64,000 bases of DNA, taken from assembly GCA_003725745.1 (NCBI GenBank), contig RHDP01000001.1:861001-925000 (forward strand), given 5' to 3'. The notes under the pieces were generated by a model. The model had not been told where the DNA came from, made no database searches, and saw nothing but the letters and a program-made list of their open reading frames with translations. Source of the DNA: Streptomyces sp. I6 (GTDB lineage: Bacteria; Actinomycetota; Actinomycetes; Streptomycetales; Streptomycetaceae). The translations under genes were made by a program, and so were the position numbers. How positions within the stretch are numbered: the first letter of the stretch is position 1; every line of letters begins with the position of its first letter. Positions 1 through 64,000 of the stretch are shown piece after piece.

Positions 1-76
1 CGGCTGCGGTGCAACGATCGGCCAGCCTACCGCGCCGGGGAGCGGTACCCGGTTCAGGGGGGCGGTCGGCGGCCGG

Positions 77-1288
77 TCAGGAGGCCGGTTCCCGACGGTG
101 GCCGGCGAGCAGGAAGACGACCGAACGCTCGCGCTCCGACCAGTCGCCGGGATCGAGTTCCACGGACTGGAGCAGGGCGCATTCGACGGCGTAGCCGCCC
201 TCCGCGAGCGCCGCGCCGATCGACTCGGCCTCGTCCCTGGTGGAGGCGTGGGTGACGATCCGCTCGGGCCTGCGGTCGGCACAGGCGGTGACGACGGGTA
301 CGCCGCCCCCGCCGATGCGCACGACGTCCGGCTCCGGGAGCCGTTCCAGGACGTGGGGCGCCCGGCCGTGGACGGTCTGCAGCAGGACGCCGTGGCGGCG
401 TGCGGCGGCGTCGGTCCGGATGCAGGCGGCCGGGTCGCCGTCGACGGCGATCACCGCGGCACCGAAGCGGGCCGCGTCGGCGGACAGTTCGCCGCTGCCG
501 CAGCCGATGTCCCACACGAGGTCGCCGAGGCGGGGCCCGAGCCGGGCGAGTTGGGCGGCGCGCAGCTGCGGTGACTCGCTCTCGGCGGTGGGCCGGTCCT
601 CACCTCCCGGCAGGGCCCAGCCGCGCAGCTGTGCGGGGTAGCCGGGCTCCCGGCCGGCCGCCCAGCCCGCGCCGCCCTGGGTGCTGGTGCCGCCGACGAC
701 GATGACGACGTTGGGGTCGCGCCAGGTGTGGTCGGCGACCTTGTCGGAGGTCAGCACGGTGACCTGCTCACGTGCGGTGCCCAGCTCCTCGCAGATCACG
801 AAGGTGCGGTGGACGCCGTCGAGGAGCAGGGCGAGTTCGGCGGGCCCGGCACCCGGGGAAGTGAGGACGGCGACCTTGGGATGGGACCGGCAGACGTTGA
901 CCGCGCGACGCAGCGTGCGGCTGTGGGCGACGACGACCTGGGCGTCGTCCCACGGCATGCCCGCCCTCGCGAAGGCGGCGGCGACGGCTGAGACGGCGGG
1001 CACGACCTCCACCTCCAGCCCGTGCTGCGGGGCGCGGAGGGTGCGTACGACGCCGAAGAAGCCCGGGTCGCCGTCGGCGAGGACGACGGGGCTGCCGCGG
1101 TGACCGGCGATCCTGCGTGCGGCGAGATCGAGGCTGCCGAGGCGGATGCGTTCGGCGCCCGGCGGCACTTCGGGGAGCGCCAGGTGGTGGGCGGCCCCGG
1201 CGACGAGCGTGGCGGCGGACAGGGCGGACCTGGCGGCCGCGGTCAGCGGCGAGCCGTCCCAGCCGATCACCGTGACCCGGTCGGCCAT
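77..1288 (-). CDS. cobL: Precorrin-6Y C5,15-methyltransferase (decarboxylating), CbiE/CbiT fusion
   Basis: Cobalamin (corrin ring) biosynthesis enzyme that methylates precorrin-6Y at C5 and C15 and decarboxylates it. The 403-residue product is the usual two-domain fusion: an N-terminal tetrapyrrole methylase (CbiE-like) beginning VTVIGWDGSPL with a DGDPGFFG segment, then a CbiT-like SAM methyltransferase with the glycine motif DIGCGSGEL at about residue 259. The ATG at 1288 is preceded by AGGAG 10 nt upstream; an upstream in-frame start at 1333 would add 15 residues lacking similarity. It stands alone here with no other cob gene beside it, as is usual in Streptomyces. Identification is by domain order and motifs. 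Confidence 0.9.
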   Translation of the reverse strand: MADRVTVIGWDGSPLTAAARSALSAATLVAGAAHHLALPEVPPGAERIRLGSLDLAARRIAGHRGSPVVLADGDPGFFGVVRTLRAPQHGLEVEVVPAVSAVAAAFARAGMPWDDAQVVVAHSRTLRRAVNVCRSHPKVAVLTSPGAGPAELALLLDGVHRTFVICEELGTAREQVTVLTSDKVADHTWRDPNVVIVVGGTSTQGGAGWAAGREPGYPAQLRGWALPGGEDRPTAESESPQLRAAQLARLGPRLGDLVWDIGCGSGELSADAARFGAAVIAVDGDPAACIRTDAAARRHGVLLQTVHGRAPHVLERLPEPDVVRIGGGGVPVVTACADRRPERIVTHASTRDEAESIGAALAEGGYAVECALLQSVELDPGDWSERERSVVFLLAGHRREPAS

Positions 1289-1754
1289 CGTCGTCGTTCT
1301 CCTGGTGTCGTCGCAGGTGAGGACCGTGCCCACGAGGCCCGGGGCAGGCAGGGCCGAGGGTACCCGGTGTCGGTGACGGGCGGTGGTTCAGCCTGCCCGT
1401 ACGCCTGCCCGATGCCGCCTCCCGATACCGCCTCCCGATACCGACGGGGCTGGTGCCGCGGGGCTGGTTCCACGGAGCTGGTCCCCCGGAGCTGGTTCCC
1501 CGGGGACGGCATGTCGTGGGGGCTACGGCCGCGGTCGGACGCCGTCTGCCCCGCGCCGGGGCGCCGTTCCGTGGCGGTCCGCCACGGCGGGCACCGCCTC
1601 GGCCGGTCGCCGCTCCCTGGCGTCCGCGGCGGTCCGGCGACGCCTGCCCGGTGCCGCGGGGCCGGCACGCCCTTGCCGTGCCGTCCGGTCCGGCGCGGTG
1701 CCGACCGGTCCGGTGCGGTGCGGTCCGGCGCGGTGGGACTTCGGATCCGGCGTT
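1289..1754. other. Intergenic region with short imperfect repeats
   Basis: No convincing gene. About 1406-1505 holds imperfect repeats of CGGAGCTGGT(C/T)CCCC and CCCGATACCG, and 1685-1740 repeats GGTCCGGCGCGGTG. Open frames here are GC-driven shadows without a ribosome-binding site or family-like sequence. Confidence 0.5.
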
Positions 1755-2393
1755 TCAGTTCCAGTCGGTGTAGGCGGCGAACCCGCCTGCCTCGGCCATC
1801 TGGTCGGCGACGCCGTCGAGGTCCTCGGGGAGGAGGCTCCAGATGATGAAGTCGGTGCGCAGATCGGCCCAGCTCCCGCTCTCGGTGCGGGTGCGGGCTA
1901 TGCAGGCACCGCGCAGCACGCCCTCGCTGATGCAGCCGATCCGCTGGGCGACCTGCTGGGCGGCCGTGTTGTCTGCGGCCGTGCGCAGCTCGACTCGTTC
2001 GAACCGCTGGTCGCGGAAGAGCCACTGCGCGGTGGCGAGGGCCGCCTCGGAGGCGTAGCCCTCGCCTCGGGCCCAGGGGGCGACGATGTACGACATCTCG
2101 GTGGAGCGCACCCGCCAGTCGGTCTTGCTCAGCCCGACCACGCCCACCAGGCGCTGGGTGAGGAACTCGGTGACGGCGAGGTCCATGCCCCGGCCGGAGG
2201 CGCGTTCGGCGGGGGCGCGTTCGCTGATCCAGCGGTGCGCGGCGGACTCGCTGTAGGGCTGGGGCACGGCCGTCCAGGCGGCGACCTGCTCGTCGTTCAT
2301 CATCTCGGCCAGGGCGGGGGTGTCGGCGGGTTCGAGCGCGCGCAGCACCAGCCGCTCCGTGCTGATGGAGATGTCCGGAAACGTGGTAGTCAT
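1755..2393 (-). CDS. GNAT family N-acetyltransferase (RimJ/RimL-like)
   Basis: A 212-residue acetyltransferase of the RimJ/RimL type, which acetylates protein N-termini or small amines with acetyl-CoA. It opens with the family-typical ISTERLVLRALEPADTPALAEM and contains the acetyl-CoA binding stretch ARGEGYASEAALATAQWLF, followed by VELRTAADNTAAQQVAQRIG (position-specific Asn of the Asn-Xaa-Ala-Ala pattern). The chosen ATG has GGAG 6 nt upstream; an in-frame ATG 12 nt earlier is possible. It lies downstream of metQ on the same strand but a strong hairpin separates them, so it is probably transcribed on its own. The substrate cannot be read from sequence. Confidence 0.85.
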   Translation of the reverse strand: MTTTFPDISISTERLVLRALEPADTPALAEMMNDEQVAAWTAVPQPYSESAAHRWISERAPAERASGRGMDLAVTEFLTQRLVGVVGLSKTDWRVRSTEMSYIVAPWARGEGYASEAALATAQWLFRDQRFERVELRTAADNTAAQQVAQRIGCISEGVLRGACIARTRTESGSWADLRTDFIIWSLLPEDLDGVADQMAEAGGFAAYTDWN

Positions 2394-2497
2394 GCGCAGC
2401 TCCATGCCGAAGACCGTCGTAAGGGCCGTAAAGGCACAGCATGCAGCATCGGGGCGGCGCTGTGCATGGCCGGGTCGGTACGGCTCACCCTACGCCG

Positions 2498-2532
2498 AGG
2501 GCCCCGCGCACCACCGGGGTGCACGGGGCCCT
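2498..2532 (-). terminator. Hairpin terminator after metNIQ
   Basis: Inverted repeat with 9-bp GC outer arms (AGGGCCCCG / CGGGGCCCT) and an inner GCACC/GGTGC stem, 38 nt after the metQ stop. No T tract, typical for Streptomyces. Confidence 0.6.
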
Positions 2533-2570
2533 CCTTCATCGGTACGCCCTCAAGGGGCTTACGGGAGGGG

Positions 2571-3440
2571 TCACTTGGCCGGAGAGCCGAACGCCGGGAC
2601 GACGGAGCCGGAGTAGGTGTCCTCGATGTACTTCTTCACCTCGGGTGAGTTGAGGAGCTTCGCGAGCTTCTCGACGCGCGCGTCCTTCTCGTCACCCTTC
2701 TTGACGGCGAGGAAGTTGGCGTACGGGTTGCCCTCCGCCTTCTCCAGGGCGAGTGCGTCCCGGGCGGGCTTGAGGTCGGCCTCGATCGCGTAGTTGCCGT
2801 TGATGACGGCGGCGTCGACGTCGTCCAGGGCGCGCGGGACGGTTGCGGCCTCCAGTTCCTTGAACTCCAGGCCCTTCCGGTCGGTGATGTCGGACAGGGT
2901 GGCGCCGGTGCCGACGCCCGGCTTGAGGGTGATGAGGCCGTGCTCGGCGAGGAGCCGGAGCGCACGGCCCTCGTTGGTGGTGTCGTTGGGGACGGCGACG
3001 GTCTGCCCGGGCTTGATGTCCCCGACCGACGCGGCCTTCTTCGAGTACAGGCCGAGGGGCTCGAGGTGGACGTCGACCACCGGGACGATGGTGGTGCCGT
3101 TCTTCTCGTTGAAGTCGTCCAGGTACGGCTTGTGCTGGAAGAAGTTGGCGCCGACCTGGCCCGACTGGGTGGCGGTGTTCGGCAGGACGTAGTCCGTGAA
3201 CTCCCTGACCTCCAGCTTGAGGCCTGCCTTGGCGGCGAGGTTCTCCTTGACGAAGCCGAGGATGTCGGCGTGCGGGGTCGGGGACGCCGCGACGACGAGC
3301 GGCTGGGACTCCGCGGCCTTGTCGCCGGACCCGGCCGCGGCGGGGTCGGAGGACGTGCCGCAGGCCGTGAGGCCGAGGGCGAGCGCGGCGGTGGCGGCGG
3401 CGGCCGCGGTGGGCTTGGTGTTCTTGCGGAGGTTGCGCAC
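2571..3440 (-). CDS. metQ: Methionine ABC transporter substrate-binding lipoprotein
   Basis: Extracellular lipoprotein that binds L- or D-methionine for the MetNI importer (NlpA/MetQ family). 289 residues. A lipoprotein signal ends in the lipobox LTAC with Cys27, and the mature part carries the family hallmarks VVAASPTPHADIL, NFFQHKPYLDDFN, PNDTTNEGRALRLL and the C-terminal SPEVKKYIEDTYSGSVVPAF. The GTG start has an AAAGAGG ribosome-binding site 8-10 nt upstream. It is the last gene of the metN-metI-metQ operon, 110 nt after metI, so the abundant binding protein may have extra translation signals. Regulation is probably through the leader ORF upstream of metN. Confidence 0.93.
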   Translation of the reverse strand: MRNLRKNTKPTAAAAATAALALGLTACGTSSDPAAAGSGDKAAESQPLVVAASPTPHADILGFVKENLAAKAGLKLEVREFTDYVLPNTATQSGQVGANFFQHKPYLDDFNEKNGTTIVPVVDVHLEPLGLYSKKAASVGDIKPGQTVAVPNDTTNEGRALRLLAEHGLITLKPGVGTGATLSDITDRKGLEFKELEAATVPRALDDVDAAVINGNYAIEADLKPARDALALEKAEGNPYANFLAVKKGDEKDARVEKLAKLLNSPEVKKYIEDTYSGSVVPAFGSPAK

Positions 3441-3550
3441 GAAGAGTGCCTCTTTCTGGTGGTGCGGTGATGACGCCCGGACAAGGAGTGCGGGCTCGCT
3501 GGAGGGGCCGGGGCGAAGCACCGGCTCCCGGGTGGTGCGGGTGGGTGGGG

Positions 3551-4219
3551 TCAGTCGGTGCGGCCGCGGCGCGACAGCAGCCGCACCACCCCGTCGCCGA
3601 TCAGCTGTACGGCCGTGACCAGGGCGATCAGGATGACGACGGTGACGAGCATGAACTCGGTCTCGAACCGCTGGAAGCCGTAGGTCACGGCCTTGGAGCC
3701 CAGACCCTCTCCACCGACCGCGCCCGCCATGGCCGAGTAGCCGACGAGCACGATCACGGTGGTGGTCACGGCGGCGACGATCGAGGGGAGGGCCTGCGGC
3801 AGCAGTACCTTGCGGATGATCGTCGGGATGGATCCGCCCATGGACTGGACGGCTTCGACCAGTCCGTGGTCGACCTCGCGGACCGCCGTCTCGACGAGTC
3901 GCGCGAAGAACGGGATGGCGCCGACGGCGAGCGGCACGATCATGGCGGTGGGCCCGATGAAGGTGCCGACCACGGCCGTGGTGAACGGGATCAGCGCGAT
4001 CAGCAGGATGATGAAGGGCAGCGAGCGGCCGATGTTCACGAACACGCCGACGGCCTTGTTCACGGGGGTGTTCTGCAGCAGTCCGCCCTTGTCGGTGAGG
4101 ACGAGGAGGATTCCGAGCGGCAGTCCGCCGATCGCGGTGACCACGGTGGACCACAGCACCATGTAGAGGGTGTCCAGCGTGCCCTGGGTCAGCAGGGGCT
4201 GCATCTCCGACCACGTCAC
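3551..4219 (-). CDS. metI: Methionine ABC transporter permease
   Basis: Membrane subunit of the MetNIQ importer. 222 residues with about five predicted hydrophobic helices and the ABC-permease cytoplasmic coupling loop VEAVQSMGGSIPTIIRKVLLPQA near residues 115-140, which contacts the ATPase; the length equals the E. coli MetI family norm of about 217. The GTG start overlaps the metN stop by 4 nt (GTGA), which indicates translational coupling with the ATPase gene. Confidence 0.94.
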   Translation of the reverse strand: MTWSEMQPLLTQGTLDTLYMVLWSTVVTAIGGLPLGILLVLTDKGGLLQNTPVNKAVGVFVNIGRSLPFIILLIALIPFTTAVVGTFIGPTAMIVPLAVGAIPFFARLVETAVREVDHGLVEAVQSMGGSIPTIIRKVLLPQALPSIVAAVTTTVIVLVGYSAMAGAVGGEGLGSKAVTYGFQRFETEFMLVTVVILIALVTAVQLIGDGVVRLLSRRGRTD

Positions 4220-5292
4220 TTGACGGTCTCCTTCACCAGTGCCGCGCCCCGGGCCGCGTTGCTCCGCACGGGCACCGAGGCCGGCGCGTCGTCGTCCACG
4301 ACGTCGACCTGCAGGCCCTGTTCGCGCAGGAAGCCGACGGGTACGACGTTGGTCTCGTAGCCGCCGGGCAGCTCGATGCGCATCCGGCCGATCTGCCGGC
4401 CGCCGACGGTGTCCATCGCGGCTCCGAGGATCGATATGTCGATGTTGTAGGTGCGGGACAGCTGGGAGATCACCGGCTGGGTGGCGGCGTCACCGTGGAA
4501 GGTGACGTCCAGGACGGTGCGGTCCGGTCCCGAGGCGTCCCCGGTGACGGGGAACAGCTCGCGGGCGAGTTCGGAACCGGGCGTGGCGAGCAGCTCGCCC
4601 ACCGTGCCGGACTCGACGATCCGGCCCCGCCGCATCAGGGCGGCGGAGTCGCAGACGGTCTTGACGACGTCCATCTCGTGCGTGATGAGCAGCACGGTCA
4701 GGCCGAGTTCCCGGTTGAGGTCGCGCAGCAGCTGGAGCACGGACCGGGTGGTTTCGGGGTCCAGAGCACTGGTGGCCTCGTCGGAGAGGAGTACCTTGGG
4801 GTCGCCGGCGAGCGCGCGGGCGATACCGACGCGCTGCTTCTGGCCGCCGGAGAGCTGCGCGGGGTAGGCCCTGGCCTTGTCGGCGAGGCCGACGAGGTCG
4901 AGGAGTTCGAGGGCGCGGCGCGAGCGTTCGGCACCGGACACGCCGAGGATCTCCAGCGGCAGCTCGACGTTGTCCCGCACGGTGCGCGAGGACAGCAGGT
5001 TGAAGTGCTGGAAGACCATGCCGATGCGGCTGCGCGCCCGGCGGAGTTCCTTCCCGGCGCGGTTGCCGCGTCCGGCGAGGGCGGTGAGGTCGGTGCCGTC
5101 GACGACGACACTGCCGGAGGTGGGGCGCTCCAGCAGGTTCACGCAGCGGATCAGGGAGGACTTGCCCGCTCCGCTGCGGCCGATGACGCCGAACACCTCG
5201 CCCTCGCGGACGTGCAGGTCGACGCCGTCGAGCGCGGTGATGTCGCGGCCTCGCGACCGGTAGACCTTGGTGAGGCCCGTCGTGGTGATCAC
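4216..5292 (-). CDS. metN: Methionine ABC transporter ATP-binding protein with NIL domain
   Basis: ATPase that powers methionine uptake. Walker A is GRSGAGKSS, the signature motif is LSGGQKQRVGIARAL, and Walker B is LLSDEATSALDPE. The C-terminal ~80 residues (VLDVTFHGDAATQPVISQL onward) form the ACT-like NIL domain that binds methionine and feeds back on transport. I place the start at the GTG giving VITTTGLTKVY (358 residues, near the family length of about 345). An in-frame ATG at 5346 would add 18 residues and cannot be excluded. It is the first structural gene of the operon, 203 nt after a small Cys/Met-rich leader ORF. Confidence 0.93.
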   Translation of the reverse strand: MITTTGLTKVYRSRGRDITALDGVDLHVREGEVFGVIGRSGAGKSSLIRCVNLLERPTSGSVVVDGTDLTALAGRGNRAGKELRRARSRIGMVFQHFNLLSSRTVRDNVELPLEILGVSGAERSRRALELLDLVGLADKARAYPAQLSGGQKQRVGIARALAGDPKVLLSDEATSALDPETTRSVLQLLRDLNRELGLTVLLITHEMDVVKTVCDSAALMRRGRIVESGTVGELLATPGSELARELFPVTGDASGPDRTVLDVTFHGDAATQPVISQLSRTYNIDISILGAAMDTVGGRQIGRMRIELPGGYETNVVPVGFLREQGLQVDVVDDDAPASVPVRSNAARGAALVKETVK

Positions 5293-5495
5293 AGGGGGTT
5301 TTCCGTCACTGTCGAGTGCGCGGCGCGGGGTTCCGCCACCGGGCACGGGGCATGTCGTCTTCGGGGCAGTCGGCGCGGCACGCGGGTGAGCCGGTCGGCA
5401 ACGTGCGCGGGGCAGGCCGGTGCCCTCACCGTCACGGCGGGACGCGGCAGGACTGCGGGGTTTCGCTTCGGGGCGCGAGGCTCAGGCAGGGGCCC

Positions 5496-5582
5496 TCAGA
5501 AGGCGCACATTCGACACATACAACGAGCACCGGGCGTCGTGATCGCCTCGGTCGCAAGGGTGCGGCTGCTCGTCGTGGTCAT
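5496..5582 (-). CDS. Cys/Met-rich leader peptide (uORF) upstream of metNIQ
   Basis: A 28-codon ORF, ATG to TGA, on the same strand as metNIQ. It starts MTTTSSRTLAT and ends CMCRMCAF, so its last eight codons include three Cys and two Met. No Shine-Dalgarno is visible, and a TACTTG hexamer lies 4 nt before the ATG, so a leaderless or near-leaderless mRNA is likely. Ribosome stalling at scarce sulfur amino acids could gate expression of the methionine importer about 0.2 kb downstream. Cys-rich leader ORFs ahead of sulfur genes are known in actinobacteria (mycobacteria); the attenuation role here is inference. It is too short to be found by ordinary gene callers. Confidence 0.7.
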   Translation of the reverse strand: MTTTSSRTLATEAITTPGARCMCRMCAF

Positions 5583-6017
5583 GCGGCAAGTAAAACAGAC
5601 GGACGGACGGGTGGATCACGGGCGTCCGAATAGCGGAACGCGGACCTCCGCCATCCGGATCACGTGCGACGGCCGCCATCGCCGCCCCGGGTGCCTGGGG
5701 CGGCGCGGACAGGGGGGAGAGGCCGGAGACGACGGTGCCCGCGGCGGGTGCGAGGGGAAGGTGGAGTTGTGGTCAACGCCACGGTCACCGTCCGGGCCGC
5801 GGCCACCGTCCCGGCCACCCGCCACCACCCCGGCCACGATCACCGCCCGGGGCCCGCCGCACGGTCGGCGGTCAGACTCGCGGGCGCGCCCTTGAGGGCC
5901 GCACAGCGGGCCGGGTCGACGCCGAGGCGCCCGGTCCGCGCGGTGGACCAGTCCAGCGCAGCGGCTCCTCCGGGGCCGCGCGCATGGTGCCTTTTGGCCC
6001 GTAATACGCTCTCACCC
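5583..6017. other. Divergent intergenic region between leader ORF and membrane gene
   Basis: No gene. It must contain the metNIQ promoter (minus strand) and the promoter of the 6018 gene (plus strand). About 5770-5850 is rich in CCAC/CGGCCACC repeats. Confidence 0.5.
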
Positions 6018-6377
6018 ATGCTTGACGCCCTGACGGTCGCGGTGTCCGCGACCGCTCTCGCCCTCGCCGCCTGGTGCGGTTTCGCAGCGTTCCGGGACCA
6101 GCCGACCAAGGACTGGCACTTCGCCGGTATGGCCGTGGTCACGCTGCTGGCGCTGGCCCAGCTGGTGGTGGGCGTGGTGCAGCTGGCGAGGGGCGAGAAG
6201 GCCGACGAGGGGACGACGATCTTCATCGCCTATCTGGTCGGCGCGTTCGCCGCGGTCCCCGCCGCCGGGTTCCTGTCGCTCGCCGAGCGGACCCGCTGGG
6301 GTTCGGCGACGGTCGCGGCCGGAGCGGTGGTGCTCGCGGTGCTGGAGGTCCGGCTCCACGACATCTGGGGAGGCTGA
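6018..6377 (+). CDS. Small integral membrane protein, function unknown
   Basis: 119 residues with four strongly hydrophobic segments (ALTVAVSATALALAAWCGF, MAVVTLLALAQLVVGVV, FIAYLVGAFAAVPAAGFL, ATVAAGAVVLAVLEV). It has no catalytic motif and no recognised family beyond the actinobacterial integral membrane type. The ATG has no Shine-Dalgarno; a TACGCT hexamer at positions -13 to -8 suggests a leaderless transcript. It is followed after 1 nt by another membrane protein, so the two are probably co-translated and may form a complex. Confidence 0.75.
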   Translation: MLDALTVAVSATALALAAWCGFAAFRDQPTKDWHFAGMAVVTLLALAQLVVGVVQLARGEKADEGTTIFIAYLVGAFAAVPAAGFLSLAERTRWGSATVAAGAVVLAVLEVRLHDIWGG

Positions 6378-6378
6378 G

Positions 6379-6831
6379 GTGGCCGGAGAGACCAGGGCGA
6401 CGGGTGCGACCCGGGCGGCCGGAACCGCCGTGCCGGAGGCACCGGGGGCCCGGCTGGTCAGGGGCCCGGGGCTGCTGCTGGTGTGGCTGTACGGGGTGAT
6501 GTCGGTGGGCGCCGTGTCGCGTTCGGTGTACCAGATCGCCACCGAGTACGACCGCGCCCCCCTCGCGTACACGCTCTCGGCGATCGCCGCGGTGGTGTAC
6601 GCGTTCATCACGTACACCCTGTTCCGCGGCGGGGAGAGGGCCCGCAGGGCGGCCCTGGTCTGCTGCGCCGCGGAGCTGGTGGGCGTCCTGACCGTGGGTA
6701 CGTGGACACTGGTGGACCCCTCCGCCTTCCCGGACGCCACGGTCTGGTCGGACTACGGCATGGGGTACCTCTTCATCCCGGTGCTGCTGCCCGTGACCGG
6801 AATGCTCTGGCTGCGCCGGGCCCGGCGCTGA
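6379..6831 (+). CDS. Integral membrane protein, function unknown
   Basis: 150 residues. An Ala/Gly/Thr-rich N-terminus of about 28 residues precedes four predicted transmembrane helices (LLLVWLYGVMSVGAVS, YTLSAIAAVVYAFITYTLF, AALVCCAAELVGVLTVG, YLFIPVLLPVTGMLWL). The conserved-looking WSDYGMGYLF segment lies before the last helix. The GTG start is one base after the stop of the preceding membrane protein, so the pair is an operon. I recognise it only as a Streptomyces conserved membrane protein. Confidence 0.75.
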   Translation: MAGETRATGATRAAGTAVPEAPGARLVRGPGLLLVWLYGVMSVGAVSRSVYQIATEYDRAPLAYTLSAIAAVVYAFITYTLFRGGERARRAALVCCAAELVGVLTVGTWTLVDPSAFPDATVWSDYGMGYLFIPVLLPVTGMLWLRRARR

Positions 6832-6834
6832 ACC

Positions 6835-6858
6835 GGGCCCCGCTCGCGGAGCGGGCCC
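6835..6858. terminator. GC hairpin between convergent genes
   Basis: Arms GGGCCC(C)GCTC and GAGCGGGCCC around a GCG loop, placed between a plus-strand gene ending at 6831 and a minus-strand gene ending at 6912. It could act in both directions. Confidence 0.55.
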
Positions 6859-6911
6859 CTCAGCGAGGGGCCGACGCATGTGCCGGACCGGCTCTCGCCG
6901 GCCGCGCGGGA

Positions 6912-7436
6912 CTACGCGCTGGTGGCGAACCTCCCCTCGGCCCGGGCCGAGGGCACCGCGGCCGCGTCCTTCTCCATCGTGACGAGCGTCAGCCTCGGGT
7001 TCATCACCCGGGTGGACACGGGCGTGTAGCCGTGGCCGCGGTAGAGGCGCAGATTCCGCTCGCTGCGGTGGCCGGTGAGCAGCTGGAAGCGGCGGGCCGC
7101 GGACTCGCCCGCGAAATGCGCCTCGATGGCGTCGAGCAGCCGGCCGCCCAGTCCGTGGCGCTGCATCCGGGGGTGGACGATGAGCTTGCCGATCGTGGCG
7201 ATGCCCTCGCCGCCGGCCTCGCCGCGTACGGAGGCCACCACCTCGTCGCCGAGGCGGGCCACCAGGGCGTGGCCCCGGTCGAGTTCGGCGCGGAGTTCGG
7301 CGAGCGTCTGGGTGAGCGGTTCGATACGGTAGTCGCCGTAGAGTTCGGCCTCGCTCTGGTAGCACAGGTACTGCAGCTTGAGGATCTGTTCGGCGTCCTC
7401 CGCCGTTGCCGCTGAGATGGTCACGCTCATGCCCAT
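6912..7436 (-). CDS. GNAT family N-acetyltransferase
   Basis: A 174-residue acetyltransferase. Motif A, the acetyl-CoA pyrophosphate loop, is present as IGKLIVHPRMQRHGLGGRLLDAIE, followed by LLTGHRSERNLRLYRGHGY, the usual Asn-x-x-x-Tyr region of small-molecule GNATs. The ATG at 7436 has GGGAGG 9 nt upstream; a second ATG two codons later is possible. It begins 35 nt after the stop of the broken sigma-factor gene on the same strand. The substrate is unknown. Confidence 0.82.
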   Translation of the reverse strand: MGMSVTISAATAEDAEQILKLQYLCYQSEAELYGDYRIEPLTQTLAELRAELDRGHALVARLGDEVVASVRGEAGGEGIATIGKLIVHPRMQRHGLGGRLLDAIEAHFAGESAARRFQLLTGHRSERNLRLYRGHGYTPVSTRVMNPRLTLVTMEKDAAAVPSARAEGRFATSA

Positions 7437-7471
7437 GTGCGCATGCCTCCCGCTCACCCGCCGCCCGGTTG

Positions 7472-8013
7472 TCACCGCTCCTTTCCCCCAAGTTCAGGAG
7501 CAGCAACCTCTGTAGCGAGCATTCTGCGCAAGCATCCGAGGCAACGGGAACGCATCGGTCCCAGACTTCCCTGTGAGATTCCCAACTCTCCTGCGATTTC
7601 GCGGTAGGTGGGGTCCTCCGGCGCCAGCATCGCGGTCAGCAGCCGGCGGCACCGCCCCGGTGCGCGGGCGACCGCGGCTCTCAGGGCACGCCGTCGTTCC
7701 GCGACGAGCGCGGCCCGTTCGGGGCAGGCGGCGGGTCCCGCGGCGGGCTCGGCCGGGTAGGGGTGTTCGCGCTGGGAGCGGGACCGGGCGCGGCGGGCCT
7801 CGTCCCGCACGGCCCCGCCACCCAGCCGACGGCGTCGGGCGGCGGGCCCTCGGTGCCGAGCAGTTCCAGGAGCCGCACCCAGACGGACTGTTCGAGGTCA
7901 CCCGGGTCCAGGGCGCCGCCGTGCGCCTCGGCGCTCGCCTCCGCGGCGACGAGCGGCCAGAGATCGCGCACGAGCGCGCCGGTGGTCCCGGGTGCCACGG
8001 CGCCGGGTGCCAT
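7472..8013 (-). pseudogene. Sigma-70 family RNA polymerase sigma factor, apparent frameshift
   Basis: Two overlapping frames together make one small sigma factor. The upstream part reads DLWPLVAAEASAEAHGGALDPGDLEQSVWVRLLELLG (region 2-like) and continues to VGWVAG. The sequence then resumes in the next frame as VRDEARRARSRSQREHPY and ends with a region-4 helix-turn-helix DPTYREIAGELGISQGSLGPMRSRCLGCLRRML. The break falls in a CCCC run (plus strand 7813-7816), and one extra base restores a continuous protein of about 180 residues. The start is uncertain; the ATG at 8013 is used. Region-4 similarity is clear; the promoter specificity is not. Confidence 0.7.
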
Positions 8014-8333
8014 ACCCCGGGTGCCACGGCACCGGAAGCCTCCGCGGCGGCACGGGCACCGCCCGCGTTCCGGCCGGCCCCCGGCCGCGGTCCGGAGCAG
8101 CCCCGGGCGACGGTCGCGGTCCGGAGCGCCATGGTGCTCCGCCGGGTGGCGGCGGAGGGTGGGGCGGAGTCCTCTTCGCACGGTGTCATGCCGTGCGGGA
8201 CGCCCCGCCGGGCTCTGCGGTTTCCGCCGAGGACCGCTCTCACCCGGCCGTATGACGGCCGTTCGGCCCCTGACGCGGGCCGCACCGGCCGGGCGGCGGG
8301 CCGCCGCCCGGCCGGTGCGCGTGCGGCGGGCCG
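8014..8333. other. Intergenic region
   Basis: No gene supported. Its left part may include the true N-terminus of the sigma factor; its right end carries the glpQ terminator hairpin. Confidence 0.4.
8281..8319 (-). terminator. Perfect hairpin after glpQ
   Basis: 19-bp perfectly complementary arms with a 1-nt centre, 14 nt past the glpQ stop codon. GC only, no T tract. Confidence 0.6.
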
Positions 8334-9517
8334 TCAGCCGTCGACGAAGTCCGCGCGGGCCAGCAGGCCCGTGTCCGGGTTGTCGGTGAAGATCCCGTCG
8401 ATGCCCTGCTCGAAGTACACCGCGAACGCGCCGAAGGCGTCGCCGTACGCGTGCGGGTCCGTCCCGCGCCGGAAGTCGGCGGGCAGGAAGGAGTTCTCGT
8501 TCCGCATGGTGTACGGGTGCAGGATCAGCCCCTGGGCGTGGGCGTCCCGGACGAGCGTGGTGGGCGTGCCCAGCTTGCCGCTCGCGTCCTTCGGCACGAT
8601 GAGGTCGAGGGCGGGGCCGATGCCCTGGGCGAACGAGGCGATCCACTTCAGGCCCTGGGGCGTGACCAGGTCCGCGACCGTGCGCGGGTCACCGGCCTGG
8701 GCGAAGTCCCAGGGGCGGGTGGTCGCACCGGAGAGCAGCACGACGCGCGGCGAGTCCACCAGCTTCGCCAGCCGCTGGATGCTGCTCGGCTCGAACGACT
8801 GGAGGAAGACGGGCGAGTTCCCGCGGTGCCGGCCGTGGCGGCGCAGCAGCTTCGCCAGGCGCTCCTCCAGCCCGAGGCCGATGCTGCGGAAGTAGGTGGG
8901 GTGCTTGGTCTCGACGTGGAGCCACACCGGCCGGCCGCGGCGGCGGCCCTCCTCGTCGGCCCAGCGCAGGACCTCCTCGAAGGTGGGGACCGTCCAGCGG
9001 CCGTCGTACAGGGTGTTCTGCCGGCGGCTCGCCGGGATCCGCTCCTTGGCCCGCAGCGTCTTCAGCTCGGCGAGGGTGAAGTCCTCGGTGAACCAGCCCG
9101 TGATGCCGGTGCCGTCCACCGACCTGGTCGTCCGGCGTGAGGCGAACTCGGGACGCGAGGCGACGTCGGTGGTGCCGGAGATGTCGTTCTCGTGGCGGCA
9201 CACCAGATGCCCGTCCTTGGTGGGCACCAGGTCCTGCTCGATGACGTGCGCGCCCATGTCCAGGGCCAGCTGGTAGGAGCCGAGGGTGTGCTCGGGCCGG
9301 TACCCGCTCGCTCCACGGTGGGCGATGACGGTGGGCACCGGCAGCGAGCGGTAACCGGGGCCTCCGCCGTGCCGCTCCCCGCGGGCCCCGCCGTCTCCGG
9401 CGGCCTGTTCCGCGGCGCGCGCCCCGGCGCGGTCGCCATCCCGAGCGCCGCCGACCCGAGCACCGCCGCCCCCAGGACGGTCCGCCGGCCGGGGGTAGTC
9501 TCCGCACCGTGTGTCAT
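8334..9517 (-). pseudogene. glpQ: Secreted glycerophosphodiester phosphodiesterase, apparent frameshift in signal region
   Basis: Hydrolyses glycerophosphodiesters to glycerol 3-phosphate and an alcohol outside the cell. The catalytic domain is complete: [42 protein letters not shown] and IDGIFTDNPD. The N-terminus is in another frame: [21 protein letters not shown], a Tat signal with the twin arginines RR, preceded by AAGGAG. Adding one base within the G/C runs at plus 9377-9389 joins them into about 395 residues. Upstream lie a probable PHO box and a TAGCCT -10. The S. coelicolor counterpart glpQ1 is in the PhoP regulon. Probably functional if the frameshift is an assembly error. Confidence 0.82.
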
Positions 9518-9578
9518 GAACGCTCCTTCGTCGAATGGGTGTGCCCCGCGGCCGGTTGCGCGGGGCCTCGCGGCGCAC

Positions 9579-9584
9579 AGGCTA
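9579..9584 (-). promoter_or_regulatory. glpQ -10 box (TAGCCT)
   Basis: TAGCCT hexamer on the minus strand 62 nt upstream of the glpQ ATG, with the 11-nt periodic element just upstream over the -35 position. Confidence 0.45.
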
Positions 9585-9610
9585 GGCACGGGGACGTTAC
9601 GTGCGGGAGA

Positions 9611-9665
9611 CCAGGGGCAAACACAGGCCAAACCCGGGTCAACACTGCGTATCCACTCGGTGAAC
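9611..9665 (-). promoter_or_regulatory. Probable PHO box (PhoP site), five 11-nt units
   Basis: Read on the minus strand this is exactly five 11-nt units: GTTCACCGAGT, GGATACGCAGT, GTTGACCCGGG, TTTGGCCTGTG, TTTGCCCCTGG. Streptomyces PhoP binds tandem 11-nt GTTCACC-type units. The placement just upstream of the -10 fits activation of glpQ under phosphate limitation. Confidence 0.5.
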
Positions 9666-9761
9666 CCGACGTGCGGTCGGGCGGCACCCGCGAGTATCGT
9701 CCTCACCTGCAGAGACTTCGCCGGCCGTACCGCCGTCCCGCTTCTGACACCGGAGGACCCG

Positions 9762-10431
9762 TTGTCCCGCTTGTCGCTCATCAAGGCAGTGCTCGGACCG
9801 ATCCTGCGCCTGATGTTCCGCCCGCGCGTGGAAGGCGCCGAGAACATCCCCGGGGACGGCCCGGTCATCCTCGCCGGCAACCACCTCACCTTCATCGACT
9901 CGATGGTGCTGCCGATCGTGTGCGACCGTCCGGTCCACTTCATCGGCAAGGACGAGTACGTCACCGGCAAGGGGCTCAAGGGCCGGCTGATGGCGTGGTT
10001 CTTCACCGGCGTCGGCATGATCCCCGTGGACCGGGACGGTGCCAACGGCGGTGTGGCGGCTCTGATGACGGGCCGCCGGGTGCTGGAGGAGGGGAAGGTC
10101 TTCGGCATCTACCCGGAGGGCACCCGCTCCCCGACGGCCGCCTCTACCGCGGACGTACCGGAATCGCCCGGCTCACCCTGATGACGGGCGCGCCCGTCGT
10201 CCCGTTCGCCATGATCGGCACCGACAAGCTCCAGCCGGGGGCGCCGGTCTGCCGCGTCCCGGCCGGGTGGCGGTCCGCTTCGGCACGCCGATGGAGTTCT
10301 CGCGGTACGAGGGTATGGACCGCGACCGCTATGTGCTGCGCGCCGTGACGGACTCGGTGATGACCGAGGTGATGCGGCTGTCCGGTCAGGAATACGTGGA
10401 CATGTACGCGACGAAGGCGAAGGCCGCCTGA
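9762..10431 (+). pseudogene. 1-acyl-sn-glycerol-3-phosphate acyltransferase (PlsC-like), two apparent frameshifts
   Basis: Membrane-associated acyltransferase for phosphatidic acid synthesis. The HX4D-type active-site motif is seen as NHLTFIDSM and the substrate motif as YPEGTRSP. The frame breaks first after GTRSP (run TCCCC near 10127-10131) and resumes as [29 protein letters not shown]. It breaks again near 10255-10265 and resumes as [28 protein letters not shown], ending at MYATKAKAA. Each break is repaired by one inserted base. The TTG start has GGAGGA 5 nt upstream. Divergent from glpQ across a 244-nt promoter region; together they suggest phospholipid turnover and re-acylation. Confidence 0.75.
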
Positions 10432-10847
10432 GCCTTCCCCGGACGGCCGGGTTCGTCCGGCGGCTCTCGGCTGCGTCGCGCAGGGCCCGTCCGGCCGGAG
10501 CCTGAACGGGCGAGCGTGCGGGCCGCCGGTGCCGGGCCCTGACCGCCGGTGCCGGGCCCTGACCGCCGGTGCCGGGCCCTGACCGCCGGCGCGGGTGACC
10601 GGGCACCGGTCGGGCCCGTCCCCAGGACGCATCGGCCGCGAACCGGATGCCGCCTCCGCACATCGGTGCGGGGCGGCGTCATGCACGGCGGCGGGTCTTC
10701 CGGTGTGCGGGGGCGGGTGCCGGCCCCGGGGCACCGCGGCCCTGGAGCCCTGGAGCCCTGGAACAGCGGAGCCCTGAAGCAGCGGAGCCCTGAAGCAGCG
10801 GAGCCCCGGAGGAGGCGGCTCGGCGGGGAGCCCGGAGCACCCGGGCG
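10432..10847. other. Intergenic region with two tandem repeats
   Basis: No gene. It contains the 20-nt array at 10523-10590 and a second array of about 16-nt units (AGCGGAGCCCTGAAGC) at 10764-10805. Confidence 0.6.
10523..10590. repeat. 20-nt tandem repeat, 3.4 copies
   Basis: Perfect tandem copies of CCGCCGGTGCCGGGCCCTGA at 10523, 10543 and 10563 plus a partial fourth. Intergenic, so likely slippage-prone spacer. Confidence 0.85.
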
Positions 10848-12395
10848 TCAGTGCTCGATGCCGTCGGCCAGCCTCTGGCCGCGCAGGAGGATCCACGCGG
10901 CCGCGGCCGTGGCGAGCAGCACCGCCGCGCCCACGCCCGACGCGAGCCGCAGTCCTTCGACGAACGCCTCCTGCGCCGCCCCGACCAGTTCGGCCTGCTG
11001 GTGCGCCGGCAGCACGGTCGCGGCCTCCACCGCCCCGCCGAGCGACTCATGGGCGGCGGACGCCACGTCGGCGGGCACCCCTGCCGGTGTCGCGAAGTCC
11101 CGGTACACCCCGGTCACGATCGATCCCAGCAGCGCGATGCCGAGCGCAGCACCGAGTTCGTAGGCGGTCTCGGACACCGCCGAGGCGGAGCCGGCCTGCT
11201 CCTTCGGCACGCTGGACAGAATGACGTCGGCCGTGACGGTGAACGAGAAGCCGGCGCCGACACCGACGACGAGCAGGGCCGCGCCGAGCAACGGATAGCC
11301 CGTGGAGCTGCCGATGAAGGTCAGCACGGCGAGTGCGGCGCCCATCGCGGCGAGTCCACCCGCCACGACGGACCGGACGGAGTACCGGCGGGCGAAGCGG
11401 CCGGCGACCAGCCCGGTCGCCACCGCACCGATCGCGGCGGGGAGTTCCGCGAGACCCGCCTCGAACGGCGGCCGCCCCTGGACCAGTTGGAGGAACTGGG
11501 AGAGGAAGAAGACGAGTCCCGACAGGCCCAGGATGGTCAGCAGGTCGGCGAGGACCGCGCCGGAGAAGCCGCGGTTCCGGAACAGCCGCATGTCGAGCAG
11601 CGGGGAAGGCAGGGTGAGCTGCCTCCTGGCGAATCCGTACAGCGCGACGGCGCCGATGAGGACGGCGGCGCCGGACTCCCAGCCCACACCGTGACTGGCG
11701 GCCTCCTTGATCGCGTAGACCACGCCGATCATGCCGATCAGCGACAGGGCGACGCTGGTCAGGTCCCAGGGGCCGGCGACCGGGTTCCTCGACTCGGGCA
11801 GCAGCTTGACGCCGACGAGGACGAGGACGGCCATCACGGGCAGGTTGATGAGGAAGACGGAGCCCCACCAGAAGTGCTCCAGCAGGAGGCCTCCTACGAC
11901 CGGTCCGACGGCGGCGCCGGCCGAGGCCATGGCGCCCCAGATGCCGATGGCGATGCTGCGTTCGCGCGGGTCGTGGAAGATGTTGCGGATCAGCGCCAGC
12001 GTGGAGGGCATCAACGTGGCCCCGGCGACACCGAGCAGGGCCCGGGCGAGGATCATCATCTCGGGTGTGGTGGCGTAGGCGTTGAGCACGGACACCGCGC
12101 CGAAGGCGACGGAGCCGGTCAGCAGCAGCTTCTTGCGGCCGATCCGGTCGCCGAGGCTGCCCATGGAGACCAGCAGACCGGCGATGACGAACGAGTAGAC
12201 GTCACCGATCCACAGCAGCTGGGTGCCGGTGGGCTGGAGGTCCTCGCTGAGGAAGGGCGTCGCGAGGCCGAGCACGGTGGCGTCCACGGCCACCAGCAGC
12301 ACGGCCAGGACGAGTACCCCCAGGGCCAGCCAGCGCCCGGGGCGGTACAGGGCCTCGTCCGCCCCGCTCGTGCGCTGGACGGTACCGCTGGTCAT
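10848..12395 (-). CDS. MFS efflux transporter, DHA2 (EmrB/QacA) family
   Basis: A 515-residue drug:proton antiporter of the 14-helix DHA2 family, which exports hydrophobic or cationic compounds. After a short N-terminus, helix 1 reads LALGVLVLAVLLVAVDATVL with the conserved Asp of the DHA2 family; motif A is GSLGDRIGRKK near residue 80, and motif C-like GAAVGPVVGGLLLEHFWW lies in helix 5. The ATG overlaps the stop of the upstream TetR regulator by 4 nt (ATGA), so both come from one autoregulated transcript. The regulator gene placed first and the operator over its promoter point to ligand-induced efflux; the substrate is unknown. Confidence 0.9.
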   Translation of the reverse strand: MTSGTVQRTSGADEALYRPGRWLALGVLVLAVLLVAVDATVLGLATPFLSEDLQPTGTQLLWIGDVYSFVIAGLLVSMGSLGDRIGRKKLLLTGSVAFGAVSVLNAYATTPEMMILARALLGVAGATLMPSTLALIRNIFHDPRERSIAIGIWGAMASAGAAVGPVVGGLLLEHFWWGSVFLINLPVMAVLVLVGVKLLPESRNPVAGPWDLTSVALSLIGMIGVVYAIKEAASHGVGWESGAAVLIGAVALYGFARRQLTLPSPLLDMRLFRNRGFSGAVLADLLTILGLSGLVFFLSQFLQLVQGRPPFEAGLAELPAAIGAVATGLVAGRFARRYSVRSVVAGGLAAMGAALAVLTFIGSSTGYPLLGAALLVVGVGAGFSFTVTADVILSSVPKEQAGSASAVSETAYELGAALGIALLGSIVTGVYRDFATPAGVPADVASAAHESLGGAVEAATVLPAHQQAELVGAAQEAFVEGLRLASGVGAAVLLATAAAAWILLRGQRLADGIEH

Positions 12396-12943
12396 TTCTC
12401 CACACTCCGAAGTGCTCCGCCGAGCAGCAGCTCGGTGATCATGTACTGGAATTCGTTCTTGGCGACCCGGCCGTCCATGACGGCCCAGGCGCAGGTGCCG
12501 ATGAGGCCGTAGAGGGCCTCGGTGAGCCAGATGGGCGAGAGGTCGATCCGGAACTCGCCCTGCTCCTGGCCCCGCCGGAACAGGGCGCTGACCCGGGCGT
12601 CGAGCCGGGCCCAGCCCTCGTCGACCTGGTCGCCCTCGAACAGTTGGTTCTCGGTGACGAGGAACGCGAGAAGCTCCGCCACGGGCTCCATCTCGGCGAT
12701 CAGCCGGCGCAGGGCGTCGCCGGCGGGACCGTCCTCGAGCGCGGCGCGGTCGACGGCCGCCTCGAACTCCTCGATACCGAAGGCCTCGAGTGCCTTCACC
12801 AGCGCGTCCCGCCCGGCGAAGTGCCGGTGCAGAGTGGCGCGGCCGATGCCGGCGGCCCGGGCGACCTCGTCCATGGTCGCGGTCGACTTACGGGCAAGGA
12901 GGGCGGCCGCGGCGCGCAGCACCTGTTCACGATCCATGGCCAT
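12392..12943 (-). CDS. TetR family transcriptional regulator
   Basis: A 183-residue repressor. The N-terminal helix-turn-helix is TMDEVARAAGIGRATLHRHFAGRDALVKAL (about residues 23-52), followed by a ligand domain with no close family label. The ATG at 12943 (MAMDREQVL) has no Shine-Dalgarno, but a TATGGT hexamer ends 6 nt before it, fitting a leaderless transcript. A 12-bp-armed palindrome sits just upstream. The stop overlaps the MFS gene start (ATGA). It almost certainly represses itself and the efflux pump. Confidence 0.88.
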   Translation of the reverse strand: MAMDREQVLRAAAALLARKSTATMDEVARAAGIGRATLHRHFAGRDALVKALEAFGIEEFEAAVDRAALEDGPAGDALRRLIAEMEPVAELLAFLVTENQLFEGDQVDEGWARLDARVSALFRRGQEQGEFRIDLSPIWLTEALYGLIGTCAWAVMDGRVAKNEFQYMITELLLGGALRSVEK

Positions 12944-12957
12944 GAGACAACCATACA

Positions 12958-12985
12958 CCGAATGAGACGTCAACGTCTCATTCGG
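12958..12985. promoter_or_regulatory. TetR operator, perfect 12-bp palindrome
   Basis: CCGAATGAGACG, spacer TCAA, CGTCTCATTCGG: perfect 12-bp arms. It lies 15 nt upstream of the tetR ATG, overlapping the upstream half of its promoter. TGAGAC/GTCTCA half sites are common for TetR regulators. Confidence 0.75.
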
Positions 12986-13028
12986 TATTCCAGCGCCTCA
13001 CACTGAGGGGAGTCAGGATGCTGATTGC

Positions 13029-13550
13029 ATGAAGCCGCCGCTGATGATCGACATCGACGGCCCGCTCATCCCCGTACGGCGGCAAGCCGCAGCGCCGGCC
13101 CGAGGGCTACCGCACCCACCGGATGCGGCCGAGCGGCTGGACGTACCGCAACCGTTGCGGGTCTGGTTGAACCCGGACACGGCGAGGACCTCCTCGCGCT
13201 CCGGGACCGGCACGAGCGGGTGTGGGCGACGATCCGGAAGGGCGATGCGAACATCCTGGTGGAACCGCTCCCGGGACCGCCCGGGCCGCCGTTCATCCAC
13301 TGGCCCGGGATGCACGGGGCCTCGCCGCGCGGGACGTTCCGGAAGACGCCGTACGTGCCGGACTGGGCGGCAGGGCTGCCGTTCGCCCGGATCGGCGACG
13401 AGTTCGGGGAGCCGGACCGCGGGTACGCCGGCCGGATGCACCTCGCCGCCGCGCCGCTGCCGCACGTCGACCACCGGATCGGACTGACCCGGCCGGACTT
13501 CGACGCGCTGGCGGACTGGGCGGCGCCGTGCACCGCGGTCGCGCCCGAAC
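13029..13550 (+). pseudogene. Degenerate HAD-like hydrolase gene
   Basis: The start reads MKPPLMIDIDGPLIP, matching Streptomyces HAD-domain proteins of about 170 residues (DxDG nucleophile motif kept). The remainder is spread over three frames: GGKPQRRPEGYRTHRMRPSGW, then LRVWLNPD, then GEDLLALRDRHERVWATI, and finally FIHWPGMHGASPRGTF through RIGLTRPDFDALADWAA. At least three frame changes are needed, and the WATTW-type motif expected after the second block is altered to WATIRKG. That is more damage than the single-base errors elsewhere, so I favour true decay, though errors may contribute. Confidence 0.6.
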
Positions 13551-13685
13551 CGCGGTCGCGCCGGAAGCGGCGGCGCCCGGCCCTCCGGGGCGGCGCGAGT
13601 GGCGGTGCTGCGGCGCGAGTGGCCGTGGCGCCTCGCGAGGTGCGGTGGCGTGGCGGCCCCGGCGAGCCGGGCGCCGCCGCGCCGG

Positions 13686-15125
<1,440 letters not shown>

Positions 15126-15151
15126 TCAAGAATTGCCGGGGTTCTGACGTG

Positions 15152-15220
15152 CCACCGCCTCCCCTGCGCGCCGGGCCCATGCCTCCCCCGCGGCCCGGCG
15201 GGCCGTAGGGGAGGCGGTGG
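15152..15220 (-). terminator. Long nested hairpin between argG and argH
   Basis: Outer 14-bp arms (CCACCGCCTCCCCT / AGGGGAGGCGGTGG) enclose an inner CGCCGGGCC/GGCCCGGCG stem. It starts 35 nt after the argG stop. Confidence 0.6.
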
Positions 15221-15254
15221 CGGTGGACCTGTGGAGGGCGGTTGCCCCGGTGGA

Positions 15255-16448
15255 TCAGGCGAGGTCGCGCTTCGCCGCGATCTTCGACGAGAGGCCGAAG
15301 ATGTCGATGAAGCCCTGGGCCTTCGACTGGTCGAACGTGTCACCCGTGTCGTACGTCGCGAGGTGGAAGTCGTACAGCGACTGGTCGGACCGCCGACCGG
15401 TGACGACGGCGCGGCCGCCGTGCAGGGTCATCCGGATGTCGCCGGTGACGTGCCGGCTGGCCTCGTCGACGAAGCCGTCCAGGGCCCGCTTGAGCGGGGA
15501 GAACCACAGGCCGTCGTAGACGAGCTCGCCCCAGCGCTGCTCGACCTGCCGCTTGTACCGGGCCAGCTCGCGCTCGACGGTGACGTTCTCCAGCTCCTGG
15601 TGGGCGGTGATCAGCGCGATCGCGCCCGGGGCCTCGTACACCTCGCGGGACTTGATGCCGACGAGCCGGTCCTCGACCATGTCGATCCGGCCGACACCCT
15701 GGGCGCCGGCCCGCTCGTTGAGCTGCTGGATCGCCTGCAGGACGGTGACGGGCCTGCCGTCGACGGCGACCGGGACGCCCGCCTCGAAGGAGATGATCAC
15801 CTCGTCGGCCTCGCGGGGCTCGGCCGGGTTGGAGGTGTACTCGTAGACGTCCTCGATCGGGCCGTTCCAGATGTCCTCCAGGAAGCCGGTCTCCACGGCC
15901 CGCCCGAAGACGTTCTGGTCGATGGAGTACGGCGACTTCTTGGTGGTCGCGATCGGGAGCTGCTTCTCCTCGCAGAACGCGATGGCCTTGTCCCTGGTCA
16001 TCGCGTAGTCACGGACCGGCGCGATGCACTTCAGGTCGGGGGCGAGAGAGGCGATGCCGGCCTCGAACCGCACCTGGTCGTTGCCCTTGCCGGTGCAGCC
16101 GTGGGCCACGATCGAGGCGCCGTGCTTCTCCGCGGCGGCCACCAGGTGCTTGACGATCGTGGGGCGGGAGAGGGCGGAGACCAGCGGGTAGCGGTCCATG
16201 TAGAGGGCGTTGGCCTTGATCGCCGGGAGGCAGTACTCCTCGGCGAACTCGTCCTTGGCGTCCGACACCTCGGCCTCGACCGCACCGCAGGCGAGCGCGC
16301 GCTTGCGGATGACGTCCAGGTCCTCGCCGCCCTGGCCGACGTCCACGGCAACGGCGATGACCTCGGCGCCCGTCTCCTCGGCGATCCAGCCGATGGCGAC
16401 GGAGGTGTCCAGACCGCCCGAGTAGGCGAGTACGACGCGCTCGGTCAC
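15255..16448 (-). CDS. argG: Argininosuccinate synthase
   Basis: Joins citrulline and aspartate with ATP to form argininosuccinate. 397 residues. The PP-loop ATP site is AYSGGLDTS (residues 8-16); [14 protein letters not shown] and the C-terminal [13 protein letters not shown] are family hallmarks. I chose the GTG giving [12 protein letters not shown] because AAGGAG lies 6 nt upstream; an in-frame ATG 21 nt earlier has no ribosome site. The upstream region has a TTGACA-17-CATAGT promoter overlapped by an ARG-box-like sequence, so ArgR repression is likely. From memory argG is not beside argH in S. coelicolor. Confidence 0.96.
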
Positions 16449-16480
16449 GGGTTTCTCCTTACGGTGCATGCGGTGATGGG

Positions 16481-16513
16481 TATAACTATGCAGCGCTCCG
16501 TATGTTTTGTCAA
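16481..16513 (-). promoter_or_regulatory. argG promoter with ARG-box-like site
   Basis: On the minus strand TTGACA (16508-16513) is followed after 17 nt by CATAGT. The -10 sits in GCATAGTTATACC, which resembles a half-palindromic ArgR site, and the spacer contains a second AT-rich patch AAACATACG. Confidence 0.55.
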
Positions 16514-17427
16514 AGGCCGCGATAAGCAGTGGCCGCCCCTCCCCCGCTGCGTAGCCTCACCCCATGCCGAACGGGGGAACACGGCCGTCGAACGGCTTGT
16601 TCAGGGTGCCGGGATCCACGGGACGCTCGCGTCGGCGGACCCCGACGCCCGGCTGAATCCCGCCACGGAGGTCCGCACCATGCGGCCGGACGGGTCCGGG
16701 GGCCCGCTCCCGGGATCCGGCCCGCGTGTCCGCCCCGGCGGTCGGGCCCCGCGAAGTGGTGTAGGTGATCAAGTGCTCCACGTTCCGGTTCGAGGCCCAT
16801 GGCGATCTCCGTGGGGACGGCAACCCACGAAGCGTCCCGCTGAAACGGGTTGAACATCCAATCCGGCCGAGTCACCGTCTCCGAACGGCGGCTTCCGCCG
16901 TCCTGATCCCCTACACCACCCGGCGGGACGCCATCGCCCCGGCGCTAGGCCACCGGGACGGACGGGTCCGGGAGGCCGCGCTGGAACAGGTGGCCCGCCA
17001 CCCGGACCTGCTGCCGCTGCTGGTGGTCCGGACCGCGGACTGGGCCGGGCCGGTCCGGACGCGGGCCCGCGACCTGCGTCCCGGACTGCCGGCCGCGGCG
17101 GGACCGGAGAACCTGGTGCCGCTCACCGCGCTGGTGCTGCGGCCGTCCCGGCGCCGGCGACGAAGAGTCCGCGGCCCATGGCGAGAGGAAGCCGCACGTC
17201 GGAGTGGGTCCCGACGGGCGGCCTGCGCTGCCGCCGCCCGCGCGCACCGACCGACCCGCGGCTGCGCGCGGGCGCCCCCGCGGGCGAACCGCCGCCCTGC
17301 ACCGCTTCGCGGGCTGCCCGCCCGGAGGCCGCCCCGACGTACCGCCCCGACGCGCCGCCGGACGATTGAACTCCTCGGAGTTCCTCTCCGTATCCACCTG
17401 AGCCACAGGGATGACCGAGGAGCAGCG
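16514..17427. other. Gene-poor stretch between argG and ferric reductase gene
   Basis: No intact gene. The middle (about 16862-17170) holds the HEAT-like remnant listed separately. The rest is GC-rich with no ribosome site before any long frame. Confidence 0.5.
16862..17170 (+). pseudogene. Possible remnant of a HEAT-repeat-like protein
   Basis: In one frame the sequence reads LGHRDGRVREAALEQVARHP, then LLPLLVVRTADWAGPVRTRARDL and LVPLTALVLR, the rhythm of PBS-lyase HEAT-like repeats in Streptomyces proteins. It has no start codon with a ribosome site, and downstream residues become Arg/Pro-rich without structure. Probably a fragment; weak evidence. Confidence 0.3.
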
Positions 17428-18801
17428 GTGACGATGATTCAGAGCGGTCGGGCCGCCAGACGCCTGACCATGCGGGCGATCCGGCCGCGCCGCAATCCGG
17501 CGACGGTGCTGCTGGCCGCGGCGTGGGCCGGGGCCGCCGCCGTCCTGTGGCTGTGGTGGGACAACACCGCGGTCGTCCACATGGACACCGCGGAGTGGCT
17601 GATCGGCGCGGGCCGGATCACGGGACTGCTCGGCGGCTACCTGATCGCCCTCGTGGTACTGCAGATGGCACGAGTCCCGGCGCTGGAGCGACGGGTGGGC
17701 TCCGACCGGGCGACGCGCTGGCACGCGATGAGCGGCCGGTATGCGATCAGCCTGGTCGCCGCCCATATCGTCCTCACCGTCTGGGGGTACTCCGTCCAGG
17801 CCCGCACCGGCCTGGTCGAGCAGACCGTCACCGTCCTCGTCGACTTCCCCGAGATGATCGAGGCGACGATCGGTACGGCGCTGCTGCTGGTGGTCGGCTT
17901 CGCCTCGGCGGGCGCGGTGCGCCGCCGGATGCGCTACGAGACCTGGTACTACCTGCATCTGCTGACCTACGTCGCCGTGTACCTGACGTTCTGGCACCAG
18001 CTCGCCACAGGTTCGGAGTTCGTGGCGAGCGCGACCGCCCGGACGATCTGGTACGTGCTCTACGGCACCGTCGGTGGGCTGCTCCTCTGGTACCGGATCC
18101 TGGTACCGGTGCGGCTCAACCTCCGGCACCGGATGCGCGTGGAGTCCGTCGTGGACGAGGCCCCGGGGGTGGTGTCCGTGCTCATCACGGGACGCCGGCT
18201 GCACCGGATCGGCGCGGAGGCCGGCCAGTTCTTCCGCTGGCGGTTCCTCACCGACGGGCTGCGCTGGAGTTCCAACCCGTACTCCCTCTCCGCGCCGCCC
18301 CGTCCCGATCTGCTGCGCATCACCGTCAAGGCAGCCGGTGAGCACAGCGGCGCGCTCAGCCGGCTGGAACCGGGGACCCGGGTCTGGGCCGAGGGCCCCT
18401 ACGGGGCGATGACCGCGGGCCGGCGCAGCCGGAACAAGGTGCTCCTGATCGCCGGAGGCGCCGGGATCACCCCGCTGCGGGCACTGTTCGAGACGCTGCC
18501 CGCCGCGCCCGGGGACCTGTCCCTGCTCTACCGGGCCGGTTCGACGGACGACCTGGCGCTGTGGACCGAGCTCCAGGAGATCGCCGAGGCCCGGCGGGCG
18601 AAGCTGCTGTACGCCGTGAACGGGCCGGACGGGGCGCGGCCGGAGATCAGCACCGAGCGGCTCAAGGAGGCGTTCCCCGACATCGACGAGCACGACGTGT
18701 ACCTCTGCGGGCCGCCCGGTCTCGCCGAGGAGTCCTACAACGCACTTCGGGCGGCGGGCGTGCCGTCGCGTCGTATCCATCACGAGTCGTTCGAGATGTG
18801 A
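17428..18801 (+). CDS. Ferric reductase-like transmembrane oxidoreductase (heme/FAD/NAD(P)H)
   Basis: A 457-residue membrane flavocytochrome. The N-terminal half has six predicted helices of the ferric-reductase-like transmembrane domain with conserved histidines (AAHIVLTVWGY, YLHLLTYVAVYLTFWHQ) that would ligate heme. The C-terminal half is an FNR-type module with the FAD motif SSNPYSLSAPP, the NAD(P)H motif GGAGITPLRALFE and the terminal YLCGPPGLAEESYNAL. The GTG start has GAGGAG 6 nt upstream. It passes cytosolic NAD(P)H electrons across the membrane. The next genes encode an exported FMN-binding protein and ApbE, so the likely acceptor is the flavinylated partner. Confidence 0.9.
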   Translation: MTMIQSGRAARRLTMRAIRPRRNPATVLLAAAWAGAAAVLWLWWDNTAVVHMDTAEWLIGAGRITGLLGGYLIALVVLQMARVPALERRVGSDRATRWHAMSGRYAISLVAAHIVLTVWGYSVQARTGLVEQTVTVLVDFPEMIEATIGTALLLVVGFASAGAVRRRMRYETWYYLHLLTYVAVYLTFWHQLATGSEFVASATARTIWYVLYGTVGGLLLWYRILVPVRLNLRHRMRVESVVDEAPGVVSVLITGRRLHRIGAEAGQFFRWRFLTDGLRWSSNPYSLSAPPRPDLLRITVKAAGEHSGALSRLEPGTRVWAEGPYGAMTAGRRSRNKVLLIAGGAGITPLRALFETLPAAPGDLSLLYRAGSTDDLALWTELQEIAEARRAKLLYAVNGPDGARPEISTERLKEAFPDIDEHDVYLCGPPGLAEESYNALRAAGVPSRRIHHESFEM

Positions 18802-18809
18802 GGCCGTAC

Positions 18810-19718
18810 GTGAAGAGGAAGCATCCACTGCGCCGGACGATGGTCGCGGTCGCCGGCACCGCGTCGGCCGTCGCGCTGCTGCTGACGCTGAAGCAGCCCG
18901 GCACCTCGGTGGCGGGAGCGGCGTCCCAGGCCGGCGGCGCCCCTCCCCCGGCCTCGGCACCCGCGGGCAGCGGCGCCGTACCCGCGGGCGGGGCGACCGT
19001 CCTCGGGGACGAGGCGGACACGCAGTTCGGTCCGGTGCAGGTCGAACTCACCCTGAGCGGCGGCCGGATCACCGGGGCGCGGGCCGTCAAGGTGCCCGGC
19101 ACCGACGCCAACAGCCGCAAGATCGCCGAAAGCTCCGTGCCGAAGCTCAACCAGGCGGCCGTCGCCGCCCAGAGCGCCGAGATCGACACCGTCTCCGGCG
19201 CCACCTACACCAGCCAGGGCTACATCCGCTCCCTGCAGAGCGCCCTCGACAAGGCGGGGGTGGCGGATGCCGGTGACGGTACGGGGCAGGGCTCCGCGCC
19301 TGGCGCCGGCAGCGGTGCGGACACCCCGGGCGGGGACGAGCCGGGCGGGGGCACCGGCTCCGGCGGCGAGGGCCCCGGTTACGGATCGGGCGGCGGTTCG
19401 GTCGCGGGCGACGGTTCGGGCCAGGGTTCCGGTCCGGGGGCCGCCGAGTCGGTGCTCGGAGACGCCGCGGGCACCCAGTACGGTGACGTACAGGTGCGGC
19501 TCACCGTCAGCGGCGGCCGGATCACCGGCGCCGAGGCCGTGAAGACCCCCGACTCCGACGCCAACAGCCGCAAGATCGCGGCCGGCGCCGTGCCGAAGCT
19601 CAACCAGGCGGCCGTCGCCGCCCAGAGCGCCGAGATCGACACCGTCTCCGGCGCCACCTACACCAGCCAGGGCTACATCCGCTCCCTGCAGAGCGCCCTC
19701 GACAAGGCGGGCCTGTGA
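18810..19718 (+). CDS. Exported protein with two FMN-binding domains
   Basis: 302 residues. After a short basic N-terminus, a hydrophobic segment (MVAVAGTASAVALLLTL) anchors or exports it. Two FMN-binding domains follow, each ending with the flavinylation motif DTVSGATYTS, where ApbE attaches FMN to the threonine; a Gly/Ser/Pro-rich linker of about 65 residues joins them. The two domains are 122-bp identical at DNA level over their C-terminal parts (19137-19258 and 19590-19711). I use the GTG at 18810; a GTG overlapping the preceding stop (18798) is an alternative. Its stop overlaps the apbE start (GTGA). Likely a two-flavin electron carrier outside the membrane. Confidence 0.88.
   Translation: MKRKHPLRRTMVAVAGTASAVALLLTLKQPGTSVAGAASQAGGAPPPASAPAGSGAVPAGGATVLGDEADTQFGPVQVELTLSGGRITGARAVKVPGTDANSRKIAESSVPKLNQAAVAAQSAEIDTVSGATYTSQGYIRSLQSALDKAGVADAGDGTGQGSAPGAGSGADTPGGDEPGGGTGSGGEGPGYGSGGGSVAGDGSGQGSGPGAAESVLGDAAGTQYGDVQVRLTVSGGRITGAEAVKTPDSDANSRKIAAGAVPKLNQAAVAAQSAEIDTVSGATYTSQGYIRSLQSALDKAGL
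19137..19258 (+). repeat. 122-bp perfect direct repeat, copy 1
   Basis: Identical base for base to 19590-19711, including third codon positions. A further identical 25 bp (CGACGCCAACAGCCGCAAGA core) precedes each copy after a short variable patch. Confidence 0.95.
19590..19711 (+). repeat. 122-bp perfect direct repeat, copy 2
   Basis: Second copy of the repeat at 19137-19258, encoding the C-terminal part of the second FMN-binding domain. Confidence 0.95.
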
Positions 19719-20509
19719 GCGGGGACCTGGTGCGGGTGCGCCATGTCGAGCATGTGATGGGCACGGTGTTCTCGTTCGACGTCCGGATGGACGGCGATGC
19801 CGACCGCGAGCGCGTACGCGCCGGACTCGCCGCCGCCGTGGCCGGGCTGCACCATGTGGACGAGGTGTTCTCGCCGTACCGCCCGGACAGCCAGATCAGC
19901 AGACTCGCCGTAGGCGAACTCGCCCTGGCCGACTGCGAACCGGACGTCGCCGAGGTCTTCCGGCACTGCGCGGCCGAAGAACGCCTGAGCGAGGGCTGGT
20001 TCACCCCCCGCTACGCCGGTGGTCTCGATCCCACCGGCCTGGTGAAGGGGTGGGCGGTGCAGCGGGCGGTGGAGATGATCGCCTCCTCCGGGGCAGCGGC
20101 GGTCTGCCTCAACGGAGGGGGCGACGTCCAACTGCACGGCGGGCCCTGGCGGGTCGGCATCTCCGATCCGCTGCACCCCGGTGGACTGGCTGCGGTCGTG
20201 GAGGCGCACGACGCACTCGCCGTCGCCACCTCCGGACCGGCCGAACGGGGCTGCCACATCGTCGACCCGCGCTCCGGCGAGGCCCCGGCCGCGGGCCTGG
20301 CGTCCCTGACCGTGGTCAGCCGGGGGCTGACCCAGGCGGATGCGAGGGCGACGGCGGCGTACGCCATGGGCCCGGGAGCGCGTGCCTGGCTCGAGCGGCT
20401 GCCCGGCACGGAGGGCTTCGCCGTCGCCGCGGACGGCAGCACCTGGCAGACCAGCGGATTCGCCCGGCTTCTGGCCGGGCGCGATGACGGGGAGGGCCGG
20501 GCGGCCTGA
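19715..20509 (+). CDS. apbE: FAD:protein FMN transferase
   Basis: Transfers FMN from FAD to a threonine in DxxSGAT motifs. 264 residues with the family landmarks MGTVFSFDVR, SPYRPDSQISRL, LDPTGLVKGWAVQRAVEM, CLNGGGDVQ and HIVDPRSGEAP. It lacks an obvious signal peptide, so flavinylation may be cytosolic or the short N-terminus may be unusual. The GTG start overlaps the stop of the FMN-binding protein (GTGA), so enzyme and substrate are translationally coupled. It very probably modifies the two DTVSGAT sites next door. Confidence 0.92.
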   Translation: MSGDLVRVRHVEHVMGTVFSFDVRMDGDADRERVRAGLAAAVAGLHHVDEVFSPYRPDSQISRLAVGELALADCEPDVAEVFRHCAAEERLSEGWFTPRYAGGLDPTGLVKGWAVQRAVEMIASSGAAAVCLNGGGDVQLHGGPWRVGISDPLHPGGLAAVVEAHDALAVATSGPAERGCHIVDPRSGEAPAAGLASLTVVSRGLTQADARATAAYAMGPGARAWLERLPGTEGFAVAADGSTWQTSGFARLLAGRDDGEGRAA

Positions 20510-20548
20510 GGCCGGGCCGCTCGGGCTCCGGCTCCGGATCCGGCTTCA

Positions 20549-20700
20549 GAGCGGCGGACGGCGTTCGCCGGTGGCACGGCGGGGTCGCGTCGAGCGGCGG
20601 ACGGCGGACGGCGGGGACGCGAAACGGCCTTCCGCATGACGACCGGCGGACGGCGTTCGCCCATCGCACGGGGGCCGCGTCGAGCGGCGGACGGCGCGGG
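20549..20700. repeat. Intergenic direct repeats (GGCGGACGGCGTTCGCC type)
   Basis: GGCGGACGGCGTTCGCC occurs near 20552 and 20646, and GTCGAGCGGCGGACGGC near 20588 and 20680. A 285-nt convergent gap between apbE and argR with no gene. Confidence 0.6.
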
Positions 20701-20739
20701 GACACCGGACGGCCTCCGGCGTCGCGGAGGCTCACCGTC

Positions 20740-20762
20740 GCGCACCCCGTGCGGGGGTGCGC
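20740..20762 (-). terminator. Hairpin after argR
   Basis: GCGCACCCC / GGGGTGCGC arms around a 5-nt loop, 33 nt past the argR stop. Confidence 0.5.
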
Positions 20763-20794
20763 GAGGGCATGCGGGGCTGACGCTCAGCGTGCCG

Positions 20795-21357
20795 TCAGCG
20801 GGCCCTCTGTGCCAGGCGCAGCAGATGGTCGGCGAGGGCCTGCCCCCCTGCGGGGTCGCGGGAGATGAGCAGCAGGGTGTCGTCGCCGGCGATCGTGCCG
20901 AGGATCGCCTGGAGTTCGGCCTGGTCGATCGCCGACGCGAGGAACTGGGCCGCGCCCGGGGGCGTGCGCAGGACCACCAGGTTGGCCGAGGCCTCGGCGG
21001 AGATCAGCAGCTCGCCGGAGAGGCGGCGCATCCGCTCCTCCTTGGCGGACTCCCCAGCGGGGCCTGCGGGGTGCGGAACCCTCCCTCACTCGGCACCGCG
21101 TAGATGAGTTCTCCGCCGGTGTTCCGGATCTTCACCGCCCCGAGTTCGTCGAGGTCGCGGCTGAGGGTCGCCTGGGTGACGCTCAGTCCGTCGTCCGCGA
21201 GCAGCTTCGCCAGCTGGCTCTGGGAGCGCACCGGCTGCCGGTTGAGGATGTCCACGATCCGGCGGTGGCGGGCCGTGCGCGTCTGCGGCACGGACGGCCC
21301 TCCACCGGACTCCGTCTGGGAGGCTCCCCAGTTCTCGGTGCCCTGCGCGTCGGTCAT
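20795..21357 (-). pseudogene. argR: Arginine repressor, apparent frameshift
   Basis: Winged-helix repressor of arginine genes. The N-terminal DNA-binding part is intact ([38 protein letters not shown]), and the C-terminal hexamerisation and arginine-binding domain is intact in the next frame ([33 protein letters not shown]). The break lies at plus 21052-21055 (CCCC); adding one base gives [19 protein letters not shown], the expected joint, and a protein of about 187 residues. Last gene of argCJBDR, 7 nt after argD. If the shift is real, the arginine genes would be derepressed; an assembly error is more likely. Confidence 0.88.
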
Positions 21358-21364
21358 CGTCGTC

Positions 21365-22567
21365 TCATTCTCCGGATCGTCCGTCCCCGTGTGTCCCGTC
21401 GAGGATGCCGGGCAGCGCCCCGAGGAAGACGTCCACCTCCGCGTCGCCGATGATCAGCGGCGGCATGATCCGTACGACGTCGGGGGCGGGCGCGTTGACC
21501 AGGAGTCCGGCACCCTGAGCCGCCTGCTGCACCTGGGCGGCGAAGGGCTCGGTGAGCACGATACCCAGCAGCAGGCCCGCCCCGCGGACGTGGGAGACCA
21601 GCGGATGTCCGAGGGACTCGATCCCGTCCCTCAGCTTCTCCCCGGTCCGCTTGACCTCGTCGAGCACGCCGTCGAGGGTTGCCAGGACGGCCAGCCCGGC
21701 GGCACAGGCGACCGGATTGCCGCCGAACGTGGTGCCGTGCTGCCCGGGCCGGAGCAGTTCGGCGGCCGGGCCGAAGGCGAGGGCCGCGCCGAGCGGCAGG
21801 CCGCCGCCGAGGCCCTTGGCGAGGGTGACGACATCGGGGTCGACGCCCTCGTGCGCCTGGTGGGCGAGCCAGTGGCCGGTCCGGCCGATGCCGGTCTGCA
21901 CCTCGTCGAGTACCAGCAGCGTCCCGGTGGCGCGGGTGATCTCCCGTGCGGCCCGGAGGTAGCCGGGCGGGGGGACGACCACGCCGTTCTCGCCCTGTAC
22001 CGGCTCCACGATCACCAGGGCGGTGTCCTCGGTGACGGCGGCCCGCAGCGCTTCCGCGTCCCCGTAGGGCACATGCGTGACCTCTCCCGGCAGCGGCAGG
22101 AAGGGCCGCTGCTTGGCCGGCTGGCCGGTGAGCGCGAGCGCGCCCATCGTCCGGCCGTGGAAGCCGCCACGGGTGGCGACCATGTGCGGACGGCCCGTCA
22201 GCCGGCCGATCTTGAAGGCGGCTTCGTTGGCCTCGGCTCCGGAGTTGCAGAAGCAGACGCGGCCGGAGCGGCCGGAGAGCTGGAGCAGCCGCTCGGCGAG
22301 CGCGACGGGCGGTTCGGCGGCGAACAGGTTGGACACATGGCCCAGCGTGCCGATCTGGCGGGTGACGGCCTCGACGACGGCCGGGTGGGCGTGGCCGAGC
22401 GCGTTGACGGCGATGCCGCCGACGAAGTCCAGGTACTCGGTGCCGTCGGCGTCCCACACCCTGGCGCCCTGCCCGCGCACCAGGGCGAGCCCCGGTGTCC
22501 CGTAGTTGTCCATCATCGAGCCCTGCCAGCGCTGCGAGAGCCGCTGGTTGGCGGTGGCGCCGCTCAT
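21365..22567 (-). CDS. argD: Acetylornithine aminotransferase
   Basis: PLP enzyme converting N-acetylglutamate 5-semialdehyde to N-acetylornithine. 400 residues, class-III aminotransferase. Landmarks are [43 protein letters not shown] and the PLP lysine in [15 protein letters not shown] near residue 250, then [16 protein letters not shown]. The ATG overlaps the argB stop (ATGA). It is 7 nt upstream of argR in the operon. Confidence 0.96.
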
Positions 22568-23469
22568 GCCGGTCCCCCTTCGGTCCCGTCGGGCACGACC
22601 ATCGTGCCGATGCCCTCGTCGGTGAAGATCTCCAGCAGGATGGAGTGCTGCACCCGGCCGTCGATGACGCGTGCGGTGTTCACGCCGTTGCGCACGGCGT
22701 GGAGGCAGCCCTGCATCTTGGGGACCATGCCGCTGGACAGCTCGGGCAGCAGCTTCTCCAGTTCGGTGGCGGTGATCCGGCTGATCACCTCGTCGCTGTC
22801 GGGCCAGTCCTCGTAGAGGCCCTCGACATCGGTGAGCACCATCAGCGTCTCCGCGCCGAGTGCCGCGGCCAGCGCCGCCGCCGCGGTGTCCGCGTTGACG
22901 TTGTAGACGTGGCCGTCGTCGGCGGAGCGGGCGATGGAGGAGACGACGGGGATGCGGCCGTCGTCCAGGAGGGCCCTGATCGCTCCGGTGTCGATCGCGG
23001 TGATCTCACCGACCCTGCCGATGTCGACGAGCTCGCCGTCGATGGTGGGCCGGTGCCGGGTGGCGGTGATGGTGTGGGCGTCCTCGCCGGTGAGGCCGAC
23101 GGCGAGGGGGCCGTGCTGGTTGAGCAGCCCCACCAGTTCGGGCTGGACCTGTCCGGCGAGCACCATGCGGACCACGTCCATGGCCTCGGGTGTGGTCACG
23201 CGCAGTCCGGCCTTGAACTCGCTGACCAGGCCGTGCCTGTCCAGCTGGGCGCTGATCTGCGGTCCGCCTCCGTGGACGACGACCGGCTTCAGGCCCGCGT
23301 GCCGCAGGAACACCACGTCCTGGGCGAAGGCGGCCTTGAGGTCCTCGTCGACCATGGCGTTGCCGCCGAACTTGATGACGACGGTCCGGCCGTGGTGGCG
23401 GGTCAGCCACGGCAGCGCCTCGATCAGCGTCTGCGCCTTGGGCAGAGCGGTGTGCTTGCGGGTGCTCAT
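22564..23469 (-). CDS. argB: Acetylglutamate kinase
   Basis: Phosphorylates N-acetylglutamate, the committed and usually arginine-feedback-controlled step of the cyclic pathway. 301 residues, amino-acid-kinase fold. Landmarks are [47 protein letters not shown] and [15 protein letters not shown]. The N-terminal helix extension (about residues 1-28) is of the type found in hexameric arginine-sensitive enzymes. It starts 169 nt after argJ, the longest gap in the operon, which is filled with GAGCCC-type repeats. Its stop overlaps argD. Confidence 0.96.
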
Positions 23470-23524
23470 CGGCTCCGGATCTCTCGGGTCTCGCTCGGAC
23501 TCAGGTCGGTGGCTCGCCCAGCCG

Positions 23525-23638
23525 CTCGGGTCCGGGGCTCGCTCGCGCGGTCGGGCTCGTCCAGCCGCTCGGGCTCGGGCTCGGGCTCCGGCTCGGGCTC
23601 GCCGGCGGGTGCGGGCGTGCGGGCTCGCCCCGGCTCGT

Positions 23639-23640
<2 letters not shown>
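23525..23640 (-). repeat. Degenerate GAGCCC/GCTCGG repeats between argJ and argB
   Basis: About twelve copies of a 6-nt CGGGCT-type unit in the only sizeable gap of the arg operon. No coding function seen. Confidence 0.6.
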
Positions 23641-26377
<2,737 letters not shown>

Positions 26378-27184
26378 TTGATCGAGGCCTGGGCCGCTGG
26401 GGAAGGCTGGGAACTCGGAATCGCCGGCATGCTCGCTCATGCGGTCTCCGCCCCCCAGGGCCTCCTCGTCGGACGCCTCGACGGCGTAGCCGCGGCGTCC
26501 GTCTTCGCCAACCGCTACGGCGACGACTACGGCTTCATCGGCCTGTACATCACCCGGGCCGACGTACGTGGAAGGGGCCTCGGCAGTCGGATGTGGCGAG
26601 CCGCCCAGAGCCGGCTGGAAGGTCGCCTCATCGGCCTGGACGCCGTGCCGGCCTGGCAGGACTTGTACATCGCCCGGGGGCTGCGTTCCCACTGGCGCAA
26701 CATCCACTTCTGCGGGGTGCCCAGGCAGCAGGACACGGTATCCGCTCCCCTCGAACTGGTGGACGCCGCGACGCTCCCCTTCGAGGTGGTGACGGCCTAC
26801 GACCGCAGGTTCTTCCCCGCGCCCCGAGACGCCTTCCTGGCCGCGTGGACGCGCATGCCCGGTGTGAAGGCCATCACGGCCCTGCTGGAGGGCCTGGTCG
26901 TCGGCTTCGGGGTGTCCAGGCCCTCTCGGCAGACGCGGTCCCGGGTCGGCCCCCTGTACGCCGACTCGCCCGAGGCGGCCGCGGCCGTGCTGCGGGGTCT
27001 GGCCGCGGCGGCACCGGGCCGCGCGGTCGTGATCGACGTGCCCGAGACCAACGCGCCGGCGTTGGCGACCATAGCGGGGCTCGGGCTGAGGCCGGACGCA
27101 TACACCGTCCGGATGTACAACGGCGCGGCGCCAGAGGTGGAGTTCTCGGGTATCTACGGCGTGACGAGCCTCGAAGCCGGGTGA
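26378..27184 (+). CDS. GNAT family N-acetyltransferase (two-domain type)
   Basis: 268 residues from a TTG. The first domain has the acetyl-CoA loop TRADVRGRGLGSRMWRAAQSR and IGLDAVPAWQDLYIARGL; a second, GNAT-like half follows (residues ~125-268: LPFEVVTAYDRRFFPAPRDA to YTVRMYNG). No in-frame start exists upstream, yet the reading continues upstream as TARFEISSASADEARLIEAW, which matches the expected N-terminus of such proteins. The true start may therefore lie across a frameshift. It is 87 nt upstream of an ATP-grasp ligase gene, perhaps the same operon. Confidence 0.75.
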   Translation: MIEAWAAGEGWELGIAGMLAHAVSAPQGLLVGRLDGVAAASVFANRYGDDYGFIGLYITRADVRGRGLGSRMWRAAQSRLEGRLIGLDAVPAWQDLYIARGLRSHWRNIHFCGVPRQQDTVSAPLELVDAATLPFEVVTAYDRRFFPAPRDAFLAAWTRMPGVKAITALLEGLVVGFGVSRPSRQTRSRVGPLYADSPEAAAAVLRGLAAAAPGRAVVIDVPETNAPALATIAGLGLRPDAYTVRMYNGAAPEVEFSGIYGVTSLEAG

Positions 27185-27271
27185 CCGGACCGGACCCGTA
27201 CACCGCCCGTCCCGCCCGCGTAAGGACATCCGCCACCGGTACGACGAGCCCTGGATCCGGAGGGGTCCCCC

Positions 27272-28573
27272 ATGCACGGACGTCGCGGAGGAACGGCCCG
27301 TGTGGCGATACCGCACCGGCGCGGCGGGTCGGCCGAACTCGCGGAGATCGAGAGGGCCGCGCGGGGGGTGTGCCGGCCCGTACTGCTCTTCGACCGCTCG
27401 GTCGCGGCAGCCGATCCGGGACTGGTGCGGGAGGCCGAGGCGCTGTTCCCGGTCCGCGTCTTCGGACGGCACGCACTCGCCGAGGCCGTCAGGGGCGTGG
27501 GGGCCGACGGCATCACCACCTTCCACGACGCGGAGGTGGACGGCGTCACCGCCGTGGCCTCGGCCCTCGGACTGCCGGGCCCCACGGCCGCGCCCAGTCC
27601 GTGGGACAAGCTCACCCAGCGGACACTGCTCGCCGGGGCCGGGCTGACACGCGTCACGGCAGTCGCCGTCGACTCGGCAGAGGCGTTCGCCTCGGCCCTG
27701 GACACGGTCCGCCTGCCCGCCGTCCTCAAACCGCGGCGCGGCGTGGGCGGCTCCGGGATCGCCTTCGTCGACGACAGGTCCGACGCCGACTACCAACTGA
27801 GGCACCGAACGCGGTGGAGCGACCTGCTTCTGGAGACCAGGCTCCCACCGTACGAGCATCCGCGGGGCGGTTGGCGCGCGGACTACGTCTCGGTGGAGAC
27901 GGCCAGCACCGGCGACGACCACATCCCCGTCGCGGTCTTCGACAAGACGCCCGTCGCGGTGTGCCGGCGCGCCGGACCGGGGGCCTCCGACACCGTCAGC
28001 GTCACCGGCGATCTGACGCCGACGCGACTGCCGCACCCGGTCCGCGACCGCGTCCTGGCCTACGTGCGGAACGTGCTCCGGACGCTCCGCGTGCGGTGGT
28101 GCGTCTCCCACACCGAGGTCAAGCTGCTGCCCGACGGGGTCGACCTCATCGAAGTGAACGGACGCGTCGGCGGCCATCTGCCCCGGCTGCTCCTGGCCCT
28201 GGAGGGGCCGGACCTGCTCGCAGCGGCGATGAGGCTGGCCCTGGCTCTGGACCCGGAGGTTCCGCCGCTCGCCGGCGGTGCGCCCCGCGGATACGCCATG
28301 GGGCTCTTCCCCACCTTCGGGGAGAAGTCGGGAACCGTGCGCTCTGACGTCGCACGGGAGCGGCTCGAAAGACTCCCCTGCGTGGTCCGGGTGGACGAGG
28401 TCGCCGAGCGCGGCGCGCCGCGCCGCGCCACCGGATACCGTGCCGCGAACGTGGTGCTGCGCGCCCGGGACGAAAGCGAGATGGACACGGCCGTCGCCAC
28501 GGTCGCGGCCGAGATCTCCGCGCTGTTCGCTGCTGACGGGCTGGCCGAGGCCGGCTGGCTCGAGAACTTCTGA
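27272..28573 (+). CDS. ATP-grasp domain protein, probable amino-acid/peptide ligase
   Basis: 433 residues. The ATP-grasp fold spans about residues 110-320: the flexible glycine loop is KPRRGVGGSGIAFVDD (~152-167) and the Mg-binding end is HTEVKLLPDGVDLIEVNGRVGGH (~285-303), with the Glu/Asn pair of carboxylate-amine ligases. It resembles the carnosine-synthase/BacD-like branch, which joins amino acids via acyl phosphates. The ATG has GGAGG 8 nt upstream. Neighbours are a GNAT gene upstream and the arginine operon beyond, which leaves open a small peptide or modified amino acid product. The exact substrate is unknown. Confidence 0.78.
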   Translation: MHGRRGGTARVAIPHRRGGSAELAEIERAARGVCRPVLLFDRSVAAADPGLVREAEALFPVRVFGRHALAEAVRGVGADGITTFHDAEVDGVTAVASALGLPGPTAAPSPWDKLTQRTLLAGAGLTRVTAVAVDSAEAFASALDTVRLPAVLKPRRGVGGSGIAFVDDRSDADYQLRHRTRWSDLLLETRLPPYEHPRGGWRADYVSVETASTGDDHIPVAVFDKTPVAVCRRAGPGASDTVSVTGDLTPTRLPHPVRDRVLAYVRNVLRTLRVRWCVSHTEVKLLPDGVDLIEVNGRVGGHLPRLLLALEGPDLLAAAMRLALALDPEVPPLAGGAPRGYAMGLFPTFGEKSGTVRSDVARERLERLPCVVRVDEVAERGAPRRATGYRAANVVLRARDESEMDTAVATVAAEISALFAADGLAEAGWLENF

Positions 28574-28852
28574 GGGCGCCGTCGGGTCACCGGCTTCGGC
28601 CGGCAGGGGTGATCCTTCCCGAGGTCCGCGCCGAGCCCCGGGGCAGTGGTCGTACGTCCCCGGCGCAAGGGGTTCACGGAGGGGGCGGCTGAGCCCCCGG
28701 GCGCCGGCACCGGGAGACGCGGGTGACCGTGCCGGCGGGATGCCCTGCCCCCGCGGCGAGCCTCGCCACGGCGCCGGGGGCGTCCGCCCCACGGGACCGC
28801 CCGCAGGAGCCCCGGCGCGCGGACCCGGCGGAGGGAACGCGGCGTCGCGGCC

Positions 28853-29428
28853 TCACCAGCACCGGTCCAAGCGCAGGTTCCAGCGGCCCGGCCTCCCGGT
28901 CAGCACCACCGTGGACAGCGGCCGCACGTCCAGGCTCCAGTACGTCGCGGGCGGCGCCTTCAGCGCGTACACGAGCGCCGCGCGCACCACGTCGGGCTCG
29001 GCGACGGCCAGCACGGAGGTCCCGTCGCCGGCGGGCCGGGTGTCGAGCCAGCCCCCTATCCGGGTGATGAAGCCCAGCAGCGGCTCACCGCCGTGCGGTG
29101 CCGAGCGCGGCTCGGCGAGCCACTCGTCCACCGCGTCCGGCTCCACCGCCGCCACCTCGGCGAGCGTACGGCCGCGCCACCGGCCCATGTCGCAGTCGCT
29201 CAGCGCGGGCTGGGCCAGCGTGGCGTAACCGAGGGCGCCGGCGGTGGCCCGGCTCCGGGCGGTCGGCGAGCAGTAGCGCAGGTCCGCGGCGCCGAGCGGA
29301 ACCAGCGCGGGCGCGGCGAGCTGCACCTCGTGCCAGCCGGCCGCGTCCACGGTCCGGTCGTCGTCGAAGCGCTCGCCCAGCCGGGACGCGCAGCGCGCGG
29401 CGGTGAGGAGGGTGACCCGAACAGCCAT
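28853..29428 (-). CDS. Histidine phosphatase superfamily protein lacking catalytic histidines
   Basis: 191 residues with the phosphoglycerate-mutase-like layout: YCSPTARSRATAGALG (the SPxxRxxxTA block), CDMGRWRGRTLAEV and HGGEPLLGFITRIGGWL. However, the N-terminal Arg-His-Gly is replaced by LLTAARCAS, and the second His region reads VLAVAEPDVVRAALV instead of a His-Gly. Both catalytic histidines appear missing, so it may be a binding or regulatory protein. The ATG at 29428 is the most plausible start. It is convergent with the ATP-grasp gene. Confidence 0.72.
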   Translation of the reverse strand: MAVRVTLLTAARCASRLGERFDDDRTVDAAGWHEVQLAAPALVPLGAADLRYCSPTARSRATAGALGYATLAQPALSDCDMGRWRGRTLAEVAAVEPDAVDEWLAEPRSAPHGGEPLLGFITRIGGWLDTRPAGDGTSVLAVAEPDVVRAALVYALKAPPATYWSLDVRPLSTVVLTGRPGRWNLRLDRCW

Positions 29429-29490
29429 GGCGGGATCGTGATGCCCGGCACCGGCCTGGTCAAGAGGGGTGACGCGCCGCCCGGCACCGG

Positions 29491-29928
29491 TCACCCGGTC
29501 TTGAGGACCATCAACTTCTCCGGGTCGGTGATCGGGGCGAAGCCGACCTTCCCGTACACCCCGTGCGCGTCGTCCGTGGCGAGCAGGACCCGCCGCAGCC
29601 CCAGCGGCGCGAGACGGTCGCGCACCGCCGCCGCCAGGGCGGTGCCGAGTCCCCTTCCGCGTACGGCCCTGTCGACGTAGACGTCGCACAGCCACGCGAA
29701 GGTGGCGTGGTCCGTCACCACGCGGGCGTAGCCGACGAGCCGGCCCGAAGCCCGCTCGTAGGCACCGAAGTTGAGTGAGCCGGCGATGGCCCGGTCCTGC
29801 TGCTCCCGGCTGCGGCCGAGGGCCCAGTAGGCGTCGGTGGAGAGCCAGTGGTGGATCCGGGCGGGATCCAGGCGGTCCGGGTCGCAGGAGATCTCGTAGT
29901 CGGCGCAGGTGCCGGTCGGGTCGCTCAT
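29491..29928 (-). CDS. GNAT family N-acetyltransferase
   Basis: 145 residues, single GNAT domain. ISCDPDRLDPARIHHWLSTDAYWALGR is followed by VGYARVVTDHATFAWLCDVYV and the acetyl-CoA loop VDRAVRGRGLGTALAAAVRD, ending GVYGKVGFAPI. This is the small YjaB/Eis-unrelated type that acetylates small amines. The ATG is preceded by AAGGTACGGGG. The next gene downstream on the strand begins 62 nt later, so co-transcription with the phosphatase-like gene is possible. Confidence 0.85.
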   Translation of the reverse strand: MSDPTGTCADYEISCDPDRLDPARIHHWLSTDAYWALGRSREQQDRAIAGSLNFGAYERASGRLVGYARVVTDHATFAWLCDVYVDRAVRGRGLGTALAAAVRDRLAPLGLRRVLLATDDAHGVYGKVGFAPITDPEKLMVLKTG

Positions 29929-30256
29929 CCCCGTACCTTCGCAGCGCCGGGGACGGTTGTCAGCGGGGTTTCGGGCGCGCCCCGGGAAGGCTGCGCCGCT
30001 CTCCCGGGTGCGTGCCTTGCCGCGTTCGGCCTCCACGCGCCGGTGGCCGGGCCGGTGCGCCGCGGTGCCGGGCCCGGCCCGGCGGTCCCGGCGGTGCGGT
30101 CGGCCGGGCGGTGCGGTCGACCCGGCAGTACGGTCGACCGCGGCCCCGGAAGGCCGTGCCGCGCGCCCGCACCGGCCCGTCACATTCCTCGCCCACGGCA
30201 CGGGATCCCGGCCTCCGCGCCGCGCCGGGCCGGCTGTGCCGGGGTCGCGGTCGCGG
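29929..30256. other. Intergenic region
   Basis: No gene seen; GC-rich, with GGTGCGGTCG(A/G)CC(C/G)GG repeats at 30095-30140. Confidence 0.5.
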
Positions 30257-31708
30257 TCAGTCCGCGCCGCGGCCCAGCACCTCGTCGCAGGAGGTGCGCA
30301 GCCGCCGCACCCCTTCGGTGATCTCGGCCTGCCCGGCGACCCCGGCGAAGCTCAGCCGGAGGTGCGCGGCCGGTGGCTCGGCGCTGAAGTACGGGCGGCC
30401 GGGGGCGACGGCGACACCGGCGCGGAGGGCCGCGGAGACGAGGGCCGTCTCGTCGGTGCCGTCGGGCAGGCGGACCCAGAGGTGGTGGCCGCCGGCCGGG
30501 ATGTGCGGCAGGGCGAGTTCGGGCAGCCGTAGCCGCACGGCGGCGGTCATGGCGTCGCGACGGGCCTTCAACTCGTTGGCGACGGCTCTGAGGTGGCGGC
30601 TCCAGGCGGGGGCGCCGACCAGTTCGAGCGCGGCCTCCTGGAGGGGCCTTGAGACGAAGAAGTTGTCGACCACGTGGATGGCGCGCAGGCGCTCCAGCAC
30701 GGGGCCGCGGGCGGCGAGGGCGCCCACCCGCAGGCTCGGGGAGGTGACCTTGGTGAGGGAGCAGACATGGACGACGACGCCCTCGGGGTCGTCGGCGGCG
30801 AGCGTGGCCGGCAGTGGACCGGCGTCGGCGTGGACGAGGCGGCGGGCGAAGTCGTCCTCGATGACGAACGCCCCGGCGGCGCGGGCGATCCGCAGCACCT
30901 GGACGCGGTGTTCGGGGGCGAGCACGGCCCCGGTCGGGTTCTGGAAGAGCGGCTGGGCGACGAAGACCCGGGCGCCGGTCGCGCGGAAGGCCGCGGCGAG
31001 GAGGTCGGGGCGGACACCGTGGGCGGGGTCCGCCGGCACCGGTACGGGCCGCAGCCCCGCGGCCCGGGCGATGGCGAGCATTCCCGGGTAGGTGGGCGAT
31101 TCCACGAGCACCGGTGTGCCCGGCGGGGCGAGGGCGCGCAGGGCGGTGGTGAGCGCGGACTGGCCGCCGGCGGTCACCAGTACCTCCGCGGCGGTGAAGC
31201 CCGGGCCGATGCCGCGGGCGAACCAGTCGCGGAGTTCCGGCAGCCCGTCGGCGGGCGGGCGGTTCCAGGCGCCGGGGCGCCGGCCGGCGCGGGCGAGCGC
31301 GGCGGCCATCGCCTGCTCGGGCTGGAGCGAGGGGTGCAGATAGCCGCCGTTGAACTCGATCACCCCCGGCGGGGGCGCGGCGAGTGTGACGAGGACCCCG
31401 GAGGCGTCCACGGCGCGCGGAACGGCTTCCGGGGCGGCGTCGGCGCTGAGCGCGACCTCCTGCCAGGACGTGTCGGCGGCGGCGCCGGGGTCCGTTCGCG
31501 GCTGCGCGCGGAAGGCCCCGGCTCCGGGGCGGGTGACGACGAGCCCCTCCGCGGCGAGCCGGGCCAGGGCGCGGGAGACGGTGACGGGGGAGACCCGGTG
31601 CCGCTCGACCAGCGTCCGGCTCGACGGCAACTTCTCACCAGGAGAGTAGCGGTTGAGCTCCTCTCTCAGGGAGTCCGCCAGATGACCCACACTGCTACTC
31701 TTTTGCAT
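30257..31708 (-). CDS. MocR-type regulator: GntR HTH fused to aminotransferase fold
   Basis: 483 residues. N-terminal GntR winged helix (PGEKLPSSRTLVERHRVSPVTVSRALARLAAEGLV, residues ~24-58), a linker, then a class-I aminotransferase domain from about residue 115. The PLP lysine is in CSLTKVTSPSLRVG near 319, and FQNPTGAV and YLHPS-type motifs are present. Such proteins sense amino acids or PLP and control the neighbouring transporter or enzyme. Its ATG overlaps the ATG of the divergent EamA transporter by two bases, so both genes share one tiny control region and the regulator very likely controls the transporter. Confidence 0.9.
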   Translation of the reverse strand: MQKSSSVGHLADSLREELNRYSPGEKLPSSRTLVERHRVSPVTVSRALARLAAEGLVVTRPGAGAFRAQPRTDPGAAADTSWQEVALSADAAPEAVPRAVDASGVLVTLAAPPPGVIEFNGGYLHPSLQPEQAMAAALARAGRRPGAWNRPPADGLPELRDWFARGIGPGFTAAEVLVTAGGQSALTTALRALAPPGTPVLVESPTYPGMLAIARAAGLRPVPVPADPAHGVRPDLLAAAFRATGARVFVAQPLFQNPTGAVLAPEHRVQVLRIARAAGAFVIEDDFARRLVHADAGPLPATLAADDPEGVVVHVCSLTKVTSPSLRVGALAARGPVLERLRAIHVVDNFFVSRPLQEAALELVGAPAWSRHLRAVANELKARRDAMTAAVRLRLPELALPHIPAGGHHLWVRLPDGTDETALVSAALRAGVAVAPGRPYFSAEPPAAHLRLSFAGVAGQAEITEGVRRLRTSCDEVLGRGAD

Positions 31709-32696
31709 GAGAGCCAAGAATAGCGCTATCTCGGCAGGGTCGATAGCGGCCGCCGATACCGTCCGCTGCGGTGCCGACGCGGAGCGGACCGGGCCCCTGC
31801 GAGCCGATACCGCGGCCCCGGCGGTCCGGTCCGGATCCCGGCACGGCACCCTGCTCGCGTCGCTCGGCGTCGTCGCCTTCTCCCTCACCTTCCCGTCCAC
31901 CGTCTGGGGGCTGGAGTCGTTCGGGCCGTGGTCGCTGGTCGCCCTGCGCAGCGTCCTCGCCGCGGTGATCGCGGGAGGCTTTCTGCTCGCGCTGCGGGTA
32001 CCGCTGCCCGAGCGGCGGCACCTGGGTCCGCTGCTCGTGGTCGCGGGCGGGGTGGTGGTCGGATTCCCCCTGCTGACGACCCTCGCGCTGCGGACGTCGA
32101 CCGCGTCGCACGCCGCGGTGGTCGTCGGTCTGCTGCCGTTGACGACCGCTGCCTTCGCCGCGGTGCGTACCGGCCGGCGGCCGTCCCGGACGTTCTGGGC
32201 GGCGGCGCTCGCCGGGGCGGCGGTCGTGCTGGGGTTCACCCTGGGCCGGAACGGCGGCGCCCCGTCGGCGGGCGACCTGTATCTCTTCGCGGCGCTGCTG
32301 GTCTGCGCCGCCGGCTACACCGAGGGCGGCCGGCTGGCCGGGCTGATGCCCGGCTGGCAGGTGATCGGCTGGGCCCTGGTGATGTGCCTGCCGCTCGGTG
32401 TCGCCGGAGCGGTGTTCGCCCTGATGGCCGAACCGGTCCGGCCGAGTGTGCAGGGTGTGGCCGGGCTTCTCTGGGTGGCCGCCGGATCGACCTTCTTCGG
32501 GCTCTACGTCTGGTATCGCGGGATGGCGGCGATCGGCATCGCCAGGGCCAGCCAGCTGCAACTGGCCCAGCCGCTGCTCACCCTCGTCTGGTCGGTGCTG
32601 CTGCTCGCGGAGCCCCTCTCCCCCGCCGCTCCCGCGGCCGCCGCGGCCGTTCTCGTCTGCATCGCCGTCACCCAGCGGGCGAGCACCCGAGGGTGA
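31707..32696 (+). CDS. EamA/DMT family transporter
   Basis: 329 residues with ten predicted helices in two EamA repeats (ASLGVVAFSLTFPSTVWGL to FAAVRTG; AAALAGAAVVLGFTLG to CIAVTQ). The GLYVWYRGMAAIGIARASQLQLAQPLLTLVWSVLLLAE stretch is the classic C-terminal repeat signature. About 48 hydrophilic residues precede helix 1, longer than usual, but no other in-frame start is present. Probable exporter of amino acids or metabolites. Its ATG is embedded in the start of the divergent MocR regulator; a TACTCT hexamer 5 nt upstream fits a leaderless mRNA. Confidence 0.87.
   Translation: MRAKNSAISAGSIAAADTVRCGADAERTGPLRADTAAPAVRSGSRHGTLLASLGVVAFSLTFPSTVWGLESFGPWSLVALRSVLAAVIAGGFLLALRVPLPERRHLGPLLVVAGGVVVGFPLLTTLALRTSTASHAAVVVGLLPLTTAAFAAVRTGRRPSRTFWAAALAGAAVVLGFTLGRNGGAPSAGDLYLFAALLVCAAGYTEGGRLAGLMPGWQVIGWALVMCLPLGVAGAVFALMAEPVRPSVQGVAGLLWVAAGSTFFGLYVWYRGMAAIGIARASQLQLAQPLLTLVWSVLLLAEPLSPAAPAAAAAVLVCIAVTQRASTRG
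31720..31729. promoter_or_regulatory. Possible MocR operator (ATAGCGCTAT palindrome)
   Basis: Perfect 10-bp palindrome 11 nt inside the transporter ORF and upstream of the regulator start, followed by another GATAGCG at 31742. Position over the regulator promoter suggests autoregulation. Confidence 0.35.
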
Positions 32697-32761
32697 CACG
32701 AGTCACGTATCGGGACGTAGACTCTGATTACCGTCAACCCCCTTCAAGGAGGTCAGGCACG

Positions 32762-32956
32762 ATGGAAGCGAGCGTGGGAGACAAGCTGCTCGTGCACGGC
32801 CGCGTCGTCGGCCAGCACGACCGTACGGCCGAAGTCGTCGAAGTACTGGGGGACAGGGGCAGCCCGCCCTACCGCGTCCGGTTCGAGGACGACGGCCACG
32901 AGTGCCTGATGTCACCCGGCCCCGACTGCGTCGTACGCCACCGCCGCGACTCCTGA
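32762..32956 (+). CDS. DUF1918 domain protein
   Basis: 64 residues: MEASVGDKLLVHGRVVGQHDRTAEVVEVLG followed by PYRVRFEDDGHECLMSPGPDC, matching the small SH3-like DUF1918 family of actinobacteria. Function unknown. The ATG has AAGGAGG 8 nt upstream, an unusually strong site. It is convergent with the GHL10 gene, 9 nt apart. Confidence 0.88.
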   Translation: MEASVGDKLLVHGRVVGQHDRTAEVVEVLGDRGSPPYRVRFEDDGHECLMSPGPDCVVRHRRDS

Positions 32957-32965
32957 GCCGGAGGA

Positions 32966-34216
32966 TCAGCGCGGCGGCCGGACCCGGGTCGGATAGTGGT
33001 CGGCCACCACCCTGGCCATGGCACCGATCCGGTCCGCGACGACTTCCTTCGCCGCGAAGAAGCAGTGGCCGCGCACCTCCGGGTGGCGGCGGGCCAGGGT
33101 CAGGTGACGGGACAGTTCGGCCGGGTCCTGCCAGGGGGCGGGCTGTGCGGGGTCACCGGCCTTGTAGAGCGCCTCGCCGATGAACAGGTCCACGCCGGTG
33201 CCCCGGGCCACCCCGGCCCACCAGGGCACCAGCTTCGCGTAGTCGGCGGCGCCGAACCCGATGTTCCAGTACAGCTGCGGGATCACGTAGTCGATCCAGC
33301 CCTGGCGGACCCACTTCCGGGTGTCGGCGTGCAGGTCGTCGTACGTCTCCACACCCGCTCGCGTGGCGGAGCCGAGCGGGTCGGTGGAGGAGTTCCGCCA
33401 GACCCCGAACGGGCTGATGCCGAAACGGATCCCGGGGTCGATGCACTTGATGCGCGCGGAGGTCTCCCGCACCAGCAGATCGATGTTGTGGCGCCGCCAC
33501 GCGGCCTTGTCCCCGAACCCCCCTCCGTACCGCCGGTACGCCGCGTCGTCGCCGAAGTCCTCCCCGGCCACCGGATAGGGGTAGAAGTAGTCGTCCCAGT
33601 GGACGGCGTCGACCGGGTAGCGTGCGACCGCGTCCAGCATCGCGTCCTGCACGAAGGCCCTCACCTCGGGCAGGCCGGGGTTGTAGTACAGCTTTCCACC
33701 GTACGGAAGCACCCATTCGGGGTGCTTCCGCGCCGGATGGTTCGCCACCAGGCGGCTCGGGTCGGTGTGGCCGGCGACACGGTACGGGTTGAACCAGGCG
33801 TGCAGCTCCAGCCCGCGCGCGTGGGCCTCCGCCACGGCGGTGCCCAGCGGGTCCCAGCCCGGATGCCGCCCCTGCACGCCCGTCAGGTAGGCGGACCACG
33901 GCTCGTACGGGGACGGCCACAGCGCGTCGGCGGTCGGCCGCACCTGGAGGATCACGGTGTTCAGCCGGCGGTCCACGGCGCGGTCGAGGTACGCCAGCAG
34001 CTCGTCACGCTGACCGGCCGCGGTCAGTCCGGGCCGGGAGGGCCAGTCCCGGTTGGCGACGGTGGCCAGCCACATCCCGCGGAACTCCTGGGGGCAGCTC
34101 CGCCGGCGGCCGCGGGCGGGGGAGGCGGACGCCTCCACCGCCATGCCCAGCGCGGCGAGCGCGCCGGCAGCCGTGACGAACCCACGCCGGGTGATCTGCC
34201 TCATGTGCCGGGTCAT
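32966..34216 (-). CDS. Tat-exported family 10-like glycosyl hydrolase (GHL10/DUF187)
   Basis: 416 residues. The signal peptide MRQITRRGFVTAAGALAALG carries a twin-arginine (TRRGF) motif and ends around ASASPA. The mature protein begins EFRGMWLATVANRDWPS, the GHL10 hallmark, followed by VILQVRPTADALWPSPYEPWS, LHAWFNPYRV, VDAVHWDDYFYPYP and IRFGISPFGVWRN, the TIM-barrel core with acidic residues. Probably acts on cell-wall or polysaccharide substrates outside the cell. The ATG at 34216 has GGAGG 8 nt upstream. Confidence 0.9.
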   Translation of the reverse strand: MTRHMRQITRRGFVTAAGALAALGMAVEASASPARGRRRSCPQEFRGMWLATVANRDWPSRPGLTAAGQRDELLAYLDRAVDRRLNTVILQVRPTADALWPSPYEPWSAYLTGVQGRHPGWDPLGTAVAEAHARGLELHAWFNPYRVAGHTDPSRLVANHPARKHPEWVLPYGGKLYYNPGLPEVRAFVQDAMLDAVARYPVDAVHWDDYFYPYPVAGEDFGDDAAYRRYGGGFGDKAAWRRHNIDLLVRETSARIKCIDPGIRFGISPFGVWRNSSTDPLGSATRAGVETYDDLHADTRKWVRQGWIDYVIPQLYWNIGFGAADYAKLVPWWAGVARGTGVDLFIGEALYKAGDPAQPAPWQDPAELSRHLTLARRHPEVRGHCFFAAKEVVADRIGAMARVVADHYPTRVRPPR

Positions 34217-34382
34217 GTACCGAGCCTCCGCACCGCCGTGCGCCGCGCCTTCGCGGTCGTCAGCGCACAGCATGCCCGCCCCGGGCACCCGTGCACACGC
34301 ACCGGCGGAGTAACGTCGTGGCGTCGAGGCGGGCGCCGGAACCATACGGGCCTGCCACACCGAGATCAGCGAAAGGCACGAT

Positions 34383-35255
34383 GTGACCGACACTGTGGCC
34401 GGCGTATCCCGCGTCGGAGTGGTGGGCTGTGGCCAGATGGGCGCCGGCATCGCGGAGGTGTGCGCCCGCAGCGGACTCGAGGTCAAGGTCGCCGAGACCA
34501 CCGGCGAGGCCCTGGAGATCGGCCGTACGCGGCTCTGCAACTCGCTGGCGAAGGCCGCCGAGCGCGGCAAGATCAGCGAGGAGGAGCACCAGGCCACGCT
34601 GGAGCGGCTGAGCTTCACCACCGACCTCGGGGAGTTCGCCGACCGCGACCTCGTCATCGAGGCGGTCGTGGAGAACGAGCAGGTCAAGAGCGAGATCTTC
34701 CAGGTGCTGGACCAGGTGGTGACCAGCCGGGACGCCATTCTCGCCTCCAACACCTCCTCCATCCCGCTGGTGAAGCTGGCCGTCGCGACCTCCCGGCCCG
34801 ACCAGGTCGTCGGCATCCACTTCTTCAACCCGGCACCGGTGCAGCGGCTCGTCGAGCTGATCCCCGCGCTGACCACGTCGGAGGAGACGATCAAGCGCTC
34901 CGAGGCCGTGGTCGAGCAGGTGCTGGGCAAGCACGCCATCCGCGCCCAGGACCGCTCGGGCTTCGTGGTGAACGCCTTGCTCATCCCGTATCTGCTCTCG
35001 GCGATCCGGATGTTCGAGTCGGGGATCGCCAGCCGCGAGGACATCGACAACGGCATGGAGCTCGGCTGCGCCCACCCGATGGGCCCGCTGAAGCTCTCGG
35101 ACCTGATCGGCCTGGACACGGTCGCCTCGGTGGCCGACTCCATGTACGCCGAGTTCAAGGAGCCGCTCTACGCGGCTCCTCCGCTGCTGCAGCGGATGGT
35201 GGACGCGGGGCGGCTGGGCCGCAAGACGGGCTCGGGCTTCTACACGTACTCCTGA
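34383..35255 (+). CDS. 3-hydroxybutyryl-CoA dehydrogenase
   Basis: 290 residues. N-terminal NAD-binding Rossmann motif GVVGCGQMGAGIAEVCARSG (residues ~12-31); catalytic domain with SNTSSIP, GIHFFNPAPVQRLVELI (active His) and RSGFVVNALLIPYL, ending GRKTGSGFYTYS. Matches FadB2/Hbd-type enzymes that interconvert acetoacetyl-CoA and 3-hydroxybutyryl-CoA in butyrate/PHB or acyl-CoA metabolism. The GTG has AAAGG 6 nt upstream. A single gene; no thiolase or crotonase beside it. Confidence 0.93.
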   Translation: MTDTVAGVSRVGVVGCGQMGAGIAEVCARSGLEVKVAETTGEALEIGRTRLCNSLAKAAERGKISEEEHQATLERLSFTTDLGEFADRDLVIEAVVENEQVKSEIFQVLDQVVTSRDAILASNTSSIPLVKLAVATSRPDQVVGIHFFNPAPVQRLVELIPALTTSEETIKRSEAVVEQVLGKHAIRAQDRSGFVVNALLIPYLLSAIRMFESGIASREDIDNGMELGCAHPMGPLKLSDLIGLDTVASVADSMYAEFKEPLYAAPPLLQRMVDAGRLGRKTGSGFYTYS

Positions 35256-35346
35256 GCGCGCCTCGCGCGTCCGGGCCGGTCGCCGTCCCCGCGCCGCACC
35301 ACCCCACCGCGCCGCACGGCCCACCGCGAACGATTCGCCCGGGTGC

Positions 35347-35387
35347 TTCACACGGGGTGTGAGGAGCGTGTCCGCATATGCCGTGCG
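35347..35387 (+). promoter_or_regulatory. Repeated palindrome-plus-GCATAT element, copy 1
   Basis: TTCACAC GGG GTGTGA palindrome (35347-35362), then GCATATG at 35374 and CCGTGCG. A near copy occurs at 37798-37840. It lies 92 nt upstream of the small membrane protein gene. Confidence 0.5.
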
Positions 35388-35478
35388 CACACGCTCCCCT
35401 GCTCCCACCAGGGAGTGTTGACTCGGGATCGCTCGGCCGAGGAACCACCGGACGACCATCCCGAACAGGAGCTGACAG

Positions 35479-35736
35479 GTGACCACCGACTCCGATCACT
35501 TAGCCGCCGTCGAGGAGTTGGCCGAGCTGCGCCGCTCCCTCGACGTCGGCCTCGCCCGAATCGACGGGCACCTCGCCCTGCTGGCCCAGCGGCACGACCG
35601 GATCGACCGGGACCTGGACGATCTGACCGCCCGCGTGGGGGCGCTGGAGCACGGCAGATGGCCCCTGCCCGCGGTGGCCGCACTCACGGCGATGGGCGCA
35701 CTGGCGGTGGCGGTCTGGCAGGCGGTCGGGGGCTGA
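35479..35736 (+). CDS. Small coiled-coil, tail-anchored membrane protein
   Basis: 85 residues. An acidic, heptad-patterned stretch (LAAVEELAELRRSLDVGLARIDGHLALLAQRHDRIDRDLDDLTARVGAL in outline) predicts a coiled coil over residues 8-56. A single C-terminal hydrophobic helix (LPAVAALTAMGALAVAVWQAV) follows. No known domain. The GTG has AGGAG 8 nt upstream. The upstream region has the palindrome also found before the HTH/TPR regulator, so both may belong to one small regulon. Confidence 0.75.
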   Translation: MTTDSDHLAAVEELAELRRSLDVGLARIDGHLALLAQRHDRIDRDLDDLTARVGALEHGRWPLPAVAALTAMGALAVAVWQAVGG

Positions 35737-35795
35737 GGGCCGTCCCGCCTCCCGGCCGGCGCCGCCGCACGCGACGGCCCCGGCCCGCCCCGGGT

Positions 35796-36359
35796 TCACC
35801 CCAGGCGCAGATGGTGCAGCATCAGCAGCCCGGCCGCCGTGTTGGCGGCCGGGACCTCGCCCCGGGCGATCATGTCGGGGACCAGCTTCAGCGGTATCCA
35901 CTCACGGCGCGAGGACTCGAAGCCGTCCTCGGGAGGGCCGATGTAGGTGGCGCCCTCCGACCAGTAGAGATGGTGCCGCGCGTCGGTGAGCCCGTTCGAC
36001 GGCTCCACGGTCAGCAGATGCCGCAGCGGTCCGGGGCGCCAGCCGGTCTCCTCCTCCATCTCCCGCGCCGCGGCGAACGCGATGTCCTCGCCGTCCTCCA
36101 CGACGCCCGCGGCGAGTTCCCAGCCCCAGCTGTCGGTGATGAACCGGTGCCGCCACAGCATCAGCACCTCGTTGGCCCGGTTGACGGCGGTCGCGACGGC
36201 GACCGGGCGGAGCCGGATCAGGAAGTGGTCGAGATGCCGGCCGTCCGGCAGCTCGACATCCGCCAGATTGACCCTGAACCAGCGGTTCTCATAGACGGTT
36301 TGCTCACTCAGCTTCGTCCACTGCACGGTTCTGCCACCTTCCGACACGTAGGTGGCCAT
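35796..36359 (-). CDS. NUDIX hydrolase
   Basis: Hydrolyses a nucleoside-diphosphate-linked substrate. 187 residues from the ATG at 36359. The Nudix box GX5EX7REUXEEXGU is complete as GVVEDGEDIAFAAAREMEEETGW, preceded by TVYENRWFRVNLADVELPDG, typical of ADP-ribose-pyrophosphatase-like members. The start is uncertain: the GTG giving VQWTKLSEQ has GGAAGG 10 nt upstream and fits relatives better, removing 12 residues. It follows the HTH/TPR regulator after about 55-90 nt on the same strand. Confidence 0.87.
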   Translation of the reverse strand: MATYVSEGGRTVQWTKLSEQTVYENRWFRVNLADVELPDGRHLDHFLIRLRPVAVATAVNRANEVLMLWRHRFITDSWGWELAAGVVEDGEDIAFAAAREMEEETGWRPGPLRHLLTVEPSNGLTDARHHLYWSEGATYIGPPEDGFESSRREWIPLKLVPDMIARGEVPAANTAAGLLMLHHLRLG

Positions 36360-36412
36360 ATCGCAGCAGGAGCTCGGACCGAGGGGAACGCTCGCAGGAG
36401 GCACGGGAGGGC

Positions 36413-37752
36413 TCACAGAGGCACTCTCAGGGCCCCTTCGATGATGTCCGCCGCCTCGGCGGTCGGGCCGGAGCCGTTCTCCGCCAGCTTCGCCCGCACC
36501 GCCCGGAGCCGGTCCCTGAGCCGCTGCGACTCCATCCCCCTGGCCCGCTCGGTCATGTCGACGGCGGTCCGCGCGGCGCGTTCGGCCTCGCCCTGCCGCA
36601 GCTCGATCTGGCTGAGCACGGCCAGCCGGTGCACCCGTCCCCGGTCGTGGGACGGCACGGCGGCCGCGGCGGCCGCGTGCTCCCGGGCCGCCCCCAACTC
36701 CCCCAGGCACAGCAGTGCCTCGGCGACCTGGACGTTCACCAGTCCGGGCTGCACATAACCCGTCTCGTCCGGCTCGTGCCCCGGCAGGATCCGCTCCGCC
36801 TCCTCCTCGGCGCGCCGGATCCGGCCCAATGCCGCCTCTCCGTCGCCGAGATGGGCGTAGGCCTTCGCCTGCATCGCGTACAGGTCGGTGGCCAGCGCCG
36901 GGGTGATCTGCCCGCCCGCCGTCCGCAGCGCCGCCTCGGCGAACGCGACCGCCTGCCGGTACTCCCCGTGAACAGCGACTGGTTGACGAGCAGCGCGATC
37001 ACATAGGCTCCCAGCCCCCGGTCGCCGCTCGCCTTGGCGAGCCGCAGCGCCTGGTGGAAGTACCGCTGCGCGAGGCCGTGGGCGTCCGAGTCGTAGGCGC
37101 AGATGCCGGCGACGGCCACCAGTCCGCCGGTCGCCCGGTGCAGCTGACGCCCGAGGGCGTCGCTGTAGGAACCCCGCAGCAGCGGCGCCGCCTCGCTGTT
37201 GAGGAAGCCGACGATCCGGGAGCGGGTGGCGATGCCCCCGGCCTTACGGTACATCAGCTCGTAGTGCGCCCGCGCCGCGCGGAGCAGCTTGATGTCGGCC
37301 ATGCTGACCCGGGTGCGTCCTTCGCGTGAGACGTCCGCGTCCTCCGGAGGGTTCTCCCACTCCCAGACGGGCATCACGGCGGGGGTGCCGGTGACCGCGG
37401 GCGCACCGAGGACATGGGGGCGCTGCTGCTCGTCGGAGCGCCACAGAGCCGTGGCGCGCTCCACGAAGCCGGAGAGCGGTGAGCCGTGCTGGGCCGCCGT
37501 CTCCCCCGGTATGCCGAGGCCGATGTCGTCGAGGGTGACCGGGCGCCGCAGCCGGCCCGCCAGCACCTCGCAGATGAGGTCCGGTACCTGACCGCGGGGA
37601 CGCTGGCCCTTCAGCCAGCGTGCCACTGCGGTGTGCTCGTAGCGGAGCGCGAGGCCTCTGACCCGACCCGCCTGGTTCACATGGGCGGCCAGGCCGGCGT
37701 GCGAGATGCCCGCCTCGTCGAGCAGCGCGTCGAGCAGGGTGTTGGGCTGCAT
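36413..37752 (-). pseudogene. HTH/TPR transcriptional regulator (NsdA-like), apparent frameshift
   Basis: The N-terminal part has a helix-turn-helix-like region typical of Streptomyces NsdA-type regulators (LLDALLDEAGISHAGLAAHVN, ALRYEHTAVARWLKGQRPRG). A TPR-like helical domain follows. The frame breaks after LLVNQSLF near 36969-36972 and resumes as HGEYRQAVAFAEAALRTAGG, continuing to MQAKAYAHLGDGEAALGRIRRAEEE and the end. One added base restores about 446 residues. The ATG has GGAGG 5 nt upstream. A TACTCT -10 and a TTCGCAC-GGG-GTGTGAA palindrome lie upstream, suggesting autoregulation. In S. coelicolor NsdA represses sporulation and antibiotics; equivalence is not established here. Confidence 0.75.
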
Positions 37753-38411
37753 GGGGCCCTCCGTTGGCTCGGTGTGGCCCAGAGTAGTGGAGGGGGCTTC
37801 GCACGGGGTGTGAAACAAGTGCATATATCCGTGCCGTGCGCGCTCTGCCGCCGTCCCTCTCGCGCCGGTTGACTGTTCTTCCTCTCAAGGAGGCGGCCGG
37901 GCCGCCGGCTCCCCCTCGTACAGTGCGGCGGCCCGTATCCGCGCCGTCCGTCCTGCTGATCTGCCCGACACTCCGCGGCAGGACGGACGGCGCCGGCCGC
38001 CAACGGCCCCTTACCCGCGGCTGATGGGAGGACTCGGAACGGGAACGGCGCAGCTCCGGCCCCGGACTGCGCCGGCACCCGTGTACAGGCGGCGGGAGGC
38101 GCGCCGTGTCCGGCCGGGCGGCCGGTCCTTCGGGCAGCGCCGGCGTTCCGGGGACCGCCGTCGGGGCCGCTCCCCACCGCACGGCGGCGCGGTGCCCGGT
38201 CGCCGGCGCCACGCGAGCGACGGAGGCATGCCAGCGAGAGCCCATGGCGCGGGCGAAGCCGTGAACTGCTTCGCGGGCACGGGGCCGGGCGGCATCGCGG
38301 AACCTCCCCGAGGGCGCGGGGACCGGGAGCATCGGGTTGACGTCGAACACCCCGGTGCCGCCTGCCCCGAAGACGTGGGCACCGGGAGGGGGCGGCGGCA
38401 GGCACGGACGA
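37753..38411. other. Gene-free 0.66-kb region
   Basis: Contains the regulator promoter, the repeated element copy 2, and a hairpin with 16-bp perfect arms and a 21-nt loop (37941-37993). No frame has a ribosome site and family-like sequence; an unannotated small RNA is possible. Confidence 0.45.
37798..37840 (+). promoter_or_regulatory. Repeated palindrome-plus-GCATAT element, copy 2
   Basis: TTCGCAC GGG GTGTGAA (37798-37814), then GCATAT at 37821 and CCGTGCG at 37834. The palindrome covers the -35 position of the minus-strand regulator promoter (TACTCT at 37781-37786), but the downstream GCATAT...CCGTGCG part points to the plus strand. Confidence 0.5.
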
Positions 38412-38445
38412 GGGGCGCTTCCGGACCCGGGTCCGGAAGCGCCCC
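38412..38445 (-). terminator. Perfect hairpin after pheT
   Basis: 34-bp perfect palindrome (17-bp arms, GGGGCGCTTCCGGACCC and its complement) 19 nt past the pheT stop. It should be an efficient terminator of pheST. Confidence 0.7.
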
Positions 38446-38464
38446 TGTACCGTCGGCGGCGGCG

Positions 38465-40999
38465 CTAGGCGCCGCGCAGCACCGCCCCGGTGCGCTCGCC
38501 GGCGAGCGCGACGGCGGCGTCACGGGCGGCCGAGGCCTCCTCGACGGTCAGCGTGCGGTCGGGGGCGCGGAACCGCAGCGCGTACGCGAGCGACTTCCTG
38601 CCCTCGCCGATCTGCTCGCCCTCGAAGACGTCGAACAGCCGAATGGACTCCAGGAGTTCGCCGGCACCCTCGTACAGCGCCCGCTCGACGTCGGCGGCGG
38701 GTACGCCCGAGGCGACGACCAGCGCGACGTCCTGCGTGGCCACCGGGAAGGTGGAGATCCGCGGTGCCTGCAGCGCGCCCTCACCGGCCCGCTCCAGCAG
38801 GTCCAGCTCCACCTCCATCGCGCAGCTGCGCTCCGGCAGCCCGACTGCCTTGATGACGCGCGGGTGCAGCTCGCCCGCGTGACCGACGAGGGTCTCCTCG
38901 CCGTCCACCGTCGCGTACAGCGCGGCGCAGCGGCCCGGATGCCACGGCGCGTGCCGGTCGGCGCGGACGGTGAGTTCGGCACCGGCCTCGCGGGCGATCG
39001 TACGGGCGGACTCGATCGCGTCCGCCCAGTCCGCGGGACGGCCCCCGCCCCACCAGCCGGCCTGCTCGCGCGCGCCGGCCAGGACGGTGGCGGCCCGGCG
39101 CGGCTGGTGCGGCAGCGCCGCGTTCAGCATCGCGATCTCCTCGTCGGTGGGGCGGCGGTCGACCGGCAGCACGCCCGGGACCGTCTCCTCGCCGGTGGGC
39201 CGGAAGACCAGCCCGGTCTCGAACAGCGCGAGGTCGTGCGAGCCGCGGCCGACGTTGCGGCGCAGCGCGGACAGCAGACCCGGCAGCAGCGTGGTGCGCA
39301 GCGCCGGCTCCTCGTCGGAGATCGGGTTGACCAGAGTGACCACGGTGCGCCGGGGGTCGTCGGCGTCCAGACCGAACTGGTCCAGGACGGCCTCGCCGAT
39401 GAACGGGTAGTTCAGGGCCTCGACATAACCGGCTCCGGCGAGTGCGCGCCCGACGCGCCGGTGCAGCCGGCGGCGGCGGGTGAGTCCGCGGCCGGACGGC
39501 GGGGTGGGCAGCGTGGAGGGGAGGTTCTCGTACCCCTCCAGCCGGATGACCTCCTCCGCCAGGTCGTTCGGCGCATGCAGATCGGGACGCCACGAGGGGA
39601 CGGTCACGACGAGCTCGTCCTGGCCGTGGACGTCGCAGCCGACCTCCTGCAGCCGGCGGACCACGGTCTCGCGGCCGTAGGCGACACCGGCGACCCGGTC
39701 CGGGTGGTCGGCGCGCATCACGATCGTGCGCGGCGCGGAGGGGGCGACGACCTCGGTGACTCCGGCCTCGGCGGTGCCGCCGGCCAGCAGCACCAGGAGG
39801 TCGACCGTGCGCTGGGCGGCCGCGGCGGCGGCCTGCGGGTCGACGCCGCGCTCGAAGCGCCGGGACGCTTCCGAGGACAGCCTGTGGCGGCGGGCCGTGC
39901 GGGCGACGGAGACCGGGGCGAAGTGGGCGGCCTCGACGACGATCTCGGTGGTGCCGCGGACCTCGCCCGTCTCCGGGTCGGTCTCGGAGTCGGCGATCTC
40001 GGTGTTCGCCCCACCCATGACGCCGGCGAGGCCGATCGGCCCGCGGCTGTCGGTGATGACCAGGTCCTCGGCGTCCAGGACGCGCTTGACCCCGTCGAGG
40101 GTGGTGAATTTCTCGCCCGCCTCGGCGCGGCGCACCCCGATGGGGCCCTCGAGCCGGTTGCGGTCGTAGGCGTGCAGCGGCTGGCCGAGTTCGAGCATCA
40201 CGTAGTTGGTGATGTCGACGGCGAGCGAGATCGGCCGCATACCGGCCTTCTGCAGCCGGCGCTGCATCCAGATCGGCGAGCGGGCCTCGGGGTCGAGGCC
40301 GACGACGGTGCGCGCGGTGAAGCGGTCGCAGCCGGCCGGGTCGGCGATCCGCACCTGGTAGCCGTACGAGTTCGGCGCGGGGACGTCGAGCAGGGCCGGG
40401 TCGCGCAGCGGCAGCCCGTAGGCGGTGGCGGCCTCGCGGGCGACCCCCCGCATCGACAGGCAGTACCCGCGGTCGGGAGTGACGGCGATGTCGAGGACCT
40501 CGTCGTACAGCTCCAGCAGTTCGGTGGCGTCGATGCCGACCTCGATCTCCGGCGGCAGCACGATGATGCCGTGTGCCGCTCCGCCGAGGTCGCCCATGCC
40601 CAGCTCGTCGGCGGAGCAGATCATCCCGCGGGACATCCGGCCGTACGTCCTGCGCTCGGCGATACGGAAGTCCCCCGGCAGGACGGAGCCGGGCAGTGCC
40701 ACGACGACCTTGTCGCCGACGGCGAAGTTGCGGGCGCCGCAGACGATCTCCTGGGGCTCGCCGGTCTGGTTGGACCGGCCCACGTCGACCGTGCAGAAGC
40801 GGATGGGCTTCTTGAACCCGGTCAGTTCCTCGATGGTCAGCACCCGGCCGACGACCAGCGGGCCGGTGAGGCCGGCGCCGAGCTGCTCGACGGTCTCGAC
40901 CTCGAGGCCGGCCGAGATGAGTTTGGCCTGTACGTCGCGGCCGGTCTCCGTCGCCGGCAGGTCGACGTACTCCCGCAGCCAGGAAAGCGGGACCCGCAT
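38465..40999 (-). CDS. pheT: Phenylalanyl-tRNA synthetase, beta subunit
   Basis: Large subunit of the heterotetrameric enzyme that charges tRNA-Phe. 844 residues, full length. Domains in order: [15 protein letters not shown] start, an OB-fold tRNA-binding domain (~40-150), B3/B4 editing domain (around [16 protein letters not shown]), B5 domain (~400-470), a catalytic-like core, and the C-terminal ferredoxin-like anticodon-binding domain ([16 protein letters not shown]). Its ATG overlaps the pheS stop by 1 nt (TGATG), a translational coupling that helps keep the subunits equal. Confidence 0.97.
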
Positions 41000-42135
41000 C
41001 AGATCTCCATCCCGAAGGGCCGGGTGAACCGGACGTCACCCTCGACCATGTCTCGCATGTCTTCGACGTTGTGGCGGAACATCAGCATCCGCTCGATGCC
41101 GAACCCGAAGGCGAATCCGCTGTACTTCCCGGGGTCGACGCCGCAGGCGGTGAGCACCTTCGGGTTGACCATGCCGCAGCCGCCCAGCTCGATCCAGCCC
41201 TCGCTGGAGCACGTCCGGCAGGGCCGGTCCGGGTTGCCGACGGACTCGCCGCGGCAGACGTAGCAGACCATGTCCATCTCGGCGGACGGCTCGGTGAAGG
41301 GGAAGAAGTTCGGCCGGAGCCGGGTCTTCATGCCCTCGCCGCCGAACAGCGCGCGGACCATGTGGTCCAGGGTGCCCTTGAGGTCGGCCATGGTGAGGCC
41401 CTCGTCCACGGCGAGCAGCTCGACCTGGTGGAACACCGGGGTGTGGGTGGCGTCCAGGTCGTCGGTGCGGTACACGCGGCCCGGGCAGATCACATACAGC
41501 GGCGGCTCGCGGTCCAGCATCGAGCGGACCTGCACGGGCGAGGTGTGGGTGCGCAGCACCACGCCGGACTCGGCCGCCTCGCCGCCGGTGCGCTCGGCGC
41601 CCTTCACGAAGAAGGTGTCGTGCTCACCGCGGGCCGGGTGGTCGGCCGCGATGTTCAGGGCGTCGAAGTTCAGCCATTCGGTCTCGGCCTCGGGGCCCTC
41701 CGCGACCTCGTAGCCCATGGCCGTGAAGATGTCCTCGATGCGCTCGGAGAGCGTGGTCAGCGGGTGGCGGGCGCCGGACGGGGTGCGGTCGTACGGCAGT
41801 GTGACGTCCACCGCCTCCTCGACGAGCACCCGGGCGTCGCGCTCGGCCTCCAGCTCGGCCTGACGGGCGGCCAGGGACTTGTTCACGGCACCGCGGGCCT
41901 GGCCCACGCGCTTGCCGGCCTCGGCCTTGGCGTGCGGGGGCAGGGCGCCGATCTCACGGTTGGCGAGCGCGAGCGGCGAGGTGGGGCCGGTGTGCGCGAT
42001 CTTCGCCTCGTGGAGCGCGTCGAGGTCGCCCGCGGCGGCGAAGGCGGCGAGCGCCTCGTCCCGCATGCGCTCGATCTCTTCCGGTTTCAGTGCCTCGACC
42101 TCGACTGGGTCGTACGACTTGTTGGGTGCCGACAT
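40999..42135 (-). CDS. pheS: Phenylalanyl-tRNA synthetase, alpha subunit
   Basis: Catalytic subunit. 378 residues. An N-terminal coiled-coil arm (~residues 10-100) precedes the class-II core with motif 2 ([17 protein letters not shown]) and motif 3 ([14 protein letters not shown]). An actinobacterial-type four-cysteine insertion, CYVCRG...[11 protein letters not shown] (around residues 290-310), probably holds zinc or is structural. ATG at 42135; a TAGACT -10 lies 74 nt upstream. First gene of pheST. Confidence 0.97.
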
Positions 42136-42208
42136 CTCTTCCCGTGCTTCCGATGGGGTGGCTGGGGCCCCCGCTCGACGACCGAGGACGCAAAGGTGCC
42201 AAAGGACG

Positions 42209-42214
42209 AGTCTA
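42209..42214 (-). promoter_or_regulatory. Candidate pheST -10 box (TAGACT)
   Basis: TAGACT on the minus strand, 74 nt upstream of the pheS ATG, in the gap between the histidine kinase and pheS. No clear -35 and no Phe-rich leader ORF was seen. Confidence 0.35.
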
Positions 42215-42261
42215 GCGGGGTGACGCTACGCGAATGAGCCCGTGGGCCGCCGGTGCGCTTA

Positions 42262-43386
42262 TCAGGTGAGATAGGCGGGCGTGCCGACGGGCAGGGTGAA
42301 CCGGAACTCCGCACCGCCGCCCGGTCCGCGGCCGACGGTGATCGTCCCGCCGTGCGCCTCGACGATGCCCTTCACGATGTAGAGGCCGAGACCCGTGCCG
42401 CCGCGCTTGCTCCCCCGCCAGAAGCGGGTGAAGACGCGGCTCATCGACTCCTCGGGGATGCCGGGGCCTTCGTCGCTCACGGTGACGGTCGTTCCCTTCT
42501 CGTCGTTCTCGCCGGACGCCGGTGCCACCTCGATGGTGACGGTTCCCCCGCCGTGGCGCACCGCGTTTTCGAGGAGGTTGCCGAGCACCTGGTCGATCTT
42601 GTCGGGATCCGCCCACAGGTCGGGCAGGTCGTGGTGGACGCGGACGAAGAACCGGTCCGGGGACAGGCCGCCGGCGGTGTAGGCCTGGACGTGGCGGCCG
42701 ACGGCGGCGGCGAGGTCCACGGGCTGGCGCCGCACCTCCAGCCTTCCGGAGTCGATGCGCGAGATGTCGAGGAGCTCGGCGATGAGCCGGGTCACACGGT
42801 TGGCGTCGGCGTCGACGGTCTCCAGCATCAGCCGCTTCTGGTCGTCGGTGAAGCGCTCCCACTTGGCGAGGAGAGTGGCGGTGAAGCCCTTGACGGAGGT
42901 CAGCGGGGAGCGCAGCTCATGGGCGACGGTGGCGATCAGCTCGGCGTGGCTGCGCTCGGTGCGGCGGCGCGCCTCGGTGCCGCGGACGCTGACGACGACG
43001 CGCCGCACGGGGCCCGTGGGCACCTGGCGCACATAGCGGGCGGAGACCAGCACCTCGCGGCCGCCGGGCAGCAGCAGATTGCGCTCGGGCTGGCCGACCC
43101 GGGTGGCGAGCCCGCCGTACGGGTCGGTGAGCGGCCACCAGCGGCGGCCCTTGAGGTCCTCCAGGGGCAGCGCGTGGTCCAGCGGACGGCCGAGGGCGCG
43201 GTCCGCGGGGACGGCCGTGATGCGCGCGGCCGCGGCGTTGAAGCAGATGATCCGGCCGTGCTCGTCGGCGACGACGAGGCCGTCGGGGAGGTCGTCCGCG
43301 CCGATACCGATCCCCACGCCCGCGCCCTCCTCGGCGCTCGCCGGCGCCGGGAACGCGTCCGACGGCCCGCTCGTGCCGACAGTCAT
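42262..43386 (-). CDS. Sensor histidine kinase with PAS domain
   Basis: 374 residues, no transmembrane helix, so cytosolic. An N-terminal PAS-like domain (LPDGLVVADEHGRIICFNAAAARI, residues ~33-56) is followed by a HisKA dimerisation domain with the phospho-accepting His in VAHELRSPLTSVKG (~155). The HATPase domain carries N-box NLLENAVRHGGG, G1 SDEGPGIP and G2 GGTGLGLYIVKG. No response regulator lies beside it, so it is an orphan kinase. It sits upstream of pheST on the same strand. The signal is unknown. Confidence 0.92.
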   Translation of the reverse strand: MTVGTSGPSDAFPAPASAEEGAGVGIGIGADDLPDGLVVADEHGRIICFNAAAARITAVPADRALGRPLDHALPLEDLKGRRWWPLTDPYGGLATRVGQPERNLLLPGGREVLVSARYVRQVPTGPVRRVVVSVRGTEARRRTERSHAELIATVAHELRSPLTSVKGFTATLLAKWERFTDDQKRLMLETVDADANRVTRLIAELLDISRIDSGRLEVRRQPVDLAAAVGRHVQAYTAGGLSPDRFFVRVHHDLPDLWADPDKIDQVLGNLLENAVRHGGGTVTIEVAPASGENDEKGTTVTVSDEGPGIPEESMSRVFTRFWRGSKRGGTGLGLYIVKGIVEAHGGTITVGRGPGGGAEFRFTLPVGTPAYLT

Positions 43387-43610
43387 CCCCGTACCCCACC
43401 TCTCGAACCGGTGCAGCGGGTCCCCGAGTCCGCCACCCTACTAGTCGGGGCTGACGGAGCGACACCCTGCGCCCCCGGGGCGGTGGTGCCGTGCCCGCCG
43501 GGCGGCGCCCCGCCCGGCCGGAGGGCACGGGCCGGCGGCAGCGGGCGGCGGGGGCGGTGCCGGTTGGCGGTAACCGGTGGCGCCGGTGCCGGTTGGCGGG
43601 GACGGTGGCG

Positions 43611-43670
43611 GGACGGCGTCAGCAGGCGGGCACGGTGCCGGGACGGCGTCAGCAGGCGGGCACGGTGCCG
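43611..43670. repeat. 30-bp perfect tandem duplication over trmH 3' end
   Basis: Two identical 30-bp units (43611-43640 and 43641-43670) containing the trmH stop codon and last codons, so a second in-line stop copy follows the first. Confidence 0.9.
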
Positions 43671-44504
43671 GGACCGCCCGGGGAGCGCTGGGCGCGGGCG
43701 GAGGCGTAGAGGCAGACGGCGGCGGCGGTGGCGAGGTTGAGGCTCTCCGCCCTGCCGTGGATCGGCACGCGCACGACGGCGTCGGCGAGCGCCCGGGTCT
43801 CCTCGGGAAGGCCCCATGCCTCGTTGCCGAAGATCCACGCGCTGGGCCCGGACATGGTCCCGGCGTCGAGCTCGTCGTCCAGGTCGTCCTCTCCGGCGCC
43901 GTCGGCTGCGAGGACGCGCACCCCCGCGCCCCGCAGCCCGCTCACCACCTGCTCGACGGGGACCCCGACCGCCACCGGGAGGTGGAACAGCGAGCCGGCC
44001 GAGGCCCTGACCGACTTGGGGTTGTACAGGTCCACCGAGGCGTCGGTGAGCACGACCGCGTCGGCACCGGCCGCGTCGGCGCACCGCAGCACCGTGCCGG
44101 CGTTGCCCGGGTCGCGCACATGGGCGAGCACGGCCACGAGCCGCGGAGCCGCCGCGAGGATCTCCTCGAACGGCGCGTCGAGGAAGCGGCAGACCCCGAC
44201 GAGGCCCTGCGGCGTGACGGTCTGGGAGACCTCCGCCAGTACCGCGTCGGGGCGTGGTGGACGCGGGCGCCGGAGGCGCGGGCGGCCCCGACGATGTCCG
44301 CGTACCGCTCGGCGGCCTCGACGGTGGTGAACAGCTCGACGAGCGTGGCCCGGCCGTCCCCGCCCCGGTGCGCGACCGCCTCGCGCACGGCCTGCGGCCC
44401 CTCGGCGAGGAACAGCCGCTCCTTGGAGCGGAAGTTCCGCTTGGCGAGCCGCCGCGCGGCGACGACCCGCGGAGACCGCGGGGAGATCAGCTCGGGGTCC
44501 CCAT
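43649..44504 (-). pseudogene. TrmH/SpoU family RNA 2'-O-methyltransferase, two apparent frameshifts
   Basis: Methylates ribose 2'-OH of rRNA or tRNA with SAM. The N-terminal substrate-binding part reads SPRVVAARRLAKRNFRSKERLFLAEGPQAVREAV. The SPOUT domain carries motif 1 HVRDPGNAGTVLRCADAAGAD, motif 2 SAWIFGNEAWGLPEE and motif 3 IHGRAESLNLATAAAVCLY. Two joints are broken: near the start (ATG GGG ACC CC|GAG, run at 44494-44497) and after VHHA (run 44249-44252). Each needs one extra C/G. Restored length is about 285 residues. It lies downstream of rplT after a terminator. Confidence 0.82.
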
Positions 44505-44615
44505 GGGGGCTCTCACTTCCTTGGCTCCGCTCGGCAGTGCGCGTTCGGCAGTGCGCGGCCGGCGGTTCTCGTCGGGGGTGGTACGGGCTCGCGCGGGATC
44601 GGTCCGGAACACACT

Positions 44616-44646
44616 CGGACCCGCAGACCGTCGGCCTGCGGGTCCG
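44616..44646 (-). terminator. Hairpin after infC-rpmI-rplT
   Basis: 11-bp arms CGGACCCGCAG / CTGCGGGTCCG with a 9-nt loop, 26 nt past the rplT stop. Confidence 0.65.
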
Positions 44647-44671
44647 GGCTTGGTCCGGTGGGACGCGACCG

Positions 44672-45058
44672 TCAGGCCGCGGCCTTCGGGGCGTTGACGT
44701 CGCTCGGGAGCGCCTTCTGGGCGACCTCGACGAGGGCGGCGAACGCGTTGGCGTCGTTGACCGCCAGCTCGGCCAGGATCTTGCGGTCCACCTCGACGTT
44801 GGCGGCCTTCAGACCCTGGATGAAGCGGTTGTAGGTGATGCCGTTCGCGCGGGCAGCGGCGTTGATGCGCTGGATCCACAGCTGGCGGAAGTCGCCCTTG
44901 CGCTTCTTGCGGTCGTTGTAGTTGTAGACGAGGGAGTGGGTGACCTGCTCCTTCGCCTTGCGGTACAGACGAGAGCGCTGACCGCGGTAGCCGCTGGCCT
45001 GCTCGAGGATCGCCCGGCGCTTCTTGTGGGCGTTGACTGCCCGCTTGACGCGTGCCAC
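44672..45058 (-). CDS. rplT: 50S ribosomal protein L20
   Basis: 128 residues, Arg/Lys-rich: [38 protein letters not shown] and [19 protein letters not shown] are the universal L20 blocks. It binds 23S rRNA early in 50S assembly. The GTG start has AAGGAG 7 nt upstream; upstream in-frame extension lacks similarity. Last gene of the infC operon. In other bacteria L20 represses this operon; whether it does so here is unknown. Confidence 0.97.
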
Positions 45059-45163
45059 TTGTTGACTCCTTGTAGCGGGGCCGTGGTTGTCCTCACACGG
45101 CCCGGAAACGAATTGGTCCCGGTTCTGCCCGGAAGCCCCGGTCGTACGGAGGCGGGAGGTCAA

Positions 45164-45358
45164 TCAGATGCCGAGCATCTTCTTGATCTTGGCGGCGTCA
45201 CCCGGGGCCATCTCGGCGTTGCCGGTGAGGCGACGCGTCAGCTTGGACGACTTGCGCTCGAGCAGGTGGCGCTTGCCGGCACGCTCGCGGAGCACCTTGC
45301 CGGAGCCGGTGATCTTGAAGCGCTTCTTGGCACCGCTGTGCGTCTTGTTCTTCGGCAT
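45164..45358 (-). CDS. rpmI: 50S ribosomal protein L35
   Basis: 64 residues: [34 protein letters not shown] and the terminal KIKKMLGI match L35 throughout. Second gene of infC-rpmI-rplT, 105 nt upstream of rplT. Confidence 0.97.
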
Positions 45359-45462
45359 CGCGCCGTTCTCTCCTCGTCAGTGGCGCTTCCGTCGCCGGCC
45401 GGTGGACCGGCAGCCGAAAGCGTCAGATGTATCGGTTGATGTCCGGGACGGCCGTCCCGGAA

Positions 45463-46086
45463 TCAGGCCTCGGCGGGCTCTTCGGGAGAGGCCCCGGCCT
45501 GGGCGGACCGGTCCCCCTGGCGCTCCGCCTTGCGGGCGGCCTGCGCCTCACGGGCCTCGGCCATCGCCTCGGTCTTCTTCTTGTGCGGACCGAGAACCAT
45601 GATCATGTTCCGGCCGTCCTGCTTCGGGTTCGACTCCACGAAACCGAGGTCCTGGACGTCCTCCGCCAGCCGCTGCAGCAGCCGGTAGCCGAGCTCCGGC
45701 CGCGACTGCTCGCGACCGCGGAACATGATCGTGATCTTGACCTTGTCGCCCTGCTTGAGGAACCGGACGACATGACCCTTCTTGGTGTCGTAGTCGTGCG
45801 GGTCGATCTTCGGCCGGAGCTTCATCTCCTTGATGACCGTGTGCGCCTGGTTCTTGCGCGCCTCACGGGCCTTCATGGCCGACTCGTACTTGAACTTCCC
45901 GTAGTCCATGAGCTTGCAGACCGGCGGACGGGCGTTGGCCGCCACCTCGACGAGGTCGAGGTCGTACTCCTGCGCAAGCTCCAGGGCCTTGGCAAGCGGG
46001 ACAATCCCGACCTGCTCGCCGCTGGGACCGACAAGTCGCACCTCGGGAACGCGAATCCGGTCGTTGATGCGGGGCTCGGCGCTGAT
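45463..46086 (-). CDS. infC: Translation initiation factor IF-3 with AUC start
   Basis: Binds the 30S subunit, prevents 50S joining and discriminates against wrong start codons. 207 residues including the N-domain ([20 protein letters not shown]), linker, and C-domain ([39 protein letters not shown]), plus an Ala/Glu-rich tail. The family N-terminus requires a start at 46086, where the codon is ATC with AGGAGG 4 nt upstream; the nearest standard in-frame start (GTG, 46041) would cut off the conserved INDRIRVPE. Rare AUU/AUC starts in infC allow IF-3 to repress itself. A hairpin with a T5 tract lies 85 nt upstream. Confidence 0.9.
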
Positions 46087-46170
46087 GGATCCTCCTCGGT
46101 AGCACCACGCGGCGGTCTGGCGGACAGCCGCGCAACGTCTGTTTCTGTGTGGACCAACCGCGCCGGTGCA

Positions 46171-46201
46171 AGAAAAATGCCCCGACGGGACACAGGCGGG
46201 G
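46171..46201 (-). terminator. Attenuator-like terminator upstream of infC
   Basis: Minus strand GCCCCG, 12-nt loop, CGGGGC, then A and five T: one of few true intrinsic terminators with a T tract in this GC-rich window. It sits inside the infC leader, so transcription of infC-rpmI-rplT may be controlled by attenuation. Confidence 0.6.
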
Positions 46202-46384
46202 CTCCTCGCAGTACCGGAGCACCGCCGCGTCGACCGCGGGGCGCGTCTCGGACGGCTCCATCGTCCGTACGGAACGATGGGCGCCGCCTGACCGGTGACC
46301 CGCCACCCGTGAGGGCGGCCAGGTGGGAGATCGGAGCCTCCACTTGTGGGCCGGGCACACGCGTGTCCGGCCGGTCGTCACACA

Positions 46385-46390
46385 AGGCTA
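46385..46390 (-). promoter_or_regulatory. Candidate infC operon -10 box (TAGCCT)
   Basis: TAGCCT on the minus strand followed by TGTGTGACG; implies a leader of about 290 nt before the infC start, long enough for the attenuator. The -35 is weak. Confidence 0.35.
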
Positions 46391-46538
46391 GCAGCTCCGG
46401 CCCGAAGGGGCGAACCGAGCTGCGGGCGGGCCGCCCGGCGGAGTGCACGGCTGGCGCACGGCTCGAGCGGAGTGCGCGGCTCGAGCGGCAAGCCGCCCTC
46501 CGGGCCAGGCCGCGCGGGCCGGCCGGCACCCGCTCCGG

Positions 46539-46919
46539 TCAGCCGTAGACGGGGCCGGTGTACTTCTCGCCCGGGCCCTGGCCCGGCTCGTCGGGGACGA
46601 CCGAGGCCTCGCGGAAGGCCAGCTGGAGGGACTTCAGGCCGTCCCGCAGCGGTGCCGCGTGGAAGGAGCTGATCTCGGTGGCACCCGCGTCCATGAGACC
46701 GGCGAGCGCGTGGACCAGCTTCCGGGCCTCGTCCAGGTCCTTGTGCTCGTCGCCGTCCTCGGTGAGTCCCAGCTTCACCGCGGCGGCGCTCATCAGGTTC
46801 ACCGCGACCGTGACGATCACCTCGACAGCGGGGACCTCCGCGATGTCGCGGGCCATGGCGGCGAAGTCGGGAGCCTGCTCGCCCGCGGGCTGCTCGGGGG
46901 TGGGGGTCGCGTCACTCAT
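46539..46919 (-). CDS. DUF1844 domain protein
   Basis: 126 residues: a Pro/Glu-rich N-terminus, then DFAAMARDIAEVPAVEVIVTVAVNLMSAAAVKLGLTED and LDEARKLVHALAGLMDAG, the core of DUF1844, a small helical family conserved in Actinobacteria next to infC. Function unknown. The ATG giving MSDATPTPEQ fits relatives; an ATG three codons earlier is possible. Separated from infC by about 450 nt of leader and promoter. Confidence 0.9.
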   Translation of the reverse strand: MSDATPTPEQPAGEQAPDFAAMARDIAEVPAVEVIVTVAVNLMSAAAVKLGLTEDGDEHKDLDEARKLVHALAGLMDAGATEISSFHAAPLRDGLKSLQLAFREASVVPDEPGQGPGEKYTGPVYG

Positions 46920-47005
46920 GGGGCACACGATATGCGGTGCCCTCGGCCCCGTACGTACGGGGGTTCTCGCCGCACTCCGGCCGGGCTCCCCGGCCGGAGC
47001 GCCCC

Positions 47006-47737
47006 TCAGCCCCGCACGTACAGGGGCTCTCCGGGCGGTACCGCCGAGGCGGGCAGCAGGGCGATGTCGAGTCCGCGCACCAGCCGGGCTCTCAGCGTCT
47101 CGTCCACCGCCAGCGCGCGGGCCACGCGCTGGGCGGCCCCGGCCGGAGACGCGCCCGCGTCGAGGACGAGGGCCAGCGTGCCGTCGGCGTCACCGGGGCC
47201 GAGATGGGCGCGGAGCACCGCCGGTTCGGCGGCCACCACCGCCCGTACCGCCCCGGTGACGGAAGGGTCCGCCAGCGGGTCGGTGCTGCTACGCCCCTCG
47301 GCGAGGGCCAGCAGCGCGGCCCCGGTCAGCTCGTACGGCACCGGGCCGGCCAGGTCCAGGACCACGGTGTCGGCCTTCTCGTGGGCGGCTGCCCGGAGGG
47401 CCTGGTGCAGGGGCACGGCGACGGGCCGGGCCTGCGGATCCCACAGGGCCAGCGACGCGGTCGACGTGAACGCGGGCAGCGCGCGGCGGCCGCCCGCCGT
47501 CAAGGTGGGCACCGCCATGTCGCTGGTCTTCTCGCGGCGCAGGCCCTTCCCGTCCTCCTCGACCTCGCCGAGCACGGCGACGACGGGCACCAGGAGCCGG
47601 GCGCCCCTGAGCGCCTCCAGCACGGGCCGCTCCGCGCTCCGGTCCTGCGCCCAGGCGGCGAGCGCCGCGGCCAGGGCCGGGTCGGCGGTGCCGTCGTCGT
47701 CGGAGTAGCCGGGGTCGGGGATGTTCTTGAGCGCCAC
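47006..47737 (-). CDS. SseB family protein
   Basis: 243 residues from a GTG. The N-terminal SseB-like domain includes PVLEALRGARLLVPVVAVLGEVEEDGKGLRREKTSDMAVPTL, ALPAFTSTASLALWDPQARPV and ADTVVLDLAGPVPYEL. The C-terminal half (ASPAGAAQRVARAL, GLDIALLPA) is the paired SseB-C-like part. In enteric bacteria SseB enhances serine sensitivity; in actinobacteria its role is unknown. It starts MALKNIPDPGYSDDDG as in Streptomyces relatives. Confidence 0.88.
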   Translation of the reverse strand: MALKNIPDPGYSDDDGTADPALAAALAAWAQDRSAERPVLEALRGARLLVPVVAVLGEVEEDGKGLRREKTSDMAVPTLTAGGRRALPAFTSTASLALWDPQARPVAVPLHQALRAAAHEKADTVVLDLAGPVPYELTGAALLALAEGRSSTDPLADPSVTGAVRAVVAAEPAVLRAHLGPGDADGTLALVLDAGASPAGAAQRVARALAVDETLRARLVRGLDIALLPASAVPPGEPLYVRG

Positions 47738-48137
47738 GCGATGAGCCTAGTTCGTCGGCGGTGGTGCCCGGGGCGCGGGGGGCGCGCGGAGGCGCGGGAA
47801 GCGGGAAGCGGGGGCGGTGCCTCGGCCTGCGGGCGTGCCCGGCTGCCGGGTGCACGGCCGGCAGCCGGCGCGGGTGGTACGGGGCGGACCCGGCGCCAGG
47901 CGGCCCGGCCCCCGGCCGCAGGTGGCCGGACGCTGCCGCGGGGGCCGGTCCCGCCGTACGAGGGCCCGCGGGCGCATCGGCGCTGGCGGACTCGGCACTA
48001 CGGGGTCACGCCCCACGGGGTGGGTCCGGCCGCACCGGATCGGTCCCGCCCTGCGAGGCCGCGTCCGGCGGCGCGAAGACACGTCCCGCGGCGCGAAGAC
48101 ACGTCCGCGGCGCGAGGACATGCCCCGCGGTGCGGGA
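47738..48137. other. Intergenic region with tandem repeat
   Basis: No gene. About 48062-48130 holds about three copies of a 20-nt unit (ACGTCCCGCGGCGCGAAGAC). Confidence 0.6.
48062..48130. repeat. 20-nt tandem repeat, about three copies
   Basis: Units of GCGGCGCGAAGACACGTCCC type with one 1-nt deletion and a few changes, just downstream of the mycosin gene. Confidence 0.75.
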
Positions 48138-49330
48138 TCACGTCCGGCGCCCCCCGCGCCACAGCACGACCGCCGCGGCCAGCAGCAGCGCTCCGAGGCC
48201 GCCGGTGACCGGGGCGAGCCAGCCGCCGCGCGACTGTCCCGAGGGTCCGTCCGGGCCGGTGCCGAAGTACTGCCCGCGGTGGCCCCGGCCGGACACGGCC
48301 TCCGGGTCGGTGCCGCCCGGGACCAGGCTGCCGCCCTGTTCGATCGCGGCGGCGGGGTCGACGATGCCGTACCCCGTGGAGTCGTCGCGTCCGTTCTTCG
48401 GGCCGCCGCGGGCGGTGGCGGCGAGGAGCCGTTTGATCTGGGCGGGGGTGAGCCGGGGGTGCGCGGCACGGACGAGTGCGACGGCGCCGGAGACGAAGGC
48501 GGACGCCGCGCTGGTGCCCCATCCCTCGTAGTACCTGCGGTCGGGGTCGGCGATGACGACGTCGACGCCGGGGGCGCTGACGGTGGCGTACCAGCGCCGG
48601 GTGGAGAAGGAGGCGTGGGTGCCGTAGCGGTCGACGGCCGCGACGGCGATCACACCGGGATAGGCCGCCGGGTACGAGATGTGGTCGCCCTTCTCGCCCC
48701 CGTTGCCCGCCGAGGCGACGACGACCGCACCCTTGGCGAGGGCGTACTGGACGGCGGCGTCCTCACCTGCGTCCGGGTGCGCGGACTCGCTGTCGTCACC
48801 GAGGGAGAGGTTGATGACGTCGGCGCCGTTGTCGGCGGCCCAGCGGATGCCCTGGGCGAGCGCGGTGCCGCGCGTCTTGCGGGCCTTGGTGCGGGCGGGA
48901 TCGGCGCCTTCGAGGATCACCCGCACGGGGAGGATCCTCGCCTCGGGGGCGATGCCGAGCACTCCTTCGTCACGTCCGGGCCATGGCCGTGACCGGCGAT
49001 GATCCCGGCCATCGCGGTGCCGTGGCGCGCCCAGGCGCGGTCGCCCCGCTCGGCCCCGAACCCGATGAGGTCCTTGGTGGGGAGGACGCTGCCCGCCAGG
49101 TCCGGATGGCTGTCGTCGACGCCGGTGTCGAGCACCGCGACCGTGATGCCCGCGCCCTTGGTCGTGCGCCACGCCTCCTCGGTGTGCAGGGTCTCCAGAG
49201 CCCACTGCCGGGCCCGGATCCCGTCGGCCTGCGCGGGTGCGGCGGAGACGAGCGAGAAGGCGACGGCCGCGGTGACGGCTCCCAGGAGCCGCCGGGGCCT
49301 GGCGGGGATGCGGAGGCGTGCTGCCGTCAT
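48138..49330 (-). pseudogene. Mycosin-like subtilisin (type VII secretion-associated protease), apparent frameshift
   Basis: Membrane-anchored S8 serine protease. Signal peptide ends around PAQADG; catalytic Asp in VLDTGVDDSHPDLAG, His in RHGTAMAGIIAGHGHG, oxyanion Asn in VVASAGNGG and catalytic Ser in GWGTSAASAFVSGAVALV. A C-terminal helix (GGLGALLLAAAVVLWRGG) anchors it. The frame breaks right after GHGHG at plus ~48976 and resumes as RDEGVLGIAPEARILPVR; one added G restores about 397 residues. Its ATG overlaps the stop of the upstream membrane protein (ATGA). No EccC/EccD or ESAT-6 genes are in the window. Confidence 0.85.
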
Positions 49331-50329
49331 TCGGGGCGCTCCCGTGAGGTGGCGGACTCGCGCAGGGCGCGCTCGACGCGGTCCGCGATTCCCCTGGCCT
49401 CGTGGCCCAGGCCGGCCTGGGCGGCGGCGGACGTGCCACCGGGCACCGTCGCCTCGGCGGCCGGCACGGGTTCGGCCACGGGGCGGCCGTCCGCGAACCC
49501 GGAGACGGCGAAGACCACGACGGGCACGTCGGTGAGCACGCTGACGGTCCAGCTGGCCCGCTGACGGTCTCCGAAGCCCGCGGCGACGGTGCCGGGCACC
49601 GGGAAGGTGCGGGGCATCAGGTCGGCCCGCTCGTCCAGGTCCTCCTGGGAGAACCTTCGGTACAGGTCCGTCATGGCGTCCCGGTCGGCCTCGGTGACGA
49701 CCATGCCGACGGTCGTGACGCCGGAGGCGGTGGCGTCGGCGTAGGTGGCGCGGAGGACCCGCAGGCAGCCGACCGGCCGGAGAGCCTTCAGCAGCAGCGG
49801 GTCGAAGGCGCCGGTGCAGGGGCCGTCGGGCGCGACCGCGACTCGGGTCCACACCCGGTCCGCGCCACCCGGCCCCGCTCCTTCGCCCTTGATCGTGCGG
49901 GGGAAGAGCGTGTCGACGGGAACGCTGTGCCAGAGCGCGCGCACGTCGGCGTAGCGCGGTTGGGAGGCAGGGGACGCGGCCGGATCGTCCATGAGCCAGC
50001 TTCCGGTGACCGCTCCGCCGATCAGCCCGAGTCCGAGTACCAGGCAGACGAGGGCGCCCGCGGTTCTCGCGGAACGGCGCTCCCGGACGGGGCGCAGCCG
50101 GGTGGTGGTCTCGGTGGGGGCCCGGGAAGGGCGCCGGGGTGGGGACTGTGGTGGGGGCTGGGATGGGTGCCGGGCGGCGCACCGTGCGTCATCCAGGGCC
50201 ACGGGCTGCCCGGGGTTCCCGGGAGACCGGCGGCGGGCCCGCCGCCCGGAGTCCCGGGAGTCCCCGGAGCGGGTGGCGGAGCGGCGGAGGCGGGTGCCCT
50301 GGGCGCTGGAGGCGCGGGAGGTGCGGGGG

Positions 50330-50400
50330 CCGCTGGAGGCGCCGGAGGCGCTGGAGGCGCTGGAGGCGCTGGAGGCGCCGGAGGTGCGGGGGCCGCAGGA
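50330..50400. repeat. 9-nt repeat (GGAGGCGCT) coding for PPA
   Basis: Tandem 9-nt units encoding Ala-Pro-Pro in the proline-rich protein. Confidence 0.8.
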
Positions 50401-50847
50401 GGTGCGGGGGCCGTACGGGGCGTCCCGGGCGCGGTTGCCGTCACGGGGGCCGCAGGCGCCGGGGGCACCGCAGGCCTTCCGGGTGCGGCGGGCACGCCAC
50501 CGATGCGCGGCGGTACGAGGGGGCGCGGGGTATCTCCTCAGCGACGCGGGGTGCGGGCGCACCGGGGCGGCTGCCGTAGCCCGGGGGCGGCGGCACGGAC
50601 CGGCCCGGGGCGGACGGCGCATGCGAACCGGGAGCGCCGGGCTCGGCGGTCACGCCCGGGTGGGCGCCCGGAGGTGAAGGCGTACCAGATCGCGAAGGCG
50701 CGCCCGGAGGGGAAACGGTGCCCGAGGACGGCTGGGGACCGGAGACGGCGCGCGCGCCGTTGGACGGGTGCGCAGCGGAAGAGCAGTGCGCACCGGAGGA
50801 AGGGTGCGGCCTCGATGCGGGCGGCGGACCCGGGCGCCTGGCCGGTC

Positions 50848-51149
50848 CGCCCGGCAGCGGGCCGCGGGGGGCGGGGGCGTCCGCAGCCCCACCGGCGGCC
50901 TCAGGAGCGGAGAGCCGGGGCGACCGGCCCTGGGTACCGCCCGGCAGCGGACCGCGGAGGGCGGGGGCGTCCGCAGCCCCACCGGCGGCCTCAGGAGCGG
51001 AGAGCCGGGGCGACCGGCCCTGGGTACCGCCCGGCAGCGGACCGCGGAGGGCGGGGGCGTCCGCAGCCCCACCGGCGGCCTCAGGAGCGGAGAGCCGGGG
51101 CGACCGGCCCTGGGTACCGCCCGGCAGCGGGCCGCGGGGGGCGGGGGCG
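50848..51149. repeat. 90-bp tandem repeat, 3.3 copies
   Basis: Three near-identical 90-bp units plus a partial, encoding 30-residue repeats (RGPLPGGTQGRSPRLSAPEA then AGGAADAPAL). The two inner units appear identical at DNA level. Confidence 0.92.
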
Positions 51150-51781
51150 ATCGGGCCGTTCGCCGCGGCCCGGGGGGCAGGCGGCCTCGGCGGCAGCGCC
51201 GGTTCCGGGGCGGTCCTACCGGTTCCCGAACCGGACGGGTCGTTCCCGGCACGGGCAGGTTCGCTCGCGGCACGGGCAGGTTCGCTCGCGGCACGGCCGG
51301 GCTCGATCCCGGCACGGGCAGGTTCGATCCCGGCACGGGGCGGGGGCATCGGGACCGCATGGCCCGTGGGGCGGTCCGGGCGGGACCCCGGCCCAGGGGC
51401 CGAAGGGGCGTCAGAGGGTGCGGTGCGAGGACGGGGGGCCGAAGACGCGGGGACGGCACGGGGGTCCGGGGTGGAGTCCGGGGTGTAGTCCGTGATCGGG
51501 CGCAGACGGGTCGTCGTCTCGGCGGAGGCGGGCGCCTGGGCCGGCGGGGCGTCGGACGGGCGGGACGGGACGCGTGGGCGCTGCGCCTCGGTGCTCATCC
51601 GCCCCCCGTTTCCTGGTGTTCGTACCGCCGCCGGATCGCCTTTCGGGGCAGGCCCGTTCGTGGTCGCGGCCCCTCACTCTACGGGCTGGAGCACACCGGC
51701 AGGGCACGGGTACGACGCCCCGGGGGATCTGCGCAGAAGGTCCCACTACCCTCGGACCGACCGGTCTGGCAAGCTCTGCGC

Positions 51782-52983
51782 ATGACTCCCCGTGCCGCTC
51801 TCAGGACCCGGTACGACCGGGCCACCGCGCACCTCGACGCCCCCCTGGCCGTCGTGGACCTGGAGGCGTTCGACGCCAACGCGGCGGATCTGGTCAGGCG
51901 CGCGGGCGGGAAGCCGGTCCGAGTGGCCAGCAAGTCCGTGCGGTGCCGGGCGCTGCTGGAGCGGGTACTGGCGAAGGACGGGTTCGCGGGGTCATGTCCT
52001 ACACGCTGGAGGAGTCGATCTGGCTCGCCCGGGCGGGTTTCCGCGACGTGCTGCTGGCGTACCCGTCCGCCGACCGCGCCGGTTTCGCCGAACTGGCGGG
52101 CGACGCCAAGCTCGCGTCCGCCGTGACCGTCATGGTCGACGACCCCGCGCAGCTGGACCTGATCGACCGCGCCCGGGGCGGCGGCGCGGAGGAGATCCGG
52201 GTCTGCCTGGAGCTGGACACCTCCCTCCGTCTGCTGGGCGGCCGGATCCGTTTCGGGGCTCGGCGCTCGCCGCTGCGCGCGCCCGAGGACCTGGCCGAGC
52301 TCGCCCGCGCGATCGTCGCCCGGCCCGGCCTCCGGCTGGTGGGGCTGATGGCGTACGAAGGCCATGTCGCGGGAGTCGGTGACGCGGTCCCGGGCAGTCC
52401 GCTGCGCTCGCGGATGGTCCGCCTGATGCAGTCCGCGGCCCGGCGCGAACTCGCACAGCGGCGAGCGGCCGTCGTACGCGCGGTGCGGGCGGTGGCGCCG
52501 GACCTGGAGTTCGTGAACGGCGGTGGCACCGGCAGTGTGCAGCACACCGCGGCGGAGGACGCGGTCACGGAGATCGCCGCGGGCTCCGGACTGTTCGTGC
52601 CGGGGCTCTTCGACAACTACACGTCGTTCAGCGGACGGCCCGCGGCGCTGTTCGCCCAGCCCGTCGTGCGGCGGCCGGGCGTCGGTGTGGTGACGGTGCT
52701 CGGCGGTGGCTATCCGGCCTCGGGCGCGGCCGGCCGCGACCGGCTGCCGGTGCCGTACCTGCCGGAAGGGCTGCGCTACGACCCGATGGAGGGACCGGGC
52801 GAGGTGCAGACGCCGCTGCTGGGGCCGGCGGCGGACGATCTGCTCATCGGGGACAAGGTGTGGTTCCGGCACGCGAAGGCCGGGGAGCTGTGCGAGCGCT
52901 TCGACTCACTGCATCTGGTCGAGGACGGGAGGGTGACGGCCACGGTCCCGACGTACCGGGGCGAGGGCCGTACCTTCCTCTGA
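51782..52983 (+). pseudogene. D-threonine aldolase/alanine racemase-like PLP enzyme, apparent frameshift
   Basis: Fold-type III PLP enzyme of the amino-acid deaminase/aldolase group. The N-terminus is MTPRAALRTRYDRATAHLDAPL with the PLP lysine in VRVASKSVRCRAL (~residue 49). The frame breaks after KDGFAG at the GGGG run 51988-51991 and resumes as VMSYTLEESIWLARAGFRDVLLAY. The rest is intact, including LVGLMAYEGHVAGVGD, FVNGGGTGSVQHT and the metal-site-like GDKVWFRHAKAGELCERF. One added G restores 400 residues. Relatives are annotated as amino acid deaminase/aldolase and in Streptomyces often sit near a D-amino acid oxidase; none is seen here. It reads divergently from the proline-rich protein. 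Confidence 0.8.
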
Positions 52984-53442
52984 TCCGCCGGTGCCGGGAG
53001 CCGTCCCTCCGCTGACGCCCCCGGCCACGAGCACCCGCCGCCGTGAGCACCGCGGGCCACGCAGGCAGTCCGGCCGGTGACGATCCCGGCCACGGGAGCC
53101 ACCCCGCCGGGTTGCGAGAGGGGCAAGCGCTTCTCCCGCGTCGCCGCCGACCGCCCGGACCCGCCGCCGAGCGGCATGGGTGCGGTGACGGTCGGCGGCC
53201 CGCGGGGGGCCGGCCGGGCCGGACGAGGCGTCCAGGAGCGTTCGCAAGACGGCCTCGCCCCTCGGGCCCGGCCGGGGAGCGGGGCGCGCGGACGGTCAAG
53301 CCGCGGGCGCGACCACGCCGCCCGCTCCGCCCCCGGGCCGCCCGGGCCTCCTCCCGCCCGGGGGCCGGCACGCCGGCGGTCCGCCGCCCGGGGTGCGGTA
53401 CGCCGTGTGCCCGTCCGGTGGCTGCACGAGGTGCGGTGCGGC
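52984..53442. other. Intergenic region between convergent genes
   Basis: No gene recognised in 0.46 kb; the sequence is GC-rich with scattered CCGGCCGGG palindromes. Confidence 0.5.
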
Positions 53443-54237
53443 CTACACGGGGGTGACGTACGCGCCCGAGATACCGCCGTCCACCAGGAAGTCGGTGGCG
53501 TTGACGAAGGACGAGTCGTCGCTGGCGAGGAACGCCACGGCCGCGGCCATCTCCTCCGCGTCGGCGAACCGGCCGACGGGGATGTGCACCAGCCGGCGGG
53601 CCGCCCGCTCGGGGTCCTTGGCGAACAGCTCCTGCAGCAGCGGGGTGTTGACCGGCCCCGGGCACAGCGCGTTGACCCTGATGCCCTCGCGGGCGAACTG
53701 GACGCCCAGCTCCCGGGACATGGCGAGGACGCCGCCCTTGCTCGCGGTGTACGAGATCTGCGAGGTCGCGGCGCCCATCCGGGCCACGAACGAGGCCGTG
53801 TTGATGATGGAGCCCCGGCCCTGGCGCCGCATGTAGGGGATGGCGGCCTTGCAGCACAGGTACACGGAGGTGAGGTTGACCTCCTGGACCCGCTTCCAGG
53901 CGTCCAGGCCCGTCTCCAGGATGGAGTCGTCGTCGGGGGGCGAGATGCCGGCGTTGTTGAAGGCGATGTCGACGCTGCCGTAGGTGTCGAAGGCGGTCCG
54001 GAAGAGGGCCTCCACCTGCTCGGCGTCGGTGACGTCCACCTTCACGAACGTCCCGCCGACCTCCTCGGCCGCGGCCTTGCCCGCGGTCTCGTCGATGTCG
54101 CCGCAGACGACGTTGGCCCCTTCGGAGGCGAGACGGCGCGCGGTGGCCAGTCCGATGCCGCTGCCGGCACCGGTGATGACGGCGGTGCGGCCGATGAGCC
54201 GGCGGCAGACGGGGGTGTCGTTGTGGGCAGTGCTCAT
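53443..54237 (-). CDS. Short-chain dehydrogenase/reductase (SDR)
   Basis: 264 residues, classical SDR: NAD-binding TGAGSGIGLATARRL (~22-36), NNAGIS, catalytic Ser in NTASFVARMG, and YTASKGGVLAMSREL with the Tyr-x-x-x-Lys pair (~158-162). The C-terminal region ends VDGGISGAYVTPV. Last of three genes glnA4-ALDH-SDR, 6 nt after the ALDH stop. By context it may oxidise the alcohol of gamma-glutamylethanolamide to the aldehyde used by the ALDH; this is inference. The gene start is the ATG at 54237. Confidence 0.92.
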   Translation of the reverse strand: MSTAHNDTPVCRRLIGRTAVITGAGSGIGLATARRLASEGANVVCGDIDETAGKAAAEEVGGTFVKVDVTDAEQVEALFRTAFDTYGSVDIAFNNAGISPPDDDSILETGLDAWKRVQEVNLTSVYLCCKAAIPYMRRQGRGSIINTASFVARMGAATSQISYTASKGGVLAMSRELGVQFAREGIRVNALCPGPVNTPLLQELFAKDPERAARRLVHIPVGRFADAEEMAAAVAFLASDDSSFVNATDFLVDGGISGAYVTPV

Positions 54238-54243
54238 GGGTGC

Positions 54244-55614
54244 TCAGGCCTCCGTGCTGATGAAGACGTTCTTGGTCTCGGTGAAAGCGGTGAGGGCGTC
54301 GGGGCCGAGTTCGCGGCCGAGGCCGGACTGCCCGTATCCGCCGAAGGGGGTCCAGTAGCGGACGCTGGAGTGGGAGTTGACGGACAGGTTGCCCGCGGCG
54401 ACGGCGCCGGAGACCCGCAGTGCCCGGCCCACGTCGCGGGTCCAGACGGAGCCGGAGAGCCCGTACTCGGTCGCGTTGGCGAGGCGTACGGCGTCCTCCT
54501 CGTCGTCGAAGGGCAGGACGACGGCGACCGGGCCGAACACCTCGTCGGTGGCGACGGGGGCCTCGGGCGGGACGCCGGTGACGAGGGTGGGCGGGAACCA
54601 GAAGCCCGGACCGGTGGGCGCGCTGCCCCGCACCGTCGCGAGGTCGTCGGTGACGTACGAGCGGACGCGGTCCAGCTGGGCGCGTGAGATGAGCGGGCCC
54701 ATCTGGGTGGCCTCGTCCGCGGGGTCGCCCACCACGACCGACTTCAGCGCGGGGGCGAGGCGGTCGAGGAAGTCGTCGTACACGGGGCGCTGCACCAGGA
54801 TGCGGGTGCGGGCGCAGCAGTCCTGTCCGCTGTTGTCCAGGAAGGCCATCGGCGCCGCGGCGGCCGCGGCCTCGATGTCGGCGTCGGCGAAGACGATGTT
54901 GGGGCTCTTGCCGCCGAGTTCGAGGGTGACGCGCTTCACGCGCTCGGAGCAGAGCGCCATGATCTGCTTGCCGATCCGGGTGGAGCCGGTGAAGACGATC
55001 TTGGCCACGCCGGGGTGGCGCACCAGCGCGTCGCCCGCCACCGAGCCGCGGCCGGGCAGCACCTGGAAGAGGTGCTCGGGGAGGCCGGCCTCCAGGGCGA
55101 GTTCGGCCAGTCGCAGCGCGGTCAGCGGGGTGGTCTCGGCGGGTTTGAGGAGGACGGCGTTGCCGGCGGCGAGGGCGGGCGCGGTGCCCCAGGCGGCGAT
55201 GGGCATGGGGAAGTTCCAGGGGGCGATGACCCCCACCACGCCGAGCGGTTCGAGGATGGTCAGGTTGATGCCGCCGGGGACGGGGATCTGGCGGCCGGTG
55301 AGACGTTCCACTCCCCCGGCGGAGTAGTCGAGGAGGTCGCGGACGTTGCCGGCCTCCCAGCGGGCGTTGCCGAGGGTGTGGCCGGCCTCCCGGACCTCGA
55401 GCAGGGCGAGTTCCTCGATGTGGTCGTCGACGACGGCCGCGAAGCGGCGCAGCAGCCTGGCGCGGTCGGCGGGGGCCGCGGCCGCCCAGGCGCGCTGGGC
55501 CCGCGCCGCGCGGCGCACGGCGGCGTCGACGTCGGCGGCGTCCGCACCGGGGACGGTGGCGACGACTTCCTCGGTGGCCGGGTTGAGCACATCGATTGCG
55601 TACGGTTGCGACAC
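54244..55614 (-). CDS. Aldehyde dehydrogenase
   Basis: 456 residues. The catalytic Cys is in NSGQDCCARTRILVQRPVYDDFL (~265) and the general base Glu in VTLELGGKSPNIVFADADIE (~233); the NAD site is FTGSTRIGKQIM. PWNFPMPIAAWGTAPALAAGNAVLLKPAE is the usual active-site region. The GTG at 55614 lies 8 nt after the upstream glutamine synthetase-like gene's stop, with GAGG 7 nt upstream. It probably oxidises a gamma-glutamyl amino-aldehyde to the acid; the substrate is deduced from context. Confidence 0.93.
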   Translation of the reverse strand: MSQPYAIDVLNPATEEVVATVPGADAADVDAAVRRAARAQRAWAAAAPADRARLLRRFAAVVDDHIEELALLEVREAGHTLGNARWEAGNVRDLLDYSAGGVERLTGRQIPVPGGINLTILEPLGVVGVIAPWNFPMPIAAWGTAPALAAGNAVLLKPAETTPLTALRLAELALEAGLPEHLFQVLPGRGSVAGDALVRHPGVAKIVFTGSTRIGKQIMALCSERVKRVTLELGGKSPNIVFADADIEAAAAAAPMAFLDNSGQDCCARTRILVQRPVYDDFLDRLAPALKSVVVGDPADEATQMGPLISRAQLDRVRSYVTDDLATVRGSAPTGPGFWFPPTLVTGVPPEAPVATDEVFGPVAVVLPFDDEEDAVRLANATEYGLSGSVWTRDVGRALRVSGAVAAGNLSVNSHSSVRYWTPFGGYGQSGLGRELGPDALTAFTETKNVFISTEA

Positions 55615-55622
55615 GGGGTGCC

Positions 55623-56987
55623 TCACATGCGTTCGAAGGAGCGGCGGAGCTCCCAGTCGGTGACCGCGGCGTCGAACGCGTCGAGTTCGACCCGCGCCAT
55701 GTTGCGGTAGTGGGCGACGACCTCGTCCCCGAAGGCGGCCTTGGCGACGGGGCTGTTCTCCCAGAGTTCGGCGGCCTCGCGGAGGGTGGTCGGGACGTGC
55801 TCGTAGCCGGCGCTGTAGGCGTTGCCCGTGCATGCCTCGGGCAGCTCCAGCTTGTGCTCGATCCCGTACAGGCCCGCGGCGATCAGTGCGGCGACGGCGA
55901 GATGGGGGTTGACGTCGCCGCCGGGCAGCCGGTTCTCGAAGCGCGTCGAGCGGCCGTGGCCGACGACGCGCAGCGCGCAGGTCCGGTTGTCGTGGCCCCA
56001 GGCGACGGCGGTCGGCGCGAAGGAACCGGGCTGGAACCGCTTGTAGGAGTTGATGTTCGGCGCGTACAGCAGGGAGAAGTCGCGCAGGGCGGCGAGCTGG
56101 CCGGCGAGGAAGTGCCGCATGACGTCCGACATGCCGTCCGGCCCGTCACCCGCCATGGCGTTGCGGCCGTCGGCGTCGGTGAGTGAGAGGTGGATGTGGC
56201 AGGAGTTGCCCTCGCGCTCGTTGTACTTGGCCATGAAGGTGAGGGAGACGCCTTCCTGGGCGGCGATCTCCTTGGTGCCGGTCTTGTAGATCGCGTGCTG
56301 GTCGCAGGTGACGAGGGCCTCGTCGTAGCGGAACACGATCTCGTGCTGACCGGGGTTGCACTCGCCCTTGGCCGACTCGACGGTCAGTCCTGCGGCGGCC
56401 ATCTCGTTGCGGATCCGGCGCAGCAGGGGCTCGATGCGGCCGGTGCCGAGGACGGAGTAGTCGATGTTGTACTGGTTGGCCGGGGTCAGATCCCGGTAGC
56501 CGCGGTCCCAGGCCTGCTCGTAGGTGTCCTTGAAGACGATGAACTCCAGCTCGGTGCCGACCTGCGCGGTCCAGCCGTACTCGGCCAGGCGCTCCAGCTG
56601 GCGGCGCAGGATCTGGCGGGGAGCGGCGACGACCGGGGTGCCGTCACTCCACGCCAGGTCGGCGATGAGCATGGCCGTGCCCTCGTTCCAGGGGACGCGG
56701 CGCAGGGTGGCCGGGTCGGGGTGCATGGCGAAGTCGCCGTAGCCGCGCTCCCAGGAGGACATCGCGTAGCCGTCCACGGTGTTCATCTCGGTGTCGACGG
56801 CGAGCAGGTAGTTGCAGCCCTCCGTACCGTGTTCCAGGACCTCGTCGAGGAAGAACCGGGCGGCGAACCGCTTTCCCTGGAGCCTGCCCTGCATGTCGGG
56901 GAAGGCCAGGACTACGGTGTCGATCTCACCGCTCGCGACGAGGGCTCTGAGCTCCTCGACGGTCAGCGGGGGTGTGCGGTCTGCCAC
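55623..56987 (-). CDS. Glutamine synthetase-like gamma-glutamyl-amine ligase (GlnA4-type)
   Basis: 454 residues, GS fold with the N-terminal beta-grasp (TVVLAFPDMQGRLQGKRFAARFF) and catalytic domain (GTELEFIVFKDTYEQAWDRGYRDL, KGECNPGQHEIVFRYDEAL, NSCHIHLSLTD, NRLPGGDVNPHLAVAALIA). It lacks the tyrosine adenylylation loop of GlnA. In S. coelicolor the syntenic gene (SCO1613, glnA4) is reported to make gamma-glutamylethanolamide from ethanolamine and glutamate. The GTG at 56987 has GGAGG 9 nt upstream. First gene of a three-gene operon with ALDH and SDR, divergent from a FadR-type regulator. Confidence 0.9.
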   Translation of the reverse strand: MADRTPPLTVEELRALVASGEIDTVVLAFPDMQGRLQGKRFAARFFLDEVLEHGTEGCNYLLAVDTEMNTVDGYAMSSWERGYGDFAMHPDPATLRRVPWNEGTAMLIADLAWSDGTPVVAAPRQILRRQLERLAEYGWTAQVGTELEFIVFKDTYEQAWDRGYRDLTPANQYNIDYSVLGTGRIEPLLRRIRNEMAAAGLTVESAKGECNPGQHEIVFRYDEALVTCDQHAIYKTGTKEIAAQEGVSLTFMAKYNEREGNSCHIHLSLTDADGRNAMAGDGPDGMSDVMRHFLAGQLAALRDFSLLYAPNINSYKRFQPGSFAPTAVAWGHDNRTCALRVVGHGRSTRFENRLPGGDVNPHLAVAALIAAGLYGIEHKLELPEACTGNAYSAGYEHVPTTLREAAELWENSPVAKAAFGDEVVAHYRNMARVELDAFDAAVTDWELRRSFERM

Positions 56988-57023
56988 GGGATTACGCCTC
57001 CTAAGGTCAACCGGGAGCCATAA

Positions 57024-57039
57024 GGTATTGCTGAATACC
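57024..57039. promoter_or_regulatory. FadR/GntR operator GGTATT-GCTG-AATACC
   Basis: Perfect 6-bp inverted repeat with 4-nt spacer, in an AT-rich patch between the divergent ligase gene and the regulator gene, 27 nt before the regulator ATG. Likely controls both directions. Confidence 0.65.
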
Positions 57040-57066
57040 ATTGCTTGGGAAGGGGGTACCGCAAAT

Positions 57067-57795
57067 ATGCCGAAGAAGAGCGAGTCCGGGGACCGGCTCA
57101 CATCCGTGCTGCGGCCGGTGCGCGGGGGCAACGGTTTCGAGGAGGCCCTGGAACAGATCCTGCAGGTCGTACGCCTGGGACTGGTGCCCGGCGGCGAGCG
57201 GCTGCCCGCGGAACGGGAACTCGCCGAGCGCATGGGCATCAGCCGGGTCACCCTGCGCGAGGTGCTCAAGGTCCTCCAGGAGGAGGGCCTGGTGGAGAGC
57301 CGCCGCGGCCGCTACGGGGGGACCTTCGTCCTGCACCGCCCGCGCACCGAGAGCGAGGACGAACTGCGCCGCCGGATCGCCGCCGTCGACGTGGAGGACA
57401 CCCTGCGCTTCCGGGAGGTCCTGGAGGTCGGCGCGGCGGGGCTGTGCGCGGCGCACGGGCTATCCGACGAGGGTGCCCGGCGGTTGCGCAGGGCGCTGAC
57501 CGCCACGCACGACGCCCCCCTCGACGACTACCGGCGGTGCGACACCCTCCTCCACCTCACGCTCGCGGAGCTGTCCGGCTCACCCATGCTGACCACGCAG
57601 TACGCGGCGGTCCGGGCGGCCCTCAACGATCTGCTCGACTGCATCCCGCTGCTCGTGCGCAACCTGGAGCACTCCCAGCAGCAGCACGTCGCGCTGGTGG
57701 AGGCGGTCCTGACGGGCGACGCGGACGCGGCGCGCGAGGTGATGCGCGAGCACTGCGAGGGAACGGCGGCCCTGCTGCGCGGCTTCCTCGCGTAA
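57067..57795 (+). CDS. FadR/GntR family transcriptional regulator
   Basis: 242 residues. N-terminal winged helix (QILQVVRLGLVPGGERLPAERELAERMGISRVTLREVLKVLQEEGLVESRRGRYGGTFV, residues ~27-85), then an all-helical FCD ligand domain with the metal-binding-type residues around DTLLHLTLAELSGSPM and HSQQQHVALVEAVLTGD. The ATG at 57067 (MPKKSESGDRLTS) follows a GGGAAGGGGG. It divides the ligase operon and the permease gene and probably represses both until ethanolamine or another amine appears. Confidence 0.92.
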   Translation: MPKKSESGDRLTSVLRPVRGGNGFEEALEQILQVVRLGLVPGGERLPAERELAERMGISRVTLREVLKVLQEEGLVESRRGRYGGTFVLHRPRTESEDELRRRIAAVDVEDTLRFREVLEVGAAGLCAAHGLSDEGARRLRRALTATHDAPLDDYRRCDTLLHLTLAELSGSPMLTTQYAAVRAALNDLLDCIPLLVRNLEHSQQQHVALVEAVLTGDADAAREVMREHCEGTAALLRGFLA

Positions 57796-58342
57796 GGGGC
57801 CTCCGCGCGCAAGGGGCCTCCGCGCGGCCCTCCCGCCACCCAGGGGGCCGCGCGGGCGGTCTCCGGGCGGATCTCGCGGGCGTCTCGCACTCAAGTCCCT
57901 CCGCGCGGCTTCGGCCACCCGGAAGGCCCACCGCACACAGCCTCACCCTGCGCCCGCCCGGGCTCGCGGCGCCGGGCGCGGACCCGATCCGCCGCCCGGG
58001 CCTTCCGGCCGAGAGGGCGGGCGCCGCCGCACGCGCCGCAGCCGGCACTCCCGCCCACGGCCTCTCCGGGGGCGGGTACGCCCCCGTCCGGCGCGGTCCC
58101 GCGGGACCGCGCCGGACGGGGGACCGGAGCGGCCGGGCAGGGCCGGCGACGACTGCCGGGGCCGCTGCGGCGACGGGCCTCGGCGGGCCGGAACACGGCG
58201 GACGCGGCCCCGGGCATGCCGCCGCACACCGCCGGAGACCGGACGGCCGTAATCCGAAAGTAACGCACAGGCCTTGCGCTACCCCCACGGACACCGCAAA
58301 GGTATGGCTCCATTCCATTGGGTCCGACGCGGGAGCTCTGCC
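57796..58342. other. Intergenic region between regulator and permease
   Basis: No gene. It has direct repeats AAGGGGCCTCCGCGCG near 57795-57830 and a 42-bp perfect palindrome at 58081-58122. Confidence 0.55.
58081..58122. terminator. 42-bp perfect palindrome (21-bp arms)
   Basis: CCCCCGTCCGGCGCGGTCCCG followed by its exact complement, no mismatch. It is 285 nt after the regulator stop, too far for a simple terminator but still the only strong hairpin in the gap. Confidence 0.55.
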
Positions 58343-59794
58343 ATGACACTGGAAGACACCGAGACCACGGGGAGCGGCAGCACCCCACCGGACAACTACC
58401 TCGAACGCCGGACCTTGCGCCGCGGCAGCGCCGGCTGGCTGCTGCTCACCGGGCTCGGCGTCGCCTACGTCGTCTCCGGCGACTTCTCCGGCTGGAACAT
58501 CGGCCTTTCCAAGGGCGGCTTCGGCGGCCTCGCCGCCGCCACCGTGCTGATGGGCGTGATGTACGCCTGCCTCGTCTTCGCGCTCGCCGAGCTGTCGGCC
58601 ATCCTGCCGACCGCGGGCGGCGGCTACGGGTTCGCCAGGCGGGCACTGGGCACCTGGGGCGGCTTCCTCACCGGTACGGCCATCCTCATCGAGTACATCC
58701 TCGCTCCCGCGGCCATTTCGATCTTCATCGGTGACTACGTCGAATCGCTCGGGCTCTTCGGGCTGGAATCCGGCTGGCCCGTGTACCTCGCCTGCTTCGC
58801 GATCTTCATCGGCATCCACCTGTGGGGCGTGGGCGAGGCCCTGCGCTTCAGCCTCATCGTCACCGCGATCGCGGTCGCTGCGTTGCTGATCTTCGCCCTG
58901 GGCGCGTTGACGGACTTCCAGGTGAGCGGGCTGAACGACATCCCCGTCGACGAGAGCGCGCTGGGCTCCAACTCCTGGCTGCCGTTCGGGCTGCTCGGCA
59001 TCTGGGCCGCCTTCCCCTTCGGCATGTGGTTCTTCCTCGGCGTCGAGGGGGTCCCGCTCGCCGCCGAGGAGGCCAAGGACCCGGTCCGGTCGATGCCCAA
59101 GGCACTCGCCCTGTCGATGTCGATCCTGGTGCTGCTCGCCCTGATCACGTTCTTCGCCGCCACCGGCGCCCGCGGCTCGGCCGCGATCCAGGAGGCCGGC
59201 AACCCGCTGGTGGTGGCGCTCCAGGGCGACGGCGACCCGACCGCGCTGAGCCGCTTCGTCAACTACGCCGGACTCGCCGGGCTGGTCGCCTCGTTCTTCT
59301 CGCTGATCTACGCCGGTTCGCGCCAGCTGTTCGCCCTCTCCCGGGCCGGCTACCTGCCCCGCTTCCTCTCGCTGACGAGCCGCCGCAAGTCGCCGTACCT
59401 GGGTCTGCTGATCCCCGGCGCGATCGGCTTCGCGCTGGCCGCCGGAACCGGTGACGGGGCGCGGATGCTCAACATCGCCGTCTTCGGCGCAACGATCAGC
59501 TACGCGATGATGGCGCTGTCGCACATCGTCCTGCGAAAGCGCGAGCCGGGTCTGGCGCGCCCGTACCGCACCCCCGGCGGCGTGGTGACCTCGTCCGTCG
59601 CCTTCGTCCTCGCGCTGTCCGCGCTGGTGGCGACCTTCCTGGTGGACAAGGACGCGGCCTTCATCGCACTCGCCGTGTACGGAGTCGCCCTCGCGTACTT
59701 CGCCTTCTACAGTCGGCACCGTCTCGTGGCCCGTGCCCCGGAGGAGGAGTTCGCCGCCCTCGCCGCGGCCGAGGCGGAGCTGGCCCGCGACTGA
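58343..59794 (+). CDS. APC family permease (ethanolamine/amino acid permease)
   Basis: 483 residues with about 12 hydrophobic helices; ends of the type GWLLLTGLGVAYVVSGDFSGWNIGL and YACLVFALAELSAILPTAGGGYGFARRALG match the ethanolamine permease branch of the amino acid-polyamine-organocation family. FFLGVEGVPLAAEEAKDP is the usual helix 6-loop region. The ATG has GGGAG 8 nt upstream. It follows the FadR regulator and precedes the gamma-glutamyl hydrolase, so it very likely imports the amine used by the divergent ligase. Confidence 0.9.
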   Translation: MTLEDTETTGSGSTPPDNYLERRTLRRGSAGWLLLTGLGVAYVVSGDFSGWNIGLSKGGFGGLAAATVLMGVMYACLVFALAELSAILPTAGGGYGFARRALGTWGGFLTGTAILIEYILAPAAISIFIGDYVESLGLFGLESGWPVYLACFAIFIGIHLWGVGEALRFSLIVTAIAVAALLIFALGALTDFQVSGLNDIPVDESALGSNSWLPFGLLGIWAAFPFGMWFFLGVEGVPLAAEEAKDPVRSMPKALALSMSILVLLALITFFAATGARGSAAIQEAGNPLVVALQGDGDPTALSRFVNYAGLAGLVASFFSLIYAGSRQLFALSRAGYLPRFLSLTSRRKSPYLGLLIPGAIGFALAAGTGDGARMLNIAVFGATISYAMMALSHIVLRKREPGLARPYRTPGGVVTSSVAFVLALSALVATFLVDKDAAFIALAVYGVALAYFAFYSRHRLVARAPEEEFAALAAAEAELARD

Positions 59795-59801
59795 CGGACG
59801 G

Positions 59802-59836
59802 TCCGGTGTCCGGGTCACCCGAACCCGGACACCGGA
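59802..59836 (+). terminator. Hairpin after the permease gene
   Basis: 14-bp perfect arms TCCGGTGTCCGGGT / ACCCGGACACCGGA with a 7-nt loop, 8 nt after the stop. Just downstream (59845-59920) GGACACCGGTACC and GGATAGC are tandemly repeated. Confidence 0.7.
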
Positions 59837-59841
59837 TATGC

Positions 59842-59922
59842 GGACACCGGTACCGGACACCGGTACCGGACACCGAACGTCATGTACCCGACACCGGATA
59901 GCGGATAGCGGATAGCGGACCA
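59842..59922. repeat. Tandem repeats GGACACCGGTACC and GGATAGC
   Basis: Two to three copies of a 13-nt unit followed by three copies of a 7-nt unit, just before the gamma-glutamyl hydrolase gene. Confidence 0.75.
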
Positions 59923-60041
59923 TGGACAGCCGGGGCCGCCCCTCCGCCACCGGTGGCCGCCGAAGCCGTACCCCGGGGCCGGGACGCCCTGCACGACCGG
60001 GCACCCGCCACCCCCACACCACGACCGGAGGAATCGCGACC

Positions 60042-60719
60042 GTGACCCAGCCGCTCATCGGCGTCAGCACCTACCTGGAGGACGCCTCGTGGGGCGTGTG
60101 GCGACTGCCCGCCGCACTGCTGCCCGTCGGCTATCCGCGCCTCGTCCAGTCGGCCGGCGGCATCGCCGCCATGCTGCCGCCGGACGAACCCGGCCGGGCC
60201 GCGGCGGCCGTGGCCCGGCTCGACGGGCTGGTCGTCGCGGGCGGGCCCGACGTCGAGCCCGTACGCTACGGGGCCGACCCGGATCCGCGTACCGGACCGC
60301 CGGCCCGGGAGCGGGACGCCTGGGAACTCGCCCTGGTCCGCGCGGCGCTCGACACCGGCACCCCGCTGCTGGGGATCTGCCGGGGCATGCAGCTGCTGAA
60401 CGTCGCCCTCGGCGGCACGCTCGTCCAGCACCTCGACGGGCACGTGGACGGCGTCGGCGTCTTCGGCCGGCACACCGTGACGCCGGTCGCGGGCACCCGG
60501 TACGCCTCGCTGGTACCGGAGGAGTCGTCGGTGCCGACGTACCACCACCAGTCCGTGGACCGTCTCGGCACCGGTCTCGTCGTCTCGGCGCACGCGGACG
60601 ACGGCACCGTGGAGGCCGTCGAGCTCCCGGACCCCTCCTGGGTGCTCGGGGTGCAGTGGCACCCGGAGATGGCCGAGGACACCCGTGTGATGGCGGGTCT
60701 CGTCCGCGCCGCCTCCTGA
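60042..60719 (+). CDS. Class I glutamine amidotransferase-like gamma-glutamyl hydrolase (PuuD family)
   Basis: 225 residues. Nucleophile Cys in LLGICRGMQLLNVALGG (~112), His and Glu in VLGVQWHPEMAED (~205). Family members release glutamate from gamma-glutamyl amines such as gamma-glutamyl-GABA. The GTG start (VTQPLIGVSTYLEDASWG) has GGAGG 10 nt upstream. By context it would hydrolyse the gamma-glutamyl acid made by the ligase, SDR and ALDH, giving glutamate plus the deaminated or oxidised amine. It follows the permease on the same strand. Confidence 0.9.
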   Translation: MTQPLIGVSTYLEDASWGVWRLPAALLPVGYPRLVQSAGGIAAMLPPDEPGRAAAAVARLDGLVVAGGPDVEPVRYGADPDPRTGPPARERDAWELALVRAALDTGTPLLGICRGMQLLNVALGGTLVQHLDGHVDGVGVFGRHTVTPVAGTRYASLVPEESSVPTYHHQSVDRLGTGLVVSAHADDGTVEAVELPDPSWVLGVQWHPEMAEDTRVMAGLVRAAS

Positions 60720-60762
60720 TCCCGCCGGGCAGCGGGCACCGGCCCGACCCCGGCCCCGCCCC

Positions 60763-60800
60763 GACCTCGGCGGCGACCCGACCTCGGCGGCGACCCCGGC
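60763..60800. repeat. 17-18 nt tandem repeat (CGACCTCGGCGGCGACC)
   Basis: Two to three copies between convergent genes. No coding function. Confidence 0.7.
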
Positions 60801-60823
60801 GGCGGAGGCTCCCGGCCCGTCCC

Positions 60824-61747
60824 TCAGCCCCCGGACCGCGTCAGCGAGAGCAGGTCGCGGGCCGGGCCCGTCGGGCGGTGGCCGTGGGGCCAGACCGCGC
60901 GGAGGTCGCGGCGGAGGCGGACCCCCTCGACGGGAATGCGGACGAGGCGGCGGGACCCCAGCTCCTCCGTCACCGCGAGTTCACTGAGGACCGCGGGCCC
61001 CGCGCCGCTGACCGCGGCGGCCTTCACCGCTGTGGTGGAGGCGAGCTCGAGCAGGGGCTCGGCCAGGCCGCCGTGGACGGCGAGCGCCGAGTCGAGCACC
61101 TGCCGGGTACCCGACCCCCGCTCGCGCAGCACCAGCGGGGCGGCGGCGAGCTTCTCGGGCGGCAGCGGCGAGCGACGGCGCGTCCACTCGTGTCCCGGCG
61201 CCGCGACGACGACGAGCCGGTCGTGCCCGACGACCGCGCCGTCGAGACCCTCCGGCACGGCGAGGCCCTCGACGAAGCCCAGATCCGCCTCGCCGTGCAG
61301 CAGGCGCCGGGCGACCGCAGCCGAGTTGCCGGCGAGCAGGGACACCGCGGTGCCCGGGCGCTGCCGGCGGAGTGCGATCAGCCAGCCGGGCAGCAGGTAC
61401 TCGGCGATGGTCATGCTGGCGGCGACCCTCAGCCGGGAGTCGCGCCGGTCCCGCAGCGCCTGCGCCCCGGCGTCGAACGCCTCGGCCGCCTCCACGATCC
61501 GCCGCGCCCAGTCCGTGACCAGCGCCCCCGCGTCGGTCAGCCGGGAGCCACGCGGCGAGCGGTCCACCAGCGCGACGCCCAGCTGCCGCTCCATGGAGCG
61601 GATCCGGCTGCTCGCCGCGGGCTGGGTCACACCGAGCTCCCGGGCGGCGCGCCCCAGGCTCCCGTGACGGGCCACCGCGAGCAGCAACTCCAGCGCGGCA
61701 AGGTCGGGCACCCGGTGGGCCACCGGCCCGCGTTCCCCATCGCTCAT
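60824..61747 (-). CDS. LysR family transcriptional regulator
   Basis: 307 residues. The N-terminal winged helix reads LAALELLLAVARHGSLGRAARELGVTQPAASSRIRSMERQLGVALVDRSPRGSRLTDAG (residues ~15-75). A periplasmic-binding-like effector domain follows (VAASMTIAEYLLPGWLIAL, GNSAAVARRLLHGEADLGFVEG). Divergent from the TDT transporter gene, whose start is 70 nt away; a CATAAAC-CCA-GTTTATG palindrome overlaps the regulator's own start codon. Confidence 0.92.
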   Translation of the reverse strand: MSDGERGPVAHRVPDLAALELLLAVARHGSLGRAARELGVTQPAASSRIRSMERQLGVALVDRSPRGSRLTDAGALVTDWARRIVEAAEAFDAGAQALRDRRDSRLRVAASMTIAEYLLPGWLIALRRQRPGTAVSLLAGNSAAVARRLLHGEADLGFVEGLAVPEGLDGAVVGHDRLVVVAAPGHEWTRRRSPLPPEKLAAAPLVLRERGSGTRQVLDSALAVHGGLAEPLLELASTTAVKAAAVSGAGPAVLSELAVTEELGSRRLVRIPVEGVRLRRDLRAVWPHGHRPTGPARDLLSLTRSGG

Positions 61748-61761
61748 AAACCCAGTTTATG
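61745..61761. promoter_or_regulatory. LysR-type operator CATAAAC-CCA-GTTTATG
   Basis: Perfect 7-bp inverted repeat with a 3-nt spacer, overlapping the LysR ATG, in the 69-nt gap to the divergent transporter. Fits the T-N11-A pattern of LysR sites. Confidence 0.65.
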
Positions 61762-61816
61762 GGCCATAGCGAAGGAATGCCTGGTGGGCCACCGAACGGG
61801 GCCGGACAGTGGGGCC

Positions 61817-63054
61817 ATGGTCACCGCCGCCCATCCCCGCACCCCCTCCCCCACCGCCTCCCGCACTCCCTCCCGCACCGCCTCCCCCGCCGCGCGGCCC
61901 GGACCGGACCGGCCCGTCACCCGCGTCCCGCTGCTGCGCCGTCTCGGACCGAACTGGTACTCCGCCGTCATGGGCACGGCATCGGTGGCCGTCGCGGGTG
62001 CATCCCTGCCGGTGGCTCCCGGCGCTGCGGCGGCTCCCGTGGCTCTGCCCGCTGCGGCGGGCCTGCAGGACGTACTGGAGGCGGTATGGGTGCTGTCCGC
62101 GCTGGCCCTCGCGACCCTGCTCGCCGCACGCGCCGCACACTGGCTGCGTCACCGCGACCAGGCGCGCGCCGACCTCCTCGACCCGGCGGTCGCCCCGTTC
62201 CAGGGCTGCATGGCGATGGCGCTCCTCGCCGTCGGCATCGGCTCGCTCTCGGTCGGCGGCGGCGTCATCGGCGAGCAGGCGGCGGTCGTCACGGCGTGGG
62301 CGCTGTTCGCCGCCGGCACCGCGGCCGGGCTCACGGCCGCGGTGGCGGTCCCGTACCTGCTCCTGACCCGGCGCCGGGTCACGGCGGGGGAGGCGTCCCC
62401 GGTGTGGCTGCTGCCCGTGGTGGCCCCGATGGTGGCGGCGACGCTGGGCGCGCTCCTCGTGGACCGGGTGCCCGCCGGAGGGTGGCGCAGAACCGCGCTG
62501 ACGGGCTGCTACGGGCTCTTCGTCCTGAGCCTGCTCGCCGTGCTCGTCGTGCTGCCGCTGGTCACGCTGAGGCTTCTCCGCGAAGGTCCTCCGCCGCTCG
62601 CCCTGACGCCGGCCCTGTTCCTGGTGCTCGGCCCCCTGGGCCAGTCGACCACCGCCGTGCACCGGCTCGCCGACGCCGCCCCACGGCGGTCGGAGGGGCG
62701 GACGCGGCGGCTCTCGGGACCTTCGCAACCGCCTACGGGACCGCCGCCCTCGGCCTCGCCCTGCTGTGGCTCGTCCCGGCCGCGGCCCTGGTGGTGCGGG
62801 CGGCGCGCCGGGGCATGCGGTTCGCGATGACCTGGTGGGCGTTCACCTTCCCCGTCGGCACATGCGTCACGGGGGCGGCGGCGCTGTCCGCTCGCACCGG
62901 TACGGCGGCTCCGGCGTGGGCGGCGGCCGGGCTCTACGCGTTCCTGGTCGCCGCGTGGGCCGCGGCCGGGACCCTCACCCTGCGCGGCCTCGCCGGCGGA
63001 GCGCTGCCCGCAGCGCCGCCGGAGCCGCCGCCAGCGACGGGCCGTACCAGGTGA
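61817..63054 (+). pseudogene. TDT family (TehA/Mae1-like) transporter, apparent frameshift
   Basis: Tellurite-resistance/dicarboxylate-type transporter with about ten helices. After a Pro/Ser/Thr-rich N-terminus (~35 residues) it reads LLRRLGPNWYSAVMGTASVAVAGASLP, the TDT start signature. The frame breaks after LADAAP (CCCC at 62679-62682) and resumes as TAVGGADAAALGTFATAYGTAALGLALLWL. The C-terminal half has MRFAMTWWAFTFPVGTCVTGAAALS, a conserved helix. One added C restores about 412 residues. The LysR gene next door likely controls it. The last 80 bp overlap the convergent BtuF-like gene. Confidence 0.8.
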
Positions 63055-63699
63055 GCATGCGCCCGTCGACGAGCGCGGCGGGGATCGCCGGGAACGCCTC
63101 CGGGCCGTCGTCCGCGGTGAAGCGGTAGGGCTCGTCGGGGAGCACCACGAGGTCCGCGCCCGCGGCGTTCAGCTCGTCGAGCGGGATACGGGGATAGCGG
63201 TCCGGGTGTGCGGCGTAGACGTTGTCGACGCCGAGCCGGGCCAGCAGATCGCCGGCGAAGGTGTCGCGGCCGAGGACCATCCAGGGCCGCCGCCAGACCG
63301 GCACCACCGCGCGGCGCGGCTCCGCGCACGGCTCGACGGCGCCCCACGCGGCCTCGGCGTCGTCGAGCCATCGGGGCGCGGCACCCCGCAGGCGGCCAGG
63401 ACCCGCTGCAGCTCGCCGAACGCCTGGGGCAGGGTCCGTACCTCGGTGACGAGCACCTCCAGCCCCGCGGTGCGCAGCGCGGCGAGATCCGGCTCCCGGT
63501 TCTCCTCCTCGTTGGCGACGACGAGATCGGGCCGCAGCGCGACCACCGCCGCCACGTCGGGGTTCTTGGTGCCGCCGATCCTGGCCGCTCGGAGGTCCGC
63601 GGGGTGGGTGCACCAGCGGGTGGCTCCGGCCAGCAGCCCGGGCGCGCTGGCCGCGATGGCCTCGGTGAGGGAGGGCACCAGCGAGACGACCCTCGTCAC
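62975..63699 (-). pseudogene. BtuF-like helical-backbone metal/cobalamin receptor, apparent frameshift
   Basis: Periplasmic-binding-type fold with the start VTRVVSLVPSLTEAIAASAPG and VALRPDLVVANEEENREPDLAALRTAGLEVLV, as in vitamin B12 or heme/iron binding proteins. No signal peptide is visible, so it may act in the cytosol. The frame breaks after VLAACG (CCCC at plus 63384-63387) and resumes as AAPRWLDDAEAAWGAVEPC to WMVLGRDTFAGDLLARLGVDNVYA. Restored length about 241 residues. Its GTG overlaps the stop of the upstream cupin gene (GTGA). Its last 80 bp overlap the convergent TDT gene. Confidence 0.75.
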
Positions 63700-64000
63700 G
63701 GCGTGACGGCCTCGATGTGGTCGGCGACGGCGACGACGAGGAGGCGGGTGCCGGGGCGGGTGGCGCGCCATCGGTGGAGCACACCGCCGGAGAGGAACAG
63801 CGTGTCGCCCTTCTCGAGCCGGTGGGCGCGTCCCTCGGCCTCGACCTCGGCCGCGCCGTCGGCCACGTACATCAGCTCGTCGTTGCGGTGCTGGTGCTCG
63901 CCGCCGGCGTCCTGCTCCCCGTGAACTCCACGGCGTGGAGCTGGTGGTGACCGCGCACCAGATGGCGCACGCCCGGCCGGGCGGCGAGGGCGGCGTCGTC
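63696..64000 (-). pseudogene. Cupin domain protein, partial at window end, apparent frameshift
   Basis: The right end lies outside the window. The C-terminal part reads EHQHRNDELMYVADGAAEVEAEGRAHRLEKGDTLFLSGGVLHRWRATRPG, a complete cupin-2 core with the metal-binding His/Glu set (HxH, E, H). Upstream, LAARPGVRHLVRGHHQLHAVEFTG is in another frame; adding one base at plus 63917-63920 (CCCC) joins them. Possibly the ligand-binding half of a longer regulator (XRE-cupin) whose N-terminus is beyond 64000. It overlaps the BtuF-like gene by 4 nt. Confidence 0.7.

Follow-up and report, generated by a model that had tools for sequence, protein, structure and literature searches.

The short open reading frame (ORF) that precedes the methionine importer genes metNIQ in Streptomyces sp. 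I6 is real and strongly conserved, and it is the orthologue of the described leader metL, what is new here being its family-wide anatomy, a nearly fixed CGA-ATG codon pair and the joint Met and Cys content of its end. It is likely to serve as a Met/Cys-responsive attenuator of some kind, probably working as a starvation sensor. In the window, that is, the whole 64,000-nt stretch of DNA that was analysed, the leader runs from 5582 to 5496 on the minus strand (28 codons, ATG to TGA, leaderless), an assignment that draws on the ORF call, on conservation and on the accessible part of the metL report (PMC8079986). Its peptide is MTTTSSRTLATEAITTPGARCMCRMCAF, the last eight residues of which, CMCRMCAF, comprise three Cys and two Met. 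The initial annotation had placed a 28-codon ORF with this ending on the metNIQ strand, which was confirmed in coordinates and sequence alike, and the attenuator-like position that it had noted ahead of the methionine uptake genes holds as well. One ORF in the whole window ends with at least five Cys/Met among its last eight residues, and in 60 two-base-block shuffles such ends average 0.017 per shuffle and never exceed one; a pattern search elsewhere in the genome found no second leader of the same design.

The leader stop is separated by 203 nt from the GTG start of metN at 5292. The metN gene occupies 4216..5292 on the minus strand, and its best NCBIfam match, TIGR02314, scores 377.9 bits, under the curated cut-off of 499.7; it is followed by metI (4219-3551, minus strand; best match NF008049 at 200 bits, under the cut-off of 212) and by an ORF that, judged by eye, encodes a MetQ-type lipoprotein. 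A weak Shine-Dalgarno-like GACGGA (5302..5307, minus strand), the GGA of which is kept in the alignment, is the candidate Shine-Dalgarno sequence of metN. On the other side of the leader, an extended -10 element, TGT-TTTACT (5589..5597, minus strand), stops 6 nt short of the leader ATG, which leaves no room for a Shine-Dalgarno sequence, in agreement with what had been claimed for the leader at the outset. Of 216 distinct upstream sequences, 215 contain the element, with 6-8 nt between the end of its hexamer and the ATG, a count that includes one subset of loci in which the extended -10 had helped to choose the ORF. No SAM riboswitch was seen in an Rfam search of positions 4000-9000 with permissive filters, the sole match up to an E value of 1 being a sub-threshold miRNA family, so that this earlier observation, too, stands.

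About 50 bp before the leader ATG lies a degenerate palindrome of the GTCC-N5-11-GGAC type (5623..5638, strand unassigned), the window copy of which is imperfect. It recurs in 202 of 237 distinct upstream regions, as against 5/237 and 2/237 in two control stretches of equal length, and it is probably the operator of some regulator. Its distances from the leader ATG, about 50, 60 or 71 bp, suggest helical phasing. The best copies read TGTCCGC-NNN-GCGGACA, for example upstream of the leader at loci L154, L205 and L245. The idea that the palindrome belongs to a wider methionine regulon found no support: an exact-pattern search, which misses the imperfect copy of the window itself, returned seven sites in six genomes, two of them at a metN leader, and inspection by eye of the other five (in three genomes) revealed no evident sulfur gene nearby.

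The search of the genus with the leader peptide matched 148 of 150 Streptomyces genomes at E values up to 1, with 134 at 1e-3 or better; in all of the 130 loci examined from these 134, leader and metN share a strand and the metN start lies 242-342 nt downstream of the leader ATG. Among the remaining 20 genomes, metN was found in 13, of which 10 have readable upstream DNA, with the leader present in 10/10, and three are unreadable there. The seven genomes in which metN was not found comprise six without a convincing leader (two with no match, four with E values of 0.2 to 0.9) and one, 79% complete, in which the leader is present near a contig end. For the 150 genomes this amounts to leader and metN in 140, neither in six, the leader only in one and three unreadable; the same leader also stands ahead of metN in the named Streptomyces records L294-L299. 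A lack of conservation of the ORF or of its Cys/Met codons in relatives had been put forward as the observation that would speak against the proposal, and when this was tested both proved to be kept, the ORF in these 140 of 150 genomes and the codons as detailed below for the end of the leader.

Among 150 genomes of the family, profile matches at E values up to 0.05 were obtained in 80, the weakest of them probably often arising by chance, and metN was found in 121. Twenty metN upstream regions were read in other genera, mostly in genomes without a good profile match, and in 18 of them there is a short leader that shares the ending and resembles the Streptomyces leader in its promoter but not in its body (e.g. 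MTTTANRTPTGTMPAGGRAMCRRMCAR and MFTTAHTSGTAATATGCRRMCRSCQICRMCGC); at locus L254, a promoter of the same type precedes a 50-codon ORF that ends in RRMCGC. At locus L255 (genome G191), only the leader tail ATGTGTCGAATGTGTGCCTGA stands before metN (codons ATG TGT CGA ATG TGT GCC TGA), both the -10 and the usual start being absent, which is apparently a natural deletion following a rearrangement. Outside the family the occurrence is patchy, with clear Met/Cys leaders in five of eight loci of one set and in one of the 19 readable loci of a second set, in which L388 was too short, L389 was ambiguous and the metN start was confirmed for only some loci; no such leader was found at the Actinoplanes locus L306. 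Three loci from another actinobacterial family (L280, L282 and L283) carry a still richer leader before metN, as in VAHGIDMTPQGRVMCRGTRMCGTARMCAMGGMPSMR, a peptide of 36 residues of which 10, not counting the start, are Cys or Met. None of 73 non-actinobacterial metN loci, the base composition of which differs from that of Streptomyces, has an ORF with at least four Cys/Met in its last 10 residues, while the same criterion identifies five of six Streptomyces loci, the leader of the sixth, L298, having fewer Cys/Met.

Translation of the leader was addressed by a frame test that makes no assumption of an ORF, in which every extended -10 was followed to an ATG and from there to CGAATG(T/C)G. The 162 distinct stretches obtained in this way show 13 different spacings, ranging from 63 to 135 nt, all of which are multiples of three, and none of the 162 contains an in-frame stop, from which it follows that the leader is almost certainly translated. 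The initial description of the leader as "probably leaderless" is backed by the leaderless transcription start mapped for the S. lividans orthologue, as given in the accessible part of the report (PMC8079986).

The control codons of the window leader read TGT ATG TGT CGA ATG TGC (5505..5522, minus strand), and codon usage at this end was counted over 184 distinct ORFs (170 peptides), with 26 well-coded genes of the window for comparison. Among the 183 ORFs that possess a last Met, its codon invariably occupies the third or fourth position from the end and is directly preceded by CGA in 182, as compared with a CGA share of 36 out of 1028 Arg codons in the 26 window genes. The Cys codons within the last 12 positions are likewise skewed, with 365 TGT to 154 TGC, as against 6 to 103 in the same genes. 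Taking CGA and TGT, as general background, to be slow codons, we read this pattern as sensing at the codon level, through codons at which the ribosome would be slow. The residue after the last Met is Cys at 195, Arg at 49 and His at two of 246 loci. In 169 of 170 distinct peptides the final nine residues include Met as well as Cys (L128 is the one exception, with Cys alone), so that a joint reading of the two amino acids, the initial annotation's idea of one peptide sensing both, is reasonable to that extent. The window peptide has no long run of consecutive Cys, its Cys residues alternating with Met and Arg.

The RNA of the region is predicted to be extensively folded. The structure was derived with RNAalifold from 130 such sequences and covariation was counted on 80 diverse ones, so that the count leans towards the structure, which was built from similar sequences. 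On the minus strand, a helix P1 (5520..5576, arms 5568-5576 and 5520-5528) and two inner helices, P1a and P1b (arms 5544-5551 and 5530-5536), lie inside the ORF; a hairpin P2 (5462..5479; stem CTCGC/GCGAG, outermost pair imperfect in the window) follows the leader stop, and a hairpin P4 (5316..5346) stands just before the metN ribosome site. Pairs with both-sided change number three of nine in P1, two of four in P1a, three of seven in P1b, two of five in P2 and seven of eight in P4, and between 88.8 and 99.3% of the cells are paired across these five helices (P2 94.1%, P4 92.4%). Across the 80 sequences, the whole structure beats all 500 shuffles on all five measures and has 89.8% of its cells paired, as compared with at most 55.5% in slid versions, of which the one moved by -2 comes close on two other measures (both-sided-change pairs 20 vs 18; covariation score 0.120 vs 0.100). 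The variable leader codons (6, 8, 9, 14 and 15) map for the most part to loops or bulges, and an RNA constraint can therefore explain much of the conservation of the N-terminal part of the peptide. The eight-base loop of P2, GCCCCGAA, is nearly invariant and is a candidate for binding some partner or ligand; P2 is missing in some genera, e.g. at L199, L202 and L247-L253. A pairing of GTGCGC in the leader with a middle GCGCAC was considered as well and set aside, with just 73.1% of its cells paired.

Between the leader and metN, the 203-nt spacer (5293..5495, minus strand) is C-rich and G-poor and represents a candidate Rho-loading stretch. Its skew in the window, 0.18, is reached by 3.3% of same-sized stretches of the window, and the 26 gene-upstream stretches of the window have a mean skew of 0.005, with two of them reaching 0.18; C exceeds G in the spacer at 247/247 loci, with a mean skew of 0.224. 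The C-richness is not specific to loci with a leader, since six of 12 metN upstream stretches from other families in which no leader was found are as C-rich (0.19 or more). A C-rich spacer fits Rho-dependent attenuation and, together with the lack of a reported typical terminator, makes shielding from Rho the best reading. We favour a ribosome-mediated attenuator of metNIQ that acts through Rho, tentatively and with somewhat less than even confidence, and infer for it the stalling, the involvement of Rho and the direction of control, while the conservation of the leader, its in-frame translation, its codon choice, the RNA fold and the C-rich spacer are results of the analysis. In this model, transcription would begin at the ATG or close to it, and the leader would be read as a leaderless message, at the end of which the ribosome would meet Met and Cys codons that are seemingly chosen to be slow (the rare CGA before the last Met and the mostly rare TGT). 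If charged Met-tRNA or Cys-tRNA were short, the ribosome would stall at these codons and, standing a few codons before the stop, would cover it together with the first part of the C-rich spacer, which would keep Rho from loading and allow RNA polymerase to reach metN. With Met and Cys plentiful, the ribosome would finish and leave, the spacer would be exposed, and Rho would end transcription before metN. Further points run counter to this model: hairpins P2 and P4 fall within the spacer, whereas Rho prefers unstructured RNA; the Cys after the last Met is replaced by Arg at the 49 of 246 loci counted above; and P4, a covarying hairpin next to the ribosome site of metN, points to another switch, either additional or in place of this one.

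Such a switch could be translational, with P4, perhaps aided by a pairing of the Cys/Met codons with TCGACA, limiting ribosome entry at metN, and with a ribosome stalled on the leader loosening the fold. P4 is the best-covarying helix and lies by the metN ribosome site, the DNA before metN, CTCGACAGTGACGGAA, is strongly conserved, and with a stalled footprint at the control codons, opening the metN site is calculated to cost 0.7-1.0 kcal/mol less (36/130 loci), more than footprints at earlier leader positions (0.2-0.6 kcal/mol) or at spacer positions (0.2-0.3 kcal/mol; the same 36/130 loci). The effect is small, however, and the pairing of TGTCGA in the control codons with TCGACA at the metN ribosome site, our first favourite, gained no support in three tests. 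It shows both-sided change in one of six pairs, in a single cell, next to numerous breaks on one side only (one pair alone has 18 A.C), and natural leaders pair with the metN site no better than their synonymous recodings (median z +0.66 at 130 Streptomyces loci and +0.45 at 45 others), a test which is harsh because the recodings are weighted to GC-ending codons and are generally prone to pairing. We consider the translational model unlikely. P4 has also been considered as a terminator without a U-tract, to be countered by some antiterminator formed when the leader ribosome stalls, which agrees with its GC-rich, covarying stem and its position before metN, and with the finding, in the accessible part of a transcript-end study, that S. 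lividans transcript ends often lack U-tracts (PMC6742748). This option is decidedly unlikely, as no conserved alternative pairing was identified (among alternative leader-P4 pairings, inspected by eye, none looked conserved), P4 is followed by TCGACAGTGACGGAA and not by T, and the S. lividans authors, in the part of their report that is accessible, describe no typical terminator (PMC8079986).

The remaining explanations place the signal elsewhere. If, in a TnaC-like arrest, the finished R-M-C end of the peptide bound or sensed methionine, cysteine or SAM while inside the ribosome tunnel, the nearly fixed distance of R-M-(C/R) from the stop, noted above for the last Met of all 183 ORFs, would be accommodated; a peptide-level rule does not, however, explain why the Arg codon itself is fixed as CGA, although an additional peptide constraint is possible, and the residue after Met varies between Cys and Arg while the rest of the peptide differs among genera. 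We give this arrest only a very slight chance. Slightly better, though still improbable, is the view that the palindrome and some regulator are in control with the leader a conserved passenger, or that the leader RNA is itself a ligand-binding RNA of an undescribed kind. Here the enrichment of the palindrome over both control stretches and the extensive fold over the leader are in agreement, but a passenger would not keep its frame over 13 lengths, nor its CGA-ATG and Met/Cys codons over diverged genera, the leader RNA matches no Rfam family, and joint action of palindrome and leader is equally conceivable.

Compared with known systems, the leader resembles trpL, ilvL and leuS of Streptomyces in being a short leader with codons of its pathway (PMC8079986 and PMC1262725, both in their accessible parts). 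It differs from classical attenuators in that an intrinsic terminator/antiterminator pair was not found, and the LEU element of leuA represents translational attenuation, the same sort as the rival model discussed above. In mycobacteria, polycysteine leaderless uORFs reportedly occur ahead of cysteine genes, as described by Canestrari in 2020. These share with the window leader a leaderless short ORF with sulfur codons near the stop, sulfur genes downstream and no intrinsic terminator, and differ from it in having Cys runs without Met codons and in preceding cysteine genes and not metN; a citing paper classes the cysteine uORFs of M. smegmatis as translation attenuation (PMC13236596). The cys-operon leaders of Actinobacteria also have Cys codons near the stop and no terminator, and Rho-dependent termination has been proposed for them in a 2005 survey which, as far as its accessible text goes, found no conserved RNA structures before methionine operons in Actinobacteria (PMC1262725). 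In tnaC of E. coli, which that survey mentions as well (PMC1262725), a ribosome stalled near the leader stop masks access for Rho, as it would do in the model proposed here; there, in contrast, the nascent peptide stalls the ribosome when Trp is plentiful, whereas the window leader is proposed to stall on starvation.

The closest precedent is metL itself (SLIV_29928), listed in 2021 as a methionine-dependent attenuator of metNIQ in S. lividans TK24, with a leaderless start, no typical Rho-independent terminator and a termination called 'unclear' in the accessible part of the report (PMC8079986). The metL peptide, MSTTSDRTPATEATTTPGARCMCRRMCAF, is orthologous to the window leader, lies upstream of metNIQ and is identical to the peptides at L083 and L084, and the initial annotation's opinion that such a leader is "little described" therefore needs correcting. 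The report deals with one genome and mentions 'several methionines and threonines', its accessible text passing over Cys, CGA-ATG, conservation and RNA fold. The words methionine and attenuat- are absent from the main text of the Streptomyces transcript maps PMC6742748, PMC8780764 and PMC4895711, and no other report on the Cys content, conservation or mechanism of the leader was recognised in the open-access literature, subscription papers lying mostly outside that search.

In its most far-reaching form, the proposal is that of a family-wide sensor, in which one leaderless peptide reads both Met and Cys through a fixed slow-codon gate, CGA-AUG, and controls the access of Rho to a C-rich spacer, with neither an intrinsic terminator nor a riboswitch. 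As a complete scheme this is doubtful; if true, attenuators would gain a new design rule, in which a fixed slow codon just ahead of the sensing Met sets its timing. The family-wide conservation of the leader, its translation and the nearly invariant CGA-ATG make terminator-less attenuation in high-GC Actinobacteria testable by a few point mutations.
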